A stretch of DNA of 64,000 nt, from NCBI RefSeq assembly GCF_016807805.1, contig NZ_CP063362.1, forward strand, positions 682,001-746,000. The letters run 5' to 3'. The notes under the pieces are model-generated. The model did no database searches. It worked only from the letters and a program-made list of their open reading frames with translations, and had not been told where the DNA came from. This DNA comes from Xanthobacter dioxanivorans. Its GTDB lineage: Bacteria > Pseudomonadota > Alphaproteobacteria > Rhizobiales > Xanthobacteraceae. The position numbers and the translations under genes were made by a program. Position 1 is the stretch's first letter; each line of letters begins with the position of its first letter. Of this stretch, positions 1-64,000 are shown one piece after another.

Positions 1-2205
<2,205 letters not shown>

Positions 2206-2302
2206 GGCCGACAGAGCCCCCGGGGGACGCCGCCACCGGCAGCGGGCGCGCTCCCCCGGAACGCCCTCAAGCGGCAGGGGCCAGCCCCCTCCCCCTCCCC
2301 CG

Positions 2303-2326
2303 CCCTCCCCCGCAAGCGGGGGAGGG
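2303..2326. repeat. GC-rich palindromic repeat between gltB and gltD
   Basis: The 266-base gltB-gltD spacer holds a perfect 11-bp inverted repeat with a two-base AA loop (2303-2313 pairing with 2316-2326), set in a C-rich run. The core CTCCC..GCAAG..GGGAG strongly resembles the arms of the larger palindrome inside uvrC at 41088-41186. It is therefore probably a fragment of the same dispersed palindromic element. It could also pause or partly end transcription between the two subunits. There is no T-run after it. Confidence 0.6.
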
Positions 2327-2471
2327 AGTTCGGACCGCTCATCGGGCTCGGGCGGCGGCGGTTCAAGCCGCGCGAATTCCGAGTCCTCAAACTGGAACAA
2401 TTCTTGTAATGGAGCCTGTGGCGCGGTTGGCGACGCGGGTCCCTCAACGAGGTTCGCCTACGAGGTTCTTT

Positions 2472-3893
2472 ATGGGCAAGGTCACGGGTTTTCTGGAGAT
2501 TGACCGGCGGGAGCAGAAGTATCAGCCCGCTTCCGACCGCATTCGCCATTTCCGCGAATTCACCCTGCCGTTGCCCGACACCGAGGTAACGAACCAGGCG
2601 GCGCGCTGCATGGATTGCGGCATCCCGTTCTGCCACGGGCCCAACGGCTGCCCGGTGCACAACCAGATCCCGGACTGGAACGACCTCGTCTATCGCGACG
2701 AGTGGGAGGAGGCCGCGCGCAACCTCCATTCCACCAACAACTTCCCCGAATTCACCGGCCGCGTCTGCCCCGCCCCGTGCGAGGAAGCCTGCACGCTGAA
2801 CCTCGAGGACATGCCCGTCACCATCAAGACGGTGGAGCAGGCCATCGCCGACAAGGCGTGGAAGAAGGGCTGGATCAAGCCCGAGCCCGCCGCCGTGAAG
2901 ACCGGCCGGAAGGTGGCCATCGTCGGCTCCGGCCCGGCGGGCCTCGCCGCCGCCCAGCAGCTCGCCCGCGCCGGGCACGACGTGCACGTCTATGAGCGCG
3001 AGCCCAAGGCCGGCGGCCTGCTGCGCTACGGGATCCCCGACTTCAAGATGGAAAAGCACCACATCGACCGCCGCGTGAAGCAGATGGAGGCGGAAGGTGT
3101 GACGTTCCACTACAACGAGAACATCGGCATCGTCCGGCCCCTGCAGGAGCTGCTCGACACCCACGATTCCGTGCTCCTCGCCGGCGGCTCCGAGGCCCCG
3201 CGCGACCCGCAGCTGCCGGGCCAGGAGATGGAGGGCGTGCACTTCGCCATGCCCTACCTCGTGCAGTCCAACCGCCGCGAGGGCGACGAGCCGGTGAACG
3301 AGATCCCGGTGGTCGCCGGCGGCAAGCACGTGGTGGTGGTGGGCGGCGGCGACACCGCCTCCGACTGCGTCGGCACGGCCTTCCGCCAGGGCGCCCTCTC
3401 CGTCACCCAGCTCGATATCCGCCCGGTCCCCCCGATGAAGGAGGACAAGCTGGCGGTGTGGCCCTACTGGCCCACCAAGTTCCGTACCTCCTCCTCCCAG
3501 GCGGAGGGCGCCGAGCGCGAGTTCGCCTGCGCGACGCTGGGCATCGAGGGCCGCAACGGCCGCGTCACCGGGGTGAAGTGCGCCCGGGTGGACGGCAAGC
3601 GCCAGCCCATTCCCGGCACCGAGTTCGTGCTGCGCGCCGACCTCGTCTTCCTCGCCATCGGCTTCGCCCATCCGCTGTTCCAGGGGATGCTGGAGCAGTC
3701 CGGCGCCGCCATCGACAAGCGGGGCAATGTCCAGGCCGACGAGGAGACCTACGCCACCTCCGTGCCGAAGCTCTATGCCGCCGGCGACATGCGGCGCGGC
3801 CAGTCGCTGGTGGTCTGGGCCATCCGCGAGGGCCGCCAGGCCGCCCACGCCATCGACAAGGCGCTCATGGGGGCGACCACCCTGCCGCGGTGA
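2472..3893 (+). CDS. gltD: Glutamate synthase small (beta) subunit
   Basis: The product is the FAD/NADPH-binding beta subunit of glutamate synthase, which passes electrons to GltB. It is 473 residues, normal for the family. The N-terminal part carries two cysteine clusters for 4Fe-4S centres (CMDCGIPFC and GCPVHN, then [12 protein letters not shown]). An FAD-binding [14 protein letters not shown] follows near residue 150, then the NADPH-binding GGGDTASDC near 300 and a C-terminal [16 protein letters not shown]. The start at 2472 (MGKVTGFLE) matches the usual family N-terminus. The frame stays open upstream and an in-frame ATG at 2409 is possible but less likely. A terminator hairpin follows at 3911. 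Confidence 0.96.
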
Positions 3894-3910
3894 GCAGGCG
3901 GCGGTCCCTC

Positions 3911-3946
3911 GAAGCCCCCGCCGCGAGGCCGGGGGCTTCTTCGTTT
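3911..3946 (+). terminator. Rho-independent terminator after gltD
   Basis: A stem GAAGCCCCCG/CGGGGGCTTC (3911-3920 with 3930-3939) is followed directly by TTCGTTTCC. It lies 18 bases after the gltD stop. Confidence 0.75.
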
Positions 3947-3949
3947 CCG

Positions 3950-4279
3950 CGACGACGCCCCCTCCCCCATTGGTGCGTGTTGCAAATCCGTCGGTTGCAA
4001 AATCCGTCGTGAGCCGCTCCCCGGACAAGCGACACCGAAGGTGGAGCGCTGATCCGGGGCCCAGGGGATAGTCCTGCGCAGCAGGCGATGTTTTGGAACG
4101 CCGCAGCTGAAGCCGCCTTCGGCGCAGTCTCGCGCTGGGTCCCGGCTCTCCTTCCACTGCGCTTCGCTCCGTTCCAGCCGGCCGGCACACGAGGACGCCG
4201 CCTTTTCGCGCCATCCTTCCTGCGGGACAGGGGGCGAACGCGAAGGATGCTCGGGCCGTCCTCCGCAGGAGGGATGCCC
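3950..4279. repeat. Gene-free spacer between convergent gltD and zapE with palindromic repeat remnants
   Basis: There is no credible gene here. The stretch holds several short inverted repeats. One begins CGCTGGGTCCCGGCTCTCC near 4132 and runs through CGCTTCGCTCC to an AGCCGGCCGGCAC core near 4178. Further on, CATCCTTCCTGCGGG and CGCGAAGGATG face each other (about 4210-4251), followed by CCTCC-GCA-GGAGG at 4260-4272. The composition resembles dispersed intergenic palindromes of rhizobial-type genomes. The last hairpin may serve as the zapE terminator on the minus strand. Confidence 0.45.
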
Positions 4280-5467
4280 CTACGTCTCCACCAGCCCCGT
4301 CGTATCGCCCGACGCCGCCGAATCCGGCCGGCCGTGGGGCTTGGCCAGATACTCGCTGGAACGCATCTCGTGGATGCGCGAGACGGTGCGGGCGAACTCG
4401 AACGCCTCCGCCCCCTCGGTGCCGAGATAGAGCTGGTCCGGCTCCGCCGCCGCCGAGGCCACCAGCTTCACGTTGGCGTCGTAGAGCGTGTCGATCAGCG
4501 AGATGAAGCGCTTGGCCTCGTTGCGCTGGTCCGGCCCCAGGATGGGGATATGCTCCAGCACCACCGTGTGGAACATGCGCGCCAGGCTCAGATAATCCGG
4601 GTTCGGCCCGAGCGGCGCCTCGCACAGGTTGGCGAAGGTGAAGCGCGCCGCGCCGTTGGCCATGGCCGGGATCGTCAGGCGGCGCCCCTTGAGCAGGATC
4701 TCGCTGGGCGTGCCACCCTTCGGCCCTGCGAGCCGCCGCCACGCCACATCCACCGCCGCGTCCGCCTCCGGGCCGAGGGGGGTGTGCCAGGTGCTCACCC
4801 CCTCCAGCTTCTCCATGCGGTAGTCGGTGCGCGAATCGAGGCTCATCACCCGCATGTGCTCCTCGATCATGCCGATGAACGGCAGGAAGAGCGCGCGGTT
4901 GAGGCCGCCGGCATAGAGGTCCCGGGGCGCGACGTTGGAGGTGGCCACCACCACCACGCCGTCGGCGAACAACTTCTCGAACAGGCGGCCGAGGATCATG
5001 GCGTCGGCGATGTCGGTCACGTGGAACTCGTCGAAGCACAGGATGCTGGCCTCCTCCGCCAGGGCCGCGGCGATGGGGGCGATGGGGTCGGCGGTCTTGC
5101 GCGCGCCCTCCTTCTGCGCCTGCCGCTCGCGGAAGATGCGCTCGTGCACGTCACCCATGAATTCGTGGAAATGGGCGCGCCTCTTGCCGCGGGCCGGCAG
5201 GGCGTCGAAGAACAGGTCCATGAGCATGGTCTTGCCCCGGCCGACCTTGCCGTAGACGTACATGCCCTTCGGCGGAACCGGCGCGCGGCGCTGGAACAGC
5301 CAGCCCAGCGCCGACGACTTGCGCGCCAGCGCCCGCTGGCGCAGCTCCAGCTCCAGCCGGGCGAACTCGTCCACCACGGCGACCTGCGCCGGATCCTCCG
5401 AGATGTCGCCGGCGGCGAGCTTGGCCGCATAAAGCTCCCGCACCCGAGCCTGGGTCTCCGCCGTCAT
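4280..5467 (-). CDS. zapE: Cell division protein ZapE (AFG1-like ATPase)
   Basis: This is a 395-residue P-loop ATPase of the AFG1/LACE1/ZapE family. In bacteria ZapE associates with the Z-ring and is needed for division under stress or low oxygen. Visible motifs are the Walker A GKVGRGKT at residues 73-80, HFHEFMGDVHERI just after it, and a Walker B of form ILCFDEFHVTDIADAMIL. Further family blocks are VVVVATSNVAPRDLYAGGLNR and LPFIGMIEEH. The start (MTAETQARVRELY) agrees with the family N-terminus. A larger apparent reading frame continues upstream only because of high GC. It converges on gltD and diverges from the FUSC gene at 5612. Confidence 0.94.
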   Translation of the reverse strand: MTAETQARVRELYAAKLAAGDISEDPAQVAVVDEFARLELELRQRALARKSSALGWLFQRRAPVPPKGMYVYGKVGRGKTMLMDLFFDALPARGKRRAHFHEFMGDVHERIFRERQAQKEGARKTADPIAPIAAALAEEASILCFDEFHVTDIADAMILGRLFEKLFADGVVVVATSNVAPRDLYAGGLNRALFLPFIGMIEEHMRVMSLDSRTDYRMEKLEGVSTWHTPLGPEADAAVDVAWRRLAGPKGGTPSEILLKGRRLTIPAMANGAARFTFANLCEAPLGPNPDYLSLARMFHTVVLEHIPILGPDQRNEAKRFISLIDTLYDANVKLVASAAAEPDQLYLGTEGAEAFEFARTVSRIHEMRSSEYLAKPHGRPDSAASGDTTGLVET

Positions 5468-5611
5468 TCGTCCGTTCCCGTTCTCCCGGCCGAAACCCGG
5501 CCGGCCCCGCGCCGGGGGGCCGTGGTGCCTATAGAGCAGATGCGGGCAAAGTTGAATGCACGGGCCGGCAGCCCACTGGACACGACCGGCGAAGCGTGAA
5601 TTCCTCCCCCC

Positions 5612-7900
5612 ATGCCCGAGACGCCGCCCCGCCCCGAGCCGCCACCGCATCCGAACCACACGCCGGCGCCCGCCGCGCCGCATCCACCGGCGGACCCGCT
5701 GCTCGGGCGGGTCAAGGCCTGGCTCGCCGATCACGACCCCGGCGGGGTGGACCTGACGCGGGCCTTCCATCTCGGCGTCTCCTTCATCATCGTGATCGTG
5801 GCGGGCTATGCCACGTCCTCGGCCTTCCGGCTGGGCATGGACGTGACCTTTCCCCTGATGGCCGGCTGCGCCGCGCTGGTGATGATCAGCTTCAACCCGG
5901 CGGCGAGCGTGGCCGCCGAGGCGCGCACCATGGCCCGCCTGTTCGGCCTCGGGGCGACGTTCCTTCTGGTCATCGCCCTCGTCGGCCCCGGCACGGGGCA
6001 CCTGAACGACGTGGTGCAGAAGCTGCTGCTGATCCCCCTCTCCTTCTGCGCCCTCGCCCTGCGCCGCTACGGCATGGACGGCCAGCGGGCGGGCCTCGCC
6101 CTCATCGTGGTGGCGACGGTCGGCACCATCATCCGTCCCACCCGGATCGAGGGCGCGCTGCTGCTCGCCGCCTTCTGCCAGGGCGCGCTGGTGGCGGCGG
6201 CGGTGCGGCTGTCGCCGTGGCGGCCGTCGGCGGTGCGCGCCTTCGTGGAGACGACGCTCGACATGCAGGGCGCCATCGCCACCTATCTGCGCGAGCTGTC
6301 GGAAGCCGTGCGCGGCGGCCGGCATTTCCCCGAGGCGGCAAACGAGGCGCTGGAGAACCTGCGCGGCCGCGTCTGGAGCGCGCTGGCCGCCGCCATCGCC
6401 GAGGATCCCGGCTCCCAGCCGGACTTCGAGCGGCTGCGGGTGCGCTTCTACCGGCTGCGGGTGGCGGTGCAGCTCCTCTCCGAGTGCGTGCCGGAAAAGG
6501 CGCCCGACACGCCGGACTGGCGCCACCCCTTCGCCGCCGCGGCGGACCATATCGCCCGCCGCCTGGAGGCGGTGCACATCTCCGACGTGCACGCGGAGGA
6601 GCGGTTCGAGCGCGCCGTCACCCAGCTGCGCCGCGTCGCCTTCTCGCCGGAGCTGCCGCCCGATGCCCGCTTCGCCCTGATGCGGGCGCTCACCGCCTTC
6701 GACCGGCTGTCCCTGGTGGTGACCGGCATCGCCGCCGCCGAGATGGCGCCGTTCCCACCGCCGCACGATACGGTGGACGCGGGCGACCTGCCCCGCCCCC
6801 GGCCGACGCCGCTCCTCGTGCCCGGCCCGGACGGTGGGCGCCAGCTCTCGGCGCCGCTGCGGGTGGCCTGCCAGGGCGCCATCGCCACCGCCATCACCAC
6901 CGCCCTCGACCTGGTGGTGCAGCTCGACCACGCCTACTGGGCGACCATGACCGTCATGTTCGTCATCGGCAACAGCGTGGGCGAGACCTACCTGCGGGTG
7001 CGCTACCGCACGGTGGGCACCATCATCGGAGTGGCCATCGGAATGGGGCTCTTCCTCGCCCTCGGCGGCCACACCTGGCTGTTGGCCGCCTTCTGCATGG
7101 GCGCGCAGATGATCGCGCTGGTGACCCAGAAGGACCGCTACGACGTGGCGTCGGCGGCGGTGGGCCTGTCGGTGGTCCTGGGCCTGCACCTCATCTCCGA
7201 CCTCGGCACGGAGGGCATGATCGCGCGCATCTACGAGACCGCCATCGGCGCCGTCATCGCCCTCGGCATCTCCTACCTGGTCCTGCCGGTCTACCTCACC
7301 GACCAGCTGCGGCCGGAGGTGCTGGCGCTGTTGCGGCGCTGCCGCGCCGCGTTCGCCTCCTGGTGGCCGCACCAGGGCCCGAGCGCGAGCGTTTCCGCCC
7401 TGGTGCAGGACGTGCGGGCCATGGGCACCCGCCTGCCCAATCTCGGCGCCGAGCAGGTGTTCGGCCACTCCGCCGGGGATGCGGCCAACATCGTGTCCAC
7501 GCTGGACGTGCTCATTACCTATCTCGCCTTGCTGGAGGACGTGGCGCTGCGCCTGCCCACGGCGGAGGCCGGCGCGCGCGAGGAGGTGGTGGCCCTGGTG
7601 GAGGCGGCGCGCTCGCGCATCCTCACCGGCTTCGAGGTGGTGCTGGGCGAAGCGCCCGGCGGCAGCGCGGACGCCGCCAAGCCGGCGGTGGACGCGGCGG
7701 TCTCCACCGTGCTGGAGCTGGCGGACGATCCCGCGGTGAAAGAGCTGCTGCCGCTGGTGGCGGACTATCTCGCTTATTCGGACGCGGTCCTGCGCCCGCT
7801 GCGGGAGCTGCGCGCCGCCCTGCGCGACGACGCGCCCTGGCGCAAGGAGGACGTGATCGCCGCCGGCCGCGCGCCCACCCCCTCCTCCGGGGCGGCGTGA
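5612..7900 (+). CDS. FUSC-family integral membrane protein (putative aromatic/fusaric acid exporter)
   Basis: This 762-residue protein has the FUSC/YccS layout: a proline-rich N-terminal tail (1-35), a first membrane block of about five helices (50-190), a soluble region (195-395), a second membrane block (about 405-555) and a C-terminal cytosolic part. The second block has the family pattern WATMTVMFVIGNSVGETYLR followed by VGTIIGVAIGMGLFL. Family members such as AaeB and YccS export aromatic acids or act as stress-linked inner-membrane proteins. The substrate here cannot be read from sequence. It stands alone between zapE (divergent) and dcd (convergent). No membrane-fusion partner is next to it, unlike typical aaeAB operons. 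Confidence 0.85.
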   Translation: MPETPPRPEPPPHPNHTPAPAAPHPPADPLLGRVKAWLADHDPGGVDLTRAFHLGVSFIIVIVAGYATSSAFRLGMDVTFPLMAGCAALVMISFNPAASVAAEARTMARLFGLGATFLLVIALVGPGTGHLNDVVQKLLLIPLSFCALALRRYGMDGQRAGLALIVVATVGTIIRPTRIEGALLLAAFCQGALVAAAVRLSPWRPSAVRAFVETTLDMQGAIATYLRELSEAVRGGRHFPEAANEALENLRGRVWSALAAAIAEDPGSQPDFERLRVRFYRLRVAVQLLSECVPEKAPDTPDWRHPFAAAADHIARRLEAVHISDVHAEERFERAVTQLRRVAFSPELPPDARFALMRALTAFDRLSLVVTGIAAAEMAPFPPPHDTVDAGDLPRPRPTPLLVPGPDGGRQLSAPLRVACQGAIATAITTALDLVVQLDHAYWATMTVMFVIGNSVGETYLRVRYRTVGTIIGVAIGMGLFLALGGHTWLLAAFCMGAQMIALVTQKDRYDVASAAVGLSVVLGLHLISDLGTEGMIARIYETAIGAVIALGISYLVLPVYLTDQLRPEVLALLRRCRAAFASWWPHQGPSASVSALVQDVRAMGTRLPNLGAEQVFGHSAGDAANIVSTLDVLITYLALLEDVALRLPTAEAGAREEVVALVEAARSRILTGFEVVLGEAPGGSADAAKPAVDAAVSTVLELADDPAVKELLPLVADYLAYSDAVLRPLRELRAALRDDAPWRKEDVIAAGRAPTPSSGAA

Positions 7901-7946
7901 AAGCGGGCCGCGCGGGCTTGAGCGGGGGCCGCGGAGCCCCTCGGCC

Positions 7947-9073
7947 TCAGAGCACCACCGGCTTGAAATGCTTGGAGAGCTTCAGCCCCTGGCCCTGGTA
8001 GTGGGAGCGCATGTCGGCGCCGTAGAGGGTGACGGGACGCCCCGCCATGCGCTCGTAGACGAGGCGGCCCACGGTCTGGCCGTGCTCTAGGATGAACGGC
8101 ACCTCGCGGGAGCGCACCTCCAGCACCGCCCGGGCGCCCCGCCCGCCGGCGGCGGGATTGCCGAAGCCGGGATCGAAGAAGCCGGCATAATGGACCCGGA
8201 ATTCGCCCACCAGCGGATCGAACGGCACCATCTCCGCCGCATAGTCCGGCGGCACGTGCACGGCCTCGCGCGAGGCGAGGATGTAGAAGGCATCCGGATC
8301 GAGCACGAGGCCCGCCGGCCGTCCCTCGCGCACGCGGATGGGCTCCCAGAAATCCTCCACGTCGAGCACGCCGGCCACGTCCACGTCGATGACGCCCGTA
8401 TGCTTCTTGGCCCGGAAGCCCTGGAGCCCGCCCAGCGCGTCGCCGGCGAGGTCGACTCCGAGGGCGATGCCGCCCGCCGCCACGTCCGGATGCGCCGCGT
8501 CCACGAGGCATTCGCCGGCCTGCAGGCCGAGGAGCTCGAGGTCGGACAGCCGCGCCACGCCCCGGCGGAACCGCACCTGGGACAGGCGCGAGCCGGCGCG
8601 AACGAGGATGGGGAAGGTGCGCGGGGAGATTTCCAGATAGAGCGGGCCGTTATAGCCCGCCGGGATGGTGTCGAACGCCCGCGCCCCGTCGGTGATGACG
8701 CGAACGAACACGTCGAGACGCCCGGTGGAGCTCTTCGGGTTGGCCGCCGCCGCGAGGTCGAACGGCAGCTTGAGCCGCTCGGACAATTCGACCAGATAGA
8801 CGCATCCCGTCTCCAGCACCGCGCCCTTGGCGAGGTCGAAATCGTGCAGCGCCAGCTCCGCAAGGCGCTCCTTCACCGAGACGCCCGCCCCGGCAGGAAG
8901 CTCGCGCGGATGCGCCAGGCGGTGCGCCCCAGCCTGAGATCGAGGCTGGCGGGCTGGATCTGGTCGTCGTCCAGCGGCTTGCGGCAGGAGACGATCCCCG
9001 CCGCCTTCAATGCCGTGATGGCTTCGGCGGGCAGGATGCCGGGCTTGAGATGCTCGGTCGCACGCATCGTCAT
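7947..9073 (-). pseudogene. dcd: 2'-deoxycytidine 5'-triphosphate deaminase, interrupted by a one-base frameshift
   Basis: The two halves together match the long (about 360-375 aa) dCTP deaminase family of alphaproteobacteria, which makes dUTP for dTMP synthesis. The N-terminal part (start 9073, MTMRATEHLKPGILPAEAI) holds DDDQIQPASLDLRLG and runs into RASFLPG. It then hits a stop in the current frame. The second part continues in the next frame from VKERLAELALHDFDL through ETGCVYLVELSERL to the C-terminus. Restoring one C in the run at 8883-8893 gives FLPGPGVSVKERL, the expected family join, and a 375-residue protein. An essential-type enzyme broken by one base in a G/C run is more likely a sequence error than a true loss. 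The start at 9073 has GGGAAAG upstream. Confidence 0.85.
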
Positions 9074-9150
9074 ATCCGCTTTCCCGTCCTTTTCGTTCGA
9101 TTTACCGGACGAAGCCCTTGACGCCAAGGGGAGGCCCGCAGTTAACTGAC

Positions 9151-9210
9151 GCGGTGGTGAATTTGAGCCGGCCCGCTTGCAGCCACGTTAAACAACCTTG
9201 CTAAAAGGCC
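9151..9210 (+). promoter_or_regulatory. SAM-II riboswitch upstream of metZ
   Basis: The stretch has the SAM-II (metA-motif) order: GGTGGTGAATTTGAG, then CTTGCAGCCACGTTAAACA, then GCTAAAAGG. GTGG at 9154-9157 pairs with CCAC at 9183-9186 to form P1, and the A-rich loop and GCTAAAA tail supply the pseudoknot strands. SAM-II aptamers are known mainly from alphaproteobacteria upstream of metA, metZ and metX, where S-adenosylmethionine binding hides the ribosome site. Here it lies about 90 bases before the metZ start codon at 9302. Confidence 0.88.
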
Positions 9211-9301
9211 GGGGACGATGAGACGGGGGAGCCTCGCGCCGGATGCCGGCGGCGACGGGCGAAATCCGCGCCTGATCCCCTCGGCCTCCCCGGAGACCGT
9301 C

Positions 9302-10522
9302 ATGTCCGTGGCTCCCAAGCCCGCCTCCCGCTTCGTCCCGAAAGATCCCCTTACACTCCACCCGGAGACGCGCCTAGTCCACGGTGGCACGACGCGCTCC
9401 CCCTTCGGCGAGACGTCGGAGGCGCTCTACCTCACCCAGGGCTTCGTCTATGACGACGCCGAATCGTGCGAGGCACGCTTCAAGGGCGAGGATCCGGGCT
9501 TCGTCTACTCGCGCTATTCCAACCCCACCACCGCCATGTTCGAGGAGCGCATGGCGCTGCTGGAAGGGGCGCAGGCCGCGCGGGCGACCGCGTCCGGCAT
9601 GGCCGCGGTGAACGCCGCGCTGCTGTGCCAGCTCTCCGCCGGCGACCATGTGCTGGCGGCCCGCGCCCTGTTCGGCTCCTGCCGCTGGATCCTGGAGGAC
9701 TTCCTGCCCCGCTTCGGCGTCGAGACCACGCTGGTGGACGGCAAGGATCTCGACGCCTGGCGGGCGGGGGTCCGGCCCAACACCAAGGTGGTCTTCCTCG
9801 AAAGCCCCACCAACCCGACCCTGGAGCTGATCGACATCGCCGCCGTGGCGAAGATCGCCCATGCGGCGGGGGCGCGGCTGGTGGTGGACAACGTGTTCGC
9901 CACCCCCCTGCTCCAGCATCCCTTCGAGCTGGGCGCCGACATCGTGGTCTATTCCACCACCAAGCACGTGGACGGGCAGGGCCGGTGCCTGGGCGGGGTC
10001 ATCCTCTCCTCGCAGCAGTTCGTCACCGACCACCTGCAGACGTTCCTGCGCCAGACCGGGCCTTCCATCTCCCCGTTCAACGCCTGGATCATGCTCAAGG
10101 GCCTGGAGACCCTGGCCCTGCGCGTCGAGCGCATGCAGGCGAGCGCGGTGAAGGTGGCCGATGCCCTCGCTGACCTTCCGGGGGTGGAGCGCGTGATCTA
10201 TCCCGGCCGCGCCGACCATCCCCAGGCCGAGCTCGCCCGGCGGCAGATGAAGGGCGGCGGCACGCTGGTGACCTTCGTCGTCGCCGGCGGGAAGGAGGGC
10301 GCCTTCCGCTTCGCCAATGCCCTGCGCCTCATCCGCATCTCCAACAATCTCGGCGATGCGAAAAGCCTCCTGACCCATCCCGCCACCACGACACACCAGC
10401 GCTTCACCCCGGAGGCGCGCGCCGAGATGGGCATTTCCGACGGGCTGCTTCGCCTTTCCGTGGGCCTGGAGCACCCCGACGATCTCATCGCTGACCTCGC
10501 AGCGGGCGCCGAAGCCTTGTGA
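9302..10522 (+). CDS. metZ: O-succinylhomoserine sulfhydrylase
   Basis: The product is a PLP enzyme of the Cys/Met metabolism family, 406 residues, that forms homocysteine from O-succinylhomoserine and sulfide. The opening segment TRLVHGGTTRSPFGETSEALYLTQGFVYD is characteristic of MetZ. The PLP-binding lysine is K221 in VYSTTKHVDGQ, and VVFLESPTNPTLELIDIA and LLTHPATTTHQRF are also present. The start at 9302 (MSVAPKPASRF) is chosen because GGAG lies 6 bases upstream and family proteins start here. An in-frame ATG at 9218 would add 28 poorly conserved residues overlapping the leader. A SAM-II riboswitch precedes it, so expression should fall when S-adenosylmethionine is plentiful. Confidence 0.95.
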   Translation: MSVAPKPASRFVPKDPLTLHPETRLVHGGTTRSPFGETSEALYLTQGFVYDDAESCEARFKGEDPGFVYSRYSNPTTAMFEERMALLEGAQAARATASGMAAVNAALLCQLSAGDHVLAARALFGSCRWILEDFLPRFGVETTLVDGKDLDAWRAGVRPNTKVVFLESPTNPTLELIDIAAVAKIAHAAGARLVVDNVFATPLLQHPFELGADIVVYSTTKHVDGQGRCLGGVILSSQQFVTDHLQTFLRQTGPSISPFNAWIMLKGLETLALRVERMQASAVKVADALADLPGVERVIYPGRADHPQAELARRQMKGGGTLVTFVVAGGKEGAFRFANALRLIRISNNLGDAKSLLTHPATTTHQRFTPEARAEMGISDGLLRLSVGLEHPDDLIADLAAGAEAL

Positions 10523-10635
10523 GGCCTCGCTTCCGCACGCGCGACGGCGGGGCCTGTTGCGCGCGGGCGACAACGCGGGTTCACTGTGCCACGGCGGGGG
10601 CATTTTCTCCCGCCGTGAGGGGAGCTCGAGCGGGT

Positions 10636-11028
10636 ATGTACCGCGCCATCACACGGAATATTCAGGTGACCGCGACGCCGCGTTACGTGGCCGAGCGGTC
10701 GGAGCCCGACCAGGGCCGATATTTTTGGGCTTATACCATCGAGGTGGCCAATTTGGGCCTTGAGAGCGTGCAGCTGAAGGGGCGCCACTGGATCATCACC
10801 GACGCCAACGGCCGCACCGAGGAAGTGCACGGCGCCGGCGTCGTCGGCGAGGAACCGACCCTGCCCCCGGGCGGGCGTTTCGAATATACCAGCGGCGTGC
10901 CGCTCAACACTCCCACGGGGATCATGCGCGGACACTATGAAATGCTCGCCGGGAACGGGGAGGTCTTCTCCATCGAGATCCCGGCCTTCTCGCTCGACGT
11001 GCCGGACGTGCGGCGCGTGCTCAACTGA
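10636..11028 (+). CDS. apaG: ApaG / Co2+-Mg2+ efflux-associated protein
   Basis: This is a 130-residue ApaG-family protein, full length, with a single fibronectin-type beta-sandwich domain. Family blocks seen are YFWAYTIEVANLG, VQLKGRHWIITDANG, VVGEEPTLPPGGRFEYTSG and GIMRGHYEM near the C-terminus. The molecular role of ApaG is not settled. Mutants of enteric bacteria show altered Co2+ sensitivity and Ap4A-related phenotypes. The start at 10636 follows GGGGAGCTCGAGCGGGT and gives the normal family length. It sits between metZ and trkH on the same strand. The 113-base gap from metZ shows no clear terminator, so co-transcription is possible. Confidence 0.93.
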   Translation: MYRAITRNIQVTATPRYVAERSEPDQGRYFWAYTIEVANLGLESVQLKGRHWIITDANGRTEEVHGAGVVGEEPTLPPGGRFEYTSGVPLNTPTGIMRGHYEMLAGNGEVFSIEIPAFSLDVPDVRRVLN

Positions 11029-11051
11029 CGCGGCCGCAAAGGGGGGGATCC

Positions 11052-12545
11052 ATGCACGCGCGCATACCGACGGTGGAGGCCGAGGCCGTTTCGGTGCTCA
11101 GCCTGCGCCCGGTGGCGGCGACGCTCGGGATTCTCCTGTCGATTCTCGGCGTCGCCATGCTCGCCCCGGCGGTGGTGGATTTCGCCAGCCGCTCCGGCGG
11201 CCAGGGCGCCTTCGTCGGCGCGTCGGCCATCACCATCTTCGTCGGCGTGCTGCTGTGGATGACCGGCCGCGGCGCGGCGGCCCGCAAGCTCGACCTGCGG
11301 CAGGCGTTTCTCCTGACCAGCTCGGTCTGGCTGGTGCTGTCGGTGTTCGCGGCCCTGCCGCTGGTGTGGGGGCCCTCGCAGCTCTCCTTCACCGCCGCCA
11401 TGTTCGAGAGCATGTCGGGCCTCACCACCACCGGCGCCAGCGTCATGTCGGGGCTCGACAGCATGTCGCCCGGCATCCTTTTGTGGCGGGCGCTGCTGCA
11501 CTGGTTCGGCGGCATCGGCATCATCGCCATCGCCATCGCGGTGCTGCCGGTGCTGTCCATCGGCGGCATGCAGCTGTTCCGCACGGAATCCTCCGACAGG
11601 TCGGAGAAGTTTCTGCCGCGAGCCGGCGCCATCGCCAAGCGGCTGCTCGTGGTCTATCTCGCGCTCACCGCGGTGTGCGCCATGGCCTACCTCGCCGCCG
11701 GGCTCGGCCCGTTCGACGCGGCGACCATCGCCATGTCCACCCTGTCGAGCGGCGGATTCGCCAATTCGGACCAGTCCATCACCGTCTTCGCCAATCCGGC
11801 GGTGGACTATGTGGCCATCGGCTTCATGCTGCTGGCGGCCCTGCCCTTCCCGCTCTATGTGCGCGCCATGTCGGGGGATCTGCGGCGGCTGTTCACCAAT
11901 CCCGAGGTGCGCCTGTTCCTCGCCATCGTCGCGGTGTTCACCCTGCTCTCCTTCGTGCAGCAGAGCACGCAGGGCATCGCCTCCGGCGAGACCGCCCTGC
12001 GCTGGGCGCTGTTCACCGTGGCCTCCCTCATCTCCACCACCGGCTTCATGGCGGTGGACTACACCAACTGGGGCGCCACCTCCGACGCCCTCTTCTTCGT
12101 GCTCATGTTCATCGGCGGCTGCACCGGCTCCACCTCCGGCGGGCTGAAGGCGCTGCGTCTCGCCATCACCGCCAAGGCCATCCGCCAGCACCTCAAGCGC
12201 ATCTCTTTCCGCACCGGCGTGTTCCCCCTGCGCTATGGCGGCGCGCCGGTGACGGACGACGTGGTGAGCTCGGTCCTGTCCTTCGTGTTCCTCTATCTGC
12301 TCGCCTTCTTCCTCGTCGGCGTCGGGCTCAACATGATGGGCCTCGACCTGCGGACGGCGTTCTCCGCCGCCATCGCCTGCCTCGCCAATGTGGGGCCGGG
12401 CCTCGGGCCGGTGGTGGGGCCGGCCTCCAACTACGGCGGCCTGCCCGATCCGGCCCTGTGGCTGCTCACCGCCGCCATGATGCTGGGCCGGCTCGAGATC
12501 CTCACCGTGCTGGTGCTGTTCCTGCCGCGCTTCTGGGTGCGATGA
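11052..12545 (+). CDS. trkH: Trk-type potassium uptake membrane subunit TrkH
   Basis: This 497-residue inner-membrane K+ channel subunit has the four repeated membrane-pore-membrane units of the TrkH/KtrB family. The four selectivity-filter loops can be read as GLTTTGAS, TLSSGGFAN, SLISTTGFM and CLANVGPG. A conserved FGGIGIIAIAIAVLPVLSIGG follows the first pore. TrkH works with the cytosolic NAD-binding TrkA, which is not in this window. The gene starts 23 bases after apaG, with GGGGGGATCC before the ATG, and converges on the minus-strand SDR gene. Confidence 0.95.
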   Translation: MHARIPTVEAEAVSVLSLRPVAATLGILLSILGVAMLAPAVVDFASRSGGQGAFVGASAITIFVGVLLWMTGRGAAARKLDLRQAFLLTSSVWLVLSVFAALPLVWGPSQLSFTAAMFESMSGLTTTGASVMSGLDSMSPGILLWRALLHWFGGIGIIAIAIAVLPVLSIGGMQLFRTESSDRSEKFLPRAGAIAKRLLVVYLALTAVCAMAYLAAGLGPFDAATIAMSTLSSGGFANSDQSITVFANPAVDYVAIGFMLLAALPFPLYVRAMSGDLRRLFTNPEVRLFLAIVAVFTLLSFVQQSTQGIASGETALRWALFTVASLISTTGFMAVDYTNWGATSDALFFVLMFIGGCTGSTSGGLKALRLAITAKAIRQHLKRISFRTGVFPLRYGGAPVTDDVVSSVLSFVFLYLLAFFLVGVGLNMMGLDLRTAFSAAIACLANVGPGLGPVVGPASNYGGLPDPALWLLTAAMMLGRLEILTVLVLFLPRFWVR

Positions 12546-12582
12546 GGCCGGCCCGGCCCGCGAAGCTCGCCGGCCGCCGGCA

Positions 12583-13338
12583 TCAGAAATGCGCCATGTA
12601 GCCGCCGTCCACCGCCAGCACGTGGCCGGTGACGTAGGAGGCCGCCGGCGAGGCCAGGAACACCGCCGCCCCGGCCACCTCTTCCGGCCGTCCCCACCGG
12701 CCGAGGGAGGTGCGCCGCGACAGCCATTCCCCCACCGCCTGGTCGCGCGCCTGCGCCTCGTTGGGCGCGGTGAGGAAATAGCCGGGGGCGATCGCGTTCA
12801 CGGTGATGCCGTACGGCCCGAGATCGGCGGCCAGCGCCCGCGTCAGCGCCTCCAGCCCGCCCTTCGCCGTGGTGTAGGCGGCGTCGCCCGCCCGCGACAG
12901 CGGCCCGGCGATGGAGGTGATGTTGATGACGCGGCCGCCGGCCCCGCGCGCCACCATGCCCCGCGCCACCTCGCGCGTGAGATGCGCCGGGGCGAGCAGG
13001 TCCACCTCCACCAGGCGGCGGAAATCGGCATCCTCCATGTCGAGGAAGCCGCGCCGGTCGCGCGCGCCGGCATTGTTCACCAGGATGTGGATCGGCGACG
13101 CCGCCTTCAGCGCGGCGGTGACCGCCTGCGGGTCGAACACGTCCAGGGCGAAGGGTTCGGCCTTGCCGCCCTTGCGGATGATGGCGGTGACGGCGGCGCC
13201 GAGCCGCCCAGCGTCGCGCCCGTTCACCAGCACATGGGCGCCGGCACGGGCGAGGGCGGCGGCGATCTCGAAGCCGAGGCCCGCCACCGAGCCGGTGACG
13301 AGGGCGGTCTGGCCGTCGAGGGAGAAGGGATGGGTCAC
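12583..13338 (-). CDS. Short-chain dehydrogenase/reductase, gluconate 5-dehydrogenase-like
   Basis: This is a classical SDR oxidoreductase of 251 residues. It shows the NAD(P)-binding TGSVAGLGFEIA near residue 15, NNAGA near 90, the catalytic Ser in NITSIAGPLSRAG, the YTTAK catalytic Tyr/Lys pair, and the C-terminal PGYF..SYVTGHVLAVDGGY. The segment FSLDGQTALVTGS at the start resembles gluconate 5-dehydrogenases and related sugar dehydrogenases, but the substrate is not certain. Translation probably starts at a GTG at 13338, with GGAG 8 bases upstream, because no in-frame ATG fits. It follows ccoA on the minus strand after about 150 bases and converges with trkH. Confidence 0.85.
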   Translation of the reverse strand: MTHPFSLDGQTALVTGSVAGLGFEIAAALARAGAHVLVNGRDAGRLGAAVTAIIRKGGKAEPFALDVFDPQAVTAALKAASPIHILVNNAGARDRRGFLDMEDADFRRLVEVDLLAPAHLTREVARGMVARGAGGRVINITSIAGPLSRAGDAAYTTAKGGLEALTRALAADLGPYGITVNAIAPGYFLTAPNEAQARDQAVGEWLSRRTSLGRWGRPEEVAGAAVFLASPAASYVTGHVLAVDGGYMAHF

Positions 13339-13489
13339 GGGCGGGCTCCGGCGTGGATGTCCCCGCCTTCCTAGAGTGCGATCCGACCCGTTGGAAACAG
13401 GTTCTGCTTCCCGTGGCCGGTGAATCGCCCTCTCGCTTTTTGATTGGAGACGGATGCGCCCGAGGGCCACGCCCGTCGGGCCGGCGGGA

Positions 13490-14613
13490 TCAGGCCAGCA
13501 GGTAGCCCATGAGCGCGCCGCAGATGGCGCCGAGGAACAGGCCGCCGTCATGCAAAGCGAGGGCGAGGCGGCTCGGCTGCCCGGCGCGATAGATCCAGCC
13601 GGTGGCGCCCACCGTGGCGATGGACCAGCCCGCCCCCACGCAGATGAGGGCCGCGGTGATGGCCTCGGGGTTCCCAGGCGCTGCAGCGGCACGCCGATGG
13701 CGACAATAAGGGCGCCCGCCACCGCGATCGCCACCGGCGGCACGCGATCGCCCACCAGGGCCAGGGGGATCGCCGGCGCATACATGGCGGCCACGTGCAA
13801 GGCGATGAAGCCGAACACCGCCGCCCCGCCGATGCCGCAGCCGACCAGCGCCAACGGCGCCCCCGACATGACGGCGTTCATGCCGAACCAGGCCGCGCCG
13901 CCCACCAGGGTCGGCCACAGGATGGCCGAGAGCGGCGCCTTCGCCTTCGGCCGGAACACGGTGGTGGGGTCGGCCGCCAGCAGCACCGCCACCCCGAGGG
14001 AGCAGGTGTGGGCCAGCGCCGCCAGCGCCGCCGCGCCGACGAGGAAGAAGGGCGCCGCGAGCTGTTCCGCGAAGCCCGCGAGCGTCGGTCCGGCGAAGGC
14101 CGCGAGCACGCCGCCGGCCAGAACGCCGGCGGTGGCGGCGGCGGGACGGCCGCTCGCGGCCGCGGCCTCGTGCCGGTAGAAGAAGGAAAAGCCCTGGGCC
14201 ATGCCGAGCCACAGCGCGCCGAGGCAGGCCCAGGCGAACTGCCGCTGCAGCAGCGCCGCCACCAGGAGCGCGCCCCCCGCGATGCCCAGCGACGCGCCGA
14301 GGGCGAAGCCGGTGCGCCGCCCGAAGGCGTCGCGCAGGAACGAGGCGGGGAAGGAGGCGAGCGCCGCTCCCAGCAGCATGGCGGCGAACGGCCAGGTGAC
14401 AAGGCTCGGCCGCGGCGCCAGCATCGCCCCGGCCAGCGGCAAGGCGGCGGAGGCCACGGTCTGCGCCAGCACGGCGAAGGCGAACCCCAGGGCGAGGCCG
14501 AAGGTGGAGACCGGACGCGGCCCGTTGTCGTTGGCCGGCGCGTCGAGCTGCGGGTCGCAGACGCAGACCAGCATGCCCGCACGGGGTTCGGGAGCGGGCG
14601 CGGTGCGTCTCAT
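13490..14613 (-). pseudogene. ccoA: CcoA-like MFS copper importer, interrupted by a one-base frameshift
   Basis: This is a twelve-helix-type MFS membrane protein at the end of the cbb3 oxidase locus. It carries the two copper-site motifs known from Rhodobacter capsulatus CcoA: M245-N-A-V-M249 (MxxxM) and H273-V-A-A-M277 (HxxxM), 28 residues apart as in CcoA (M233/H261). CcoA imports copper for the CuB centre of cbb3 oxidase. The N-terminus also has a CVCD Cys-x-Cys. The ATG overlaps the ccoS stop as ATGA, so translation is coupled. The frame breaks near 13667-13675. Adding one base turns the run into RLGNPEAITAALICVGAG and restores about 374 residues to the stop at 13490. Sequence error is the simplest reading. 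Confidence 0.8.
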
Positions 14614-14792
14614 GACGTCTTCAGGTCGCTCTTGGAGGGACCGTCCTTGGGCAGGTCGTCGTCGGACAGGACGCGCACCGCCGCCCCGTCGAGGTCGTCA
14701 TACTGCCCGCTCCTGAGGCTCCACAGGAAAGCGAACAGCCCGCCGAGGCCGAGCAGCAGCGCGAGGGGAAGCAGATAGACGAGCACGTTCAT
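14610..14792 (-). CDS. ccoS: cbb3 oxidase maturation protein CcoS/FixS
   Basis: This 60-residue single-membrane-helix protein (helix about residues 3-26) has the FixS signature FAFLWSLRSGQYDDLDGAAVRVL. CcoS is required for insertion of redox cofactors, notably copper/heme b, into the CcoN subunit. Its start overlaps the ccoI stop as ATGA, and its stop overlaps the start of the CcoA-like gene in the same way. These three genes are therefore very likely translated from one message. Confidence 0.95.
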   Translation of the reverse strand: MNVLVYLLPLALLLGLGGLFAFLWSLRSGQYDDLDGAAVRVLSDDDLPKDGPSKSDLKTS

Positions 14793-17032
14793 GCGGCCGC
14801 CTCCTCCATGCCCGTCTTCGCCGCGCCTTTGGTCCGCGCGGTCCCGGCTTCGGCGTCGGCAGCCTCATCCTTGCGCCCCGGCCGGGCCGCGCGCAAGGCG
14901 TTGACGGTCACAAGTATGGAAGAGCCGGACATGGCCAGCGCGGCGATCAGCGGCGTCACGATGCCGGCGATGGCCAGCGGCACGGCGATCACGTTGTAGA
15001 GCACGGCGAGGGAGAGGTTCTGCCGCATCAGCCGCGATGCGACGCGGGCGCCGTCCACGGCGGCGAGCACCGGGGCGAGGCGCCGGCCGAGGAACACCGC
15101 GTCGGCATGGGCCTGGGTCACCGCCGCGCCGGTGGCCGGCGAGAGGGAGACCGAGGCGACCGCCAGCGCCGGGGCGTCGTTGAGCCCGTCGCCCACCATC
15201 AGCACCCGCCGGCCGGCCGCCTTGAGGGCATCGAGGGCGGCGATCTTGTCGGCGGGCTTCAGCCCCGCTTCCGCATGGGCGATGCCGAGGGCCTCCGCCA
15301 CCGGCGCCACCGCCGCCGGCCGGTCGCCGGAAAGGATGCGTACATTGAGGCCGCGCGCCTTCAGGGCCGAGACCACCTCGTGGGCATCGGGGCGCAGCGC
15401 CTGCTCCACCCCCATCACCAGCGTGCGCTCGCCGCTGCGGAAGGCGATGAGCGAGGCGCCGTCGGGCAGGCCGGCCGGCGTGGCGGCAGCGCAAAAGGCG
15501 AGGCTGCCGAGGCGCACGCTGCGGCCGTCGACCACCGCCTCGACCCCCTGGCCGCTCACTTCCGTCACCCCCTCGATGGCCGGCCCGTCCGCCCGCCGGG
15601 CCACCACCCGGGCCAGCGGGTGGCGGCTGGACAGAGCGAGCCGCCCGGCGAGGCCCACGAGTGCCGCATCGGCGCCGGCGGGTAGCGCCAGGGCCGGCTC
15701 CGGCAGGGTGAGCGTGCCGGTCTTGTCGAACACCACCGTATCCACCGCCGCCAGCCGCTCCAGCATGTCGCCGGCATTGATCAGCAGGCCGGCGCGGAAC
15801 AGGCGGCCGGTGGCCGTCACCTGCACCGCCGGCACCGCCAGCGCCAGGGCGCAGGGGCAGGTGATGATGAGCACCGCCACCGCGATCATCACCGAATGAT
15901 GCAGCCCGGCCCCGGCCAGGAGCCAGCCGATGCAGGCCACGAGCGCGGTCAGGTGCACCATGGGGGCGTAGAGCCGCGCCACCCGGTCGGCGAGACGCAC
16001 ATAGGCGCCCTTCTCGGCCAGCGCCCCGTCGAGCAGGCGCTGCACGTCGTCCACCAGCGTGTTCTCGCCGCCCGCCGTGACCGTGAGATGCAGCGCACCC
16101 TCCCCGTTGAGGCTGCCGGCATAGACGGCGTCGCCCGGCTTCAGCGCCCGGGGCAGGGTCTCGCCGGTGATCAGGCTCTCGTCGATGCTGGAGCGGCCGG
16201 AGGCCACCGTGCCGTCCGCCGCCACCCGCTCGCCGGGCGGCACGAGAATGGTGTCGCCGGGCTTCAGCGCCTGCACCGGCACCAGCACCGGCACGCCGTC
16301 GGCGCCGAGGCGGTGGGCCATCTCGCCGCGCAGGGCGGCGATGTTGCCGGCGGTGGCGCGGGTGCGCCGGCGCGCCTCGTGGTCGAGGTAGCGCCCGGCC
16401 AGCAGGAAGAACAGCAGCATGATCGCGCTGTCGAAATAAGCGTGCTCCTGGCTCAGCGCCGTCTCGATCACGCTCATGCCCAGCGCCAGCGTGACGCCGA
16501 TGGTGATGGGCACGTCCATGTTGAGCTTGCCCGAGCGCACCGCGCGGAACGCGCTCTGGAAGAAGGGCTGGCCGGCATAGGCGGCGGCCGGCAGGGCGAT
16601 GAGGGCGGAGACCCAGTGGAAAAAGTCGCGCGTCTCGGGCGTGATGTCGGTGACGTTGCCCGACCACACCGAGACCGACAGCAGCATGATGTTCATGGCC
16701 GCAAAGCCCGCGACGCCCAGGCACCGCAGCAGCCAGCGGGCGTGGCGCGCCTCGCTCTCCTCGGCGCGGCCGGCGAAGGGATGGGCGCGATAGCCCAGCG
16801 CCTCCAGCTGGCTGACCACCCGGTCGGGAGAGGTCTCCTCGCGCCAGGCGACCGTGAGCCGGTGAGTGGAATAGTTGAGGCGCGCGCGCACCACGCCGGG
16901 CAGCGCCTTCACCCCGTCCTCGATCTCGGCGATGCAGGCGGCGCAGTCGATCCCGTCGATGGCGAGGCTCATCTGGGCGAGCCCGTCCTCCGAACGTGCG
17001 ACGAAGATGGAATAGTCGATCGCCTCAGCCAT
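14789..17032 (-). CDS. ccoI: Copper-translocating P-type ATPase CcoI/FixI
   Basis: This 747-residue P1B-type copper ATPase of the CcoI/FixI branch exports Cu(I) for assembly of cbb3 oxidase rather than for detoxification. The N-terminal heavy-metal domain has the C30-A-A-C33 metal site in GIDCAACIAEIEDGV. Membrane helices follow, then SSIDESLITGE, the CPC metal motif in ITCPCALALAVP, the phosphorylation site VVFDKTGTLT, the HP motif in SSRHPLA and the hinge GDGLNDAPALA. The ATG at 17032 (MAEAIDYSIF) is chosen because GGAG precedes it and it matches FixI proteins. Upstream in-frame codons run into a non-coding spacer. Confidence 0.96.
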   Translation of the reverse strand: MAEAIDYSIFVARSEDGLAQMSLAIDGIDCAACIAEIEDGVKALPGVVRARLNYSTHRLTVAWREETSPDRVVSQLEALGYRAHPFAGRAEESEARHARWLLRCLGVAGFAAMNIMLLSVSVWSGNVTDITPETRDFFHWVSALIALPAAAYAGQPFFQSAFRAVRSGKLNMDVPITIGVTLALGMSVIETALSQEHAYFDSAIMLLFFLLAGRYLDHEARRRTRATAGNIAALRGEMAHRLGADGVPVLVPVQALKPGDTILVPPGERVAADGTVASGRSSIDESLITGETLPRALKPGDAVYAGSLNGEGALHLTVTAGGENTLVDDVQRLLDGALAEKGAYVRLADRVARLYAPMVHLTALVACIGWLLAGAGLHHSVMIAVAVLIITCPCALALAVPAVQVTATGRLFRAGLLINAGDMLERLAAVDTVVFDKTGTLTLPEPALALPAGADAALVGLAGRLALSSRHPLARVVARRADGPAIEGVTEVSGQGVEAVVDGRSVRLGSLAFCAAATPAGLPDGASLIAFRSGERTLVMGVEQALRPDAHEVVSALKARGLNVRILSGDRPAAVAPVAEALGIAHAEAGLKPADKIAALDALKAAGRRVLMVGDGLNDAPALAVASVSLSPATGAAVTQAHADAVFLGRRLAPVLAAVDGARVASRLMRQNLSLAVLYNVIAVPLAIAGIVTPLIAALAMSGSSILVTVNALRAARPGRKDEAADAEAGTARTKGAAKTGMEEAAA

Positions 17033-17245
17033 GGCTCCATCCCCGGGGGCTTGCCGGGCCCCGCCAGCCAGTACAGCGAGAAGTTTCGGACCCGTAAAGA
17101 GGAAGAGTACGACAGGCCAGCCGACGCGACGAGCCGACCGGCCTGATCGTACTGAAGGTTCGGTCGACACTGGACGGTCGCCAACCGGCAGTCTCGTCGC
17201 CACCTCGGGAGACCGGTTCAAGACCGGACGACCGTTCAAAGCGGC
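17033..17245 (-). other. 213-base spacer inside the ccoGHIS gene run
   Basis: ccoH ends at 17246 and ccoI starts at 17032, an unusually long gap inside a gene run that is otherwise tight. No open frame with family resemblance is present. The spacer contains many CCGGT/ACCGG and GGTCG/CGACC half sites (about 17130-17250) that could fold into several small hairpins. I cannot assign it to a known RNA element. Confidence 0.4.
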
Positions 17246-17752
17246 TTACGGAAGCTGCACCCGATTCTTGGACCGGAACATCCGTTCCCCGCCTTGCGCA
17301 AAATCAATCACCAAGTCCCACTGGCCCGGCCCCGCCACCGCACGGGCACGGTAGCGCCCGTCCCCGAGGGGCTGGAGGTCGAGGGCCACGTCGCGGCGCG
17401 AATCGGTCGGGTGCGACAGCTCGCCGTCCGGCAGGAGCTCGGAGAGCGGCTTGCCGGCGGCATCGAGCACCCGCACCACCACCTCGCGGGCCTGCCCGCC
17501 CGGCGACTGGAGCTGCACCGACACGTTCCAGTGCCGCGCCGCCTGCCGCTCGGCCGCCTGGTGCTCGCCGGCGAAGGCGAGGCCCGCTTTGTAGGAACTT
17601 TCGGTCTCGACGCCGGCGAATGTCGTGACCGCATAGCGGGCCATGATCACGTTGACCACGATGACCACGCCGAAGAAGGCGAGAAGCATGAGGAGAACCG
17701 CGCGGCCGGTCAGTTCGCGCGGTGCCCGGGGAGCCGTGGTCGCCCGTCCCAT
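17246..17752 (-). CDS. ccoH: cbb3 oxidase assembly protein CcoH/FixH
   Basis: This is a FixH-family protein of 168 residues with one N-terminal membrane helix (LLMLLAFFGVVIVVNVIMARYAV) followed by a periplasmic beta-sandwich. The family motif TFAGVETESSYKAGLAF lies just after the helix. CcoH is needed for stable assembly of CcoN and CcoP. The start at 17752 (MGRATTAP) is preferred because GGAGG lies 9 bases upstream. An in-frame ATG at 17779 would add nine residues. It follows ccoG closely and precedes the long spacer before ccoI. Confidence 0.9.
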   Translation of the reverse strand: MGRATTAPRAPRELTGRAVLLMLLAFFGVVIVVNVIMARYAVTTFAGVETESSYKAGLAFAGEHQAAERQAARHWNVSVQLQSPGGQAREVVVRVLDAAGKPLSELLPDGELSHPTDSRRDVALDLQPLGDGRYRARAVAGPGQWDLVIDFAQGGERMFRSKNRVQLP

Positions 17753-17788
17753 GTGGTCGTCCCTCCGTTCGTTGTCCATCTGCCCGTC

Positions 17789-19258
17789 TCAGGGGCCGAT
17801 GAAGTGGTCGTTGACTGCCGCCGACAGTTCCGATGCCTTGTCGCGGATGCGGAAGGTGATGGGCAGCGAGGCGGATGGCTCGAGCTTGTCACGGGTGGCC
17901 ACCAGGACGCGGATCTCGCGGGTCTGGTCCGGCCCCACGGTAAGCGCATCGGCGCTGTCGCCGACCACCTCGAGGGTGGCTCCGGGGACGCCGTCGACGG
18001 ACAGGGCGAAGGTGCGCTCCTGCAGCGCCTTGTTGATGAGGCGCACCGTGTAGGCGTTGCGGACGCCGCCGTCCGAGAGGCGCACGAACAGCGGATTGCG
18101 GTCGTGGATGGCGGCGACGCCTTCCGTCGAGCGGCCGATGAGCGCGGTGAGCATGAGGCCGGCGGCAAGGCAGATGAGCACCGCGTAGAGAATGGTGCGC
18201 GGCCGGATGATCCGCTGCACGAACGGCTTGCCGGCGAGGCGCGCCTCGAGGTTGGCCTCGCTCTCATAGGTGATCAGCTCGCGCGGGCGGCCGATCTTGT
18301 CCATCACAGTGTTGCAGGCGTCGATGCACAGGCCGCACTGGATGCACGGCAGCTGCATGCCCTGGCGGATGTCGACGCCGGTGGGGCAGACGGCGACGCA
18401 CTGGCCGCAGTCGATGCAGTCGCCGGCCGGCTGCCCGTGCTCGCGCAGCACCGCCGCCTTCTTCACCGAGTTGCGCGGCTCGCCGCGGTCGTAGCAATAG
18501 GTGACGTTGAGCGCGTACTCGTCGGTCAGCGCGGCCTGGATGCGCGGCCAGGGGCACATGTAGGTGCACACCTGCTCGCGCATGTGGCCGGCGAGGGCGT
18601 AGGTGGTGAAGGTCAGCGCGGCGATGGACATGTAGGCGATCGCCGGCGCCTGGAAGGTGGCGAGCTCCTTCACCAGGGTCGGCGCATCGGCGAAGTAGAG
18701 CACCCAGGCGCCGCCGGTCCACCACGCGATGAGCAGCCAGACGGAGTGCTTGAGGGTCTTGTGGGCGAACTTGTCCAGCGTCCACGGCGCGGCATCGGCG
18801 CGGATGCGCTCGCGGCGGTCGCCCTCGATGAGCCGCTCGACCGCCATGAACAGGTCGGTCCAGACCGTCTGCGGGCACATGTAGCCGCACCACACGCGCC
18901 CGGCCACGGCGTTCATGAGGAACAGAAACAGCGCGGCCAGGATGAGCAGGCCCGCCACGTAATAGAATTCCTGCGGCCAGATCTCGAGGAAGAAAAAGTA
19001 GAAGCGCCGGGCGGGGAAGTCGATCAGGACGGCCTGGTTCGGAGCATCCGGGCCGCGATCCCAGCGCACGAAGGGCAGGAAATAATAGATGCCGAGGGTG
19101 ACCGCGAGCACGATCCACTTGATGGTGCGGTAACGCCCGTGGACGCTCTGCGGATAGATCTGGCGACGGGCCTCGTAGAGCGGGATATCGTCATCCGACG
19201 CCACGGCGACCGCAGCAACGGCGGCCTTCGGCTCGGGGTTCGTGGACAGGGCAGTCAT
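17789..19258 (-). CDS. ccoG: cbb3 oxidase accessory iron-sulfur protein CcoG/FixG
   Basis: CcoG/FixG is a membrane-bound ferredoxin-like protein, here 489 residues. It reduces Cu(II) to Cu(I) in the cbb3 assembly pathway. N-terminal membrane helices are broken by RVWCGYMCPQTVWTDLF and by EQVCTYMCPWPRIQ. Two 4Fe-4S motifs follow, CIDCGQCVAVCPTG and CIQCGLCIDACN. The C-terminal third is a periplasmic immunoglobulin-like domain, after another helix (LYAVLICLAAGLML). It begins about 400 bases after ccoP, so it may have its own promoter. Confidence 0.96.
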   Translation of the reverse strand: MTALSTNPEPKAAVAAVAVASDDDIPLYEARRQIYPQSVHGRYRTIKWIVLAVTLGIYYFLPFVRWDRGPDAPNQAVLIDFPARRFYFFFLEIWPQEFYYVAGLLILAALFLFLMNAVAGRVWCGYMCPQTVWTDLFMAVERLIEGDRRERIRADAAPWTLDKFAHKTLKHSVWLLIAWWTGGAWVLYFADAPTLVKELATFQAPAIAYMSIAALTFTTYALAGHMREQVCTYMCPWPRIQAALTDEYALNVTYCYDRGEPRNSVKKAAVLREHGQPAGDCIDCGQCVAVCPTGVDIRQGMQLPCIQCGLCIDACNTVMDKIGRPRELITYESEANLEARLAGKPFVQRIIRPRTILYAVLICLAAGLMLTALIGRSTEGVAAIHDRNPLFVRLSDGGVRNAYTVRLINKALQERTFALSVDGVPGATLEVVGDSADALTVGPDQTREIRVLVATRDKLEPSASLPITFRIRDKASELSAAVNDHFIGP

Positions 19259-19360
19259 GGCTCGCTTGCCGAAGGTTGGCCGGTCTTCGCAAGGCCGGCG
19301 ATACGGGGTGAGGGCAGGCCCTCGCGTTGGGGCCGGCTATGGTCTGCAGGGCTCTCCCTG

Positions 19361-19374
19361 TTGCCGGCGCCCAA
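19361..19374. promoter_or_regulatory. Possible weak FixK/Fnr-type site before ccoG
   Basis: TTGCCGGCGCCCAA has the outer TTG-N8-CAA frame of an Fnr/FixK site but a GC-rich, non-consensus interior. It lies 103 bases before the ccoG start. Related organisms often give fixGHIS its own FixK box, which is the main reason to list it. Confidence 0.3.
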
Positions 19375-19561
19375 CATTCATACCTTAGAATGTTTGTGCG
19401 GCCCTGCTGGCGAAAGGTCGCGCAGTCGATTGGTCGCGCGACCTTTTGGCTCCCCGCGTCGCGCGACGGCGTTGCCGCAACGCTGTAGCAGCAACGCCCA
19501 TGCCGCGCCGACGCCCCCCTCGTCCCGAACACACGGCGCCCGCGTGCGTCTCATCTGGCCG

Positions 19562-19585
19562 GGGCGCCGATCGCGATCGGCGCCC
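19562..19585. repeat. Perfect 24-bp palindrome
   Basis: GGGCGCCGATCG is followed directly by its exact reverse complement CGATCGGCGCCC, between ccoP and ccoG. With no loop it is more like a protein-binding or cruciform site than a terminator. The function is unknown. Confidence 0.7.
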
Positions 19586-19610
19586 GAGCCGGTCCGGCTC
19601 CCGGAATTGA

Positions 19611-19641
19611 GCCACCCGGCCCGCGGTGCGGGCCGGGTGGC
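19611..19641 (-). terminator. Hairpin after ccoP
   Basis: A perfect 14-bp stem (19611-19624 with 19628-19641) with a three-base loop lies 16 bases after the ccoP stop. It lacks a T-run on the minus strand, so termination may be partial, giving more ccoNOQP than ccoGHIS message. Confidence 0.65.
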
Positions 19642-19656
19642 GAGGTCTTCGGCCGG

Positions 19657-20541
19657 TCAGCGGCCGCCGCCGAGCGAATACACGTATACGGTAAGCGCCT
19701 TGATGGTGGTCGGATCAAGGCGTGTGTGCCAGGCGGGCATCTCGTTGCCGCGGCCGTTGACGATACCAGCCTCGATGGTGGCCTTGTCCGAGCCGTAGAG
19801 CCAGATGCCGTCGGTGAGGTTGGGGGCGCCCAGTTCCTGGTTGCCCTTGCCGTCGTCGCCGTGGCAGGCAGCGCAGTTGGCGGCGAACACCTCCTTGCCC
19901 TTGTCGAAGTCGGCGCCGGGCTTGGCCATGCCGGAGAGGGTGCGGACATAATCGGCGACCGCCGAGATTTCCGCCTTCTGCAGGATGCCGTCGCGGCCGA
20001 AGGCGGGCATGGACCCGGTCCGCGTCTCGGAATCCTTCGAGCGGATGCCGTAGTTGATGGTCTGCTGGATCTGCGCCAGCGAGCCGCCCCACAGCCAGTC
20101 GTCGTCATTGAGGTTGGGAAAGCCGGTGGCGCCGCCGCCGCCCGCACCGTGGCACGGCGCGCAATTGTCGGCGAAGGCCACGCGGCCCTGGGCCCGGGCG
20201 AGGGTGAGCAGCGCCGGCGTCTGCTCGATCTGCTCGAGGGAGGCATTGGTGAGCTTGGCCGCGCTTTCGGCGCGCAGCGCCTGGAGATCGGCGAGCTGCG
20301 TCTGGACCGCCGCGCGCGAGTTCCAGCCGAGCAGCCCCGGCGTCGCGGAGTTGATCAGCGGCCAGGCCGGATAGAGGATCCAGTAGCCGACGGCCCAGAC
20401 GATGCAGGCGTACCACACCCACAGCCACCAGCGCGGCAGCGGGTTGTTCAGCTCGGAGATGCCGTCCCATTCGTGACCGGTGGTCGAGACGCCGGTGGCG
20501 GCATCCACCTTGCCGTGGTGGGTTTCATGTGTCGTGCTCAC
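19657..20541 (-). CDS. ccoP: cbb3-type cytochrome c oxidase subunit III (diheme cytochrome c)
   Basis: CcoP/FixP, 294 residues, is the diheme cytochrome c that accepts electrons from soluble cytochromes and feeds CcoO and CcoN. One N-terminal membrane helix spans about residues 37-58 (PRWWLWVWYACIVWAVGYW). Two c-type heme sites follow, C127-APC-H131 and C223-AAC-H227. Probable axial methionines lie in RTGSMPAFG and GNEMPAW. The C-terminus VYSLGGGR is typical. Its start is 4 bases downstream of the ccoQ stop. Confidence 0.97.
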   Translation of the reverse strand: MSTTHETHHGKVDAATGVSTTGHEWDGISELNNPLPRWWLWVWYACIVWAVGYWILYPAWPLINSATPGLLGWNSRAAVQTQLADLQALRAESAAKLTNASLEQIEQTPALLTLARAQGRVAFADNCAPCHGAGGGGATGFPNLNDDDWLWGGSLAQIQQTINYGIRSKDSETRTGSMPAFGRDGILQKAEISAVADYVRTLSGMAKPGADFDKGKEVFAANCAACHGDDGKGNQELGAPNLTDGIWLYGSDKATIEAGIVNGRGNEMPAWHTRLDPTTIKALTVYVYSLGGGR

Positions 20542-20545
20542 GGGA

Positions 20546-20707
20546 TCAATCCTCTTTGAGCGGAATATTGGCGGCGTCGTCGAAGTCCTTCTTCCTCGTT
20601 TTCGAGGGCCAGAAGGCGTAGGCGATCACCAGCGCGAAGCCGAGGACGAAGAGCAGCAGGCCACCGGTCTGGGCGAAGGAGGCAAGCCAGAGATAGGTCT
20701 CGTGCAT
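20546..20707 (-). CDS. ccoQ: cbb3-type oxidase small subunit CcoQ/FixQ
   Basis: This is a 53-residue single-helix protein in the gap between ccoO and ccoP, exactly where ccoQ belongs. It begins MHETYLWLASFAQTGGLL, has one membrane helix (about residues 6-33) ending IAYAFWPSK, and a charged tail KTRKKDFDDAANIPLKED. The FWPS/RKKDFDDAA tail is the recognised FixQ pattern. GAGGTGAGTG precedes the ATG. CcoQ stabilises the CcoP interaction with the core complex. It starts 3 bases after the ccoO stop. Confidence 0.95.
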   Translation of the reverse strand: MHETYLWLASFAQTGGLLLFVLGFALVIAYAFWPSKTRKKDFDDAANIPLKED

Positions 20708-20710
20708 CAC

Positions 20711-21460
20711 TCACCTCACATTCGCCTGGTTGTCGTAGAGCTTGAAGTCCACGAGCGTGCCCAGCATCTGCAGGTAGGCGATGAGGGCATCCGCCTCGGT
20801 CACCTCGCCGGGATTGCCGTCATAGTCGCGCACCTGCGCCTTCGGGTAGCGCTTGGCGAGGGCGTCGGCATCGGCGGCATCGGTGGTGGCCTGGGTCTTC
20901 AGGTCATCCTGCCCCTTGGCGATCATCTCGTCGGTGTAGGGCACGCCGAGCAGCTTCAGGTCCTTCATGTCGGCGGCGATGTGCTTGCCGTCCAGCCTGG
21001 TCTTCGCCAGCCAGGGGTAGCTCGGCATGATGGAGGCCGGCACCACGGCGCGCGGGTTGTTGAGATGCTCGGCCTGCCACAGGTCCGAATACTTGCCGCC
21101 CACCCGGGCGAGGTCCGGGCCGGTGCGCTTGGAGCCCCACTGGAAGGGGTGGTCGTACATGCTCTCGGCCGCCAGCGAATAGTGGCCGTAGCGCTCCACC
21201 TCGTCGCGCAGCGGGCGGATCTGCTGCGAGTGGCAGTTGTAGCAGCCCTCCCGCACGTAGATGTTGCGCCCGGCCAATTCCAGCGGGGTGTAGGGGCGCA
21301 TCCCCTCCACCTTCTCGATGGTGCTCTTCAGGTAGAAGAGGGGCGCGATCTCCACCAGGCCGCCGACGGAGATCGCCACGAGGATGCCGAGCATCAGCCA
21401 GTAGGAGTGCTTCTCGAAGATCTGGTGCTTGGCCCAGATGGAGGTGCCTTGCGATGCCAT
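20711..21460 (-). CDS. ccoO: cbb3-type cytochrome c oxidase subunit II (monoheme cytochrome c)
   Basis: CcoO/FixO has 249 residues and a single N-terminal membrane helix (about 20-43). The c-type heme site C73-YNC-H77 lies in [17 protein letters not shown], and [17 protein letters not shown] follows. The heme methionine is probably in [10 protein letters not shown]. The ATG at 21460 (MASQGTSIW) has GGGAGG 6 bases upstream. An in-frame ATG 15 bases earlier lies at the ccoN stop and is less likely. Confidence 0.97.
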
Positions 21461-21471
21461 GGGGACCTCCC

Positions 21472-23136
21472 TCATTCAGCCGGCTGAAGGGCGAGCTTCT
21501 GCTCGGTCGCCGCTTCAGTCATGGTGATGGTCTTCCAGATGTTCCAGGCCATGATCAGCGCGCCGGCCAGGAACAGGATGCCGCCCAGGGCGCGGATGAC
21601 ATAGAGCGGGTGCATCGCCTCGACGCTCTCGATGAACGAGTATTCGAGGAAGCCCAGCTGGGTGTAGGCCCGCCACATCAGGCCCTGGAGGATGCCCGCC
21701 ACCCACATGGAGGAGATGTAGAGCACGATGCCGAGGGTCGAGATCCAGAAGTGCCAGGAGACGGCCTTGAGCGAGTACATTTCGCGCTTGTTCCAGAGCC
21801 AGGGCACCAGGCAGTAGATGGCGCCGAAGGAGATGTAGGCCACCCAGCCGAGCGCGCCGGAATGCACGTGGCCGATGGTCCACTCGGTGTAGTGGCTGAG
21901 CGAGTTGACCGCCTTCACCGACATCATCGGACCCTCGAAGGTCGACATGCCGTAGAAGGCCACCGCCACCACCATCATGCGGATGACGGGATCCGTGCGC
22001 AGCTTGTCCCAGGCGCCCGACAGGGTCATCAGGCCGTTGATCATGCCGCCCCACGAAGGCATCCACAGGATGATCGAGAAGGTCATGCCCAGGGTCTGAG
22101 CCCAGTCCGGCAGCGAGGTGTAGTGCAGGTGATGCGGGCCGGCCCAGATGTAGATGAAGATCAGCGCCCAGAAATGCACGATGGACAGCCGGTAGGAATA
22201 GATCGGCCGCTCGGCGCGCTTGGGGATGAAGTAGTACATCAGGGCGAGGAAGCCGGCGGTGAGGAAGAAGCCCACCGCGTTGTGGCCGTACCACCACTGG
22301 AACATGGCGTCCTGCACGCCGGACCAGATGATGTAGGACTTCGAGGAGAACACCGACACCGGCACCGAGGCGTTGTTGCCGAGATGCAGCACCGCGATGG
22401 TGATGATGAAGGCGAAGTAGAACCAGTTCGCCACATAGATGTGCGGCTCAGTGCGCTTCAGCACGGTGAAGAGGAACACCAGGAGATACGTCACCCAGAC
22501 CACGGTGAGGAACAGGTCCGAATACCATTCCGGCTCGGCGTATTCCTTGCCCTGGGTGATGCCGAGCAGGTAGCCCGTGCCGGCGATGACGATGAAGAAA
22601 TTGTAGCCCAGCACGACGAACCACGGCGCGAGGTCGCCGGCGAGGCGCGCGCGCGAGGTGCGCTGCACCACGTAGAACGAGGTGGCGATGAGGACGTTGC
22701 CGCCGAAGGCGAAGATCACCGCCGAAGTGTGCAGCGGGCGCAGGCGGCCGAAGGAGATCCAGGGCAGGTCGAGGTTGACCACCGGGAAGGCGAGCTGCAG
22801 AGCCGCGATCACCCCCACCAGGAAGCCGGCGATCCCCCACACCACCGCCAGGATGGTGCCCACCTTCACCACGTCAAAATTGTAGTTGGGCTTGCCATCG
22901 ATGAACTGGGGCACCGGACCGGCGGCCCGGTTCATGTAGCGGTTGCCGATGGCGAACACCGACGCGATGCTGGCCGCGGCGAACAGATACGCGTGGAACG
23001 CATATTCAGGCGTGTAGGCCTTGGCGGCGACGACGATCGCGAAGAAGGCGAAGGCGGCAAAGACCACCAGCAGCCCGGCTTCCCCGAACCGCATGGACTT
23101 CGCCGGCATCCGGACCGGATCTTGGATTGTTGACAT
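21472..23136 (-). CDS. ccoN: cbb3-type cytochrome c oxidase subunit I
   Basis: CcoN/FixN, 554 residues, is the catalytic heme-copper oxidase subunit with about twelve membrane helices. It reduces O2 at a heme b3-CuB centre with high affinity. Ligand histidines are visible in [29 protein letters not shown] (CuB), [15 protein letters not shown] (CuB histidine pair) and [14 protein letters not shown] (heme ligands). The gene heads the ccoNOQP cluster and is preceded by GAGGGG 8 bases from the ATG and by a FixK/Fnr box at 23217. This implies induction at low oxygen. Confidence 0.98.
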
Positions 23137-23450
23137 TTCAGAACCCCTCGCGCCGAGGCATTAACACTGCACCTTCGGAGCCGTGGCGCACCATGCGCCG
23201 CAAGCCCGTTTTCTCCTTGATACAGGTCAAAGCTGCGTGAAGTGACGCGGTCGATGCGCGCTGCGACGGCCGGTCGCAACGCCAAAGGCTTAGCCGGCGA
23301 TTTTATCGGCAGGCGGGCCAACTTTCGTCCTTTCCGGAAAGTCGGACAACTTAAGACACGTGGTCATTGAACGCGGTCGGCTGCATTTTAGCCACGGTCT
23401 GCGGCCTCACATCGCAGCGCTGATCTTGGCGACATCATGCCGCGCGGCAT
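23137..23450 (-). promoter_or_regulatory. ccoN promoter region (gene-free)
   Basis: This 314-base spacer lies between the ABC-2 permease stop and the ccoN start. Apart from the FixK/Fnr box at 23217-23230 I see no gene. The segment 23320-23400 is less GC-rich than its surroundings and may hold upstream regulatory sites, but none can be named. Confidence 0.6.
23217..23230. promoter_or_regulatory. FixK/Fnr box for ccoNOQP
   Basis: TTGATACAGGTCAA fits the FixK/Fnr consensus TTGAT-N4-ATCAA with one difference. Its centre is about 87 bases before the ccoN ATG. Placing the box at the usual -41.5 gives a transcript start near 23182 and a leader of about 46 bases. Confidence 0.85.
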
Positions 23451-24587
23451 TCAGTCAAGGGTTTGACGAAATCTCGCCACGGCGATGCCCATGGCGACGA
23501 GCATCAACACCAGCAGCGCCGCGCCATCTACGCGCAGGTCGGAAAAGCCGGATCCCTTCAGCAGGATGCCGCGGACCATGCGCAGGTAGTGGGTGAGGGG
23601 CAGCCCCTCGCCGATCCACTGCGCCCACTGCGGCATGCCGGAAAAGGGGAACATGAAGCCCGACAGCAGGATGGAGGGCAGGAAGAACATGAACGACATC
23701 TGCACCGCCTGGAGCTGGTTCTGCGCCAGGGTGGAGAAGGTGTAGCCGATGGAAAGGTTGACGGTGATGAAAAGCAGCGTCGCCACCGCCAGCAGCAGCG
23801 CCGAGCCTTCCAGCGGCACGCCGAACAGCCCCATGCCGGCGCCGAGGATCAGCACCGCCTGCAGGATGCCCACCAGCACGTAGGGCGTGATCTTGCCCAG
23901 CATGATCTCCACCGGGTGGATGGGCATGGACAACAGGCTCTCCATGGTGCCGCGCTCCAGCTCCCGCGTCACCGACAGCGCGGTGTAGATGAGCATGGTC
24001 ATGGTGAGGATGGTGCCGAGCAGGCCCGGCACGATGTTGAGCTGGCTGGTGCCGGCGGGATTGTAGCGCCGGTGCTGCACGATCTCGAACGCGCTGGTGC
24101 CGGCATCGTCGACGAAGCGCTCGCGGGCGAGGGCGGAGGTCACCACGCCGCCGAGCGCGGCGAGGGCATTGGCCGATCCCACCGGGTCGGTGGCGTCCGC
24201 CGCCACCAGCAGCTGCGGGCGGTCGCCGCGGCGCAGCGCGCGCTCGAAGCCGGCCGGGATCTCCACGAAGAACAGCACCTCGCCGGCGCGGATCATGTGC
24301 TCGGCCTCCTCCGCGCTGCCCGCCTCCTTGACGAAGGCGAAGAAGGCGGTGTTGCGCAAGGCGGCGAGGATGGCGCGGCTGACGTCCGTGTTCTCGTGGG
24401 AGAAGACCGCCGTGGGCAGCTGCCGCGGCGTGGTGTTGATGGCGTAGCCGAACAGGATCAGCTGCAGCAGCGGGATCATGATCATGGTGGCGAAGGTCAC
24501 CCGGTCCCGCCGGAGCTGGATGAACTCCTTGACGATCATGGCGCCGACGCGCCGCAGGAAGCCGAAGGCAGCCGTGCGCGCGCTCAT
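23451..24587 (-). CDS. ABC-2 type export permease
   Basis: This 378-residue ABC-2 permease has the YbhS/YbhR layout: an N-terminal helix (VTFATMIMIPLLQLILFGYAI), a large periplasmic domain (about 45-180) and five helices in the C-terminal half. The typical TRELERGTMESLLSMPIHPVEIMLGKITPY block and PLTHYLRMVRGILLKG near the end are present. Its ATG overlaps the stop of the ATPase gene as ATGA. With the lipoprotein and the TetR regulator upstream it forms a drug- or solvent-type exporter. Only one permease gene is present, where E. coli ybhFSR has two. The pump may therefore be a homodimer. Confidence 0.92.
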   Translation of the reverse strand: MSARTAAFGFLRRVGAMIVKEFIQLRRDRVTFATMIMIPLLQLILFGYAINTTPRQLPTAVFSHENTDVSRAILAALRNTAFFAFVKEAGSAEEAEHMIRAGEVLFFVEIPAGFERALRRGDRPQLLVAADATDPVGSANALAALGGVVTSALARERFVDDAGTSAFEIVQHRRYNPAGTSQLNIVPGLLGTILTMTMLIYTALSVTRELERGTMESLLSMPIHPVEIMLGKITPYVLVGILQAVLILGAGMGLFGVPLEGSALLLAVATLLFITVNLSIGYTFSTLAQNQLQAVQMSFMFFLPSILLSGFMFPFSGMPQWAQWIGEGLPLTHYLRMVRGILLKGSGFSDLRVDGAALLVLMLVAMGIAVARFRQTLD

Positions 24588-25588
24588 CGCAGCTCGTCCC
24601 TGGAGCGGCGCATGAGGTCGATGAACACGTCCTCCAGCGTCGGCGCATCGGCGCGGAAGACGAGGCGGGCGTCGCTCCGGAAGGGCGCGATGGCCGCCTC
24701 CAGCGCCGTGGCGTCGCGGCCCGACACGTGGAGCGCGGTGCCGAAGGGCGCCACCATGTCCACCCCCGGCCGCTCGGCGAGGTCGCGGCCGAGCCGGGCA
24801 ACGAGCAGGCCCGCCTCGTGGCCGACCTCGCCAGCCACCTCCACGGTGACCGTGGTGAGCCCCGCCGCCGCGATCACGCTCTGCACCGTGCCCTGGGCGA
24901 GCAGCTTGCCGTAGGCGATGTACGCGATCTCGTGGCAGCGCTCGGCCTCGTCCATGTAGTGGGTGGAGACCAGCACGGTCAGGCCCTCGGCGGCGAGGTC
25001 GTGGATCTGCGCCCAGAACTCGCGCCGCGCCTGCGGGTCGACGCCGGCGGTGGGTTCGTCGAGCAGCAGCAGATCGGGACCCGGCAGGATGCAGGCGCCG
25101 AGCGCCAGGCGCTGCTTCCAGCCGCCGGACAGCGCCCCCGCCAGCTGCTTGCCCCGCCCTTCGAGGCCGAGGCGCTTCAAGGCGTCGGCCGCCGCCTTTT
25201 CCGGCTGCGGCACACCGTAGACGCGGGCGACGAACTCCAGGTTCTCCCGCACCGACAGGTCCTGATAGAGGGAGAAGCGCTGCGTCATGTAGCCCACATG
25301 CTCGCGGATGCGCCGGGATTCGGTCAGGATATCCATGCCGAGGCAGGTGCCGCGGCCGGAATCCGGCGTCAGCAGGCCGCACAGCATGCGGATGGTGGTG
25401 GTCTTGCCCGAGCCGTTCGGCCCGAGGAAACCGTAGATCTGCCCGCGCATCACCCGCATGGACAGGTTGTCCACCACGCGATTGCCGCCGAAGCTCTTGG
25501 ACAGGCCCTCCACCTCGATGGCCACATCCGGCTTCGGGTCCGACCTCACCTCCGGCCGCGGCACCGGGCCCGGCGCATCCGCGCTCAC
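24584..25588 (-). CDS. ABC transporter ATP-binding protein (ABC-2 exporter)
   Basis: This 334-residue ATPase has one nucleotide-binding domain. Walker A is GPNGSGKTT, the Q-loop region is VGYMTQRFSLYQDLSVREN, the signature is LSGGWKQR, Walker B is LLLLDEPTAGVD and the H-loop is VLVSTHYMDEAERC. The C-terminal 90 residues are the DUF4162-like extension common in drug-export ATPases. Translation starts at a GTG (25588) that overlaps the stop of the upstream lipoprotein gene as GTGA. It also overlaps the permease gene downstream, so all three should be translated together. Confidence 0.94.
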   Translation of the reverse strand: MSADAPGPVPRPEVRSDPKPDVAIEVEGLSKSFGGNRVVDNLSMRVMRGQIYGFLGPNGSGKTTTIRMLCGLLTPDSGRGTCLGMDILTESRRIREHVGYMTQRFSLYQDLSVRENLEFVARVYGVPQPEKAAADALKRLGLEGRGKQLAGALSGGWKQRLALGACILPGPDLLLLDEPTAGVDPQARREFWAQIHDLAAEGLTVLVSTHYMDEAERCHEIAYIAYGKLLAQGTVQSVIAAAGLTTVTVEVAGEVGHEAGLLVARLGRDLAERPGVDMVAPFGTALHVSGRDATALEAAIAPFRSDARLVFRADAPTLEDVFIDLMRRSRDELR

Positions 25589-26555
25589 GGCCTGGCGCCC
25601 AGGCTGACATTGACCGGCTGGCCAGGCCGCGCCTTGGCCGGGTCGTCGGGCCGGGCCTCCACCATGTAGACGAGCTTGGAGCGCTCTTCCCGGCTGTAGA
25701 TGACCGGGGCGTGTATTCCGCCTGGGCGGCGATGAAGGAGACCTTCGCCGTCGTCGGCGGGCAGCCGTCGCAGGTGACGGAGACCGGGGCCCCGAGGGCG
25801 ACCTTCGGCAAGGCGGCCTCGGGCACGAAGAAGCGCACCTTCACCAGGCCCGGCGGCAGCAGGGACACCACCGGCCGGCCCTCCGGCACCAGCTCGCCCG
25901 GCCGGAAGTAGACCGTCTGCACCGGGCCCTCCACGGAGGCCTTGACGGTGCGGCGGTCCAGCCGGACCTGGGCGCCCGCGAGGTTGGCGCTGGCGGCCAG
26001 CACCGCCTGCTCCGCCGCCTCGATGGCCTGGGTGCGGGAGGCGATGCCGGCGGCGGAGATGCGCTTGCGCGCCTCGTCCAGCGCCGCCTGGTTCTGGTCG
26101 TACTGGTGCTGCGCGGCGTCGAGGTTGGCCTGGGAGGACGCGCCCTTGGGCACCAGCGTCTTCTGCCGGTCGAGGTCGATGCGGGACAAATCGAGGGCGG
26201 CGGCGGCACGCTGCTCCGAGGCCTGCAGCACGGCAATCTCCTCGGGTCGCTGCAGCGGGGAGCGGGCATCGGCGAGGCGGGCCTGCGCCTCCTTCAGCTG
26301 CGCCGCCGCCGCATCGCGGTCGGCGATCTGGAGATCGTCCTCCACGCGGGCGACGACCTGCCCGACCTTCACCTGATCGCCCTCCTCCACCAGCAGCCGG
26401 GTGATCCGCCCCGGCTCGGTGGGACCGATGAAGACGAGTTCGCCCTCCACATATCCGGAGAAGGCCTGCGGGCCGCCTGCGTCGCAGCCGGCGAGGACCA
26501 GCGCGGGGACAGCCAGCGCGAGGAAGAGTGCGGCGCCTCTCAACTGTCTCTCCAT
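25585..26555 (-). pseudogene. HlyD-family membrane-fusion lipoprotein, interrupted by a one-base frameshift
   Basis: This is the periplasmic adaptor of the ABC-2 exporter, YbhG-like. It opens with a lipoprotein signal ending LVLAGC (cleavage before C24). A biotinyl-lipoyl half motif (GRITRLLVEEGDQVKVGQVVARVED), a long coiled-coil hairpin (about 70-185) and the returning RTVKASVEGPVQTVYFRPGELV follow. The frame fails at a C-run (25706-25709 as G on the plus strand). One added C gives EYTPPVIYSREERSKLVYMVEARP and restores 323 residues to the stop at 25585. The start overlaps the tetR 3' end by 16 bases. Because both exporter partners are intact, a sequence error is likely. Confidence 0.85.
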
Positions 26556-27265
26556 CCGAGGCCGCGCAACAGCAGGTCGCGATGGGCGGCGAGAAAGGAA
26601 CGCGCATCGAGCGGATCGATGGCGCCGAACATGCTGTTCCAGACCACGGCGAGGATCGCCGGCGATATCACCAGCTGGGGGAAGCGCACGGCGAGGTCGG
26701 AGGAGATCTCGCCGCGGTCGAGGCCGCGCTGGATGATCAGGCGCACCAGAGCGAGGCCCCGGGACACCACCTCGCGATGGTAGAAGGCGGCGAGCTCCGG
26801 GAAGCGCGGCCCCTCGGCGATCATCAGCCGCACCACCGCCTGGGCCGGCGTGTCGAGGATGCGCGCCGCCAGCAGCTCGATGAGCAGGTCGAGAAGCTCC
26901 CGCGTCGTCCCCGGGAACAGCGCGACCACCTGGTCGGCATCGGCGAGGACCGGGACGACGGTCTCTTCCACGAGGCCACGAAAGAGCGCCGCCTTGTCGG
27001 TGAAATAGAGGTAGAGCGTGCCCTTGGCCACGCCGGCCCGGCGCGCCACCTCGTCGAGCCGCGCACCGGCGAAGCCGTCGCGCGCGAACACGGCCAGGGC
27101 GGCTTCGAGGATGGCCCGCCGCCGTGCCGCCTTGTCCATGGGCGCGGCCCGCTTGCGGCGCGGCGCCGGGGCGGGCCTCTCCGCCGGCGGCAACGGCGCG
27201 GGCTCGCGCGGCCCGGCTTCCGAACCGGCGGCAGGTCCCGTAGGCGCTCTCGTCGTCGGCAGCAT
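26540..27265 (-). CDS. TetR/AcrR-family transcriptional repressor
   Basis: This is a TetR-type regulator with the usual N-terminal helix-turn-helix: RRAILEAALAVFARDGFAGARL, then EVARRAGVAKGTLYLYFTDKAALFRGLVEE. The rest is an all-helical ligand domain. The start is uncertain. The ATG at 27265 gives 241 residues with a long Pro/Ala-rich leader, an in-frame ATG at 27139 lies just before the conserved domain, and an upstream TTG at 27289 would abut the operator. The gene heads the run tetR - lipoprotein - ATPase - permease. A perfect palindrome just upstream is its likely own operator, so the exporter should be induced by a ligand of this protein. Confidence 0.88.
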   Translation of the reverse strand: MLPTTRAPTGPAAGSEAGPREPAPLPPAERPAPAPRRKRAAPMDKAARRRAILEAALAVFARDGFAGARLDEVARRAGVAKGTLYLYFTDKAALFRGLVEETVVPVLADADQVVALFPGTTRELLDLLIELLAARILDTPAQAVVRLMIAEGPRFPELAAFYHREVVSRGLALVRLIIQRGLDRGEISSDLAVRFPQLVISPAILAVVWNSMFGAIDPLDARSFLAAHRDLLLRGLGWRDS

Positions 27266-27293
27266 GGCGGTGGTGTCGTTCGCCGGCAATGAA

Positions 27294-27311
27294 TGACTGA
27301 CGCGTCAGTCA
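27294..27311. promoter_or_regulatory. TetR operator (18-bp perfect palindrome)
   Basis: TGACTGACG followed by CGTCAGTCA is an exact 18-bp palindrome, the size and form of TetR/AcrR operators. It lies 28 bases upstream of the ATG at 27265, between the RND terminator and tetR. Binding there would block the exporter transcript. Confidence 0.75.
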
Positions 27312-27370
27312 CTACCACATCCGGCGCGAGCCGCCAACGCAGGCGCCGGGGACGCGACGATCAAACGAAG

Positions 27371-27400
27371 ACGCCCTGCCTCCGGTGAGAGGCAGGGCGT
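27371..27400 (-). terminator. Rho-independent terminator of the RND pump operon
   Basis: A perfect 12-bp stem ACGCCCTGCCTC/GAGGCAGGGCGT with a six-base loop lies about 33 bases after the RND stop. On the minus strand it is followed by CTTCGTTTGATC. It separates the RND operon from the tetR exporter operon. Confidence 0.85.
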
Positions 27401-27432
27401 TTCCTTCAGGATGGGCTGGCGGATCCGGCGGC

Positions 27433-30400
27433 CTATTCGGCCGGCGCCGGATGGTCGGGAGCCGGCGTCGCCGCGCGGCGCCCGGCGCCCAGGCCGGCCA
27501 GCCAGCGGGCGAACACGTAGAAGACCGGCGTGAACACCAGGCCGAACAGCGTGACGCCGATCATGCCCGAGAACACCGCCGTGCCCAGAGCCTGCCGCAG
27601 CTCCGAGCCGGCCCCCGTCGCCCACACCAGCGGCACCACGCCGAGGATGAAGGCGAGCGAGGTCATGATGATGGGCCGCAGGCGCAGCCGCGCCGCCTCC
27701 ACCGAGGCCTCGCGCCGGCCGTGGCCCTGGTCCTCCAGCTGCTTGGCGAACTCGACGATCAGGATGGCGTTCTTGGCCGCGAGGCCGATGAGCACGATGA
27801 AGCCCACCTGGGTGAGGATGTTGTTGTCCTGCCCCCTCAGGATCACGCCGATGAGCGCCGCCACCAGGCACATGGGCACGATGAGGATCACCGCCAGCGG
27901 CAAGGTGAGGCTCTCATACTGGGCCGCCAGCACCAGGAACACGAACACGACGCCCAGGGCGAAGGCGAAGATCGCCGTGTTGCCGGCCCGCTGCTGCTGG
28001 TAGGCGAGCGCCGTCCACTCATAGGAGAAGCCCTGCGGCAGCACCTTCGCCGCCAGCTCCTGCATGATCTGGATCGCCTGCCCCTGCGAGTAGCCGGGCG
28101 CCGGCGAGCCGTCGAGCTCGGCGGTGGGGTAGAGGTTGTAGCGCGGCACCCGGTAGGGACCGGAAATGTCGCGCACGGTGGTGAAGGAGCCGAGCGGCAC
28201 CGTCTCCCCGTTGGCCGCCCGCACCCTTATGGACAGCACGTCCTTCGGCTCCAGGCGGAACGGCGCATCCGCCTGCGCCTGCACCCGGAAGGTGCGGCCG
28301 AACAGGTTGAAGTCGTTGACGTAGGACGAGCCGATATAGGTCTGCAGGGCCGAGAACACGTCGGCCACGTTGACCTTGAGCAACTGCGCCTTCTGCCGGT
28401 CGATGTCGAGGAACAGCTGCGGCGTCGAGGTCTCGAACAGGGAGTAGACCTGCATCAGCCCCGGCGTCTGGGCGGCGGCGCCCATCATGGCGTAGGTGGC
28501 GTTGCGCAAAGCGAGCAGACCGTTGCCGGCGCGGTCCTCGATCATCATGCGGAAGCCGCCCGCGTTGCCGATGCCCTGCACCGGCGGCGGCTGCACCACG
28601 ATCATCTGCGCTTCCTGGATCGAGGCCACCTTGCCGAACAGCGCGCCCTGGATGGCGGCCGCCGTCTGCTCGGGATGGCCGGCGCGCTGGGCGAACGGAT
28701 CGAGGATCACGAACATGGCGCCCGCGTTCGGCGCGTTGGTGAAGGTGGCGCCGGAGAAGCCGGCGATGTTGACGATGTGGCCCACGCCCGGCGTGCCCAG
28801 CACCAGCTCGCCGGCGCGCTTCATCACCGCCTCGGTGCGCTGCATGGAGGCGCCGGGAGGCAATTGGGCGACGACGATGAGGTAGCCGCGGTCCTGCTGC
28901 GGGATGAAGCCCTGCGGCGTGGTCACGAACAGCCAGCCGCCAAAGGCGACGATGCCGGCATAGATGATGAGCATCAGCGCCACCACCCGCACCAGCCGGG
29001 ACGTCATCCAGGCATAGCCGTTGCCGAGGCCCTCGAAGCCGCGGTTGAACAGGCGGAAGAAGCCCACCACCGGCCGCGCGTACCACGCGGGCTTCTCATG
29101 CGCCGAGCGGTGCGGCTTCAGCAGCAGCGCGCACATGGCCGGCGACAGGGTGAGCGAGACAAGGAGCGAGATCAGCGTCGAGCCGGCGATGGTCAGCGCG
29201 AACTGCCGGTAGAACTCGCCGGAGATGCCGGTGATGAAGGCGGTGGGCACGAACACCGCGGACAGCACCAGCGAGATCGCGATCAGCGCACCGCCCACCT
29301 CGTCCATGGTCTTGTAGGCGGCATCGCGCGGGGAGAGCCCCGCCTCGATGTTGCGCTCCACGTTCTCGACCACGACGATGGCGTCGTCCACCACGATGCC
29401 GATGGCGAGCACCAGGCCGAACAAGGAGAGGTTGTTCAGCGAGAAGCCGAACAGGGTCATCACGAAGAAGGTCCCGACCAGCGAGATCGGGATGGCGAGG
29501 ATGGGGATGATCGCCGCCCGCCAGGTCTGCAGGAACAGGATCACCACCAGCACCACCAGCACGATGGCCTCGCCGATGGTGTGCACCACCGCATCCACCG
29601 ACTGCTGGATGAATTCGGTGGGGTTGTAGAAGATCGAGTATTTCAGGCCCTCGGGGAAGGTCTTGCCGATGCGCGCCATCTCCGCGACCACCGCATTGCC
29701 GGTGGCGAGCGCGTTCGAGCCCGGGCGCTGGAAGATGCCCAGGTTGATGGAGATGTCCTTGTCGAGGAACGAGGTGGAGGCGTAGTCCTGGGCGGAGATC
29801 TCCACCCGTCCCACGTCCTTCAGCCGCACCAGAGCCTGGTCGGTCTGCTTGATGACGATGTCGGCGAACGCGGCGGGGTCCGACAGGCGGCCCAGCGTGC
29901 GCACGGCGATCTGGAAGGCGCGCTGGTTCGGCACCGGCGGCTGGTTGAGCACGCCTGAGGCCACCTGCACATTCTGCGCCTTGAGCGCCGCCACCACGTC
30001 CGTGGTGGTGAGGTTGAGCTGCGACAGCCGGTCCGGATCGAGCCAGATCTGCATCGCGTATTCGCGCGAGCCGAACACCGTGATGGAGCCCACGCCGTCG
30101 ATGCGCGAGAGCACGTCCTTGATCTCGATATTGGCGAAGTTCGAGATGAAGAGCGGGTCACGCGAGCCGTCGGGCGAGTAGAGGCTCACCACCAGCAGCA
30201 GGTCCGGCGAGGACTTGGCGGTGATCACGCCCACCTGCTGCACCTCGGACGGCAGGCGCGGCTGGGCGATGGCCACGCGGTTCTGCACCTGCACCTGGGC
30301 GATATCGAGGTCGGTTCCGATGTCGAACGTCACCGAGATGGAGAAGCGACCATCCGCCGTCGAGTTCGACGACATGTAGATCATGTGCTCCACGCCGTTG

Positions 30401-30612
30401 ATCTGCTGCTCGATGGGCGCCACCACCGTCTCGGCGACGATTTCCGCCGAGGCGCCGGGATACTGCCCCGTCACCGTGATCACCGGCGGGGCGATCTCCG
30501 GATACTGGGCCACCGGCAGGCGCAGGTAGGACACCGCGCCGAGGATGACGACCACCGCCGAGACCACCGAGGCGAAGATGGGGCGATCGATGAAGAAGTG
30601 GGAGAAGCGCAT
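27433..30612 (-). CDS. RND efflux pump inner-membrane transporter (AcrB/HAE1 family)
   Basis: This 1059-residue RND transporter matches the length and layout of AcrB/MexB. It opens with MRFSHFFIDRPIFASVVSAVV and the first periplasmic loop with PEIAPPVITVTGQYPGAS. Helix 4 carries the proton-relay aspartates in GIVVDDAIVVVENVERN. The second half repeats the plan, including TPQGFIPQQDRGYLIV and GLAAKNAILIVEFAKQLED (relay lysine). It exports hydrophobic compounds across both membranes together with the adaptor encoded 10 bases upstream and an outer-membrane channel. No TolC-like gene is in the window. Confidence 0.95.
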   Translation of the reverse strand: MRFSHFFIDRPIFASVVSAVVVILGAVSYLRLPVAQYPEIAPPVITVTGQYPGASAEIVAETVVAPIEQQINGVEHMIYMSSNSTADGRFSISVTFDIGTDLDIAQVQVQNRVAIAQPRLPSEVQQVGVITAKSSPDLLLVVSLYSPDGSRDPLFISNFANIEIKDVLSRIDGVGSITVFGSREYAMQIWLDPDRLSQLNLTTTDVVAALKAQNVQVASGVLNQPPVPNQRAFQIAVRTLGRLSDPAAFADIVIKQTDQALVRLKDVGRVEISAQDYASTSFLDKDISINLGIFQRPGSNALATGNAVVAEMARIGKTFPEGLKYSIFYNPTEFIQQSVDAVVHTIGEAIVLVVLVVILFLQTWRAAIIPILAIPISLVGTFFVMTLFGFSLNNLSLFGLVLAIGIVVDDAIVVVENVERNIEAGLSPRDAAYKTMDEVGGALIAISLVLSAVFVPTAFITGISGEFYRQFALTIAGSTLISLLVSLTLSPAMCALLLKPHRSAHEKPAWYARPVVGFFRLFNRGFEGLGNGYAWMTSRLVRVVALMLIIYAGIVAFGGWLFVTTPQGFIPQQDRGYLIVVAQLPPGASMQRTEAVMKRAGELVLGTPGVGHIVNIAGFSGATFTNAPNAGAMFVILDPFAQRAGHPEQTAAAIQGALFGKVASIQEAQMIVVQPPPVQGIGNAGGFRMMIEDRAGNGLLALRNATYAMMGAAAQTPGLMQVYSLFETSTPQLFLDIDRQKAQLLKVNVADVFSALQTYIGSSYVNDFNLFGRTFRVQAQADAPFRLEPKDVLSIRVRAANGETVPLGSFTTVRDISGPYRVPRYNLYPTAELDGSPAPGYSQGQAIQIMQELAAKVLPQGFSYEWTALAYQQQRAGNTAIFAFALGVVFVFLVLAAQYESLTLPLAVILIVPMCLVAALIGVILRGQDNNILTQVGFIVLIGLAAKNAILIVEFAKQLEDQGHGRREASVEAARLRLRPIIMTSLAFILGVVPLVWATGAGSELRQALGTAVFSGMIGVTLFGLVFTPVFYVFARWLAGLGAGRRAATPAPDHPAPAE

Positions 30613-30622
30613 GACGGCCGCC

Positions 30623-31813
30623 TCACTTCGCCGGGGCGGGCGGGGCGGCGGCGGCTGTGGCGGGCTTGGCCTCCGCCATCTGCGGGTTGACGGTGACCCC
30701 CGGCCGCACGCGCATGAGGCCGTTCACGACCACCTTGTCGTCGGCGGAGAGGCCGCTGCGGATGACCCGCAAATCGTCCACCAGCGGGCCGAGGGTGACG
30801 ACCTTCTGCGCCACCTTGTTTTCGGGGCCCACCACGTAGACGAACTTGTTCACCTGCTCCGTGCCGATGGCCACGTCCGGCACGGCAAGCGCCTGGTAGG
30901 GATCGGAGGACTGCAGGCGGATGCGGGCGAACATGCCGGGGCGGAACAAGCCGTTCTTGTTGTCGAACACGGCGCGCCCGCGGATGGTGCCGGTCTCGCG
31001 GTCGATCACGTTGTTCAGAAAGTCGAGCCTGCCCTGGTGGACGAAGTCCTTGTCGTCCAGCAGCTTCAGCGACACCGGGTCACCCTTGATCTCGGCGCTG
31101 CCCTTGCGGCGCGCGATGCGCAGCAGCGAGGCCTCGTCGATGGTGAACTCGAAACGGATGGGGTCGGTGGAGACGATGACGGCCAGAAGCGTCGGCGAGC
31201 CGGCCGTGCCGCCAGTGACGTAGTTGCCCACCGACACCCGGCGGTCGCCGATCTGGCCGGTGACCGGCGCCCGCACCTCGGTGAAGGCGAGGTCGAGCTG
31301 GGCGGAGCGCACCTGCGCCTCCTGCGACTGCACGATGGCCGCGGCCGTCCGCTCGGCCTGGGTGCGCTGGTCGAAGGTCTGCTTGGAGATGGCGTTGGAG
31401 GTGCGGTCCTCCAGCAGCGTGCGCGCGCGCTCCAGGTCCGCCTTGGCGAAATCGAGGTTGGCGCGCGCCTGGGCGAGATTGGCCTGCGCCTGGTCGACCG
31501 CGATCTTGAACGGGCGCTGGTCGATGGTGAAGAGCAGGTCGCCCTCCTTCACGATCTGCCCGTCGGTGAAGCCGATCTTGTCGAGATAGCCCGAGACGCG
31601 GGCGCGCACGTTCACCTCGTCGACGGCGACGAAGCGGCCCACGTATTCCTCGCGGTCGGTGACGGTCTTGGGGGTCGGATTGGCCACCGTCACAACGGGA
31701 GGCGGCGGAGCGGCGCCCTGGGCGGCAGCCTCGCCGGCCGTGGCCAGCGGCAGCGCCAAAGCGAGCGCCATCGCAAGGTAGCTGAATACTTTTGGGCACG
31801 CGACGTGGGGCAT
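30623..31813 (-). CDS. RND efflux pump periplasmic adaptor (AcrA/MexA family)
   Basis: This 396-residue membrane-fusion protein has a cleavable signal peptide (VFSYLAMALALALPLATAGEAAA). The lipoyl half motifs are VNVRARVSGYLDKIGFTDGQIVKEGDLLFTID and LAFTEVRAPVTGQIGDRRVSVGNYV. A coiled-coil hairpin (about 95-170), a beta-barrel and a C-terminal membrane-proximal domain (VRPGVTVNP) are also present. The ATG at 31813 (MPHVACPK) has GGAG 8 bases upstream. A longer in-frame start at 31882 would place charged residues before the signal peptide. It is the first gene of the two-gene pump operon, and no regulator gene adjoins it. Confidence 0.93.
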   Translation of the reverse strand: MPHVACPKVFSYLAMALALALPLATAGEAAAQGAAPPPPVVTVANPTPKTVTDREEYVGRFVAVDEVNVRARVSGYLDKIGFTDGQIVKEGDLLFTIDQRPFKIAVDQAQANLAQARANLDFAKADLERARTLLEDRTSNAISKQTFDQRTQAERTAAAIVQSQEAQVRSAQLDLAFTEVRAPVTGQIGDRRVSVGNYVTGGTAGSPTLLAVIVSTDPIRFEFTIDEASLLRIARRKGSAEIKGDPVSLKLLDDKDFVHQGRLDFLNNVIDRETGTIRGRAVFDNKNGLFRPGMFARIRLQSSDPYQALAVPDVAIGTEQVNKFVYVVGPENKVAQKVVTLGPLVDDLRVIRSGLSADDKVVVNGLMRVRPGVTVNPQMAEAKPATAAAAPPAPAK

Positions 31814-31978
31814 CGGTCCGGCTCCTGGACGGGCGCGAGCGTCCGTCGATGAACATGTGCGAAGGTTCGGCACCTCCCGCAACCGATGGCCGAAACCGGA
31901 AAATCGGCCGTTCGTCTAGCACAGCTGTGTGCAATGCAAAACGCCCGGGCGGAAAAAGTTCACATCCGCCGGCCCGGG

Positions 31979-33529
31979 TCAACCGGTTTGGACGGGTTTC
32001 GCCCGTCCCATGACACCGGCCAGGAACGACCGGCCGAGAAGCAGCACCACCGCCGCCGCGTACACCGCCCCGCCCACCGCCACGACGCCGGCGAGCATCA
32101 CTTCCTCGCGAGCGGGAAAGCCCTGCGGCAGCAGCAGCTGCAACCCGGACGAGGTGGCGTACAGGACCGCGGCGACCAGAACGAGAACCATGCCCAGGCG
32201 CCGGAGATGTCCGCCGAGCGGCGCGTCCCCGACGGGAAAGCCGCGCCGGACGGCGAAGACGATGAGCAGTCCCACATTGATCCAGCCGCCCACGGCGGTG
32301 GCGAGGGCAAGGCCCACCTGGGCGAGGCTGCCCATGAGGGCGAACTTGAGCGCCACATTGAGCGCCACCGCGCTGAGCGAGGCGATCATGGGCGTGCGGG
32401 TATCGCCGCGCGCATGGAACGGCGCGATGAAGGCCCGCACCACCACGAAGGCGAGCAGCCCCACCCCGTAGGCCTGCAGCGTCGCCGCCGCCGCCGCCGC
32501 GTCGGCATTGGTGAAGGCGCCGCGGGCGAACAGCGCCCGCATGGTGAGGTCCGGCACCGTGAGGGCGGCGGCGACGAAGGGGATGGCGAGGAGCGCGGCG
32601 AGCTCGATGGAGCGCGCCTGCGCCTCGGCGGCTCCGGCATCGTCCTTCGCCGCCAGCCGGCGCGCCATCTCCGGCAGCAGCACCGTGCCGACGGCGATGC
32701 CGACCACGCCGATGGGCAGCTGGTTGATCCGGTCCGCGTAATAAAGCGCGGACAGCGCCCCGGCCGGCAGGAAGGTGGCGATGATGGTGTCGGCGAACAG
32801 CGCGATCTGCACCCCGGCCGATCCGATCACCGCCGGGCCGAGGGCTTTCAGGAACTGCCGCGTGCCGGGATCCAGCTTCGGCCGGCCGAATCGCAGGCCG
32901 ATGCCGTGGCGCTCCGCGTCGAGCCCGACGGCGAAGAGCTGCGCGACGCCGGAGATCAGCACCCCCCACGCGGCCGCATGGCCGGCGGTGGGAAACAGCG
33001 CGGCGCCCAGCAGCGTGCCCACCATGCAGACATTCATCAGGATCGGCGCCGCCGCCGCCATGGCGAAGCGGTCGGAAGCGTTGAGCGCGCCGGACACCAG
33101 CGTCGCCACCGAGATGAGCGCCAGATAGGGGAAGGTGATGCGCGTGAGCGTCACCGCGAGGCCGAAGCGTTCCGGATCGTCCGCCAGCCCGGGCGCGAGC
33201 AGCCCGACGAACTGCGGCGTGAAGCCCAGCGCCAGGGCGAGCAGCACCGCGTGCACCAGCATCATGGCGGTGAGGATCTCGTCGGCGAACGCCCGCGCGT
33301 CCGCGACACCTCCCTGTTCCCGCAGCCGGGCATAGGTGGGCACGAAGGCGGCGTTGAAGGCGCCCTCGGCGAAGATGGCGCGGAAGTGATTCGGCAACCG
33401 GAAGGCGACGAGGAAGGCATCCGCCACCGGCCCCGCCCCCAGCACGGCCGCCATCACCACGTCCCGGATGAAGCCGGCGAGGCGGGAGACGAGCGTCAGC
33501 CCGCCGACGGAGAGGATGTTGCGGAACAT
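31979..33529 (-). CDS. murJ: Lipid II flippase MurJ
   Basis: This 516-residue MOP-superfamily protein has about fourteen membrane helices. MurJ moves the peptidoglycan precursor lipid II across the inner membrane. Diagnostic stretches are MFRNILSVGGLTLVSRLAGFIRDVVMA, AFRLPNHFRAIFAEGAFNAAFVPTY (with conserved Arg/Glu) and FHARGDTRTPM near residue 370. It reads on the minus strand about 85 bases after the aminotransferase gene and may share its transcript. Confidence 0.95.
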   Translation of the reverse strand: MFRNILSVGGLTLVSRLAGFIRDVVMAAVLGAGPVADAFLVAFRLPNHFRAIFAEGAFNAAFVPTYARLREQGGVADARAFADEILTAMMLVHAVLLALALGFTPQFVGLLAPGLADDPERFGLAVTLTRITFPYLALISVATLVSGALNASDRFAMAAAAPILMNVCMVGTLLGAALFPTAGHAAAWGVLISGVAQLFAVGLDAERHGIGLRFGRPKLDPGTRQFLKALGPAVIGSAGVQIALFADTIIATFLPAGALSALYYADRINQLPIGVVGIAVGTVLLPEMARRLAAKDDAGAAEAQARSIELAALLAIPFVAAALTVPDLTMRALFARGAFTNADAAAAAATLQAYGVGLLAFVVVRAFIAPFHARGDTRTPMIASLSAVALNVALKFALMGSLAQVGLALATAVGGWINVGLLIVFAVRRGFPVGDAPLGGHLRRLGMVLVLVAAVLYATSSGLQLLLPQGFPAREEVMLAGVVAVGGAVYAAAVVLLLGRSFLAGVMGRAKPVQTG

Positions 33530-33614
33530 GAAATCAGGCCGGCCCCTCGAGACGCGGCCGGACCCTAGAGCACAGGCAGGTGCCCGCGCAATGCGGCCTG
33601 GCCGCCGCCCCCGA

Positions 33615-34769
33615 TCAGGCCGCCAGGGCCCGCTTCACCGCGTCGACGATGCGGTCCTGCGTCGCCTCGTCGAGATAGGCGTGGATGGGCAGGGAGATGA
33701 CCTCCTCCGCCAGCGCCTCGCACACCGGCAGAATGGCGCCGGCGGCGGGATAGTGCCGATAGGCAGGCTGCAGGTGCATGGGCAGGCGGTAGTAGACCGC
33801 CGTGGGAATGCCCTCCGCCTTCAGCTTGTCGGCGAGACCGTCGCGCACGCCGGGGGCGAGGCGGATGGTGTATTGCGCCCAGACCGAGGAGGCGCGCGGA
33901 TCCACCACCGGCACCGTCGCCACGTCGCGCAGGAGCGCGTTGTAGCGCAGGGCGATGCGCTCGCGGGCGGCGATCTCCTCCTCGAAGATGGCGAGCTTCT
34001 CCAGCAGCACCGCCGCCTGCACCGTATCCAGGCGGGCGGTCATGCCGATGCGCACGTTCTGGTACTTGTCCACGCCCTGGCCGTGCTCGCGCAGGCTCTT
34101 GAGCACCGCCACCAGCTCCGCGTCGTCGGTGAGGATGGCGCCGCCGTCGCCATAGGCGCCCAGCGGCTTGGCCGGGAAGAAGGAGGTGGCGGTGGCATCG
34201 CCGATGGAACCGGTGCGCTTGTTGTTCCAGGTGCCGCCGAAGCCCTGCGCCGTGTCGCACAGCACCTTGAGCCCGTATTTCTCGGCGATGGGCAGGATCG
34301 CGTCGTAGTCGGCCGGCTGGCCGAACAGGTCCACCGGGATCACCACGCGCGGCTCCAGCCCCTGCGCGATGGCCACCTGGATGGCGAGCTCCAGGCTTTC
34401 CGGGTCCATGTTGAAGGTGTCTTCCTTCACGTCCACGAACACCGGCGTCGCGCCCAGATAGGGCACCACCTCGGCGGTGGCGCAGAAGGTGAAGGCGGGA
34501 CAGAACACCGCCTCGCCGGGCTTCACGCCCCACGCCATGAGCAGCAGCGCCAGCGCGTCCGTGCCGCTGGAGCAGGAGACGGCATATTTCGCCCCGGCAA
34601 AGGCGGCGAGCTTCTCCTCGAAGGCGGTCACCTCCGGCCCGTTGATGAAGCGGCAGGAGGCGAGCACGCGCAGCACCGCCTCGTCGATGCGGCTGCCGAT
34701 GCGCGCGCGCTGGGCGGCAAGGTCGATGAAGGCGATGGGGGCCGTCTGGGCCGTCGCGGGAGAGGTCAT
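33615..34769 (-). CDS. DegT/DnrJ/EryC1 sugar aminotransferase, GnnB/WbpE-like
   Basis: This is a PLP-dependent sugar-nucleotide aminotransferase of 384 residues. The PLP lysine lies in TSFFPAKPLGAYGDGGAI. Other blocks are IDLAAQRARIGSRID, SCSSGTDALALLLMAWGV, CDTAQGFGGTW and IRVG-type NVRIGMTARLDTVQAAVLLEKL. These agree closely with WbpE/WlbC and GnnB, which transaminate the 3-keto sugar of UDP-GlcNAc or its uronic acid. The neighbouring Gfo/Idh oxidoreductase would supply that 3-keto substrate, as GnnA does for GnnB. The product would then be UDP-GlcNAc3N for lipid A. Assignment to GnnB rather than WbpE is inferred from context. Confidence 0.85.
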   Translation of the reverse strand: MTSPATAQTAPIAFIDLAAQRARIGSRIDEAVLRVLASCRFINGPEVTAFEEKLAAFAGAKYAVSCSSGTDALALLLMAWGVKPGEAVFCPAFTFCATAEVVPYLGATPVFVDVKEDTFNMDPESLELAIQVAIAQGLEPRVVIPVDLFGQPADYDAILPIAEKYGLKVLCDTAQGFGGTWNNKRTGSIGDATATSFFPAKPLGAYGDGGAILTDDAELVAVLKSLREHGQGVDKYQNVRIGMTARLDTVQAAVLLEKLAIFEEEIAARERIALRYNALLRDVATVPVVDPRASSVWAQYTIRLAPGVRDGLADKLKAEGIPTAVYYRLPMHLQPAYRHYPAAGAILPVCEALAEEVISLPIHAYLDEATQDRIVDAVKRALAA

Positions 34770-34805
34770 CTCTTATCCCTGGCAGATTTCCGAAGGAGCA
34801 AAATC

Positions 34806-34840
34806 CCCAGGGCCGATGAGCATGCCTCATTGGCCCTGGG
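34806..34840 (-). terminator. Hairpin terminator after the GnnA-like gene
   Basis: CCCAGGGCC and GGCCCTGGG (34806-34814 with 34832-34840), extended by ATGAG/CTCAT inside, form a long stem. On the minus strand it is followed by GATTTTGC. It lies between the oxidoreductase stop and the aminotransferase start, so the aminotransferase probably has its own promoter just beyond it. Confidence 0.75.
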
Positions 34841-34985
34841 TCAAGCCCGCGCGGCGCTTGAGCACACCCCACCGGCATCGGTCGCGGACCAGGGCCGGTG
34901 GCATGAGCGGGCGGATCGGGCGGGCGGGCAGATCGTGCGGACTGATCGTGCGGCCACGGGGCGCGGACGACGCCGCCCGTCCCGG

Positions 34986-36053
34986 TCAGCCGACGGCGCG
35001 GCGCCTGGCGGTTTGCGCGGCGCTGGCCCCGGGCAGGCACGACATGGCGATCTCGAGGCTCGCCACCCCCTCCTCGCCGGTGACTTCCGGCGGGCGGCCG
35101 GCGCGCACGGCGGAGAGGAAGTTTTCGAGCTCCGCCCGCAGCGGCTCGGCATAGGCCACCGGCAGGTGACGGGTGGAATAGGACCCGTCCGGCCGGTAGT
35201 CGAAATGCTCGGTCACCTGGCGGGTGAGCAGGTCGCCGATGACGTACTTCTTCGAGGTCGCCACGTGCACCGTGCGCGCCTTGAAGGGGGTGAGCCAGTT
35301 GGTGTTGATGTGGGCGAGCACGCCGGAGGCGGTGCGGAACTGGAGCAGCGCGATGTCCTCGCGCTCGGCCAGCGCCGCCGAGGTCTGCGGCTGCACTTCC
35401 ACGATGTCCGATTCGGTGAACCAGCGGATGAGGTCGATGTCGTGCACGGCGAGGTCGATGACCACGCCCACATTGGACATGCGTGGCGGGAAGGGGCCGA
35501 CGCGGGTGATGGCGATGGACAGGAGGTTCTCGCCGCGGATCGCATCCTTCACGGCGCGGACCGCCGGATTGAAGCGCTCCACGTGGCCGACCATCAAGGT
35601 CACGCCCTTTTCCCGGGCGGCGGCGATGATCTCACGCCCTTCCTCTGTGGTGGAGGCCACCGGCTTCTCCACCAGCACCGAGCAGCCGGCGGCGATCACG
35701 TCGAGGGCGATGGGGTGGTGCAGGTGGGTGGGTGCCGCCACCACCACCGCGTCGAGGCCGAGGTCGAGGAGCGCGTGGTGGTCGCCCACCGCCTTGCAGC
35801 CGAGAAAGCTGGCGACCCGCTGGGCCTGCTCCTGGTCGGGGTCCGCGACGGCCACCAGTTCGGCGTCGGGCAGCCCGGAGAGAACGCGGGCGTGGTTGGA
35901 GCCCATGATGCCGATGCCGGTGACGCCGATGCGCACCGGCCCGGCCTGCATCCGCCTCGTCGCTTGACCCGTCATTTGGCCTGCATCAGTCACTTGGCCT
36001 GCCACCTGACCTGCCTGGGCGCGCTCCGTGGCGGGCGCTGCCGGATGAGCCAT
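34986..36053 (-). CDS. Gfo/Idh/MocA oxidoreductase, GnnA-like
   Basis: This 355-residue NAD-dependent oxidoreductase has a Rossmann N-terminal domain (RIGVTGIGIMGSNHARVLSG) and the family motif EKPVASTTEEG. A C-terminal domain with DLAVHDIDLIRWF, the probable substrate and catalytic segment, follows. Together with the adjacent DegT aminotransferase it fits GnnA, which oxidises UDP-GlcNAc at C3 on the way to UDP-GlcNAc3N. The ATG at 36053 is chosen because GAGGG lies 5 bases upstream. An in-frame ATG at 36065 is also possible. Residues 5-40 before the Rossmann fold are a low-complexity Gln/Ala/Gly/Thr repeat not expected in the family. The gene diverges from panD. Confidence 0.82.
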   Translation of the reverse strand: MAHPAAPATERAQAGQVAGQVTDAGQMTGQATRRMQAGPVRIGVTGIGIMGSNHARVLSGLPDAELVAVADPDQEQAQRVASFLGCKAVGDHHALLDLGLDAVVVAAPTHLHHPIALDVIAAGCSVLVEKPVASTTEEGREIIAAAREKGVTLMVGHVERFNPAVRAVKDAIRGENLLSIAITRVGPFPPRMSNVGVVIDLAVHDIDLIRWFTESDIVEVQPQTSAALAEREDIALLQFRTASGVLAHINTNWLTPFKARTVHVATSKKYVIGDLLTRQVTEHFDYRPDGSYSTRHLPVAYAEPLRAELENFLSAVRAGRPPEVTGEEGVASLEIAMSCLPGASAAQTARRRAVG

Positions 36054-36267
36054 TTCAGCCCTCATCTGTGGTTACCGAAGCGGGCTCGTAGCATGAACAT
36101 AGTTAAAAAGGCGAGGAGCGGCGTCAATTGCACGCATCGGCAGCGTTCAAGAATTGCATCCCCTTGTTACCGGCACAGGCCCGGGCCGGCCGCGGCGGGG
36201 CTTTCCCTGACCGGCGCGAGGGCCTATCACAGCGCGCTTTTTCCAAACCGGGAGTAGGGCTCGGCCC

Positions 36268-36729
36268 ATGCGCAAGATCGTCGCCGGCAAGCTGCACGGC
36301 ATCACCGTGACCGGGGCCGAGCTGAATTATCACGGCTCCATCACCCTCGACCCCGACCATTGCGAGGAGGCCGGGATCCTGCCGCTCGAATTCGTCGAGA
36401 TCTGGAACCGCAATTCCGGCGCCCGCATCTCCACTTACGTGATTCTCGGCGAGCGCGGCTCACGCTGCTGCATCCTCAACGGCGCCGCGGCGCGCACCTG
36501 CCAGCCAGGCGACCAGGTGATCATCTGCAATTCGGTCTACGTGACCGAAGGCGAGATCGTGACGCTGCGCCCGCGGGTGCTCACCTTCGATGCGGAAAAC
36601 CGCATCGCCTCCCGCCTCACCTACGAAGTGACGCGGGACACGAGCGGGCGCTATCACTTCGCCGTGCGCGACGAGGCTGGCACGGCCCAGCCGGTGCCGC
36701 TGCGGGCTGCGCCCGGCCACGCCGGATAG
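36268..36729 (+). CDS. panD: Aspartate 1-decarboxylase
   Basis: PanD makes beta-alanine for pantothenate and CoA. It is a pyruvoyl enzyme that cuts itself between Gly23 and Ser24 (NYHGSITLD), leaving Ser24 as the pyruvoyl group. The conserved [19 protein letters not shown] and [23 protein letters not shown] follow, including the Thr/Tyr/Arg active-site neighbourhood. At 153 residues it is about 25 longer than E. coli PanD because of a C-terminal tail. GGAGTAGGGC precedes the ATG. It diverges from the GnnA-like gene and converges with the first porin-like gene. Confidence 0.95.
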
Positions 36730-36781
36730 GCGGCGCGCGGCCAGCGCCCGCCCGCTCGAACCGGCCTGGCGTGGTCGGGCG

Positions 36782-37429
36782 TCAGAACTTGTAGTTGAAG
36801 CCGACCCGCGCCGTCTGCGAGGTGGCGCCGGCATTGGCGCCGAGGCTGTCGTAGAACTTGGAGCCGAAGTCGGTGTAGAGGTACTCGGTCTTGGCGGTCC
36901 AGTGGTCGGTCAGGGCATATTCGATGCCCGCGCCGGCGGTCCAGCCGGTCAGGGTCTGGGACTGGCCGAGCCCGGCGAAATCAATGGAATTGTTGCCCCA
37001 GGCCAAGCCGCCGGTGACGTAGGGGAGCACCCGCCCGAACGCATAGCCGAGCCGGGCGCGCACGGTGCCGAACACGTCGAGCGTGCTGGACACCGCGGGC
37101 GTGCCGCCGCTGATGTCCCCGCCCTGGACGTCCGCCTCCACGCCGGCGACGATGTTGTTGCTGAACTGGTAGTTGTAGCCGACTTGGCCGCCGGCGAGCC
37201 AGCCCTTGGGATCGACGCCCGCGACGGCCAGCGCGTCCTGGCCCGAACCCCAGTCGTACCCGGCATTGCCGCCGATATAGAACCCCGTCCACGAAAAGAC
37301 CGGGACCGGGATGGCCACGGGCGCCTTGGCGACGGGTGCGCGGGCGAGATCGGCGGCGGCGGCGGGACCCGAGATGGAACCGGCCACCAGGGCCGCACAA
37401 GCTGCTGCACCGACGAGAAACCGCTTCAT
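36782..37429 (-). CDS. Outer-membrane beta-barrel protein (Omp25/31 family), paralog 1
   Basis: This 215-residue small porin-like protein has a signal peptide (MKRFLVGAAACAALVAG...AAA) and an eight-strand OmpA-like barrel. Family landmarks are FSWTGFYIGGNAGYDWG, GGQVGYNYQFSNNIVAGVEAD, GTVRARLGYAFGRVLPYVTGGLAWG and the terminal VGFNYKF with C-terminal Phe for barrel insertion. The start at 37429 has GGGAG 8 bases upstream. It is one of three tandem paralogs on the minus strand. These proteins stabilise the outer membrane in Brucella and rhizobia. A specific function here is not known. Confidence 0.9.
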   Translation of the reverse strand: MKRFLVGAAACAALVAGSISGPAAAADLARAPVAKAPVAIPVPVFSWTGFYIGGNAGYDWGSGQDALAVAGVDPKGWLAGGQVGYNYQFSNNIVAGVEADVQGGDISGGTPAVSSTLDVFGTVRARLGYAFGRVLPYVTGGLAWGNNSIDFAGLGQSQTLTGWTAGAGIEYALTDHWTAKTEYLYTDFGSKFYDSLGANAGATSQTARVGFNYKF

Positions 37430-37560
37430 GGCCGCGCTCCCTCGCATGCCGACAGGTGTAGCAAGTGTCGGCGCCGGCCCTGGCGGGCTCATGGCGTGGC
37501 CGCGGCAAAGCGATGGCGGAGGCGGGGCAGCGCTCACGAAGGCGTGTGGCGCGGCAGGCC

Positions 37561-37599
37561 GAAAAAGAAAAAGGGGTTCCCGGCCAGGCCGGGAACCCC
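37561..37599 (-). terminator. Strong rho-independent terminator of Omp paralog 2
   Basis: GGGGTTCCCGGCC pairs with GGCCGGGAACCCC (37573-37599) and is followed on the minus strand by TTTTTCTTTTTC. It lies about 20 bases after the stop of the gene at 37620. Confidence 0.92.
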
Positions 37600-37619
37600 C
37601 TTCGACGCGAGGCGTCGGA

Positions 37620-38318
37620 TCAGAACTTGTAGTTCACGCCCAGCTTCGCGGTGCTGAGATTGGTGCCCACCGACAGCTGGTCGCCGTTGACGAGGGTGTT
37701 GCTGGTATTGTCGAAGTTGAGATAGAGATACTCAGCCTTGACGGTCCAGTTGTTGGTGATGGCGTATTCCACGCCCGCACCCACGGTCCAGCCCCACTTG
37801 GTGGTGTCGTAGCTGATGCCGAACGGGTCGGAATAGTTCATCTTGGCCCAGGCGGCGCCGCCGGTGATGTACGGCAGGAAGCGGTCCATCGCGTAGCCGA
37901 GGCGGGCGCGGATGGTGCCGAAATAGTCGACGTTCTGGGAGGCGAGAATGCCGCCCGCCGGGCCACCGACGAGGACCGCGCTCGATCCGATGTCCGCCCA
38001 CTCCAGATCCGCCTCGGCGCCGAGCACCACGTTGTTGGCGAACTGATAGTTGTAGCCGACCTGGCCGCCGCCGAAGAAGCCGTTGGAGCCGCCGAGGTCA
38101 TAGGAATAGGTGAAGGGCGAACCAAACGCCGTGTAGTCGTAGGTGTTGCTCGCCCAGCCCCAGCCCACGTTGCCGCCGATATAGAAGCCGGTCCAGGAGA
38201 ACATCGGCACAGGAATCGGCGCCGCCTTCACGGGATAGCGGGTCGACAGGTCGGCCGCCGACGCGGAGCCGGCCAGAAGAACCAGGGCTGTGGCCCCGAG
38301 AAGTGCACGCTTCAACAT
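37620..38318 (-). CDS. Outer-membrane beta-barrel protein (Omp25/31 family), paralog 2
   Basis: This 232-residue barrel protein has signal peptide MLKRALLGATALVLLAGSASA and mature start ADLS. FSWTGFYIGGNVGWGWA, GGGQVGYNYQFANNVVLGAEADLEW, GTIRARLGYAMDRFLPYITGGAAWA and terminal KLGVNYKF mark it as a close paralog of the gene at 36782. The ATG at 38318 is preferred over one six bases earlier because AAGG then has an 8-base spacing. It has its own strong terminator and a 248-base AT-richer upstream region, so it is probably a single, well-expressed transcript. Confidence 0.92.
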   Translation of the reverse strand: MLKRALLGATALVLLAGSASAADLSTRYPVKAAPIPVPMFSWTGFYIGGNVGWGWASNTYDYTAFGSPFTYSYDLGGSNGFFGGGQVGYNYQFANNVVLGAEADLEWADIGSSAVLVGGPAGGILASQNVDYFGTIRARLGYAMDRFLPYITGGAAWAKMNYSDPFGISYDTTKWGWTVGAGVEYAITNNWTVKAEYLYLNFDNTSNTLVNGDQLSVGTNLSTAKLGVNYKF

Positions 38319-38566
38319 GATCATTACCTTCTTTGGTTCGGTCGGCGTCGTCCCGGAGGACCCTCGCCGAAGGTGGTTCTTTCATACAGCCGAGGGCCGC
38401 GAGCGTCTGTAGCGAACGGGCCACACCCCCAAAATCAAACCGGGCAGAGATGTGGCAACTTTCTAATGTTCCTTTACAGATGTGACGCGGCCTTGGGTAA
38501 AAAGTGGCAGAGGTGAGATTGTTCCCATGTTCCGCCACAAATCATGCCCTAGCGTCAGGCTTTCGC
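38319..38566 (-). other. Intergenic region upstream of Omp paralog 2
   Basis: This 248-base stretch is lower in GC than the surrounding genes (for example around 38440-38540) and has no coding signal. It probably holds the paralog 2 promoter, with a possible -10 TATGAA near 38383 on the minus strand. No operator stands out. Confidence 0.4.
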
Positions 38567-39193
38567 TCAGAAGCGAAAATTGACGCCTGCCCGCAGAATA
38601 TTGGCATCAAGGCCGGTAGTAACGGGCCCGGTGAGGGTCGGAAAGGTTGCGCTGCCAAGATCTACGTAAAGATATTCAGCCCTCGCGCTCCAGTTCCGAT
38701 CGAGGGCGAACTCCGCGCCGGCGCCGAGAGTCCAGCCCGTCTGGGTGGCGCTGGAGGACAGGCCGAAGAAATCGAGGCTGCCCTGGCCGTAGGCAAAGCC
38801 GCCGGTGCCGTAAACCAGCACGCGGTCGAAGGCATAGCCGGCGCGGGCCCGCACCGTGCCGAAATAGTCGAGGCCGAAGGTGCCGCCGGAGATGCCGGAG
38901 AGGTTGAAGTCGGTCTCGACGCCCAGCACGAAGGGGCTGGCGAACTGGAAGTTATAGCCCGCCTGCAGGCCGCCCACGGCGCCGGCGGGGCTGTCGAAGC
39001 CCGACGAGCCCCAGCCATAGCCGACATTGGCGCCCAGATAGAAGCCGGTCCAGGTGAACACCGGCGCCGGCTGCGCATAGGCGACGGGGGCGTAGCGGCC
39101 CGACAGGTCGGCCGCGGCCGCTGGGGCGGCGAGCCCGAGCCCGGCCGCGAGCCCGGCCAGGACAGCGGTGGAAGCGAGCAGACGCAAACGCAT
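38567..39193 (-). CDS. Outer-membrane beta-barrel protein (Omp25/31 family), paralog 3
   Basis: This 208-residue barrel protein is the most divergent of the three. Signal peptide MRLRLLASTAVLAGLAAGLGLAAPAAA is followed by ADLSGRYAPV, FTWTGFYLGANVGYGWGSSG, GGLQAGYNFQFASPFVLGVETDFN, GTVRARAGYAFDRVLVYGTGGFAYG and terminal RAGVNFRF. GGAGG lies 8 bases before the ATG at 39193. It diverges from uvrC across a 230-base region. Confidence 0.9.
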   Translation of the reverse strand: MRLRLLASTAVLAGLAAGLGLAAPAAAADLSGRYAPVAYAQPAPVFTWTGFYLGANVGYGWGSSGFDSPAGAVGGLQAGYNFQFASPFVLGVETDFNLSGISGGTFGLDYFGTVRARAGYAFDRVLVYGTGGFAYGQGSLDFFGLSSSATQTGWTLGAGAEFALDRNWSARAEYLYVDLGSATFPTLTGPVTTGLDANILRAGVNFRF

Positions 39194-39423
39194 GGACAGG
39201 TCCTCCAGAAATGTCGCCGGCGCCTGCCGCGCCCGGGCTTGCCGCGACCCTCGCAGGGGAACCTTGCCCATTTCTGTCCGGCCGAGCCTCGCCCGCCGGG
39301 ATGCCTAACACCGGGTTAATCGGACATCTCATTGAAAAACAAGGCGAATATCTTCATTGCCCGATCGCCGCCCGGCGTCGCGTGGCGGCCGCATGCGGCC
39401 ATGGTTGAGCAGGGGTAAACGCA

Positions 39424-41775
39424 ATGGCGGCCGCCTCGGCGATTCCCTCCGCCGCCCGGGCGCATTACATAGGGGCCATGACCGGCAGACGCCCCATCGA
39501 CCCGCCCGAAATCGCCCTCGCCAAGGCCGACCCCGCTCTCCCGCCGGAAGCGGAGGACGCGGAGGACATGGACGAGGAGGGCCTGGTCCTCCTCGACACG
39601 CAGGACGCGCCGCTCCCCGGCGAGGAGAGCCTCGCTTCCGGCCGCGCGGCCATCGTGCGCGCGGCGAAGCACGCACCCGCCGGTCCCGGCGTCTACCGCA
39701 TGATCGCGGCGGACGGCACGGTCCTCTATGTGGGCAAGGCGAAGAGCATCCGGAAGCGGGTGCTCAGCTATACCCGCCCGGTGGGCCACACCAACCGCAT
39801 CGCCCGGATGATCGCCGCCACCGCGTCCATGGAATTCGTCTCCACCCGCAGCGAGCCGGAAGCGTTGCTGCTGGAGGCCAACCTGGTCAAGCAGCTGAAG
39901 CCGCGCTTCAACGTGCTGCTGCGCGACGACAAGTCCTTCCCCTACATCCTCATCACCGCCGACCATGCCGCGCCGCAGATCGCCAAGCACCGCGGCGCCC
40001 GCAACCGGCCCGGCGACTATTACGGCCCGTTCGCCAGCGTGTGGGCGGTGGACCGCACCATCAACGCGCTGGAGCGCGCCTTCCTGCTGCGCTCCTGCTC
40101 CGACAGCTATTACGAGAACCGCTCCCGGCCCTGCCTGCTGTTCCAGATCAAGCGCTGCGCCGGCCCCTGCACCGGCGAGGTGAGCCAGGAGGATTATGCC
40201 GAGCTGGTGCGCGAGGCCCGCGCCTTCCTCTCCGGCCGCTCGCGCGCCATCAAGGAGGAGCTGGCGCGGGAGATGGACGCGGCCTCGCAGGACCTGGAGT
40301 TCGAGCGCGCCGCCCGCCTGCGCGACCGCCTCGCCGCGCTCTCGGCGGTGCAGGGCTCGCAGGGCATCAATCCGCGCGGGGTCGAGGAGGCGGACGTGTT
40401 CGCCTGCCACCAGCAGGGCGGCGCCACCTGCATCGAGGTGTTCTTCTTCCGCACTGGCCAGAACTGGGGCAACCGCGCCTATTATCCACGCGCCGACCGC
40501 TCCCTGAGCGAGGCCGAGGTGCTGGGCGCCTTCCTCGCGCAGTTCTACGAGGACAAGCCCTGCCCGCGCCTCGTCCTGCTCTCCCACAAGGTGGAGGATC
40601 AGGCGCTGCTGGCCGAGGCGCTGTCGGAGAAGACCGGCCACCGCATCGAGATCGCCGTGCCCCAGCGCGGCGAGAAGCGCGACCTCGTCGAGCACGCGCT
40701 CCAGAACGCCCGCGAGGCGCTCGCCCGCACCTTGGCCGAGACCGCCACCCAGGCCAGGCTTCTGGAGGGGGTCGCGACCGCCTTCGGGCTGGCCCGGCCG
40801 CCCCGGCGGATCGAGGTCTACGACAATTCCCACATCATGGGCACCAATGCGGTGGGCGGCATGATCGTGGCGGGGCCGGAGGGGTTCCGCAAATCCCAGT
40901 ACCGCAAGTTCAACATCAAGTCGGCGGACCTCGTGCCCGGCGACGATTTCGGCATGATGCGCGAGGTGCTTCGCCGCCGCTTCTCCCGGCTGCTCAAGGA
41001 AGCGCCGCGGGAGGGGGCGGCCGGGCCGGACGGCGTGGATGCCGAGGCAGCATCGGAGCAGGCGGCGCTCCCGCCAGAGGTTGATTCCCCCTCACCCCAG
41101 CCCTCTCCCGCAAGGGGAGAGGAAGTCCCACCGCCGGCGCCACAGCTTCTCCCTCTCCCCTTGCGGGAGAGGGGCGGGGTGAGGGGTGAAGGCCTCCCCG
41201 AGGGCCTCCTCTCGGGCGACGAGATCCCCGCCCCCGCCTCCCGTGCGGATCGGGACAGCAGCCAAGCCGATCCCCCGGACGAACCCGAGGCCCTCCCCGA
41301 CGCCGCCGAGGCCTCCCCCTGGCCCGACCTCGTCCTCATCGACGGCGGCCTCGGCCAGCTGAACGTGGCGCGGCAGGTGCTGGACGAGCTTTGCATCACC
41401 GACGTGCCGCTGGTGGGCATCGCCAAGGGCCTCGATCGCGAGGCCGGGCGCGAGCAGTTCTTCCTGCCCGGCCGCGCGCCCTTCCGCATGGAACCGCGCG
41501 ATCCGGTGCTCTATTTCATCCAGCGCCTGCGCGACGAGGCCCACCGCTTCGCCATCGGTTCCCACCGGGCGCGGCGCAAGAAGGACATCACGGAAGCCGG
41601 GCTGCAGGCGATCGTGGGGGTCGGACCCACCCGCAAGCGGGCTCTGCTGCGCCATTTCGGCACGCTGAAGGCCATCGAGCGGGCCTCGCTGGCGGACCTC
41701 GAGCAGGTGGCCGGCATCAATGCCGGCACCGCCAAGGCGGTGTATGATTACTTCCATGAACGGCCCACATCGTGA
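39424..41775 (+). CDS. uvrC: UvrABC excinuclease subunit C, with a palindromic repeat inserted in frame
   Basis: UvrC makes both incisions in nucleotide excision repair. The N-terminal GIY-YIG nuclease ([25 protein letters not shown]) carries the 3' cut, and the UVR domain ([20 protein letters not shown]) binds UvrB. The RNase H-like nuclease includes [21 protein letters not shown] and [14 protein letters not shown], and a double helix-hairpin-helix closes the protein. At 783 residues it is over 100 longer than usual. About 100 residues between [11 protein letters not shown] and WPDLVLI are low-complexity and contain the translation of a dispersed palindrome ([14 protein letters not shown] ... 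[12 protein letters not shown]). The ATG at 39424 has AGGGG 8 bases upstream. An ATG at 39478 is the alternative. Confidence 0.94.
41088..41186. repeat. Dispersed palindromic element inside uvrC
   Basis: Two 35-base arms (41088-41122 and 41152-41186) are inverted copies differing at two positions, with a 29-base loop. The arm core CTCTCCCGCAAGGGGAGAGG is itself nearly palindromic. Translation stays in frame through the element. A shorter relative lies at 2303-2326. Confidence 0.85.
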
Positions 41776-41871
41776 GGCCGTCGGAGCTGCGGAGGCTTCC
41801 GCCCGCCGCTCCCACGGCCTAAATAGGATCCCAGACGGAGCGCATGAGGCGGCTCCCCCACCGGCGACGTG

Positions 41872-42519
41872 ATGGTGATGGCCGAGGCAGCGACCCGTTC
41901 TTCCCCTTCTTCGGCCCCCGGCCAGGGCCGGCGCAGCCATGCGCTCTCCTTGCCGAACCTGCTCACCTACGCCCGCTGCGTGGCCGTGCCGCTGGTGGCC
42001 GCCTGCCTGTTCTGGTCGGATATCCTGGCCGGCGGGCTGTGGCTGCGCTGGGTGGCGCTCGCCCTCTACGTGGCCGCCGCCATCACCGACTTCTTCGATG
42101 GCTACCTCGCCCGCGTCTGGTCGCAGCAATCGGCCATCGGGCGGATGCTGGACCCCATCGCCGACAAGCTGCTGGTGTCCACCTGCCTTTTGATGCTCGC
42201 CTCCGACGGCACCATCCGCGGCTGGTCCCTGTGGGCCGCCATCGTCATCCTGTGCCGCGAGATCCTGGTCTCCGGCCTGCGCGAGTTCCTCGCCGAGCTG
42301 CGCGTCTCGGTACCGGTGTCGCGCCTGGCCAAATGGAAGACGACCATGCAGCTCGTCGCCGTGGGCGTGCTCATCACCGGACAGGCGGGCGAGGCGGTGC
42401 TGCCGGGGGTGAACCTCATCGGCCTCATCCTGCTGTGGATCTCCGCCGTGCTCACGCTCTATACGGGCTACGATTATTTCAGCGCCGGCGCCCGGCACCT
42501 GGTGGAGGACGAGCCGTGA
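41872..42519 (+). CDS. pgsA: CDP-diacylglycerol-glycerol-3-phosphate 3-phosphatidyltransferase
   Basis: PgsA forms phosphatidylglycerophosphate, the first step to phosphatidylglycerol and cardiolipin. The CDP-alcohol phosphatidyltransferase motif D-G-x2-A-R-x8-G-x3-D-x3-D is seen in DFFDGYLARVWSQQSAIGRMLDPIAD. About five membrane helices are present, and LPNLLTYARCVAVPLVA opens the conserved part. The start is ambiguous: GTG 41869, ATG 41872 and ATG 41878 are all in frame, none with a strong ribosome site. The stop overlaps the moaD GTG. The order uvrC-pgsA-moaD-moaE is common in alphaproteobacteria. Confidence 0.93.
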   Translation: MVMAEAATRSSPSSAPGQGRRSHALSLPNLLTYARCVAVPLVAACLFWSDILAGGLWLRWVALALYVAAAITDFFDGYLARVWSQQSAIGRMLDPIADKLLVSTCLLMLASDGTIRGWSLWAAIVILCREILVSGLREFLAELRVSVPVSRLAKWKTTMQLVAVGVLITGQAGEAVLPGVNLIGLILLWISAVLTLYTGYDYFSAGARHLVEDEP

Positions 42520-42767
42520 GGGTGCTCTATTTCGCCTGGCTGCGCGAGCGGGTCGGGCTCGCCGAGGAAGACGTGGCGCCGCCGCCGGAAGTCTCGACCG
42601 TCGCCGACCTCGCCCGCTGGCTCGCGGGCCGCGACGAGGCCCACGCTCATGCCTTCGAGAACCCGGCCGTCGTGCGCGCCGCCCTCGACCGGCGCCACGT
42701 GAAGCCGGACACCCCCCTGGGCGGCGCGCGGGAGATCGCCTTCTTCCCCCCCATGACCGGAGGCTGA
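42516..42767 (+). CDS. moaD: Molybdopterin synthase small subunit MoaD
   Basis: MoaD is a ubiquitin-fold sulfur carrier of 83 residues whose C-terminal Gly-Gly (FFPPMTGG) is thiocarboxylated and donates sulfur in molybdopterin synthesis. It begins VRVLYFAWLRERVG, a typical MoaD strand. Translation starts at a GTG (42516) that overlaps the pgsA stop as GTGA. The moaE gene follows after 5 bases, so both synthase subunits are coupled. Confidence 0.93.
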   Translation: MRVLYFAWLRERVGLAEEDVAPPPEVSTVADLARWLAGRDEAHAHAFENPAVVRAALDRRHVKPDTPLGGAREIAFFPPMTGG

Positions 42768-42772
42768 GCGGC

Positions 42773-43249
42773 GTGTTCACCGTGCGCATCCAGGAGCCCC
42801 CCTTCGACGCCGCGGCGGAGAGCGCCAGCCTCACCCTCGGCCGCACCGACGTCGGCGCCGTGGTCACCTTCACCGGCCTGTGCCGCGCCGATGCGGGCGC
42901 CGACGGCGCGGCCCTCGCCGCGCTGACGCTGGAGCATTATCCCGGCATGGCGGAAGAGGAGATCACGCGGCATCTGGAGGAGGCCCGCCGGCGCTGGCCG
43001 CTCCTCGGCGCCACCGTGGTGCACCGGCATGGACGGATCACGCCGGGCGAGCCCATCGTGCTCGTGGTCACCTCCTCGGCGCACCGCTCGGCGGCGTTCC
43101 ACGCCGCGGAATTCCTCATGGACTGGCTGAAGACCAACGCCCCCTTCTGGAAGAAGGAGGAGCGCGCCGACGGCGGCGCCTGGGTGGCGGCAAAGGCCAG
43201 CGACGACGTGGCGGCGGACCGCTGGACCGCGACCGGGGAAAGCCGGTAA
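42773..43249 (+). CDS. moaE: Molybdopterin synthase catalytic subunit MoaE
   Basis: MoaE, 158 residues, converts precursor Z to molybdopterin with sulfur from MoaD. Conserved segments are GAVVTFTGLCR, LTLEHYPGMAEEEI, VVHRHGRITPGE, VVTSSAHRSAAFHAAEFLMDWLKTNAPFWKKE. The last contains the catalytic lysines, followed by GGAWV. It starts at a GTG (42773), and GGAGG at the end of moaD serves as its ribosome site, 9 bases upstream. Confidence 0.95.
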   Translation: MFTVRIQEPPFDAAAESASLTLGRTDVGAVVTFTGLCRADAGADGAALAALTLEHYPGMAEEEITRHLEEARRRWPLLGATVVHRHGRITPGEPIVLVVTSSAHRSAAFHAAEFLMDWLKTNAPFWKKEERADGGAWVAAKASDDVAADRWTATGESR

Positions 43250-43354
43250 AAGCCTGCGCCGGCGCCCCTTGCGCCGGTCCCCGAGCCATGTCTATTAAAC
43301 CCTGACTCAATATAAGAGCCGGCCAACGGCCCCTGCTGGTGAGAGAAACGATCC

Positions 43355-44122
43355 ATGGAATTTCGCGTCAGCCTCGAGGGCCGATCCGCGCTGGTCACAG
43401 GCGCGTCCGGAGGCCTGGGTGCCTATTTCGCCGAACGGCTCGCCGCGGCCGGCGCGCGCGTGGCCGTCGCGGCCCGGCGCGTGGATGCCTGCGCCGCCCT
43501 GTGCGCGCGCATCCGCGACGCCGGCGGCGATGCCCTGCCGGTGGCGCTCGACGTGACCGACCCGGCATCCGCCGCACGCGCCGTCGCCGAGGTGACGGAT
43601 GCGTTCGGGAGCCTCGACATTCTCGTCAACAATGCCGGCGTCACCGCCACCACGCCGCTGCTGAGCGAGACCGCCGCCGAGTGGGACTCGATCCTCGACA
43701 CCAACCTCAAGGGCGGCTTCCTCGTGGGCCAGGCCGCGGCCCGCGCCATGGCCGAGAGCAAACGGGGCGGCAGCATCGTCAACGTCGCCTCCATCCTCGG
43801 GCTGCGGGTCGCCGGGCAGGTGGCAGCCTATTCGGCCTCCAAGGCCGCCCTGGTGCAGCTGACCAAGTCCATGGCCCTGGAATGGGCGCGCTACGCCATC
43901 CGCGCCAATGCCCTGTGCCCCGGCTATGTGGAGACCGACCTCAACCGCGACTTCTTCGCGAGCGAGGCCGGCAAGGCCCTCGTCAAGCGCATCCCCTATC
44001 GCCGGCTCGGCGCCCTCGCCGACCTCGAGGGGCCGCTGCTGTTCCTGTGTTCCGATGCCTCGGCCTATGTGACCGGGACGACGCTGGTGGTCGATGGCGG
44101 CCACCTCGTCTCCTCGCTCTGA
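43355..44122 (+). CDS. Short-chain dehydrogenase/reductase
   Basis: This classical SDR of 255 residues shows the cofactor motif TGASGGLGAYFAERLA, NNAGVTATTPL, catalytic Ser in NVASILGLRVAGQ, YSASK with Tyr/Lys, PGYVETDLN and SYVTGTTLVVDGGH. A 3-oxoacyl-ACP or 3-hydroxyacyl-CoA type substrate is possible, and the neighbouring CoA-transferase genes fit acyl-CoA or ketone-body metabolism. The substrate is otherwise unknown. It has its own promoter region, with TATAAG at 43311, and GGTGAGAG before the ATG. It is followed by scoA after about 100 bases. Confidence 0.87.
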   Translation: MEFRVSLEGRSALVTGASGGLGAYFAERLAAAGARVAVAARRVDACAALCARIRDAGGDALPVALDVTDPASAARAVAEVTDAFGSLDILVNNAGVTATTPLLSETAAEWDSILDTNLKGGFLVGQAAARAMAESKRGGSIVNVASILGLRVAGQVAAYSASKAALVQLTKSMALEWARYAIRANALCPGYVETDLNRDFFASEAGKALVKRIPYRRLGALADLEGPLLFLCSDASAYVTGTTLVVDGGHLVSSL

Positions 44123-44224
44123 CACGCACCTGACGCGCGAGGCACTGCTTTCCCTCCGGCCCCGCTTCCGTTGGGCCGGCCGACCCCATAAGCTCATCGC
44201 GGCGCGAGCGCCGAGGAGGAACTG

Positions 44225-44938
44225 ATGCGACACAAGGTGTACCCGGACGCAAAAAGTGCACTGGACGGGGTGATCAGCGACGGCATGCTGGTCATGGCCG
44301 GCGGGTTCGGCCTGTGCGGCATCCCCGAGAATCTCATCGCGGCCATCCGCGAGCTCGGGCCGAAGCACCTCACCGTCGTGTCCAACAATTGCGGCGTGGA
44401 CGATTTCGGCCTCGGCATCCTGCTCGCCAACGGCCAGATCAAGAAGATGATCTCGTCCTACGTGGGCGAGAACAAGCTGTTCGAGCAGCTCTACCTCGCC
44501 GGCGACCTGGAGCTGGAGTTCAACCCGCAGGGGACCCTGGCCGAGCGCATCCGCGCCGGCGGCGCCGGTATCGCCGGCTTCTACACCAAGACCGGCTACG
44601 GCACGATCATCGCCGAGGGCAAGCCGACCCGCGAGTTCAACGGCCAGCACTATGTGCTGGAGACCGGCCTCGTCGCCGACCTGTCCATCATCAAGGCGTG
44701 GAAGGCCGACAAGGAAGGCAACCTCGTTTACCGCAAGACGGCGCGCAACTTCAACCCGATGATGGCCACCGCCGGCAAACTCACCATCGTCGAGGTGGAG
44801 GAGCTGGTGGAGATCGGCGAGCTCGATCCCGAGAACATCCACACCCCCGGCATCTATGTGGACCGCATCGTGGTCGAAGTGGGCGCCGAGAAGCGGATCG
44901 AGAAGGTGACCACCCGCAAGCGCGAAGAGGTGAAGTGA
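44225..44938 (+). CDS. scoA: Succinyl-CoA:3-ketoacid CoA-transferase subunit A
   Basis: This 237-residue alpha subunit of a family I CoA-transferase moves CoA from succinyl-CoA to acetoacetate. Marker segments are [17 protein letters not shown] (oxyanion GGFG), [52 protein letters not shown] and [10 protein letters not shown]. These favour the SCOT type over general acyl-CoA transferases. GAGGAACTG precedes the ATG. The stop overlaps the scoB start as TGATG. Confidence 0.95.
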
Positions 44939-45582
44939 TGGCCTGGACCCGTGAGCAGATGGCGGCCCGCGCCGCCCAGCAGATCCGCGACGGCTTCTAC
45001 GTGAACCTCGGTATCGGCATCCCCACCCTGGTGGCCAATGCCCTGCCGCCGGGCATGACCGTCTCCTTCCAGAGCGAGAACGGCATGCTCGGCATCGGCC
45101 CGTTCCCCTATGAGGGCGAGGAGGATCCCGACCTCATCAACGCCGGCAAGCAGACCGTGACCGAGGTGCCGGACACCTCCTATTTCTCCAGCGCCGACTC
45201 GTTCGCCATGATCCGCGGCGGCCACATGGACCTTTCCATCCTTGGCTCCATGCAGGTGTCCGAAGTGGGCGACATCGCCAACTGGATGGTGCCCGGCAAG
45301 ATGGTGAAGGGCATGGGCGGCGCCATGGATCTCGTCGCCGGCGCCAAGGAAGTCATCGTGCTCATGGAGCACGTGGAGAAGTCCGGCGCGCCCAAGCTGG
45401 TGGAGCGGTGCACCCTGCCGCTCACCGGCACCCACGTGACCGACTTCGTCATCACCGACCTCGCCGTGTTCGAGTTCACCAAGCGCGGCGGCACGCTGGT
45501 GCTGAAGGAGCTCGCGCCGGGCGTGACCCTCGACGAGATCAAGGCCAAGACCGCCGCCAAGTTCGAAATCGGCCTCACCTGA
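44938..45582 (+). CDS. scoB: Succinyl-CoA:3-ketoacid CoA-transferase subunit B
   Basis: This 214-residue beta subunit carries the catalytic glutamate in SFQSENGMLGIGP, which forms the CoA thioester intermediate. GFYVNLGIGIPTLVAN, GGHMDLSILGSMQVSE, NWMVPGKMVKGMGGAMDLV and CTLPLTG confirm the family. It is translated in overlap with scoA. A terminator follows at 45652. Ketone bodies and polyhydroxybutyrate-derived acetoacetate are the expected substrates. Confidence 0.96.
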   Translation: MAWTREQMAARAAQQIRDGFYVNLGIGIPTLVANALPPGMTVSFQSENGMLGIGPFPYEGEEDPDLINAGKQTVTEVPDTSYFSSADSFAMIRGGHMDLSILGSMQVSEVGDIANWMVPGKMVKGMGGAMDLVAGAKEVIVLMEHVEKSGAPKLVERCTLPLTGTHVTDFVITDLAVFEFTKRGGTLVLKELAPGVTLDEIKAKTAAKFEIGLT

Positions 45583-45591
45583 GGCCGGCCC

Positions 45592-45611
45592 CGGGGCCTC
45601 GAGGCCCCGGC
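45592..45611. repeat. 20-bp perfect palindrome after scoB
   Basis: CCGGGGCCTC is followed directly by its reverse complement GAGGCCCCGG, 9 bases after the scoB stop. There is no T-run. It may protect the 3' end of the message or be a first, weak stop signal ahead of the terminator at 45652. Confidence 0.6.
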
Positions 45612-45651
45612 CGGGCAATCACGCGCGGGCAATTTTCCTGGATCCGGCCGC

Positions 45652-45689
45652 AGGGCTCCTCCGCATCGCGGGGGGGCCCTTTCGGTTTC
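45652..45689 (+). terminator. Rho-independent terminator of scoAB
   Basis: AGGGCTCCTCCGC pairs with GCGGGGGGGCCCT (45652-45664 with 45668-45680, two G-T pairs), followed by TTTCGGTTT. Confidence 0.7.
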
Positions 45690-46536
45690 AGGCGGCCGGC
45701 CGGGGACGCAGCGCCGGCGGAAGGGTCAGGCTCACGTCGGCGGCGTCGAGGATCTCGCGCAGCAGCGGGCCATGCAGCACCTCGTATTCCACCTCGCGCT
45801 GGTGGGTGAGCGGATCGCGCGCCGTCAGGGGATCATCCACCCGGCCCGGATGGACCATCACCAGCCCGCCATCCGGCACGCCCTTGAGGAAATGGGCGAG
45901 GAGCGTCGCGAAGTCGTGGTCGGCGGAGAAGTCATAGGCGCCGCCGAAGCCGCGATTGGTGCTCAGCCCCAGCTGCGCCGCGGCGCGCGCGAATCCCGTG
46001 GCGAAGGTGCCGATGACCCGGCCCTTGAGATCGAAGCCGTGCAGCGCCCCCCTGGCCGGGGTCACGTCCCTGAGCCAGGCCTGCGGTGCATGGCGCGCCG
46101 TGGCCTTGAGCACGGCGGCGCGGACCACCGGCAGCACGTGCACGTGCTGGTGGCCGTCCACATGGTGGGGCGGATGGCCGAAGGCCGCGGCAAAGGCGAG
46201 GAACTGCGCCTCCACCTCCGCCGCCACCGCCTTCGGATCGAGCCGGCGCGTCATCGCCGCGAGGAGCAGGGGGGAGAGGGCTGGAAAGGTGCCCGCCGGC
46301 CCCGCCATGCCTGAGGTGAGCGGCGCGAAGGTTCCGGTGAGCGTCACATGCAGGCCGAGGCTCGCCCCCGTGCCCTCGGCCGCCGCCTTCAGCGCCGCGG
46401 CCTCCTCGGCGAGGCCGTCGAACACGGTCATGACCGAGGTGGCGTTGATGCAGCGGCCGGCCACCAGCTGGCGGATGGCCAGCGACACCCCGGGGGCGAT
46501 GGCGTAGTCGTCGGCGCAGAGCGCCACGTGCTTCAC
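45688..46536 (-). CDS. YdjC/ChbG-family carbohydrate deacetylase
   Basis: This 282-residue deacetylase of the ChbG/HpnK/NaxD superfamily shows metal and catalytic motifs ALCADDYAIAPGVSLAI (Asp pair) and LGLHVTLTG. PPHHVDGHQHVHVLPVV and GGLVMVHPGRVDD supply the histidines. Family members remove acetyl groups from chito-oligosaccharides, hopanoid glucosamine or undecaprenyl-phosphate amino sugars. Translation starts at a GTG that overlaps the stop of the glycosyltransferase gene as GTGA. The likely substrate is therefore the polyprenyl-linked N-acetyl sugar made by that enzyme, as in the NaxD pathway. Confidence 0.88.
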   Translation of the reverse strand: MKHVALCADDYAIAPGVSLAIRQLVAGRCINATSVMTVFDGLAEEAAALKAAAEGTGASLGLHVTLTGTFAPLTSGMAGPAGTFPALSPLLLAAMTRRLDPKAVAAEVEAQFLAFAAAFGHPPHHVDGHQHVHVLPVVRAAVLKATARHAPQAWLRDVTPARGALHGFDLKGRVIGTFATGFARAAAQLGLSTNRGFGGAYDFSADHDFATLLAHFLKGVPDGGLVMVHPGRVDDPLTARDPLTHQREVEYEVLHGPLLREILDAADVSLTLPPALRPRPAA

Positions 46537-47576
46537 GGCTCGGCCCTCGAGGCGAGGGCGACCGGATGGGGCGGCACCTGCCCGCCCGCCACCTGCCCCG
46601 CCATGGCGTGCCCGCCGGCCTCGGCGGCGGCGCGGTTGAGCACGTGGTCGGCCACGTAATAGACCGGCCGCGCCTTGATCTCGGAGAGGATGCGGGCGAT
46701 GTACTCGCCCATCACGCCCATTACCAGCAGCTGCGTGCCGCCGATCACCATCAGGCCGACGACGATGGAGGGATAGCCCGGCAGGGGAATGCCCCAGAAC
46801 AGGCGCTCCACCACGATCCATCCGCCATAGAGCAGCGCCAGCCCGGCCAGCGCCGCGCCGAACAGGGCGGCGAGGCGCAGCGGCGCCGGCGAGAAGGAGG
46901 TGAGCGCCTCCATGGACAGGCCAAGCAGCCGCAGGAAGCTCCAGGAGCTGGAGCCGTGGGCCCGTGGCGCCGGGCGGTACGGCACCGCGATCTGGCGGAA
47001 GCCGATCCAGCTCGTCAGGCCCTTGAAGAAGCGGTTGCGCTCCGGCATCCGCCGCAACGCCGCGGCGGCGCGCGGGGAGAGGATGCGGAAGTCCGCCGCA
47101 TCCTCCGGGATGCGCGTGGACGCCCCGAAGTTCAACATGCGGTAGAAGATGCGGACGAAGGTGCGGCGCGAGGCTGGCTCGTCGGAGCGATCCTCCTTCA
47201 CCGCGTAGGCCACGTCCCACCCCTCGTCCTTCCACAGGCGCAGGAAGGTGGGGATCATCTCGGGCGGGTGCTGCCCGTCCCCGTCCATGAACAGCACGGC
47301 GTCGCCCCGGGCGTGGTCGAGGCCGGCCATGAGGGCGGCCTCCTTGCCGAAATTGCGCGAGAGCGCCACCACCTGGACGTCGATGCCGAGCACCGGCAGG
47401 CCGGCGGCGAGCGCGGCGCTGTTGTCGCGGCTGCCGTCGTCCACATAGACGATCTCCAGCCGCAGGCCGCGCGTGCGGGCCTCCGACGCGGCGATGGCAC
47501 TGAGCCGGGCGTGGAAGCCGGCGAGCCCGCCGGCTTCGTTGTAGAGTGGAACGACGATGCTGAGATCTGGTGTCAT
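46533..47576 (-). CDS. Polyprenyl-phosphate glycosyltransferase (GT2, GtrB/ArnC type)
   Basis: This 347-residue GT2 enzyme has a cytosolic catalytic domain (LSIVVPLYNEAGGL, VYVDDGSRDNSA, VALSRNFGKEAALMAGLDHARGDAVLFMDGDGQHPPE) and DFRILSPRAAAALRRMPERNRFFKG. Two C-terminal membrane helices (about 235-262 and 272-300) follow. This is the plan of DPM1, GtrB and ArnC, which load a sugar onto undecaprenyl or dolichyl phosphate. The start at 47576 begins MTPDLSIVV. It has no strong ribosome site. The gene is translationally coupled to the downstream deacetylase. Confidence 0.9.
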   Translation of the reverse strand: MTPDLSIVVPLYNEAGGLAGFHARLSAIAASEARTRGLRLEIVYVDDGSRDNSAALAAGLPVLGIDVQVVALSRNFGKEAALMAGLDHARGDAVLFMDGDGQHPPEMIPTFLRLWKDEGWDVAYAVKEDRSDEPASRRTFVRIFYRMLNFGASTRIPEDAADFRILSPRAAAALRRMPERNRFFKGLTSWIGFRQIAVPYRPAPRAHGSSSWSFLRLLGLSMEALTSFSPAPLRLAALFGAALAGLALLYGGWIVVERLFWGIPLPGYPSIVVGLMVIGGTQLLVMGVMGEYIARILSEIKARPVYYVADHVLNRAAAEAGGHAMAGQVAGGQVPPHPVALASRAEP

Positions 47577-47894
47577 GGTCCGTCTGTCGAGCCCGTGCGC
47601 CGTGTCGATGTGCTGTAGCCGCCCTCGCGCCAGCGGGGGCGAAAATTTTCCGGCGGGCGCGGAACCCCGATCCTTTCCCGGCGTTGACTGGGGTGCGCGA
47701 TCACCCCCCCATTGATCGTGCCATTGGCGCGGCCGCCTTACCCCCAGGGCGGCCGCGTCGTCATTTTCGGGCCTCCGCGCACCCGGGTTCCCCGCGCATT
47801 CGGAGGCTTCATTGCGGCATATCAAGACCCGAGACTTTGGGCGAGTTTAGGGTAAGGTCGCGTCGTCCACACGGCCGAACGGGGGCCTTCCCAC
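47577..47894 (+). promoter_or_regulatory. Gene-free divergent promoter region (glycosyltransferase / universal stress protein)
   Basis: This 318-base spacer separates the minus-strand glycosyltransferase from the plus-strand stress gene. Its right half is less GC-rich and holds an Fnr-type box at 47812. A TAGGGT at 47848 is suitably placed as a -10. No gene is seen. Confidence 0.6.
47812..47825. promoter_or_regulatory. FixK/Fnr-type box upstream of the universal stress gene
   Basis: TTGCGGCATATCAA fits TTG(A/C)-N6-(T/G)CAA exactly and has a perfect right half ATCAA. Its centre is about 76 bases before the ATG at 47895. At -41.5 this predicts a start near 47860. Confidence 0.6.
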
Positions 47895-48725
47895 ATGATT
47901 CGCGACATTTTGGTCAATCTCGCCCAGGGCACCGACAAGGACGTGGCGCGCGACTTCGCAGCCAGTCTCGCCGCGAGCTTCGGCGCCCACCTCACCGGGC
48001 TGACGGTCGCCTACGAAATCGACGTGCCGCCCTTTTACATGGGCGCGCTGCCCACCGACTTCATCGACGCCCAGGTGCTGGAGAACCAGGCCGCGGCGGA
48101 CAAGGCCGCCCAGGGCTTCACCGCCGCCGCCACCGCCGCGGGCGTGACCCACGACGTGCGCACCCTCACCGCATCGCTGGGCGTCGCCGCCAGCACCTTC
48201 GCCGACATGTCGCGGCTGTTCGACATCACCGTCGTCGGCCAGCCCGATCCGGACCGGCCGGGCCCGGAGGAGGTGATCGCCGAGACGGTGCTGATCGAAT
48301 CCGGCCGCGCCGTGCTGATCGTGCCCTACGTGCAGACCAAGCCCTTCACCCCCGACCGGGCGGTGGTGGCGTGGGACGGCAGCCGCGCGGCGGCCCGGGC
48401 GCTGGCCGAGGCCCTGCCCCTGCTGCATCGCACCAAGGACGTGGAGATCTTCCGCGTCACCCGCCACGAGGAAGACGAAGATACCGCCGGCCAGGAGGTG
48501 GCGCGCCACCTCGCCCGCCATGGCGTGGCCGCCAAGGTGCGCCGCCTTCCGGTGAGCTCGGGCGAGCCCATCGCCGCGGCCATCCTCAACGAGGTCTCCG
48601 ACCAGGGCGCCGATTTCGTGGTGATGGGCGGCTACGGCCACTCCCGCCTGCGCGAGCTGGTGATGGGCGGCGTGACCCGCGAGATCCTCGCCACCATGAC
48701 GGTGCCGGTGCTGATGGCCCACTGA
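47895..48725 (+). CDS. Universal stress protein, tandem UspA domains
   Basis: This 276-residue cytosolic protein consists of two Usp folds (about 1-145 and 150-276). The first begins MIRDILVNLAQGTDKDVARDFA. The second carries the ATP-binding-type motif VMGGYGHSRLRELVMGGVTREIL (G-2x-G-9x-G-S/T like) and ends MTVPVLMAH. Usp proteins help survival under oxygen limitation, starvation and other stresses. The Fnr-type box upstream suggests induction at low oxygen, as for related genes in Fnr regulons. A strong bidirectional terminator follows. Confidence 0.92.
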   Translation: MIRDILVNLAQGTDKDVARDFAASLAASFGAHLTGLTVAYEIDVPPFYMGALPTDFIDAQVLENQAAADKAAQGFTAAATAAGVTHDVRTLTASLGVAASTFADMSRLFDITVVGQPDPDRPGPEEVIAETVLIESGRAVLIVPYVQTKPFTPDRAVVAWDGSRAAARALAEALPLLHRTKDVEIFRVTRHEEDEDTAGQEVARHLARHGVAAKVRRLPVSSGEPIAAAILNEVSDQGADFVVMGGYGHSRLRELVMGGVTREILATMTVPVLMAH

Positions 48726-48754
48726 GGACGCCCGCGCCGGCAGCGGCCGGCATA

Positions 48755-48785
48755 AAAAAGCCCCGGCCGACGGCCGGGGCTTTTT
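48755..48785. terminator. Bidirectional terminator between usp and trcR
   Basis: AAAAAGCCCCGGCC pairs with GGCCGGGGCTTTTT around a GAC loop. A T-run follows on both strands, so it serves both convergent genes. Confidence 0.95.
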
Positions 48786-48838
48786 GCTGTGGCGAGGATA
48801 CGCAGGAGTGACGCGCCGCGATGGCGCGACGCCCGCGT

Positions 48839-49540
48839 TCAGTCCTCGTAATCTTCTTCCTCGTTCTTCTTCGATCCGCCGAGCTTGGCGAAGACGGTCT
48901 CAAGATCGAGGGATTCGCGGCCCTTGGGCGCGTCCTCGTCGTGCTCGTGCCCGGTGGTGACGTCGGCGGGCAGCAGCGTCGCGCCACGATCCTCGTGCGC
49001 GGCGGTGGCCGGCCGGTCCTTGGCGGCGCGCTGCACCTCCAGATCGAGGTCGATCTGGCTGCACAGGCCCAGCGTCACCGGGTCCATGGGCGAGAGCTGC
49101 GCCGAATTCCAGTGCGTGCGCTCGCGGATGGACTGGATGGTGGCCTTGGTGGTGCCCACCAGGCGGATGATCTGCGCGTCCTTCAGCTCGGCATGGTTGC
49201 GCAGCAGCCAGAGGATGGCGTTCGGCCGGTCGTGCCGGCGCGAGACCGGGGTGTAGCGCGGGCCGCGGCGCTTCTTCTGCTCCGGCAGGCGCACCTTGGA
49301 TTCCAGCAGCTTCAGCCGGCGGTTGGGATCCTTCTCGGCGAAGGAGATCTCGTCGCGGGACAACTGGCCGGTGGAGATGGGGTCGAGCCCCTTGATCCCC
49401 TGCGCCACTTCGCCGTCGGCGATGCCCTTCACCTCGAGGGGGTGCAGCTTGCAGAAGTCACCGATCTGCTCGAAGGACAGGGCCGTATTGTCCACCAGCC
49501 AGACGGCGGTGGCCTTGGGCATCAGCGGTACGTTCGACAT
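48839..49540 (-). CDS. trcR: DUF1013 cell-cycle transcriptional regulator TrcR
   Basis: This 233-residue DUF1013 protein is confined to alphaproteobacteria and named TrcR in current annotation. It opens MSNVPLMPKATAVWLVDNTALSFEQIGDFCKLHPLEVKGIADGE, with a helix-turn-helix-like first domain. RPNAILWLLRNHAELKDAQIIRLVGTTKATIQSIRERTHWN looks like a second DNA-binding segment. The tail is highly acidic (KKNEEEDYED). GAGG lies 6 bases before the ATG at 49540. Related proteins occupy promoters of many housekeeping genes with RNA polymerase. The exact role is still thinly described. Confidence 0.9.
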   Translation of the reverse strand: MSNVPLMPKATAVWLVDNTALSFEQIGDFCKLHPLEVKGIADGEVAQGIKGLDPISTGQLSRDEISFAEKDPNRRLKLLESKVRLPEQKKRRGPRYTPVSRRHDRPNAILWLLRNHAELKDAQIIRLVGTTKATIQSIRERTHWNSAQLSPMDPVTLGLCSQIDLDLEVQRAAKDRPATAAHEDRGATLLPADVTTGHEHDEDAPKGRESLDLETVFAKLGGSKKNEEEDYED

Positions 49541-49770
49541 GGCGGCCTCTTGGGTCTTGTGAGTCTTTTCTGATCTTGGACACGCCGGCATGGAACGCGC
49601 GGGGCGCCCGCATCTGGCGTCCGGAAACGTGCGGGTTCGCATGGTCGCCCCTCCCCTGGGGCGGACCGCGGAACGCATCGCGATGTCCGGGATGCGTTCA
49701 ACATAAGCGCGCCGGGGTAAAGTTGCAAATGATGCGGGCGGTAAAACGGCGGAGAGCCCCGGCAGCCGGC

Positions 49771-49799
49771 TTGACACGCGCCGCCCGAAACCGCCAATT
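49771..49799 (+). promoter_or_regulatory. Possible sigma-70 promoter of ispH
   Basis: A perfect -35 TTGACA at 49771-49776 is followed 17 bases later by a weak -10 CCAATT at 49794. The predicted transcript start falls at about 49806, on or next to the first ATG of ispH. Confidence 0.4.
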
Positions 49800-49805
49800 C
49801 GCCGG

Positions 49806-50798
49806 ATGCCCGATCTGGATCCACCGCCCATGGACGCCGCAGACAAGCCGCCGCTGCAGATTCTCCTGTGCGCGCCGCGCGGCTTCTGCGCCGGCGTGGT
49901 GCGGGCCATCGACGCCGTGGAGCAGGCCCTGCGGATCTACGGCGCGCCGGTCTATGTGCGGCACGAGATCGTGCACAACAAGTATGTGGTGGAAGACCTG
50001 AAGCGGAAGGGCGCCATCTTCGTCGAGGAGCTGGACGAGGTGCCGGATACGCGCGCGCCGGTCATCTTCTCCGCCCACGGCGTGCCGAAGTCGGTGCCGG
50101 AGGAAGCCTCCGGGCGCAACCTCTTCGCCATCGACGCCACCTGCCCCCTGGTCACCAAGGTGCACCGCGAGGCGCAGGTGCACTTCAAGCGCGCCCGGCA
50201 CATCCTGCTGATCGGCCACAAGGGCCATCCGGAGGTGGTGGGCACCATCGGCCAGCTGCCGCAGGGCGCCTTCACCCTCGTCGAGACGGCGGAGGACGCC
50301 CGCACGGTGGCGCCGGCTGATCCGGAAAACCTCGCTTACGTGACGCAGACGACCCTGTCGCTGGACGACACGGCGGAGATCGTCGCCATCCTGCGCGCGC
50401 GCTTCCCCAGGCTCAGCGAGCCGCACAAGGAAGACATCTGCTACGCCACCACCAACCGCCAGGAGGCGGTGAAGATCGTCGCGCCGAAGGTGGACGCCAT
50501 GGTGGTGGTGGGCGCGCCCAACTCCTCCAACTCCCAGCGCCTGCGCGAGGCGGCCGAGCGCGCCGGGTGCCGCCGCTCCGCCCTGGTGCAGCGCGCCGCC
50601 GATATCGACTGGGCGCTGTTCTCCGGCCTCTCCAGCCTGGGCGTGACCGCCGGCGCGTCCGCCCCCGAGGTGCTGGTGGAGGAGATCATCGACGCCTTCG
50701 CCGCGCGCTATGACGTCACCGTGGAGACGGTGACCTCGATCGAGGAGGACGTGTTCTTCCCCCTGCCGCGCGCGTTGCGGCCGGATGCGGCGGAGTAG
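49806..50798 (+). CDS. ispH: 4-hydroxy-3-methylbut-2-enyl diphosphate reductase
   Basis: IspH is the last enzyme of the MEP isoprenoid pathway, an iron-sulfur protein of 330 residues here. The three cluster cysteines are in [13 protein letters not shown] (C28), [11 protein letters not shown] and [11 protein letters not shown]. The proton-relay [14 protein letters not shown] and [14 protein letters not shown] segments are also present. An in-frame ATG at 49830 ([10 protein letters not shown]) is an alternative start, more likely if transcription begins near 49806. The stop is 3 bases before the thrB GTG, so the two are co-transcribed, a usual alphaproteobacterial arrangement. Confidence 0.96.
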
Positions 50799-50801
50799 GC
50801 G

Positions 50802-51767
50802 GTGGCGGTCTATACGGACGTCTCGCCGGCGGAGCTCGGAACCTTCCTGTCCGGCTACGACATCGGCACCCTGACCTCCTTCCACGGCATCGCCGAGGGG
50901 GTCGAGAACTCCAACTTCCTGGTCCAGACGACCACCGGCAGCTACATCCTCACCCTCTACGAGAAGCGGGTGAAGACCGGCGACCTGCCGTTCTTCATCG
51001 GCCTCATGCAGCACCTGGCCGCGCGCGGGCTCTCCTGCCCGCAGCCGGTGGCGGCCCGCTCCGGGGCAATGCTGGCGCAGATCGCCGACCGGCCGGCGGC
51101 CATGGTCACCTTCCTGCCCGGCGTCTCGGTGCGCCGGCCCACGGCGCAGCATTGCGCCGAGCTCGGCCACGGCCTTGCACAGCTGCACCTCGCCGGGGCG
51201 GATTTCCCCATGCGCCGGGCCAACGCCCTCTCCGTCGCCGGCTGGCGGCCCCTGTTCGAGGCGGCGGGAAGCCAGGCCGACGACGTGGCGCCGGGCCTTG
51301 CCGCCACCATCGCCGAGGAGCTCGGCCGCCTTGAGGCGAGCTGGCCGGCGGACCTGCCGTCCGGCGTGATCCATGCCGACCTGTTCCCCGACAACGCCTT
51401 CTTCCTCGACGACCGGCTGTCGGGGATCATCGACTTCTATTTCGCCTGCACCGATTTCCTCGCCTATGACGTGGCGGTGTGCCTCAACGCCTGGTGCTTC
51501 GAGGCGGACGGCGCCTACAACGTCACCAAGGGGCGCGCGCTCCTTGCCGGCTATGAGGCGCTCCGGCCCCTGTCCCCGGCCGAAAAGGCGGCGCTGCCCC
51601 GCCTTGCCCGCGGCGCCGCCCTGCGCTTTTTGCTCACCCGCCTCGTGGACTGGCTGAACGTGCCGGAGGGCGCGCTGGTGCGGCCCAAGGATCCGCTCGA
51701 ATATCTGCGCAAGCTGCGCTTCCACCGCGCCGTCGACAGCGCGCAGGACTATGGCCTGGTCGCATGA
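50802..51767 (+). CDS. thrB: Homoserine kinase
   Basis: This homoserine kinase, 321 residues, is of the aminoglycoside-phosphotransferase fold typical of alphaproteobacteria, not the GHMP type. It phosphorylates homoserine for threonine synthesis. Family blocks are [28 protein letters not shown], the catalytic loop [14 protein letters not shown] (Asp) and [24 protein letters not shown] (metal-binding DFY). Translation starts at GTG 50802 with GGAG 6 bases before it. The broken rnhA gene follows after 10 bases, so ispH-thrB-rnhA probably form one operon. Confidence 0.95.
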
Positions 51768-51777
51768 GGGTGCCGGC

Positions 51778-52232
51778 ATGAAGGACGTGGCGGTCTTCAC
51801 GGACGGGGCCTGCTCGGGCAATCCCGGCCCCGGCGGCTGGGGGCGCTGCTGCGCTTCGGGGCGCACGAACGGGCGCTCAGCGGCGGCGAGGCGCTGACCA
51901 CCAACAACCGCATGGAGCTGATGGGCGCCATCTCGGCGCTGGAGGCCCTGAAGGAGCCCTGCGCGGTGGACCTGCACACCGACAGCGCCTACCTGAAGGA
52001 TGGCGTCACCAAGTGGATGCACGGCTGGAAGCGAAACGGCTGGCGCACCGCCGACAGGAAGCCGGTGAAGAACCAGGACCTGTGGGAGCGCCTGGACGCC
52101 GCGCTGAAGCGCCACCAGATCCGCTGGCACTGGGTGAAAGGCCATGCCGGCCACCCCGAGAACGAGCGCGCCGACGAGCTGGCGCGCGAAGGCATGGCGC
52201 CGTTCAAGCTGAAGGGGCGGCTGGGAGGATAG
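51778..52232 (+). pseudogene. rnhA: Ribonuclease HI, interrupted by a one-base frameshift
   Basis: RNase HI removes RNA from RNA-DNA hybrids. The start [22 protein letters not shown] carries the first catalytic Asp, then the frame fails at a run of five G (51839-51843). With one more base the reading becomes [33 protein letters not shown] (catalytic Glu). It goes on to [15 protein letters not shown] (Asp) and [18 protein letters not shown] (His/Asp) and ends at 52232, giving a standard 151 residues. All catalytic residues are intact apart from the slip, so an assembly error is likely. The 3' end overlaps the minus-strand PH-domain gene by 29 bases. Confidence 0.88.
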
Positions 52233-52788
52233 GAATGGGTTCTGGCTGCGTCCGATGGATCAGGCCGAACACCTGATCGGCATCGGCGATGCAGAGGAAG
52301 CGGGGCACCGGATCGAGCGATGGCACGAGCGCTCCAGGATTTTGCCGCAAATCGACATCCTCCCGCGCGAACGAAATGGTTTGGCCGCTGGGCCATTGCT
52401 GCAGATCGATGACATTGAGCCTGGCGCGCACGAGTATGGTCACCCCGCCCAGAAAAGCGTCCTGCAGGATGATGATGCGACGATCCGTGACCGCATAGGT
52501 CGTGTGGCGGCGGATGTGGGCATCGAGGACATGGCGTCCGCCGTACAACGCCGCCCAGCCAACAGCGAAGACAACTGGCCCGCCCCGTCGGCCGACGGGA
52601 GCAGGACCACCGGCGACCAGCCAGGTGTAGAGTGCGAAACCGAGGACGGCAGCGGCCACGAGGGAAACGAGGACCGGGGCGAAGTCTATCGGCGCGAACA
52701 GCAGTCCCTGCTTCGGCCGGCCCGCCCAGAGCACTCGCTCGCCGCGAAGGAGCCTCCCGGCGAGGCGCCGCTCCATATCGATCCGCAT
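52204..52788 (-). CDS. PH-domain (DUF304-like) membrane protein
   Basis: This 194-residue protein has an N-terminal [16 protein letters not shown] segment, two membrane helices (about 37-59 and 70-87) and a bacterial PH domain with [15 protein letters not shown]. This layout (helices inside or next to a bPH/DUF304 domain with xVTDRRI) occurs in YdbS/YdbT-like membrane proteins of unknown role. ATGs at 52788 and 52776 are both in frame. It converges with rnhA and follows an unrelated polyamine gene on the same strand. Confidence 0.78.
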
Positions 52789-52829
52789 TGTTCCCCCTCA
52801 TCCCGCCGCGGATAGCGGAACAACACCCT

Positions 52830-52859
52830 GCTGCGGGGCCGGCTATCCGGCCCCGCAGC
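52830..52859 (-). terminator. Hairpin after the polyamine-binding gene
   Basis: GCTGCGGGGCCGG pairs with CCGGCCCCGCAGC around CTAT, about 20 bases after the stop at 52880. The T-run is weak. Confidence 0.7.
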
Positions 52860-52879
52860 CAACCGAGATCAGGACCCCA

Positions 52880-53986
52880 TCACTTCCCGCGCTTGAACGT
52901 GTTCCACACCTTGGTGATCACCCGCTGCACCGGCGGTTCGTTGGTGGTCACGATGAACAGGCGATCGAACGTCTCCTTGTCCGGGTAGATGGCCGGATTG
53001 TTCAGGATCTCCTTGTCGATGAATTTCTGCGACTCGAGGTTTCCGTTGGCGTAGGAGATGAAGTTTGAGTTCTTCGCCGCCACCTCTGGCTTCATCATGT
53101 AGTTGATGAAGGTGAGCGCATTGTCGATGTTCTTCGCATCCTTGGGGATGGCGAAATTGTCGAACCACATGAGCGCGCCTTCCTTCGGAATGACGTACTC
53201 GATGTTCACCGGCGGCTTCTTGGTCTTCTTCGCGGCCTCGGCGGCGCGGGTCTTGGCCTGGAACACGTCGCCCGACCAGCCCACGGCCAGACAGATGTCG
53301 CCGCGAGCCAGCGCGTTGATGTAGCCCGAGGAATCGAACTTCTTGATGAAGGGCCGGACCTTCATCAGCAGTTCGCCGGCCTTGGCGATGTCGTCCGGAT
53401 TCTTGGAGTTGGGATCAATCCCCAGATACTTCATGGCGGAGGGGATGACCTCCTCCGGGCCATCCAGGAAATAAACGCCGCAATCCTTCAGCTTGGACAG
53501 GATCTCCGGCTTGAACACGATGTCCCACGTGTTCATGGGGATGTCGCCGAGGCGCGCCTTCACCTTGTCGGCGTTGAAGCCGATGCCGGTGGTGCCCCAC
53601 ATGTAGTTCACCGCGTGCTCGTTGCCGGGATCATACACGGCGAGGCGCTTGGTGACCTCCGGCCAGGCATATTGCAGGTTGGGGATCTTGGACTTGTCGA
53701 GGGGAATGAAGATGCCGGCCTTGATCTGGCGCTGCAGGAAGGAGCCCGACGGCACCACCACGTCGTAGCCGGTCTTGCCCGCCAGCAGCTTCGTCTCCAA
53801 CACCTCGTTGCTGTCGAAGACATCGTAGCGGACCTTGATGCCCGTCTCCTTGGTGAAGTCCTCAAGCACCGTGGGGTCGATATAATCGGACCAGTTGAAG
53901 ACGTTCAGGACCTTGTCCTGGGCGAGGGCCGCCCCGGAGAAACCGAACGTGGCACACAGAAGTGCCGCTACGAAATGACGACGCAT
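52880..53986 (-). CDS. Polyamine (putrescine) ABC transporter substrate-binding protein, PotF-like
   Basis: This periplasmic binding protein of 368 residues has a signal peptide ending SGAALA-QDK. Mature features LNVFNWSDYIDPTVLEDFTKETGIKVRYDVFDSNEVLETKLL, YDVVVPSGSFLQRQIKAGIF, and WGTTGIGFNADKV match PotF/SpuD. NFAIPKDAKNIDNALTFINYMMKPE closes the conserved part. AGGAG lies 8 bases before the ATG at 53986. The companion permease and ATPase genes are not in the window. A PuuA-like ligase gene lies just upstream on the same strand, pointing to putrescine uptake and breakdown. Confidence 0.93.
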   Translation of the reverse strand: MRRHFVAALLCATFGFSGAALAQDKVLNVFNWSDYIDPTVLEDFTKETGIKVRYDVFDSNEVLETKLLAGKTGYDVVVPSGSFLQRQIKAGIFIPLDKSKIPNLQYAWPEVTKRLAVYDPGNEHAVNYMWGTTGIGFNADKVKARLGDIPMNTWDIVFKPEILSKLKDCGVYFLDGPEEVIPSAMKYLGIDPNSKNPDDIAKAGELLMKVRPFIKKFDSSGYINALARGDICLAVGWSGDVFQAKTRAAEAAKKTKKPPVNIEYVIPKEGALMWFDNFAIPKDAKNIDNALTFINYMMKPEVAAKNSNFISYANGNLESQKFIDKEILNNPAIYPDKETFDRLFIVTTNEPPVQRVITKVWNTFKRGK

Positions 53987-54086
53987 CCGCCGTTCTCCTC
54001 TTGCGCGAGGGCCGGTTCTGCTGCCCGCCCCCATGACCGGAAGGCTATTGCGTCGCGCAACGCCGCTCAACAGGAAACCGGCGATC

Positions 54087-55487
54087 TCACAGGTAGACGT
54101 CGTACTCCAATGGGAGGATGGCGCGGGTGAAGGCCGCCATCTCCTCCCGCTTCATCACCGCGTAGATGCGCCGATAATCCTCGCCGAAGGCCCGGGCGAT
54201 GAACGGGGAGGCGCCGAAGCGCGTCACCGCCTCCTCCATGGAGGGCGACAGGCGCGGCGCCTCGTGCTCGTAGGCGTTGCCGGAGAGCGGCGGAGGCGGC
54301 TCGATCTGCGCCTCGATCCCCTCCAGCATGCCGGCGAGGATGGCGGCGAGAACCAGATGGGGATGGGCCTCGGCCCCGGCGATGCGATGCTCGAGCCGTC
54401 GCGCGGCCGGCGGCCCGTTGGGCACCCGCACCGCCACCGAGCGGTTGTCGTAGCCCCAGGAGATCGAGATCGGCGCGTAGCTGCCGGGCACGAGCCGCCG
54501 GTAGCCGTTGTAGCTGGGCACGAAGATCAGCGTTGAATCCGCCATGGTGGCGAGCAGTCCGCCCGCCGCATGGCGCAGCGCCCGGTCGCCCGCCCCCTCC
54601 GGCCGCGCGAACAGGTTGCCGCCGGAGGTCTCCATCAGGCTCACATGCACATGCATGCCGCTGCCGGCGAAATCGACCAGGGGCTTGGCCATGAAAGTGG
54701 CCCGCAGCCCATGCCGCCGGGCGACGCCGTCGATCACGCGCCGCAGCAGGATCGCGTCGTCAGCGGCCGCCAGGGCGTCGGTGCGATGGTAGAGGTTGAT
54801 CTCGAACTGGCCGGGCGCCGCCTCGGAGATCACGGTGTCGGCCGGCAGCCCCTGGGCGATGCAGGCGGCGCGCATGTCGTGCAGCAGCGGGGCGAAGGCG
54901 TCGAGGTCGGACATGGCATACATGTTCTGCCGGGCCTCCCCTGTCGCCGGGAACACCGGCTCGGGCGGCGCGCCAGGCGCCCCGGCGGGCTTCAGCAGGT
55001 AGAATTCCAGCTCGAAGGCGACACAGGGCACGAGCCCCCGCGCGGCGAAGCGGTCGACGATGGCGGCGAGCTGCTGGCGCGGATCGAGCTTCCACGGGGC
55101 GCCGCGGGCGGAGCCGTCCGGCTCGTGCATGGTGATGAGCACCTGCGCCGTGGGCCGCGGCGCCCAGGGCACCGGCTTCAGGGTGCCCGGCACGGGCCAG
55201 CACAGGCCGTCCTTGTCGCCGGTCTCCAGATGGATTTCCGTGGCATCCACCTCCCGGCCCCAGATGTCGAGGCCGAAGATGGAGAGGGGAATGGCCACCC
55301 CGTCCTTCCAGATCTTGCGCAAGGCGGCGCCGGGGATCCATTTCCCCCTGAGCACGGCCGACGTGTCCGGCAGGAGCACCTCGACCACGTCGGGCGTGCC
55401 GAAGGCGGCAAGATAGGCGGCCACCTCGTCTTCGGCCGGCGGAAGCGCGGCATCCTCGGCATGGCGGCCGGTAGCACTGGACGGCAT
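54087..55487 (-). CDS. Glutamine synthetase family protein, probable gamma-glutamylputrescine synthetase
   Basis: This is a GS-fold ATP-dependent ligase of 466 residues. Metal and active-site motifs are CVAFELEFYLL, PGQFEINLYH, GSGMHVHVSL, NGYRRLVPGSYAPISISWGYDNRSVAVRVP and RRLEHRIAGAEAHPHLVLAAILAGMLEGIE. Family resemblance and the adjacent putrescine-binding protein favour PuuA (gamma-glutamylation of putrescine) over ammonia-assimilating GlnA, whose Tyr adenylylation site is not apparent. The ATG at 55487 (MPSSATGRH) has GGAG 5 bases before it. An upstream in-frame ATG at 55550 is less likely. Confidence 0.85.
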   Translation of the reverse strand: MPSSATGRHAEDAALPPAEDEVAAYLAAFGTPDVVEVLLPDTSAVLRGKWIPGAALRKIWKDGVAIPLSIFGLDIWGREVDATEIHLETGDKDGLCWPVPGTLKPVPWAPRPTAQVLITMHEPDGSARGAPWKLDPRQQLAAIVDRFAARGLVPCVAFELEFYLLKPAGAPGAPPEPVFPATGEARQNMYAMSDLDAFAPLLHDMRAACIAQGLPADTVISEAAPGQFEINLYHRTDALAAADDAILLRRVIDGVARRHGLRATFMAKPLVDFAGSGMHVHVSLMETSGGNLFARPEGAGDRALRHAAGGLLATMADSTLIFVPSYNGYRRLVPGSYAPISISWGYDNRSVAVRVPNGPPAARRLEHRIAGAEAHPHLVLAAILAGMLEGIEAQIEPPPPLSGNAYEHEAPRLSPSMEEAVTRFGASPFIARAFGEDYRRIYAVMKREEMAAFTRAILPLEYDVYL

Positions 55488-55577
55488 GATGCTCCGTTCA
55501 TGGAAAGCGGCGGATGCGGTCATCCAAGCGCGAAGCTTGGGAACCTTCAAGCGGAACGGTGATTATCATGTCAAGCG

Positions 55578-55605
55578 GAGCCGGCGCACCCAGGTGCACC
55601 GGCTC
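55578..55605. repeat. Imperfect hairpin in the divergent glnA-like / kinase spacer
   Basis: GAGCCGG..GCACC..GGTGC..CCGGCTC forms a 7+5 bp stem with one mismatch, in the 275-base spacer. The 9-mer TCAAGCGGA occurs twice just beside it. It may be an operator or leader structure. No family can be named. Confidence 0.4.
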
Positions 55606-55762
55606 CCGCATGAATGAACGCCCCGAAGGAGGCAGACACGCAGATGACGGCATCGAGCCGCACGCTTCCTGCCCGCATCGGCATCCTGGTGCCGCCCGGG
55701 ACGGGACAAGGACCGGGACAAGGGTCGGGACAGCTCCGACACGCGGGGTTCGGAGGGGCGCG

Positions 55763-57277
55763 ATGAGCCTCGCCGTGCCCAAGGAGCGGCACGACGACAC
55801 CGGGCGCAAGCTGCGCCTGCCCGGCCCCACGGCTCTGCTGGCGGCGGGCTTCGCCGTGCTGATCGCCTTGAACGCCACCTCCATCACCCTGGTCGACCGC
55901 GCTCAGGATGACGCCGCCAGTGTCTCCCACACCCTGCGGGTGGTGAATGCCATCTCCCAGCTGCAGATCATGATCCGCCGGGCGGAGAGCGCGGAGCGCG
56001 GCTTCCTGATCACCGGCGGCGAGGGGTTCCTGCGCTTCTACGAGGAATCGAAGGCGCAGGCCCGGCCCAACCTCGACACCATCGCGGCGCTGACCACGGA
56101 CAATCCCAACCAGCAGGCGCGCGTGGCGGAGGCCCGGCCGCTCCTCGACGAGCGCCTCGGGGTCTTCGACCGGGCCATCGCGCAGTATCGCTCCGGCGAT
56201 GCGCCGGGCGCCATGGCCGGGCTGCGGGCCGACCGCAGCGAAGGATCGATGACCCGCCTCGGCAGCCTGCTGATGGAGATGAAGGCCGAGGAGACCCGCC
56301 TCCTCGAAGGACGGACCGCGGCGTCGCACGGAAGCGCGGTCTGGCTCACGGCGGTGAGCGTCGCCGGCTTCACCTTCGTCCTCCTCACGGGCGGGCTCGC
56401 TTTGCTCCTCAACCGGCGCGCCATCACCGCGCTCAAGGCGGCGGGGGCCGATCTCGAGGCCAACAATGCGACCCTCGAGCAGCGCGTCGCCGAACGCACC
56501 GCCGACCTCAAGGAAGCGAACGACGAGATCCAGAGCTTCGCCTACATCGTCAGCCACGACCTGCGCTCGCCGCTGGTGAACATCATGGGGTTCACCAGCG
56601 AGATCGAAACCATGCGCACCGAGCTGTTCGAGCGCCTCGCGCGGTTGCGCTCCGCGGCGGGCGAGGACCCGGCCGAGGACGGAGACCTCCAGAGCGACTT
56701 CGAGGAGGCGCTGGGCTTCATCAAGACCTCCATCACCCGCATGGACCGCCTGATCCACGCCATCCTCGCCTTGTCACGGGAAGGGCGGAAGGAATTCGCG
56801 CCGAGCCGTGTGGACGTGGGCGAGCTGATCGCCACCATCGCCGGCTCCATGGCCCACCAGCTCCATGAGCGCGACGCCGAGATCCGCTTCGGCGCCCTGC
56901 CGACGCTGGAGAGCGACCGCCTCGCCCTGGAGCAGATCTTCACCAACCTGCTCGACAATGCGGTGAAGTACCTGCGCAACGGCGTGCCCGGCCGGATCGA
57001 GGTGAGCGCGGTGGAAACACCCGGCTTCGTCACCTTCATGGTGAAGGACAACGGCCGCGGCATCGAGGCGAAGGACAGGGGCCGCGTGTTCGAGCTGTTC
57101 CGCCGCTCGGGCCGGCAGGACCGCCCCGGAGAAGGCATCGGCCTTGCGCATGTGCGGGCGCTGGTGCGGCGGATGGGCGGCCTGATCTCGCTCGAATCAA
57201 CCTTCGGCGAGGGCAGCACCTTCCGGGTCATGCTGCCGCGCCGCCTGCCCAGGGACAATGGAAAACAGGATGACTGA
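55763..57277 (+). CDS. CHASE3-domain membrane sensor histidine kinase
   Basis: This 504-residue inner-membrane kinase has a first helix at about 22-45 and a periplasmic CHASE3 domain (AESAERGFLITGGEGFLRFYEESK, about 50-185). A second helix (about 192-217), a short coiled coil (AGADLEANNATLEQRVAERTADLKEAN), the phospho-acceptor H265 in YIVSHDLRSPLVNIMGF and HATPase motifs LLDNAVKYL, VKDNGRGIE, GEGIGLAHV and EGSTFRVMLP follow. It resembles phytochrome-type kinases with the photosensor replaced by CHASE3. GGAGG lies 6 bases before the ATG. It overlaps the response-regulator gene downstream. Confidence 0.92.
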   Translation: MSLAVPKERHDDTGRKLRLPGPTALLAAGFAVLIALNATSITLVDRAQDDAASVSHTLRVVNAISQLQIMIRRAESAERGFLITGGEGFLRFYEESKAQARPNLDTIAALTTDNPNQQARVAEARPLLDERLGVFDRAIAQYRSGDAPGAMAGLRADRSEGSMTRLGSLLMEMKAEETRLLEGRTAASHGSAVWLTAVSVAGFTFVLLTGGLALLLNRRAITALKAAGADLEANNATLEQRVAERTADLKEANDEIQSFAYIVSHDLRSPLVNIMGFTSEIETMRTELFERLARLRSAAGEDPAEDGDLQSDFEEALGFIKTSITRMDRLIHAILALSREGRKEFAPSRVDVGELIATIAGSMAHQLHERDAEIRFGALPTLESDRLALEQIFTNLLDNAVKYLRNGVPGRIEVSAVETPGFVTFMVKDNGRGIEAKDRGRVFELFRRSGRQDRPGEGIGLAHVRALVRRMGGLISLESTFGEGSTFRVMLPRRLPRDNGKQDD

Positions 57278-57707
57278 GCACGTCACCATCGTGATGGTCG
57301 AGGACGACGAGGGCCATGCGCGCCTCATCGAGAAGAACATCCGGCGTGCCGGGGTGCGCAACGAGATCCTGCCCTTCGTCGACGGCACCAGCGCCGTCGC
57401 CTACCTGTTCGGCGAGGACGGCAGCGGCCGCGACCATGTGGGCCGCGCCCTGCTCGTGCTGCTGGACCTGAACCTGCCCGACATGACCGGCGTCGAGATC
57501 CTCGCCCGGATCAAGCAGAACGAGCATCTGAAGCGCTCGCCCGTGGTGGTGCTGACCACCACCGACGACAAGGTGGAGATCCAGCGCTGCTACGATCTCG
57601 GCGCCAACGTGTACGTGACCAAGCCGGTGAATTACGAGAACTTCGCCAACGCCATCCGCCAGCTGGGCCTGTTCTTCTCCGTCATCCAGGTTCCGGAAAC
57701 CGACTGA
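57270..57707 (+). CDS. Single-domain response regulator (Rcp1-like)
   Basis: This 145-residue receiver domain has no output domain. It shows acidic pocket MVEDDEGHARLIEKNIRR, phospho-acceptor D66 in LLVLLDLNLPDMTG, TTTDD and VYVTKPVNYENF (Lys). The RCP1 type, with its longer alpha4-beta5 region, usually partners phytochrome-like kinases such as the one just upstream. It starts inside the kinase gene (ATG 57270; an alternative ATG is at 57258) and its stop overlaps the next ATG as TGATG. The three proteins are therefore made together. Confidence 0.92.
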   Translation: MTEHVTIVMVEDDEGHARLIEKNIRRAGVRNEILPFVDGTSAVAYLFGEDGSGRDHVGRALLVLLDLNLPDMTGVEILARIKQNEHLKRSPVVVLTTTDDKVEIQRCYDLGANVYVTKPVNYENFANAIRQLGLFFSVIQVPETD

Positions 57708-58864
57708 TGAACGGCACGGCGCCCGTCCTTCCCGCAAGCGTCGGAGAGCCCGCGGGCGATCCGGGCGCCGCGCTGAAGGTGCTCTATGTGGACGACGATC
57801 CCGCCCTCGGCCGCCTGGTCCAGCGCCAGCTGGGGCGGCTCGGCTTCGAAGTGGAGCTCGCCGCCTCGGGAGAGGAGGGGCTGGCACGGATCATGGCCGA
57901 GCACTTCGACGTGGTGGCGCTCGACCACTACATGCCGGGGCGCGACGGGCTCGACACGCTGCGGGCCATCCGCGCCCTCGCGTGTTCGCCGCCCGTCGTC
58001 TATGTCACCGGCACCCAGGAAGGGCGCGTGGCCGTGGCGGCGCTCAAGGCCGGGGCGTCCGACTATGTGGTGAAGGAGATCCAGGCCGACTTCATCGAGC
58101 TGCTGCGCGCCGCCTTCGTCGCGGCGGTGGAGCAGGTGCGCATGCGTCAGGCGCACGAGGCAGCGGTGGCGGAGATCCGCGCCGCCCGCGACCGGTTCGA
58201 GGCGCTGGCCGCCGAGCGCGCCCTGCTGCTGCGCGAGATGAACCACCGGGTCGGCAACTCCCTCCAGATCATCGTGTCGCTGCTCAACGTGCAGGCGGGC
58301 GCCGCCGAGGAGCCGGTGGTCAAGGAGGCGCTCGATGCGGCCCGCAACCGCGTGTCCGCGGTCGCCCAGGTGCACCGCCGGCTCTACACCTCCGACCAGA
58401 TCGCCACCGTGGCCCTCGATCAGTATCTCGGCACGCTGCTCGATGATCTCCAGGTCTCCGCGCGCGGCGTCCCCGCCGGTCATGGCGGGGAGCGCGGCGT
58501 CGCCCTCTCGTTCGAGGCGGACCCGGTTCACATCGACCCCGACCGCGCCGTGGCGGTGGGCATCATCGCCACCGAGCTGGTGATCAACGCCATGAAATAC
58601 GCCTATCCCGGCGGGCAGGGGCCGGTGCGGGTCCGCCTCGCCCGGCTCGGGGAGCAGGTGGCGTTCTCGGTGGAGGATGACGGCATGGGCTTCGATGCGC
58701 CCCAGCCGGCGCAATCGACGGGTTTCGCCCTGTCCACCGGCCTCGGCACCCGCATCGTGCGGGCCATGGCATCGAAGCTGGGGACGGAGCCGGTGTTCGA
58801 GCCCCGCGCGCAAGGGGCCTGCGTGCGGCTCGTCTTCCCGCTGGCCGACCGCCGCAAGCCCTGA
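57707..58864 (+). CDS. Receiver domain fused to HisKA_2/HWE-type histidine kinase
   Basis: This soluble 385-residue hybrid has an N-terminal receiver domain (VLYVDDDPALGRLV, D73 in ALDHYMPG, VTGT, VVKE). A coiled-coil linker and a HisKA_2 kinase with H180 in LLREMNHRVGNSLQIIVSLLNVQ follow. The ATP domain has IATELVINAMKYAYP and SVEDDGMGFD. Kinases of this class in alphaproteobacteria often feed PhyR-type general stress signalling or chemotaxis-like outputs. The receiver presumably takes phosphate from the upstream kinase or regulator and controls the kinase. No PhyR or EcfG gene is in the window. Confidence 0.9.
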   Translation: MNGTAPVLPASVGEPAGDPGAALKVLYVDDDPALGRLVQRQLGRLGFEVELAASGEEGLARIMAEHFDVVALDHYMPGRDGLDTLRAIRALACSPPVVYVTGTQEGRVAVAALKAGASDYVVKEIQADFIELLRAAFVAAVEQVRMRQAHEAAVAEIRAARDRFEALAAERALLLREMNHRVGNSLQIIVSLLNVQAGAAEEPVVKEALDAARNRVSAVAQVHRRLYTSDQIATVALDQYLGTLLDDLQVSARGVPAGHGGERGVALSFEADPVHIDPDRAVAVGIIATELVINAMKYAYPGGQGPVRVRLARLGEQVAFSVEDDGMGFDAPQPAQSTGFALSTGLGTRIVRAMASKLGTEPVFEPRAQGACVRLVFPLADRRKP

Positions 58865-58897
58865 GGCGGCGCCGAGCGGCCGCGGGCCGCCCGCCGC

Positions 58898-59251
58898 TCA
58901 GATGCGCGGAACGATGATCAGCCGTTCCACCGGCTTGCCGCCGATGAGATGGGAGGCGACGATCTCGTCGATATCCTCGGGAGTCTTGGGCGTGTACCAG
59001 ATGCCCTGCGGATAGACGACCATGATCGGCCCGGCCTGGCAGAAGCTGAGGCAGCCGGACGAGGTCATGGCGATGTCGCGGCGGCCGGACGCCTCCAGCT
59101 TCTTGGCGAGCCGGTCCCACAGAGGCTGGGCGCCGTTGGCCCCGCAGGAGCCGCGCGGATGCTGCGGCGGCCGCTGGGTGAAGCAGCAGAACACGTGGTG
59201 CGTATAGACCTGCGGGATGTCGAGAACTTCGATTTCGGCGGCTTCAGACAT
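58898..59251 (-). CDS. Thioredoxin-fold [2Fe-2S] ferredoxin
   Basis: This 117-residue thioredoxin-like ferredoxin has four conserved cysteines, CFTQRPPQHPRGSC and GCLSFCQAGP, which hold a 2Fe-2S cluster. GIWYTPKTPEDIDEIVASHLIGGKPVERL forms the C-terminal part. Relatives include the NuoE-like domain and the free ferredoxin of Azotobacter. The partner here is unknown. The coding signal begins at MSEAAEIEVLDI, and upstream codons in frame are non-conserved. It converges with the receiver-kinase gene. Confidence 0.88.
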   Translation of the reverse strand: MSEAAEIEVLDIPQVYTHHVFCCFTQRPPQHPRGSCGANGAQPLWDRLAKKLEASGRRDIAMTSSGCLSFCQAGPIMVVYPQGIWYTPKTPEDIDEIVASHLIGGKPVERLIIVPRI

Positions 59252-59549
59252 GACGGCTCGGGGCTCGGTGGAGGTCGCCTGGAACCATTCAAAATTCGTG
59301 CCGCAGCGCAAAAGTCCGGATAAGCTCGTTTTTTCAGATAGATGACAGTCTCGCCGAACGCGAAGACCACCACCGTGGGGCGGCTCGCCGACACCCAGGG
59401 CGGGAACGCGACATTCCGGACGCCGCGCGTCTTGCCGCCGGCGAGGACGCCCGCGCCGCGACCGTCCCGAGCCGGGACCGGCGGCACGGCGGATGCCCCG
59501 GGCGAGCCGGGGACCCACGGCCGGGCCGCGCCGGCCATTCACGGGCCGG

Positions 59550-60575
59550 TCAGCGCGCCCCGAACAGGGTGTCGAGCTTGGCGCCGGAGGCGAAATGCTC
59601 GGCCTGCAGCTTCTCCCAGCCGCCGAACACGTCCTCCACCTTCACCAGGCGCACCGGCGGGAACTGGGCCTTGAACTGTTCCGCCACCTTGGGATCCACC
59701 ACCCGGTGGAAAGCCTTGGCGGCAATGGTCTGGCCGGCCGGGGAATACAGGAACTCGAGATAGGCCGTGGCCGAGGCGCGCGAGCCGCGCTTGTCCACCA
59801 CCTTGTCCACCACCGCCACCGGGAACTCGGCGAGGAGGCTCACCGAGGGCACGACGGTCTGCAGCTTGCGGTCGGGATAGAGGCCCTCGATGGTGCGCGT
59901 CTCCGCCTCGAAGGTCACCAGCACGTCGCCGGTCTCGCGCTCCACGAAGGTGGTGGTGGCGGCACGTCCTCCGGTGTCGAACACCGGCACGTTGGCGAGC
60001 AGCGCCTTGACGAAGGCGTCCGCCTTGGCGCTGTCGCCCTTGTTCTGCTCGAGGGCGAAGGCATAGGCGGCAAGATAGGTGTAGCGGGCGTTCCCCGAGG
60101 TCTTGGGGTTGGGGAAAATCACCTTCACATCGCTGCGGACGAGATCCGACCAATCCTTGATGTTCTTCGGATTTCCGGCGCGCACCAGGAAGGCGGGGAA
60201 GGAATAATAGGGCGAGGCGGCGTTGGGGAACTTCTTCTGCCAGTCCTTGGCGACGAAGCCGGCCTTGGCCAGAACGTCCACGTCCAGCACCTGGTTGAAC
60301 GTCACCACGTCCGCCTCGAGCCCTTCCAGGATCGCCCGCGCCTGGCGCGAGGAGCCGGCGTGGCTCTGGTTCACGGCGAGCTCCTGCCCGGTCTTCTGCT
60401 TCCAGAAGGGGATGAACTCGGCGTTCACCGCCGTGAACAGCTCACGGGAGATGTCGTAGGAGACATTCAGCAGCGTGTTCGGACCCTGCTGGGCGAAAGC
60501 CCCCGAGAACGGCGCGGCGGCTCCGGCGAGCGCCAGGGCCAGGGCCGGTGCGAGGACAGCACGGCGGGTGATCAT
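59550..60575 (-). CDS. Sulfate/thiosulfate ABC transporter substrate-binding protein
   Basis: This 341-residue periplasmic sulfate-binding protein (Sbp/CysP family) has a signal peptide ending SGAFAQQGP. Family motifs are LLNVSYDISRELFTAVN, VNQSHAGSSRQARAILEGLEADVVTFNQVLDVD, PNPKTSGNARYTYLAAYAF and VDKVVDKRGSRASATAYLEFLYSP. The ATG at 60575 has GGAG 7 bases upstream. The permease and ATPase genes (cysTWA) are not seen here. Palindromic sites upstream suggest specific control. Confidence 0.93.
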   Translation of the reverse strand: MITRRAVLAPALALALAGAAAPFSGAFAQQGPNTLLNVSYDISRELFTAVNAEFIPFWKQKTGQELAVNQSHAGSSRQARAILEGLEADVVTFNQVLDVDVLAKAGFVAKDWQKKFPNAASPYYSFPAFLVRAGNPKNIKDWSDLVRSDVKVIFPNPKTSGNARYTYLAAYAFALEQNKGDSAKADAFVKALLANVPVFDTGGRAATTTFVERETGDVLVTFEAETRTIEGLYPDRKLQTVVPSVSLLAEFPVAVVDKVVDKRGSRASATAYLEFLYSPAGQTIAAKAFHRVVDPKVAEQFKAQFPPVRLVKVEDVFGGWEKLQAEHFASGAKLDTLFGAR

Positions 60576-60606
60576 GCGGCGTCTCCATTTATACATTACA
60601 CAAGTG

Positions 60607-60624
60607 GTGAAATGCATATTTCAC
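60607..60624. promoter_or_regulatory. Operator-like inverted repeat upstream of the sulfate-binding gene
   Basis: GTGAAAT and ATTTCAC face each other across GCAT, and a third GTGAAAT copy lies at 60643-60649. A -10-like TATAAA is at 60588-60593 (minus strand), so the repeat overlaps the -35 region. The AT-rich stretch stands out in this genome. Sulfur-responsive LysR-type control is a guess from the gene, not from the site. Confidence 0.55.
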
Positions 60625-60816
60625 ATGCATCATGCTTATCATGTGAAATAGGATGTGGGAACCGCTGCACGGAAAAACCTGGCGTAAGGGAAATGGGCCG
60701 GCCGGCGCCTGCCGCGCCGCGCGCCGTCAGCCGCCGGCCTTCATCGGCTCGACCACGCCGACGGCAGTCCTGCGCACCGGCAAACGGAAAGGATGGCTGA
60801 TCCCGGCATGGGAGCG

Positions 60817-62649
<1,833 letters not shown>

Positions 62650-62854
62650 GCCGCCCGATTAAAGCCCCCCGCGCCGGAACGCAAAGGGACTCGCCACGGA
62701 CGACCCCCGCCACACGCGTTTCGCCTCGCTGACATCCTTCCCGGCGAAGCCCTGCCGGCACCAAGCACGGACGCCCGGATACGGCAGGTTCGCGGGCGAC
62801 ACGGGTTCGACGGTCAGATGGCCTCGCCACCCGGCCGGGAACGCGCGTACGACA

Positions 62855-63034
62855 TCAATGTACGGTGGTGGGTCCGTGAAGCTTCGTGATCTGGTCCTTG
62901 AGGACGAGTTTCTTGCGCTTCAGTTCAGCGACACGGACGGGGTCGGCTGCGGGGTGTGCAAGTTCGCGGCTGAGCTCCTGCTCGATGGCCGCGTGGCGCC
63001 GCTTCAGCTCCTGAAGGTGCGACTGGATGGACAT
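62855..63034 (-). CDS. DUF465 (YdcH-like) small protein, copy 1
   Basis: This 59-residue, highly charged helical protein begins MSIQSHLQELKRRHAAIEQEL and continues HPAADPVRVAELKRKKLVLKDQITKL. This is the DUF465/YdcH pattern of two antiparallel helices with HxxIExEL and ELKRKKLxLKDxI. AGGGAG lies 9 bases before the ATG. The function of the family is unknown. A second DUF465 gene faces it at 63317. Confidence 0.88.
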   Translation of the reverse strand: MSIQSHLQELKRRHAAIEQELSRELAHPAADPVRVAELKRKKLVLKDQITKLHGPTTVH

Positions 63035-63316
63035 TCTGAGCCACTCCCTGTCTGCAACACGACATTCAGTCTGTCATGGAGCCAACGAAGAGTCGACCGC
63101 CTTTCTGAGGTCTCCGGCAAGCTCCCATCTTGCAGCGCGGCAAGCCCGTGCCATAGTCATCAGCGATCGGGGGAATGGCGGGCGGCCCCCTGCCCTCGTG
63201 CCTCAGGGGTACGGGAAGCGGGATGCGGTCCCCTGCCCGCAGACGGGTCCGCGCTTTCCGGCGTGGCCACGTGCGGCGGGCTCGGGGGTGCCGTCCGGCC
63301 AGTGACGGATGTGGGC
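63035..63316. other. Divergent spacer between two DUF465 genes
   Basis: These 282 bases separate the two small genes and probably hold both promoters. The part near 63050-63110 is less GC-rich. No repeat or known site is visible. Confidence 0.4.
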
Positions 63317-63523
63317 ATGACGAGCGACGAGGAACGGGATCTCAGGGTCCTTCTGGAACGTTTGAAGCAGGAGCACCGGGACCTCGACGCCGCCATCGAT
63401 GCACTGACGGCGGTCTCCGGCTCGGACGTGCTGCAGGTGCAGCGGCTGAAGAAGCGCAAGCTGCAGCTCAAGGACCGCATCAGCCAGGTGGAGGACCAGC
63501 TCTTTCCCGACATCATCGCCTGA
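63317..63523 (+). CDS. DUF465 (YdcH-like) small protein, copy 2
   Basis: This 68-residue helical protein begins MTSDEERDLRVLLERLKQEHRDLDAAIDAL and continues VLQVQRLKKRKLQLKDRISQVEDQLFPDIIA. HRDLDAAI and LKKRKLQLKDRI are the family landmarks, and the terminal LFPDIIA is common in the alphaproteobacterial subgroup. Its start is the ATG at 63317; GGATGTGGGC precedes it. It diverges from copy 1 and converges with the peroxiredoxin gene. Confidence 0.88.
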   Translation: MTSDEERDLRVLLERLKQEHRDLDAAIDALTAVSGSDVLQVQRLKKRKLQLKDRISQVEDQLFPDIIA

Positions 63524-63528
63524 GGGCG

Positions 63529-63553
63529 CGCATCCCGGCACCGCCGGGATGCG
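63529..63553 (+). terminator. Hairpin after DUF465 copy 2
   Basis: An 11-bp perfect stem CGCATCCCGGC/GCCGGGATGCG with an ACC loop starts 6 bases after the stop. There is no T-run. Confidence 0.6.
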
Positions 63554-63720
63554 GCCGGGGCCCGCGGGCTCCGGGTCCAGGCCCTGGATCCGGCCCTCGA
63601 CCCGCACCTGCGGGGGACGCAGCGGGCGGAGACGGACGCCCATCTCCACCCGGCAGGCAAGCCCCGGTTGGCAAGCGCGCGCCTGAGCGGCCTTGCAAGA
63701 GCGACCTGGCGGGGGTCTTC

Positions 63721-63747
63721 GCGCAGGACGGCCCGGCCGTCCTGCGC
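63721..63747 (-). terminator. Hairpin after the peroxiredoxin gene
   Basis: A perfect 12-bp stem GCGCAGGACGGC/GCCGTCCTGCGC with a CCG loop lies 33 bases after the stop on the minus strand. No clear T-run follows. The rest of the 63524-63779 spacer shows nothing codable. Confidence 0.6.
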
Positions 63748-63779
63748 CGACCGCGCCGGCTGGCCGGGCGCCGCTGCCC

Positions 63780-64000
63780 TCAGAGCTGCGCGAGCAGCGC
63801 GGCGGCGCCGGAGACGTCGGCCTTGGAAGGCACGTCCTCCACGTTGAGCGCCGTCACGACACCGTCCTCCACCACCATGGAATAGCGCTTGGAGCGCACG
63901 CCGAGGCCGGCGGCCGAGCCGTCGAAGGTCAGGTCGAGGGCGGTCGAGAAGGCGGCGTCCGGATCAGAGAGGAACAGGATCTTGCCGTCGGCGCCGGAGG
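63780..64000 (-). CDS. Peroxiredoxin (Prx5/redoxin family), C-terminal part
   Basis: The gene enters from the right edge on the minus strand, so the N-terminal part with the peroxidatic cysteine is not in the window. The visible 73 codons read GKILFLSDPDAAFSTALDLTFD, then GLGVRSKRYSMVVEDGVVTALNVED, and end AALLAQL. The GxGxRSxRYSMVVEDGxV block is diagnostic for the atypical 2-Cys/glutaredoxin-dependent Prx5 group, which reduces organic and hydrogen peroxides. Confidence 0.9.
   Translation of the reverse strand, partial: SGADGKILFLSDPDAAFSTALDLTFDGSAAGLGVRSKRYSMVVEDGVVTALNVEDVPSKADVSGAAALLAQL

Follow-up and report, generated by a model that had tools for sequence, protein, structure and literature searches.

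The uvrC gene of Xanthobacter dioxanivorans (G000) contains a long palindrome within its reading frame, which raises the questions of where this DNA came from and how UvrC accommodates it. We consider it probable that the palindrome is an inverted doublet of a TM_ECO-type repeat that has spread in the genome and was retained here because the flexible UvrC linker tolerates it. The features of the window, that is the whole stretch of 64,000 nucleotides that was analysed, are listed in Table 1.

Table 1. Positions of uvrC, the repeat units and an RNA element in the window
Feature	Position	Strand	Remarks
uvrC	39424..41775	+	783 aa from first ATG; later ATG at 39478 possible
DNA of linker predicted disordered (residues 535-624)	41026..41295	+	between the RNase H-like domain halves
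palindrome	41088..41186	.	two dispersed repeat units in inverted orientation, with the hairpins on the inside and the G/C-rich third tracts on the outside
left TM_ECO-type unit	41088..41123	-	1 mismatch to published pattern; read from sequence
right TM_ECO-type unit	41151..41185	+	exact pattern match; G000:C1:723151-723185:+ (window offset 682000)
single divergent unit, same general form	2285..2326	-	spacer before gltD; hairpin at 2303-2326
SAM_alpha riboswitch (RF00521)	9144..9224	+	60.6 bits; before ORF at 9218

The palindrome and the linker that contains it

A sequence-only reading of this DNA had claimed a near-perfect palindrome of 99 bases, and an inverted-repeat search confirmed both the palindrome and its position, far beyond chance: the arms (41088-41125 and 41149-41186) have 38 nt each, are 92% complementary and are separated by 23 nt. 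With the settings used, it ranks first of the 33 inverted repeats of the 64-kb window. The predicted RNA fold of the palindrome has -84.3 kcal/mol, compared to -53.6 +/- 4.5 in 200 shuffles (z -6.9; none of the 200 equal), and a single arm consists of a hairpin plus an adjoining further tract. Identity with a known RNA family was rejected, as the sole match in the window at the Rfam gathering threshold is a SAM_alpha riboswitch located elsewhere.

The surrounding open reading frame matches TIGR00194 and NF001824 above cut-off, and Pfam domains match too. The palindrome lies entirely within this one open frame and, also as claimed, between the two halves of the RNase H-like domain: PF08459 matches residues 452-711, and solved UvrC structures match both flanks of a gap at about 527-629. 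In an AlphaFold2 model (40 sequences, mean pLDDT 73), the domain halves that flank the linker are mostly confident and residues 535-624 have a pLDDT below 50. Foldseek aligns the model with the solved UvrC nuclease domains 2nrr (TM 0.88) and 3c65 (TM 0.85; both by target length). D467, D640 and H707, which we take to be the catalytic residues, are invariant in 40 of 40 sequences. Outside the linker, Ka is 0.062 and Ks 0.442 in comparison with G012, with similar values for four others, indicating that uvrC is under constraint.

The view that the element has enlarged a normally short linker did not hold. The palindrome makes up about 33 of the 108 linker residues in G000. In three congeners lacking any palindrome signal the linker is 71, 72 and 88 residues long (L126, L124, L120), and hence not short in the genus even where the element is absent.

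Relation to the TM_ECO motif and dispersal in the genome

Both arms fit the TM_ECO "intrastrand triplex" motif, a published dispersed repeat (Holder et al. 2015, PMC4666352, where an earlier description by Hoyne and Maher is cited). In the portion of that article consulted here the pattern is given as CCCTCNCCC N3-6 GGGNGAGGG N3 GGGNGAGGG with one mismatch allowed; the right uvrC unit matches it exactly and the left unit, which is not among the exact pattern matches, with one mismatch. Copy number and arrangement agree as well: G000 has 33 exact copies (control 0), and inverted orientation is seen in 53 of the 57 pairs of neighbouring cores. TM_ECO and the G000 repeat share their sequence pattern and unit size, and both occur as closely spaced inverted pairs. 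For the E. coli units an intrastrand triplex was shown in vitro by CD and NMR, according to the same portion, and by analogy the uvrC units, each composed of a hairpin CCCTCTCCC/GGGAGAGGG and a third tract, could form one too.

One difference is in location. TM_ECO of E. coli K-12 is described as always intergenic (PMC4666352, in the same portion), whereas the G000 repeat is also found in frame within genes, namely in uvrC, phnI and the gene for urea carboxylase. We treat the intergenic location as an observation on one strain and not as part of the TM_ECO definition. Among relatives, 19 of a set of 41 genomes have the exact pattern, as do 58 of 385 genomes sampled from the class (control 0 among the results listed). 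Its presence in the genus is patchy, with 33 copies in G000, 21 in G001, 26 in G003, 22 in G007, 18 in G010, 5 in G008 and at most 1 in each of the remaining eight.

A 22-nt core, searched with at most 3 mismatches in the 6.65 Mb genome of G000, was found 54 times in forward and 49 times in reverse orientation (2 and 0 for the same pattern read backwards as control). The claim of a dispersed element, which further copies in the genome were to decide, is borne out by these 103 cores. The scored stretches were chosen from the places of core matches (100 of 103 listed); in the retrieved stretches the 103 cores were found and form 45 clusters. Neighbouring cores less than 200 bases apart form 57 pairs, with minus-plus orientation in 37, plus-minus in 16 and plus-plus in 4. 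All but one of the minus-plus spacings fall into two classes, 90-97 and 110-120. The uvrC doublet is a plus-minus pair with 51 bases between the cores, while most plus-minus pairs have 72-107, indicating that it is not a standard full copy. The hairpin that had been noted in the gltB-gltD spacer (genes identified by eye from their ORFs) is present, but consists of a single divergent unit and not of a doublet.

Three clusters (L152, L159, L167) are arrays of 6, 8 and 7 units, mostly of alternating orientation, in which units of the same orientation are mostly about 190-210 bases apart. The clusters are concentrated in one part of the chromosome: 24 of the 45 (L151-L166) lie within 3.60-4.40 Mb of the 6.28 Mb contig, a density that 2000 random placements did not reach in any 0.8 Mb. 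Between 4.3 and 4.6 Mb the signs of the GC skew and of the GGGNAGGG strand bias both flip (noisy data from 20 sampled stretches of 20 kb), thus the terminus may be near the dense region. Both this concentration and the longer arrays distinguish the G000 repeat from TM_ECO, for which the consulted portion of PMC4666352 describes the opposite positional tendency in E. coli K-12 and no tendency in other bacteria.

Copies inside genes and palindromes in the linkers of relatives

Five of the 45 clusters have the same best coding frame on both sides and are open across the repeat. As these calls are based on a rough method, a codon score with 24 window ORFs as its training set, the number is a lower bound and the remaining clusters may include further genic ones. 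At least three in-frame copies, all of them in genes for conserved enzymes, are firm: the one in uvrC, one in phnI (identified by Pfam PhnI, 541 bits) and one in the urea carboxylase gene (TIGR02712, above cut-off). A doublet at G000:C1:1169035 (L146) also lies in an ORF with the same best frame on both flanks, open throughout; its downstream coding score is weak (0.12), the ORF has no Pfam or NCBIfam match, and both the genic copy and the likeness of the product to hydrogenase accessory proteins (HupK-like by eye) are tentative. A cluster at C1:3789060 (L155) was not counted as genic: here the frame of a DUF559 gene crosses four units into an apparently separate gene. By eye, the gene downstream of this repeat looks like a citramalate synthase type.

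Among the three frames of each arm, a stop is present in one frame of the minus arm. In the three firm G000 copies and the tentative one, the plus arm is translated to ..PSPARGE or PSPTRGE and the minus arm to SPLAGEG or LPLRERGG; in phnI of G001 the plus arm is read in a different open frame.

The urea carboxylase insert is present in G000 and absent from 11 of 11 readable relatives (13 loci examined), indicating that at least one copy is specific to the G000 lineage. A MITE would show a target-site duplication and terminal inverted repeats that match a transposase; the insert has ragged ends with some native linker residues missing, and no target-site duplication could be defined at this site. 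Of the earlier statement that the element moves or spreads, the spreading is thus supported by the dispersal and by a lineage-specific copy; movement would be deduced from the patchy presence.

Within UvrC, palindromes in the linker recur. We took 110 UvrC loci (80 + 30, the 80 being the best 80 of 584 and not a random sample), of which 104 had a linker; one duplicate genome was dropped, leaving 103. A palindrome score of >=15 was reached by 10 of the 103 linkers but by none of 206 control windows, which had the same length and were placed before and after the linker in the same uvrC genes; for a score of >=13 the numbers are 12 and 0, with 11 as the best control. Ten linkers, a set slightly different from the ten with a score of >=15, beat all 99 codon shuffles, compared to one of the 206 controls. 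Fisher's test for 10/103 versus 0/206 gives p = 1e-5, which overstates the case because related genomes are not independent. A linker free of palindromes in all relatives, which would have spoken against the sequence-only reading, was thus not what was found.

In a quick UvrC tree of 100 rows, constructed with the linker excluded, the ten carriers fall into seven groups: G000; G003 with X. aminoxidans; G008; G009 with G012; G022 with L062 (Rhodoplanes); L052; and L046 (Bosea). The inserts of G022, G012 and G008 are of different make, and each is a dispersed repeat in its own genome. This test of dispersal covered four of the seven groups (G000, G022, G012, G008; the inserts of L062, L052, L046 and L057 were left out) and gave many further matches in all four. 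The G012-type insert (VMPGLEPGIHA...DEPGHDG) has, by eye, no core in common with the CCCTC type, and has 38 matches in G000 at E up to 0.001. G000 itself is sister to the G009/G012 clade (support 88), apart from the other carriers of its element. The G000 copy would thus have been inserted separately, or else be ancestral and have been replaced in the sister clade; a single origin followed by loss or replacement is as plausible as separate insertions. Across the lineages, the insertion events into the linker may have been independent.

Carriers have a median linker length of 101 residues, versus 30 in the 91 linkers that score <13. However, 15 of these 91 have >=60 residues, so length alone does not attract repeats. 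In two draft genomes, G007 (C71/C389) and G011 (C213/C286), the uvrC match is divided at the linker over two contigs; repeats could be the cause of these breaks.

The PhnI linker behaves alike. Among 16 phnI loci 12 linkers were readable, and four of these (G000, G005, G012, G001) beat all 99 shuffles, the one of G005 narrowly (12 vs 11). The phnI linkers of G005, G012, G002, G001, G003 and G011 (L191-L195, L199) contain varied palindromes. By eye, the first palindromic stretch is adjoined by a second one in two of these, G003 and G002, and neither linker beats the shuffles; the linker of G011 has 181 residues with internal repeats.

Origin and retention of the insert

The proposed sequence of events is as follows. 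The repeat would have spread through the G000 genome by some mobiliser, probably through transposition-like copying and mostly outside of frames that can be scored as genes. A copy in coding DNA would persist only if it keeps the frame, lies in an open frame and is at a place that the protein tolerates. The linker of the RNase H-like domain, which is long and predicted disordered in the genus, would be such a place, and would have been taken up by TM_ECO-type and other palindromic repeats in several lineages. The uvrC insert itself would then be neutral, and the simplest reading is that the flexible linker tolerates it.

A conceivable alternative is selection for altered repair: the insert may have been retained for a function, with the mRNA hairpin, the DNA structure or the peptide changing the level or activity of UvrC, for example as a mild mutator. 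Several element types in one UvrC linker and the very stable predicted RNA hairpin are consistent with this, as is the over-representation of repair genes among the genes tagged by GTAG/CGTC REPs (Di Nocera et al. 2013, PMC3733652, in the parts consulted). However, the non-repair genes for PhnI and urea carboxylase are hit likewise, 91 of 103 UvrC orthologues (score <13) do without, and in G001 (L118) the element is decayed and uvrC is still open; we regard a retained function as unlikely. Equally doubtful is the idea that several families of triplex- or hairpin-forming repeats dock preferentially at the UvrC linker and are selected there, being captured repeatedly because the insert, be it as mRNA hairpin, DNA structure or disordered peptide, tunes excision repair; if true, repeat-rich lineages would also shift their mutation rate.

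The search for a transposase of the element was limited to the RAYT type (PF01797). It gave the expected matches in the positive-control genomes and none in the 14 genomes of the genus, G000 included. Neither this search nor the urea carboxylase site yielded a mobilising enzyme, a target duplication or insertion ends that could be defined; we read the repeat as mobile or formerly mobile. Spread by recombination or gene conversion among copies instead of transposition, with the linker copies as by-products, would agree with the lack of PF01797 matches in the genus, with the alternating arrays of 6 to 8 units and with the phnI linkers that have mixed or adjacent palindromes. Yet the urea carboxylase site of the readable relatives has no repeat that could seed a conversion, and we give this alternative little credence.

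Still less probable is that the element is a GTAG/CGTC REP and owes its mobility to a RAYT transposase. Such REPs resemble it in size, in hairpin form and in forming doublets, but neither uvrC arm has a GTAG or CGTC tag at its ends when the sequence is read. PF01797 is found in 7 of the 41 relatives, and G035 alone among these also has the TM_ECO motif (1 of 19 motif-bearing genomes). The association with a RAYT was thus rejected and this reading is contradicted, barring a RAYT too divergent for the family model. In the parts of PMC3733652 consulted, GTAG/CGTC REPs sit inside genes, many of them for excision repair or recombination; linkers are proposed as tolerant insertion sites, and mutators are speculated on. 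The likeness is in the situation, as both kinds form in-frame palindromic doublets, repair genes included, while the uvrC element belongs to another sequence class, has no tag and no RAYT in the genus. A further difference is that GTAG/CGTC REPs are, in these parts, at differing sites, apart from recB of two Xanthomonas species, where the site is about the same, whereas here several element types share one linker. The word uvrC is absent from the main text as consulted, where 'UvrABCD' is present; figure 7B or the supplementary lists may include a uvrC case. Last, chance or local formation of a palindrome in linkers that are GC-rich and of low complexity is almost certainly wrong, given that the best of 99 codon shuffles of the uvrC linker scores 12 and the real one 29, and that the arms recur genome-wide in numbers that refute it.

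Rickettsia palindromic elements (RPE) are palindromes embedded in frame in proteins. The resemblance to these that had been suggested for the uvrC palindrome applies to the situation, the in-frame position being common to both; by sequence, the uvrC element fits the TM_ECO triplex-motif family. Unlike the hosts of RPE, the host here is not obligate intracellular, judging by its genus. RPE are also mentioned in PMC3733652, in the parts consulted.

The TM_ECO-type doublet, as a single insert in uvrC, belongs to a known kind of event. The new part, as judged from sequence, is that different lineages have several element types in one and the same UvrC linker; this, together with the genic position of a family described as intergenic, would be unexpected to a specialist. 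A literature search, which covered few subscription papers, yielded no published case of a TM_ECO unit within a coding gene and none of palindromes repeatedly inserted into the UvrC linker, and the consulted parts of PMC12306157 hold nothing on the TM_ECO-type family. The finding joins two lines of research, the one on intergenic triplex-motif repeats and the one on REPs within repair genes. It also provides a natural experiment, with the linker of one enzyme present with and without several kinds of insert in close relatives, so that tolerated junk and changed repair can be directly told apart by test. Beyond the Rickettsiales, dispersed DNA may thus supply bacteria with new disordered protein sequence.
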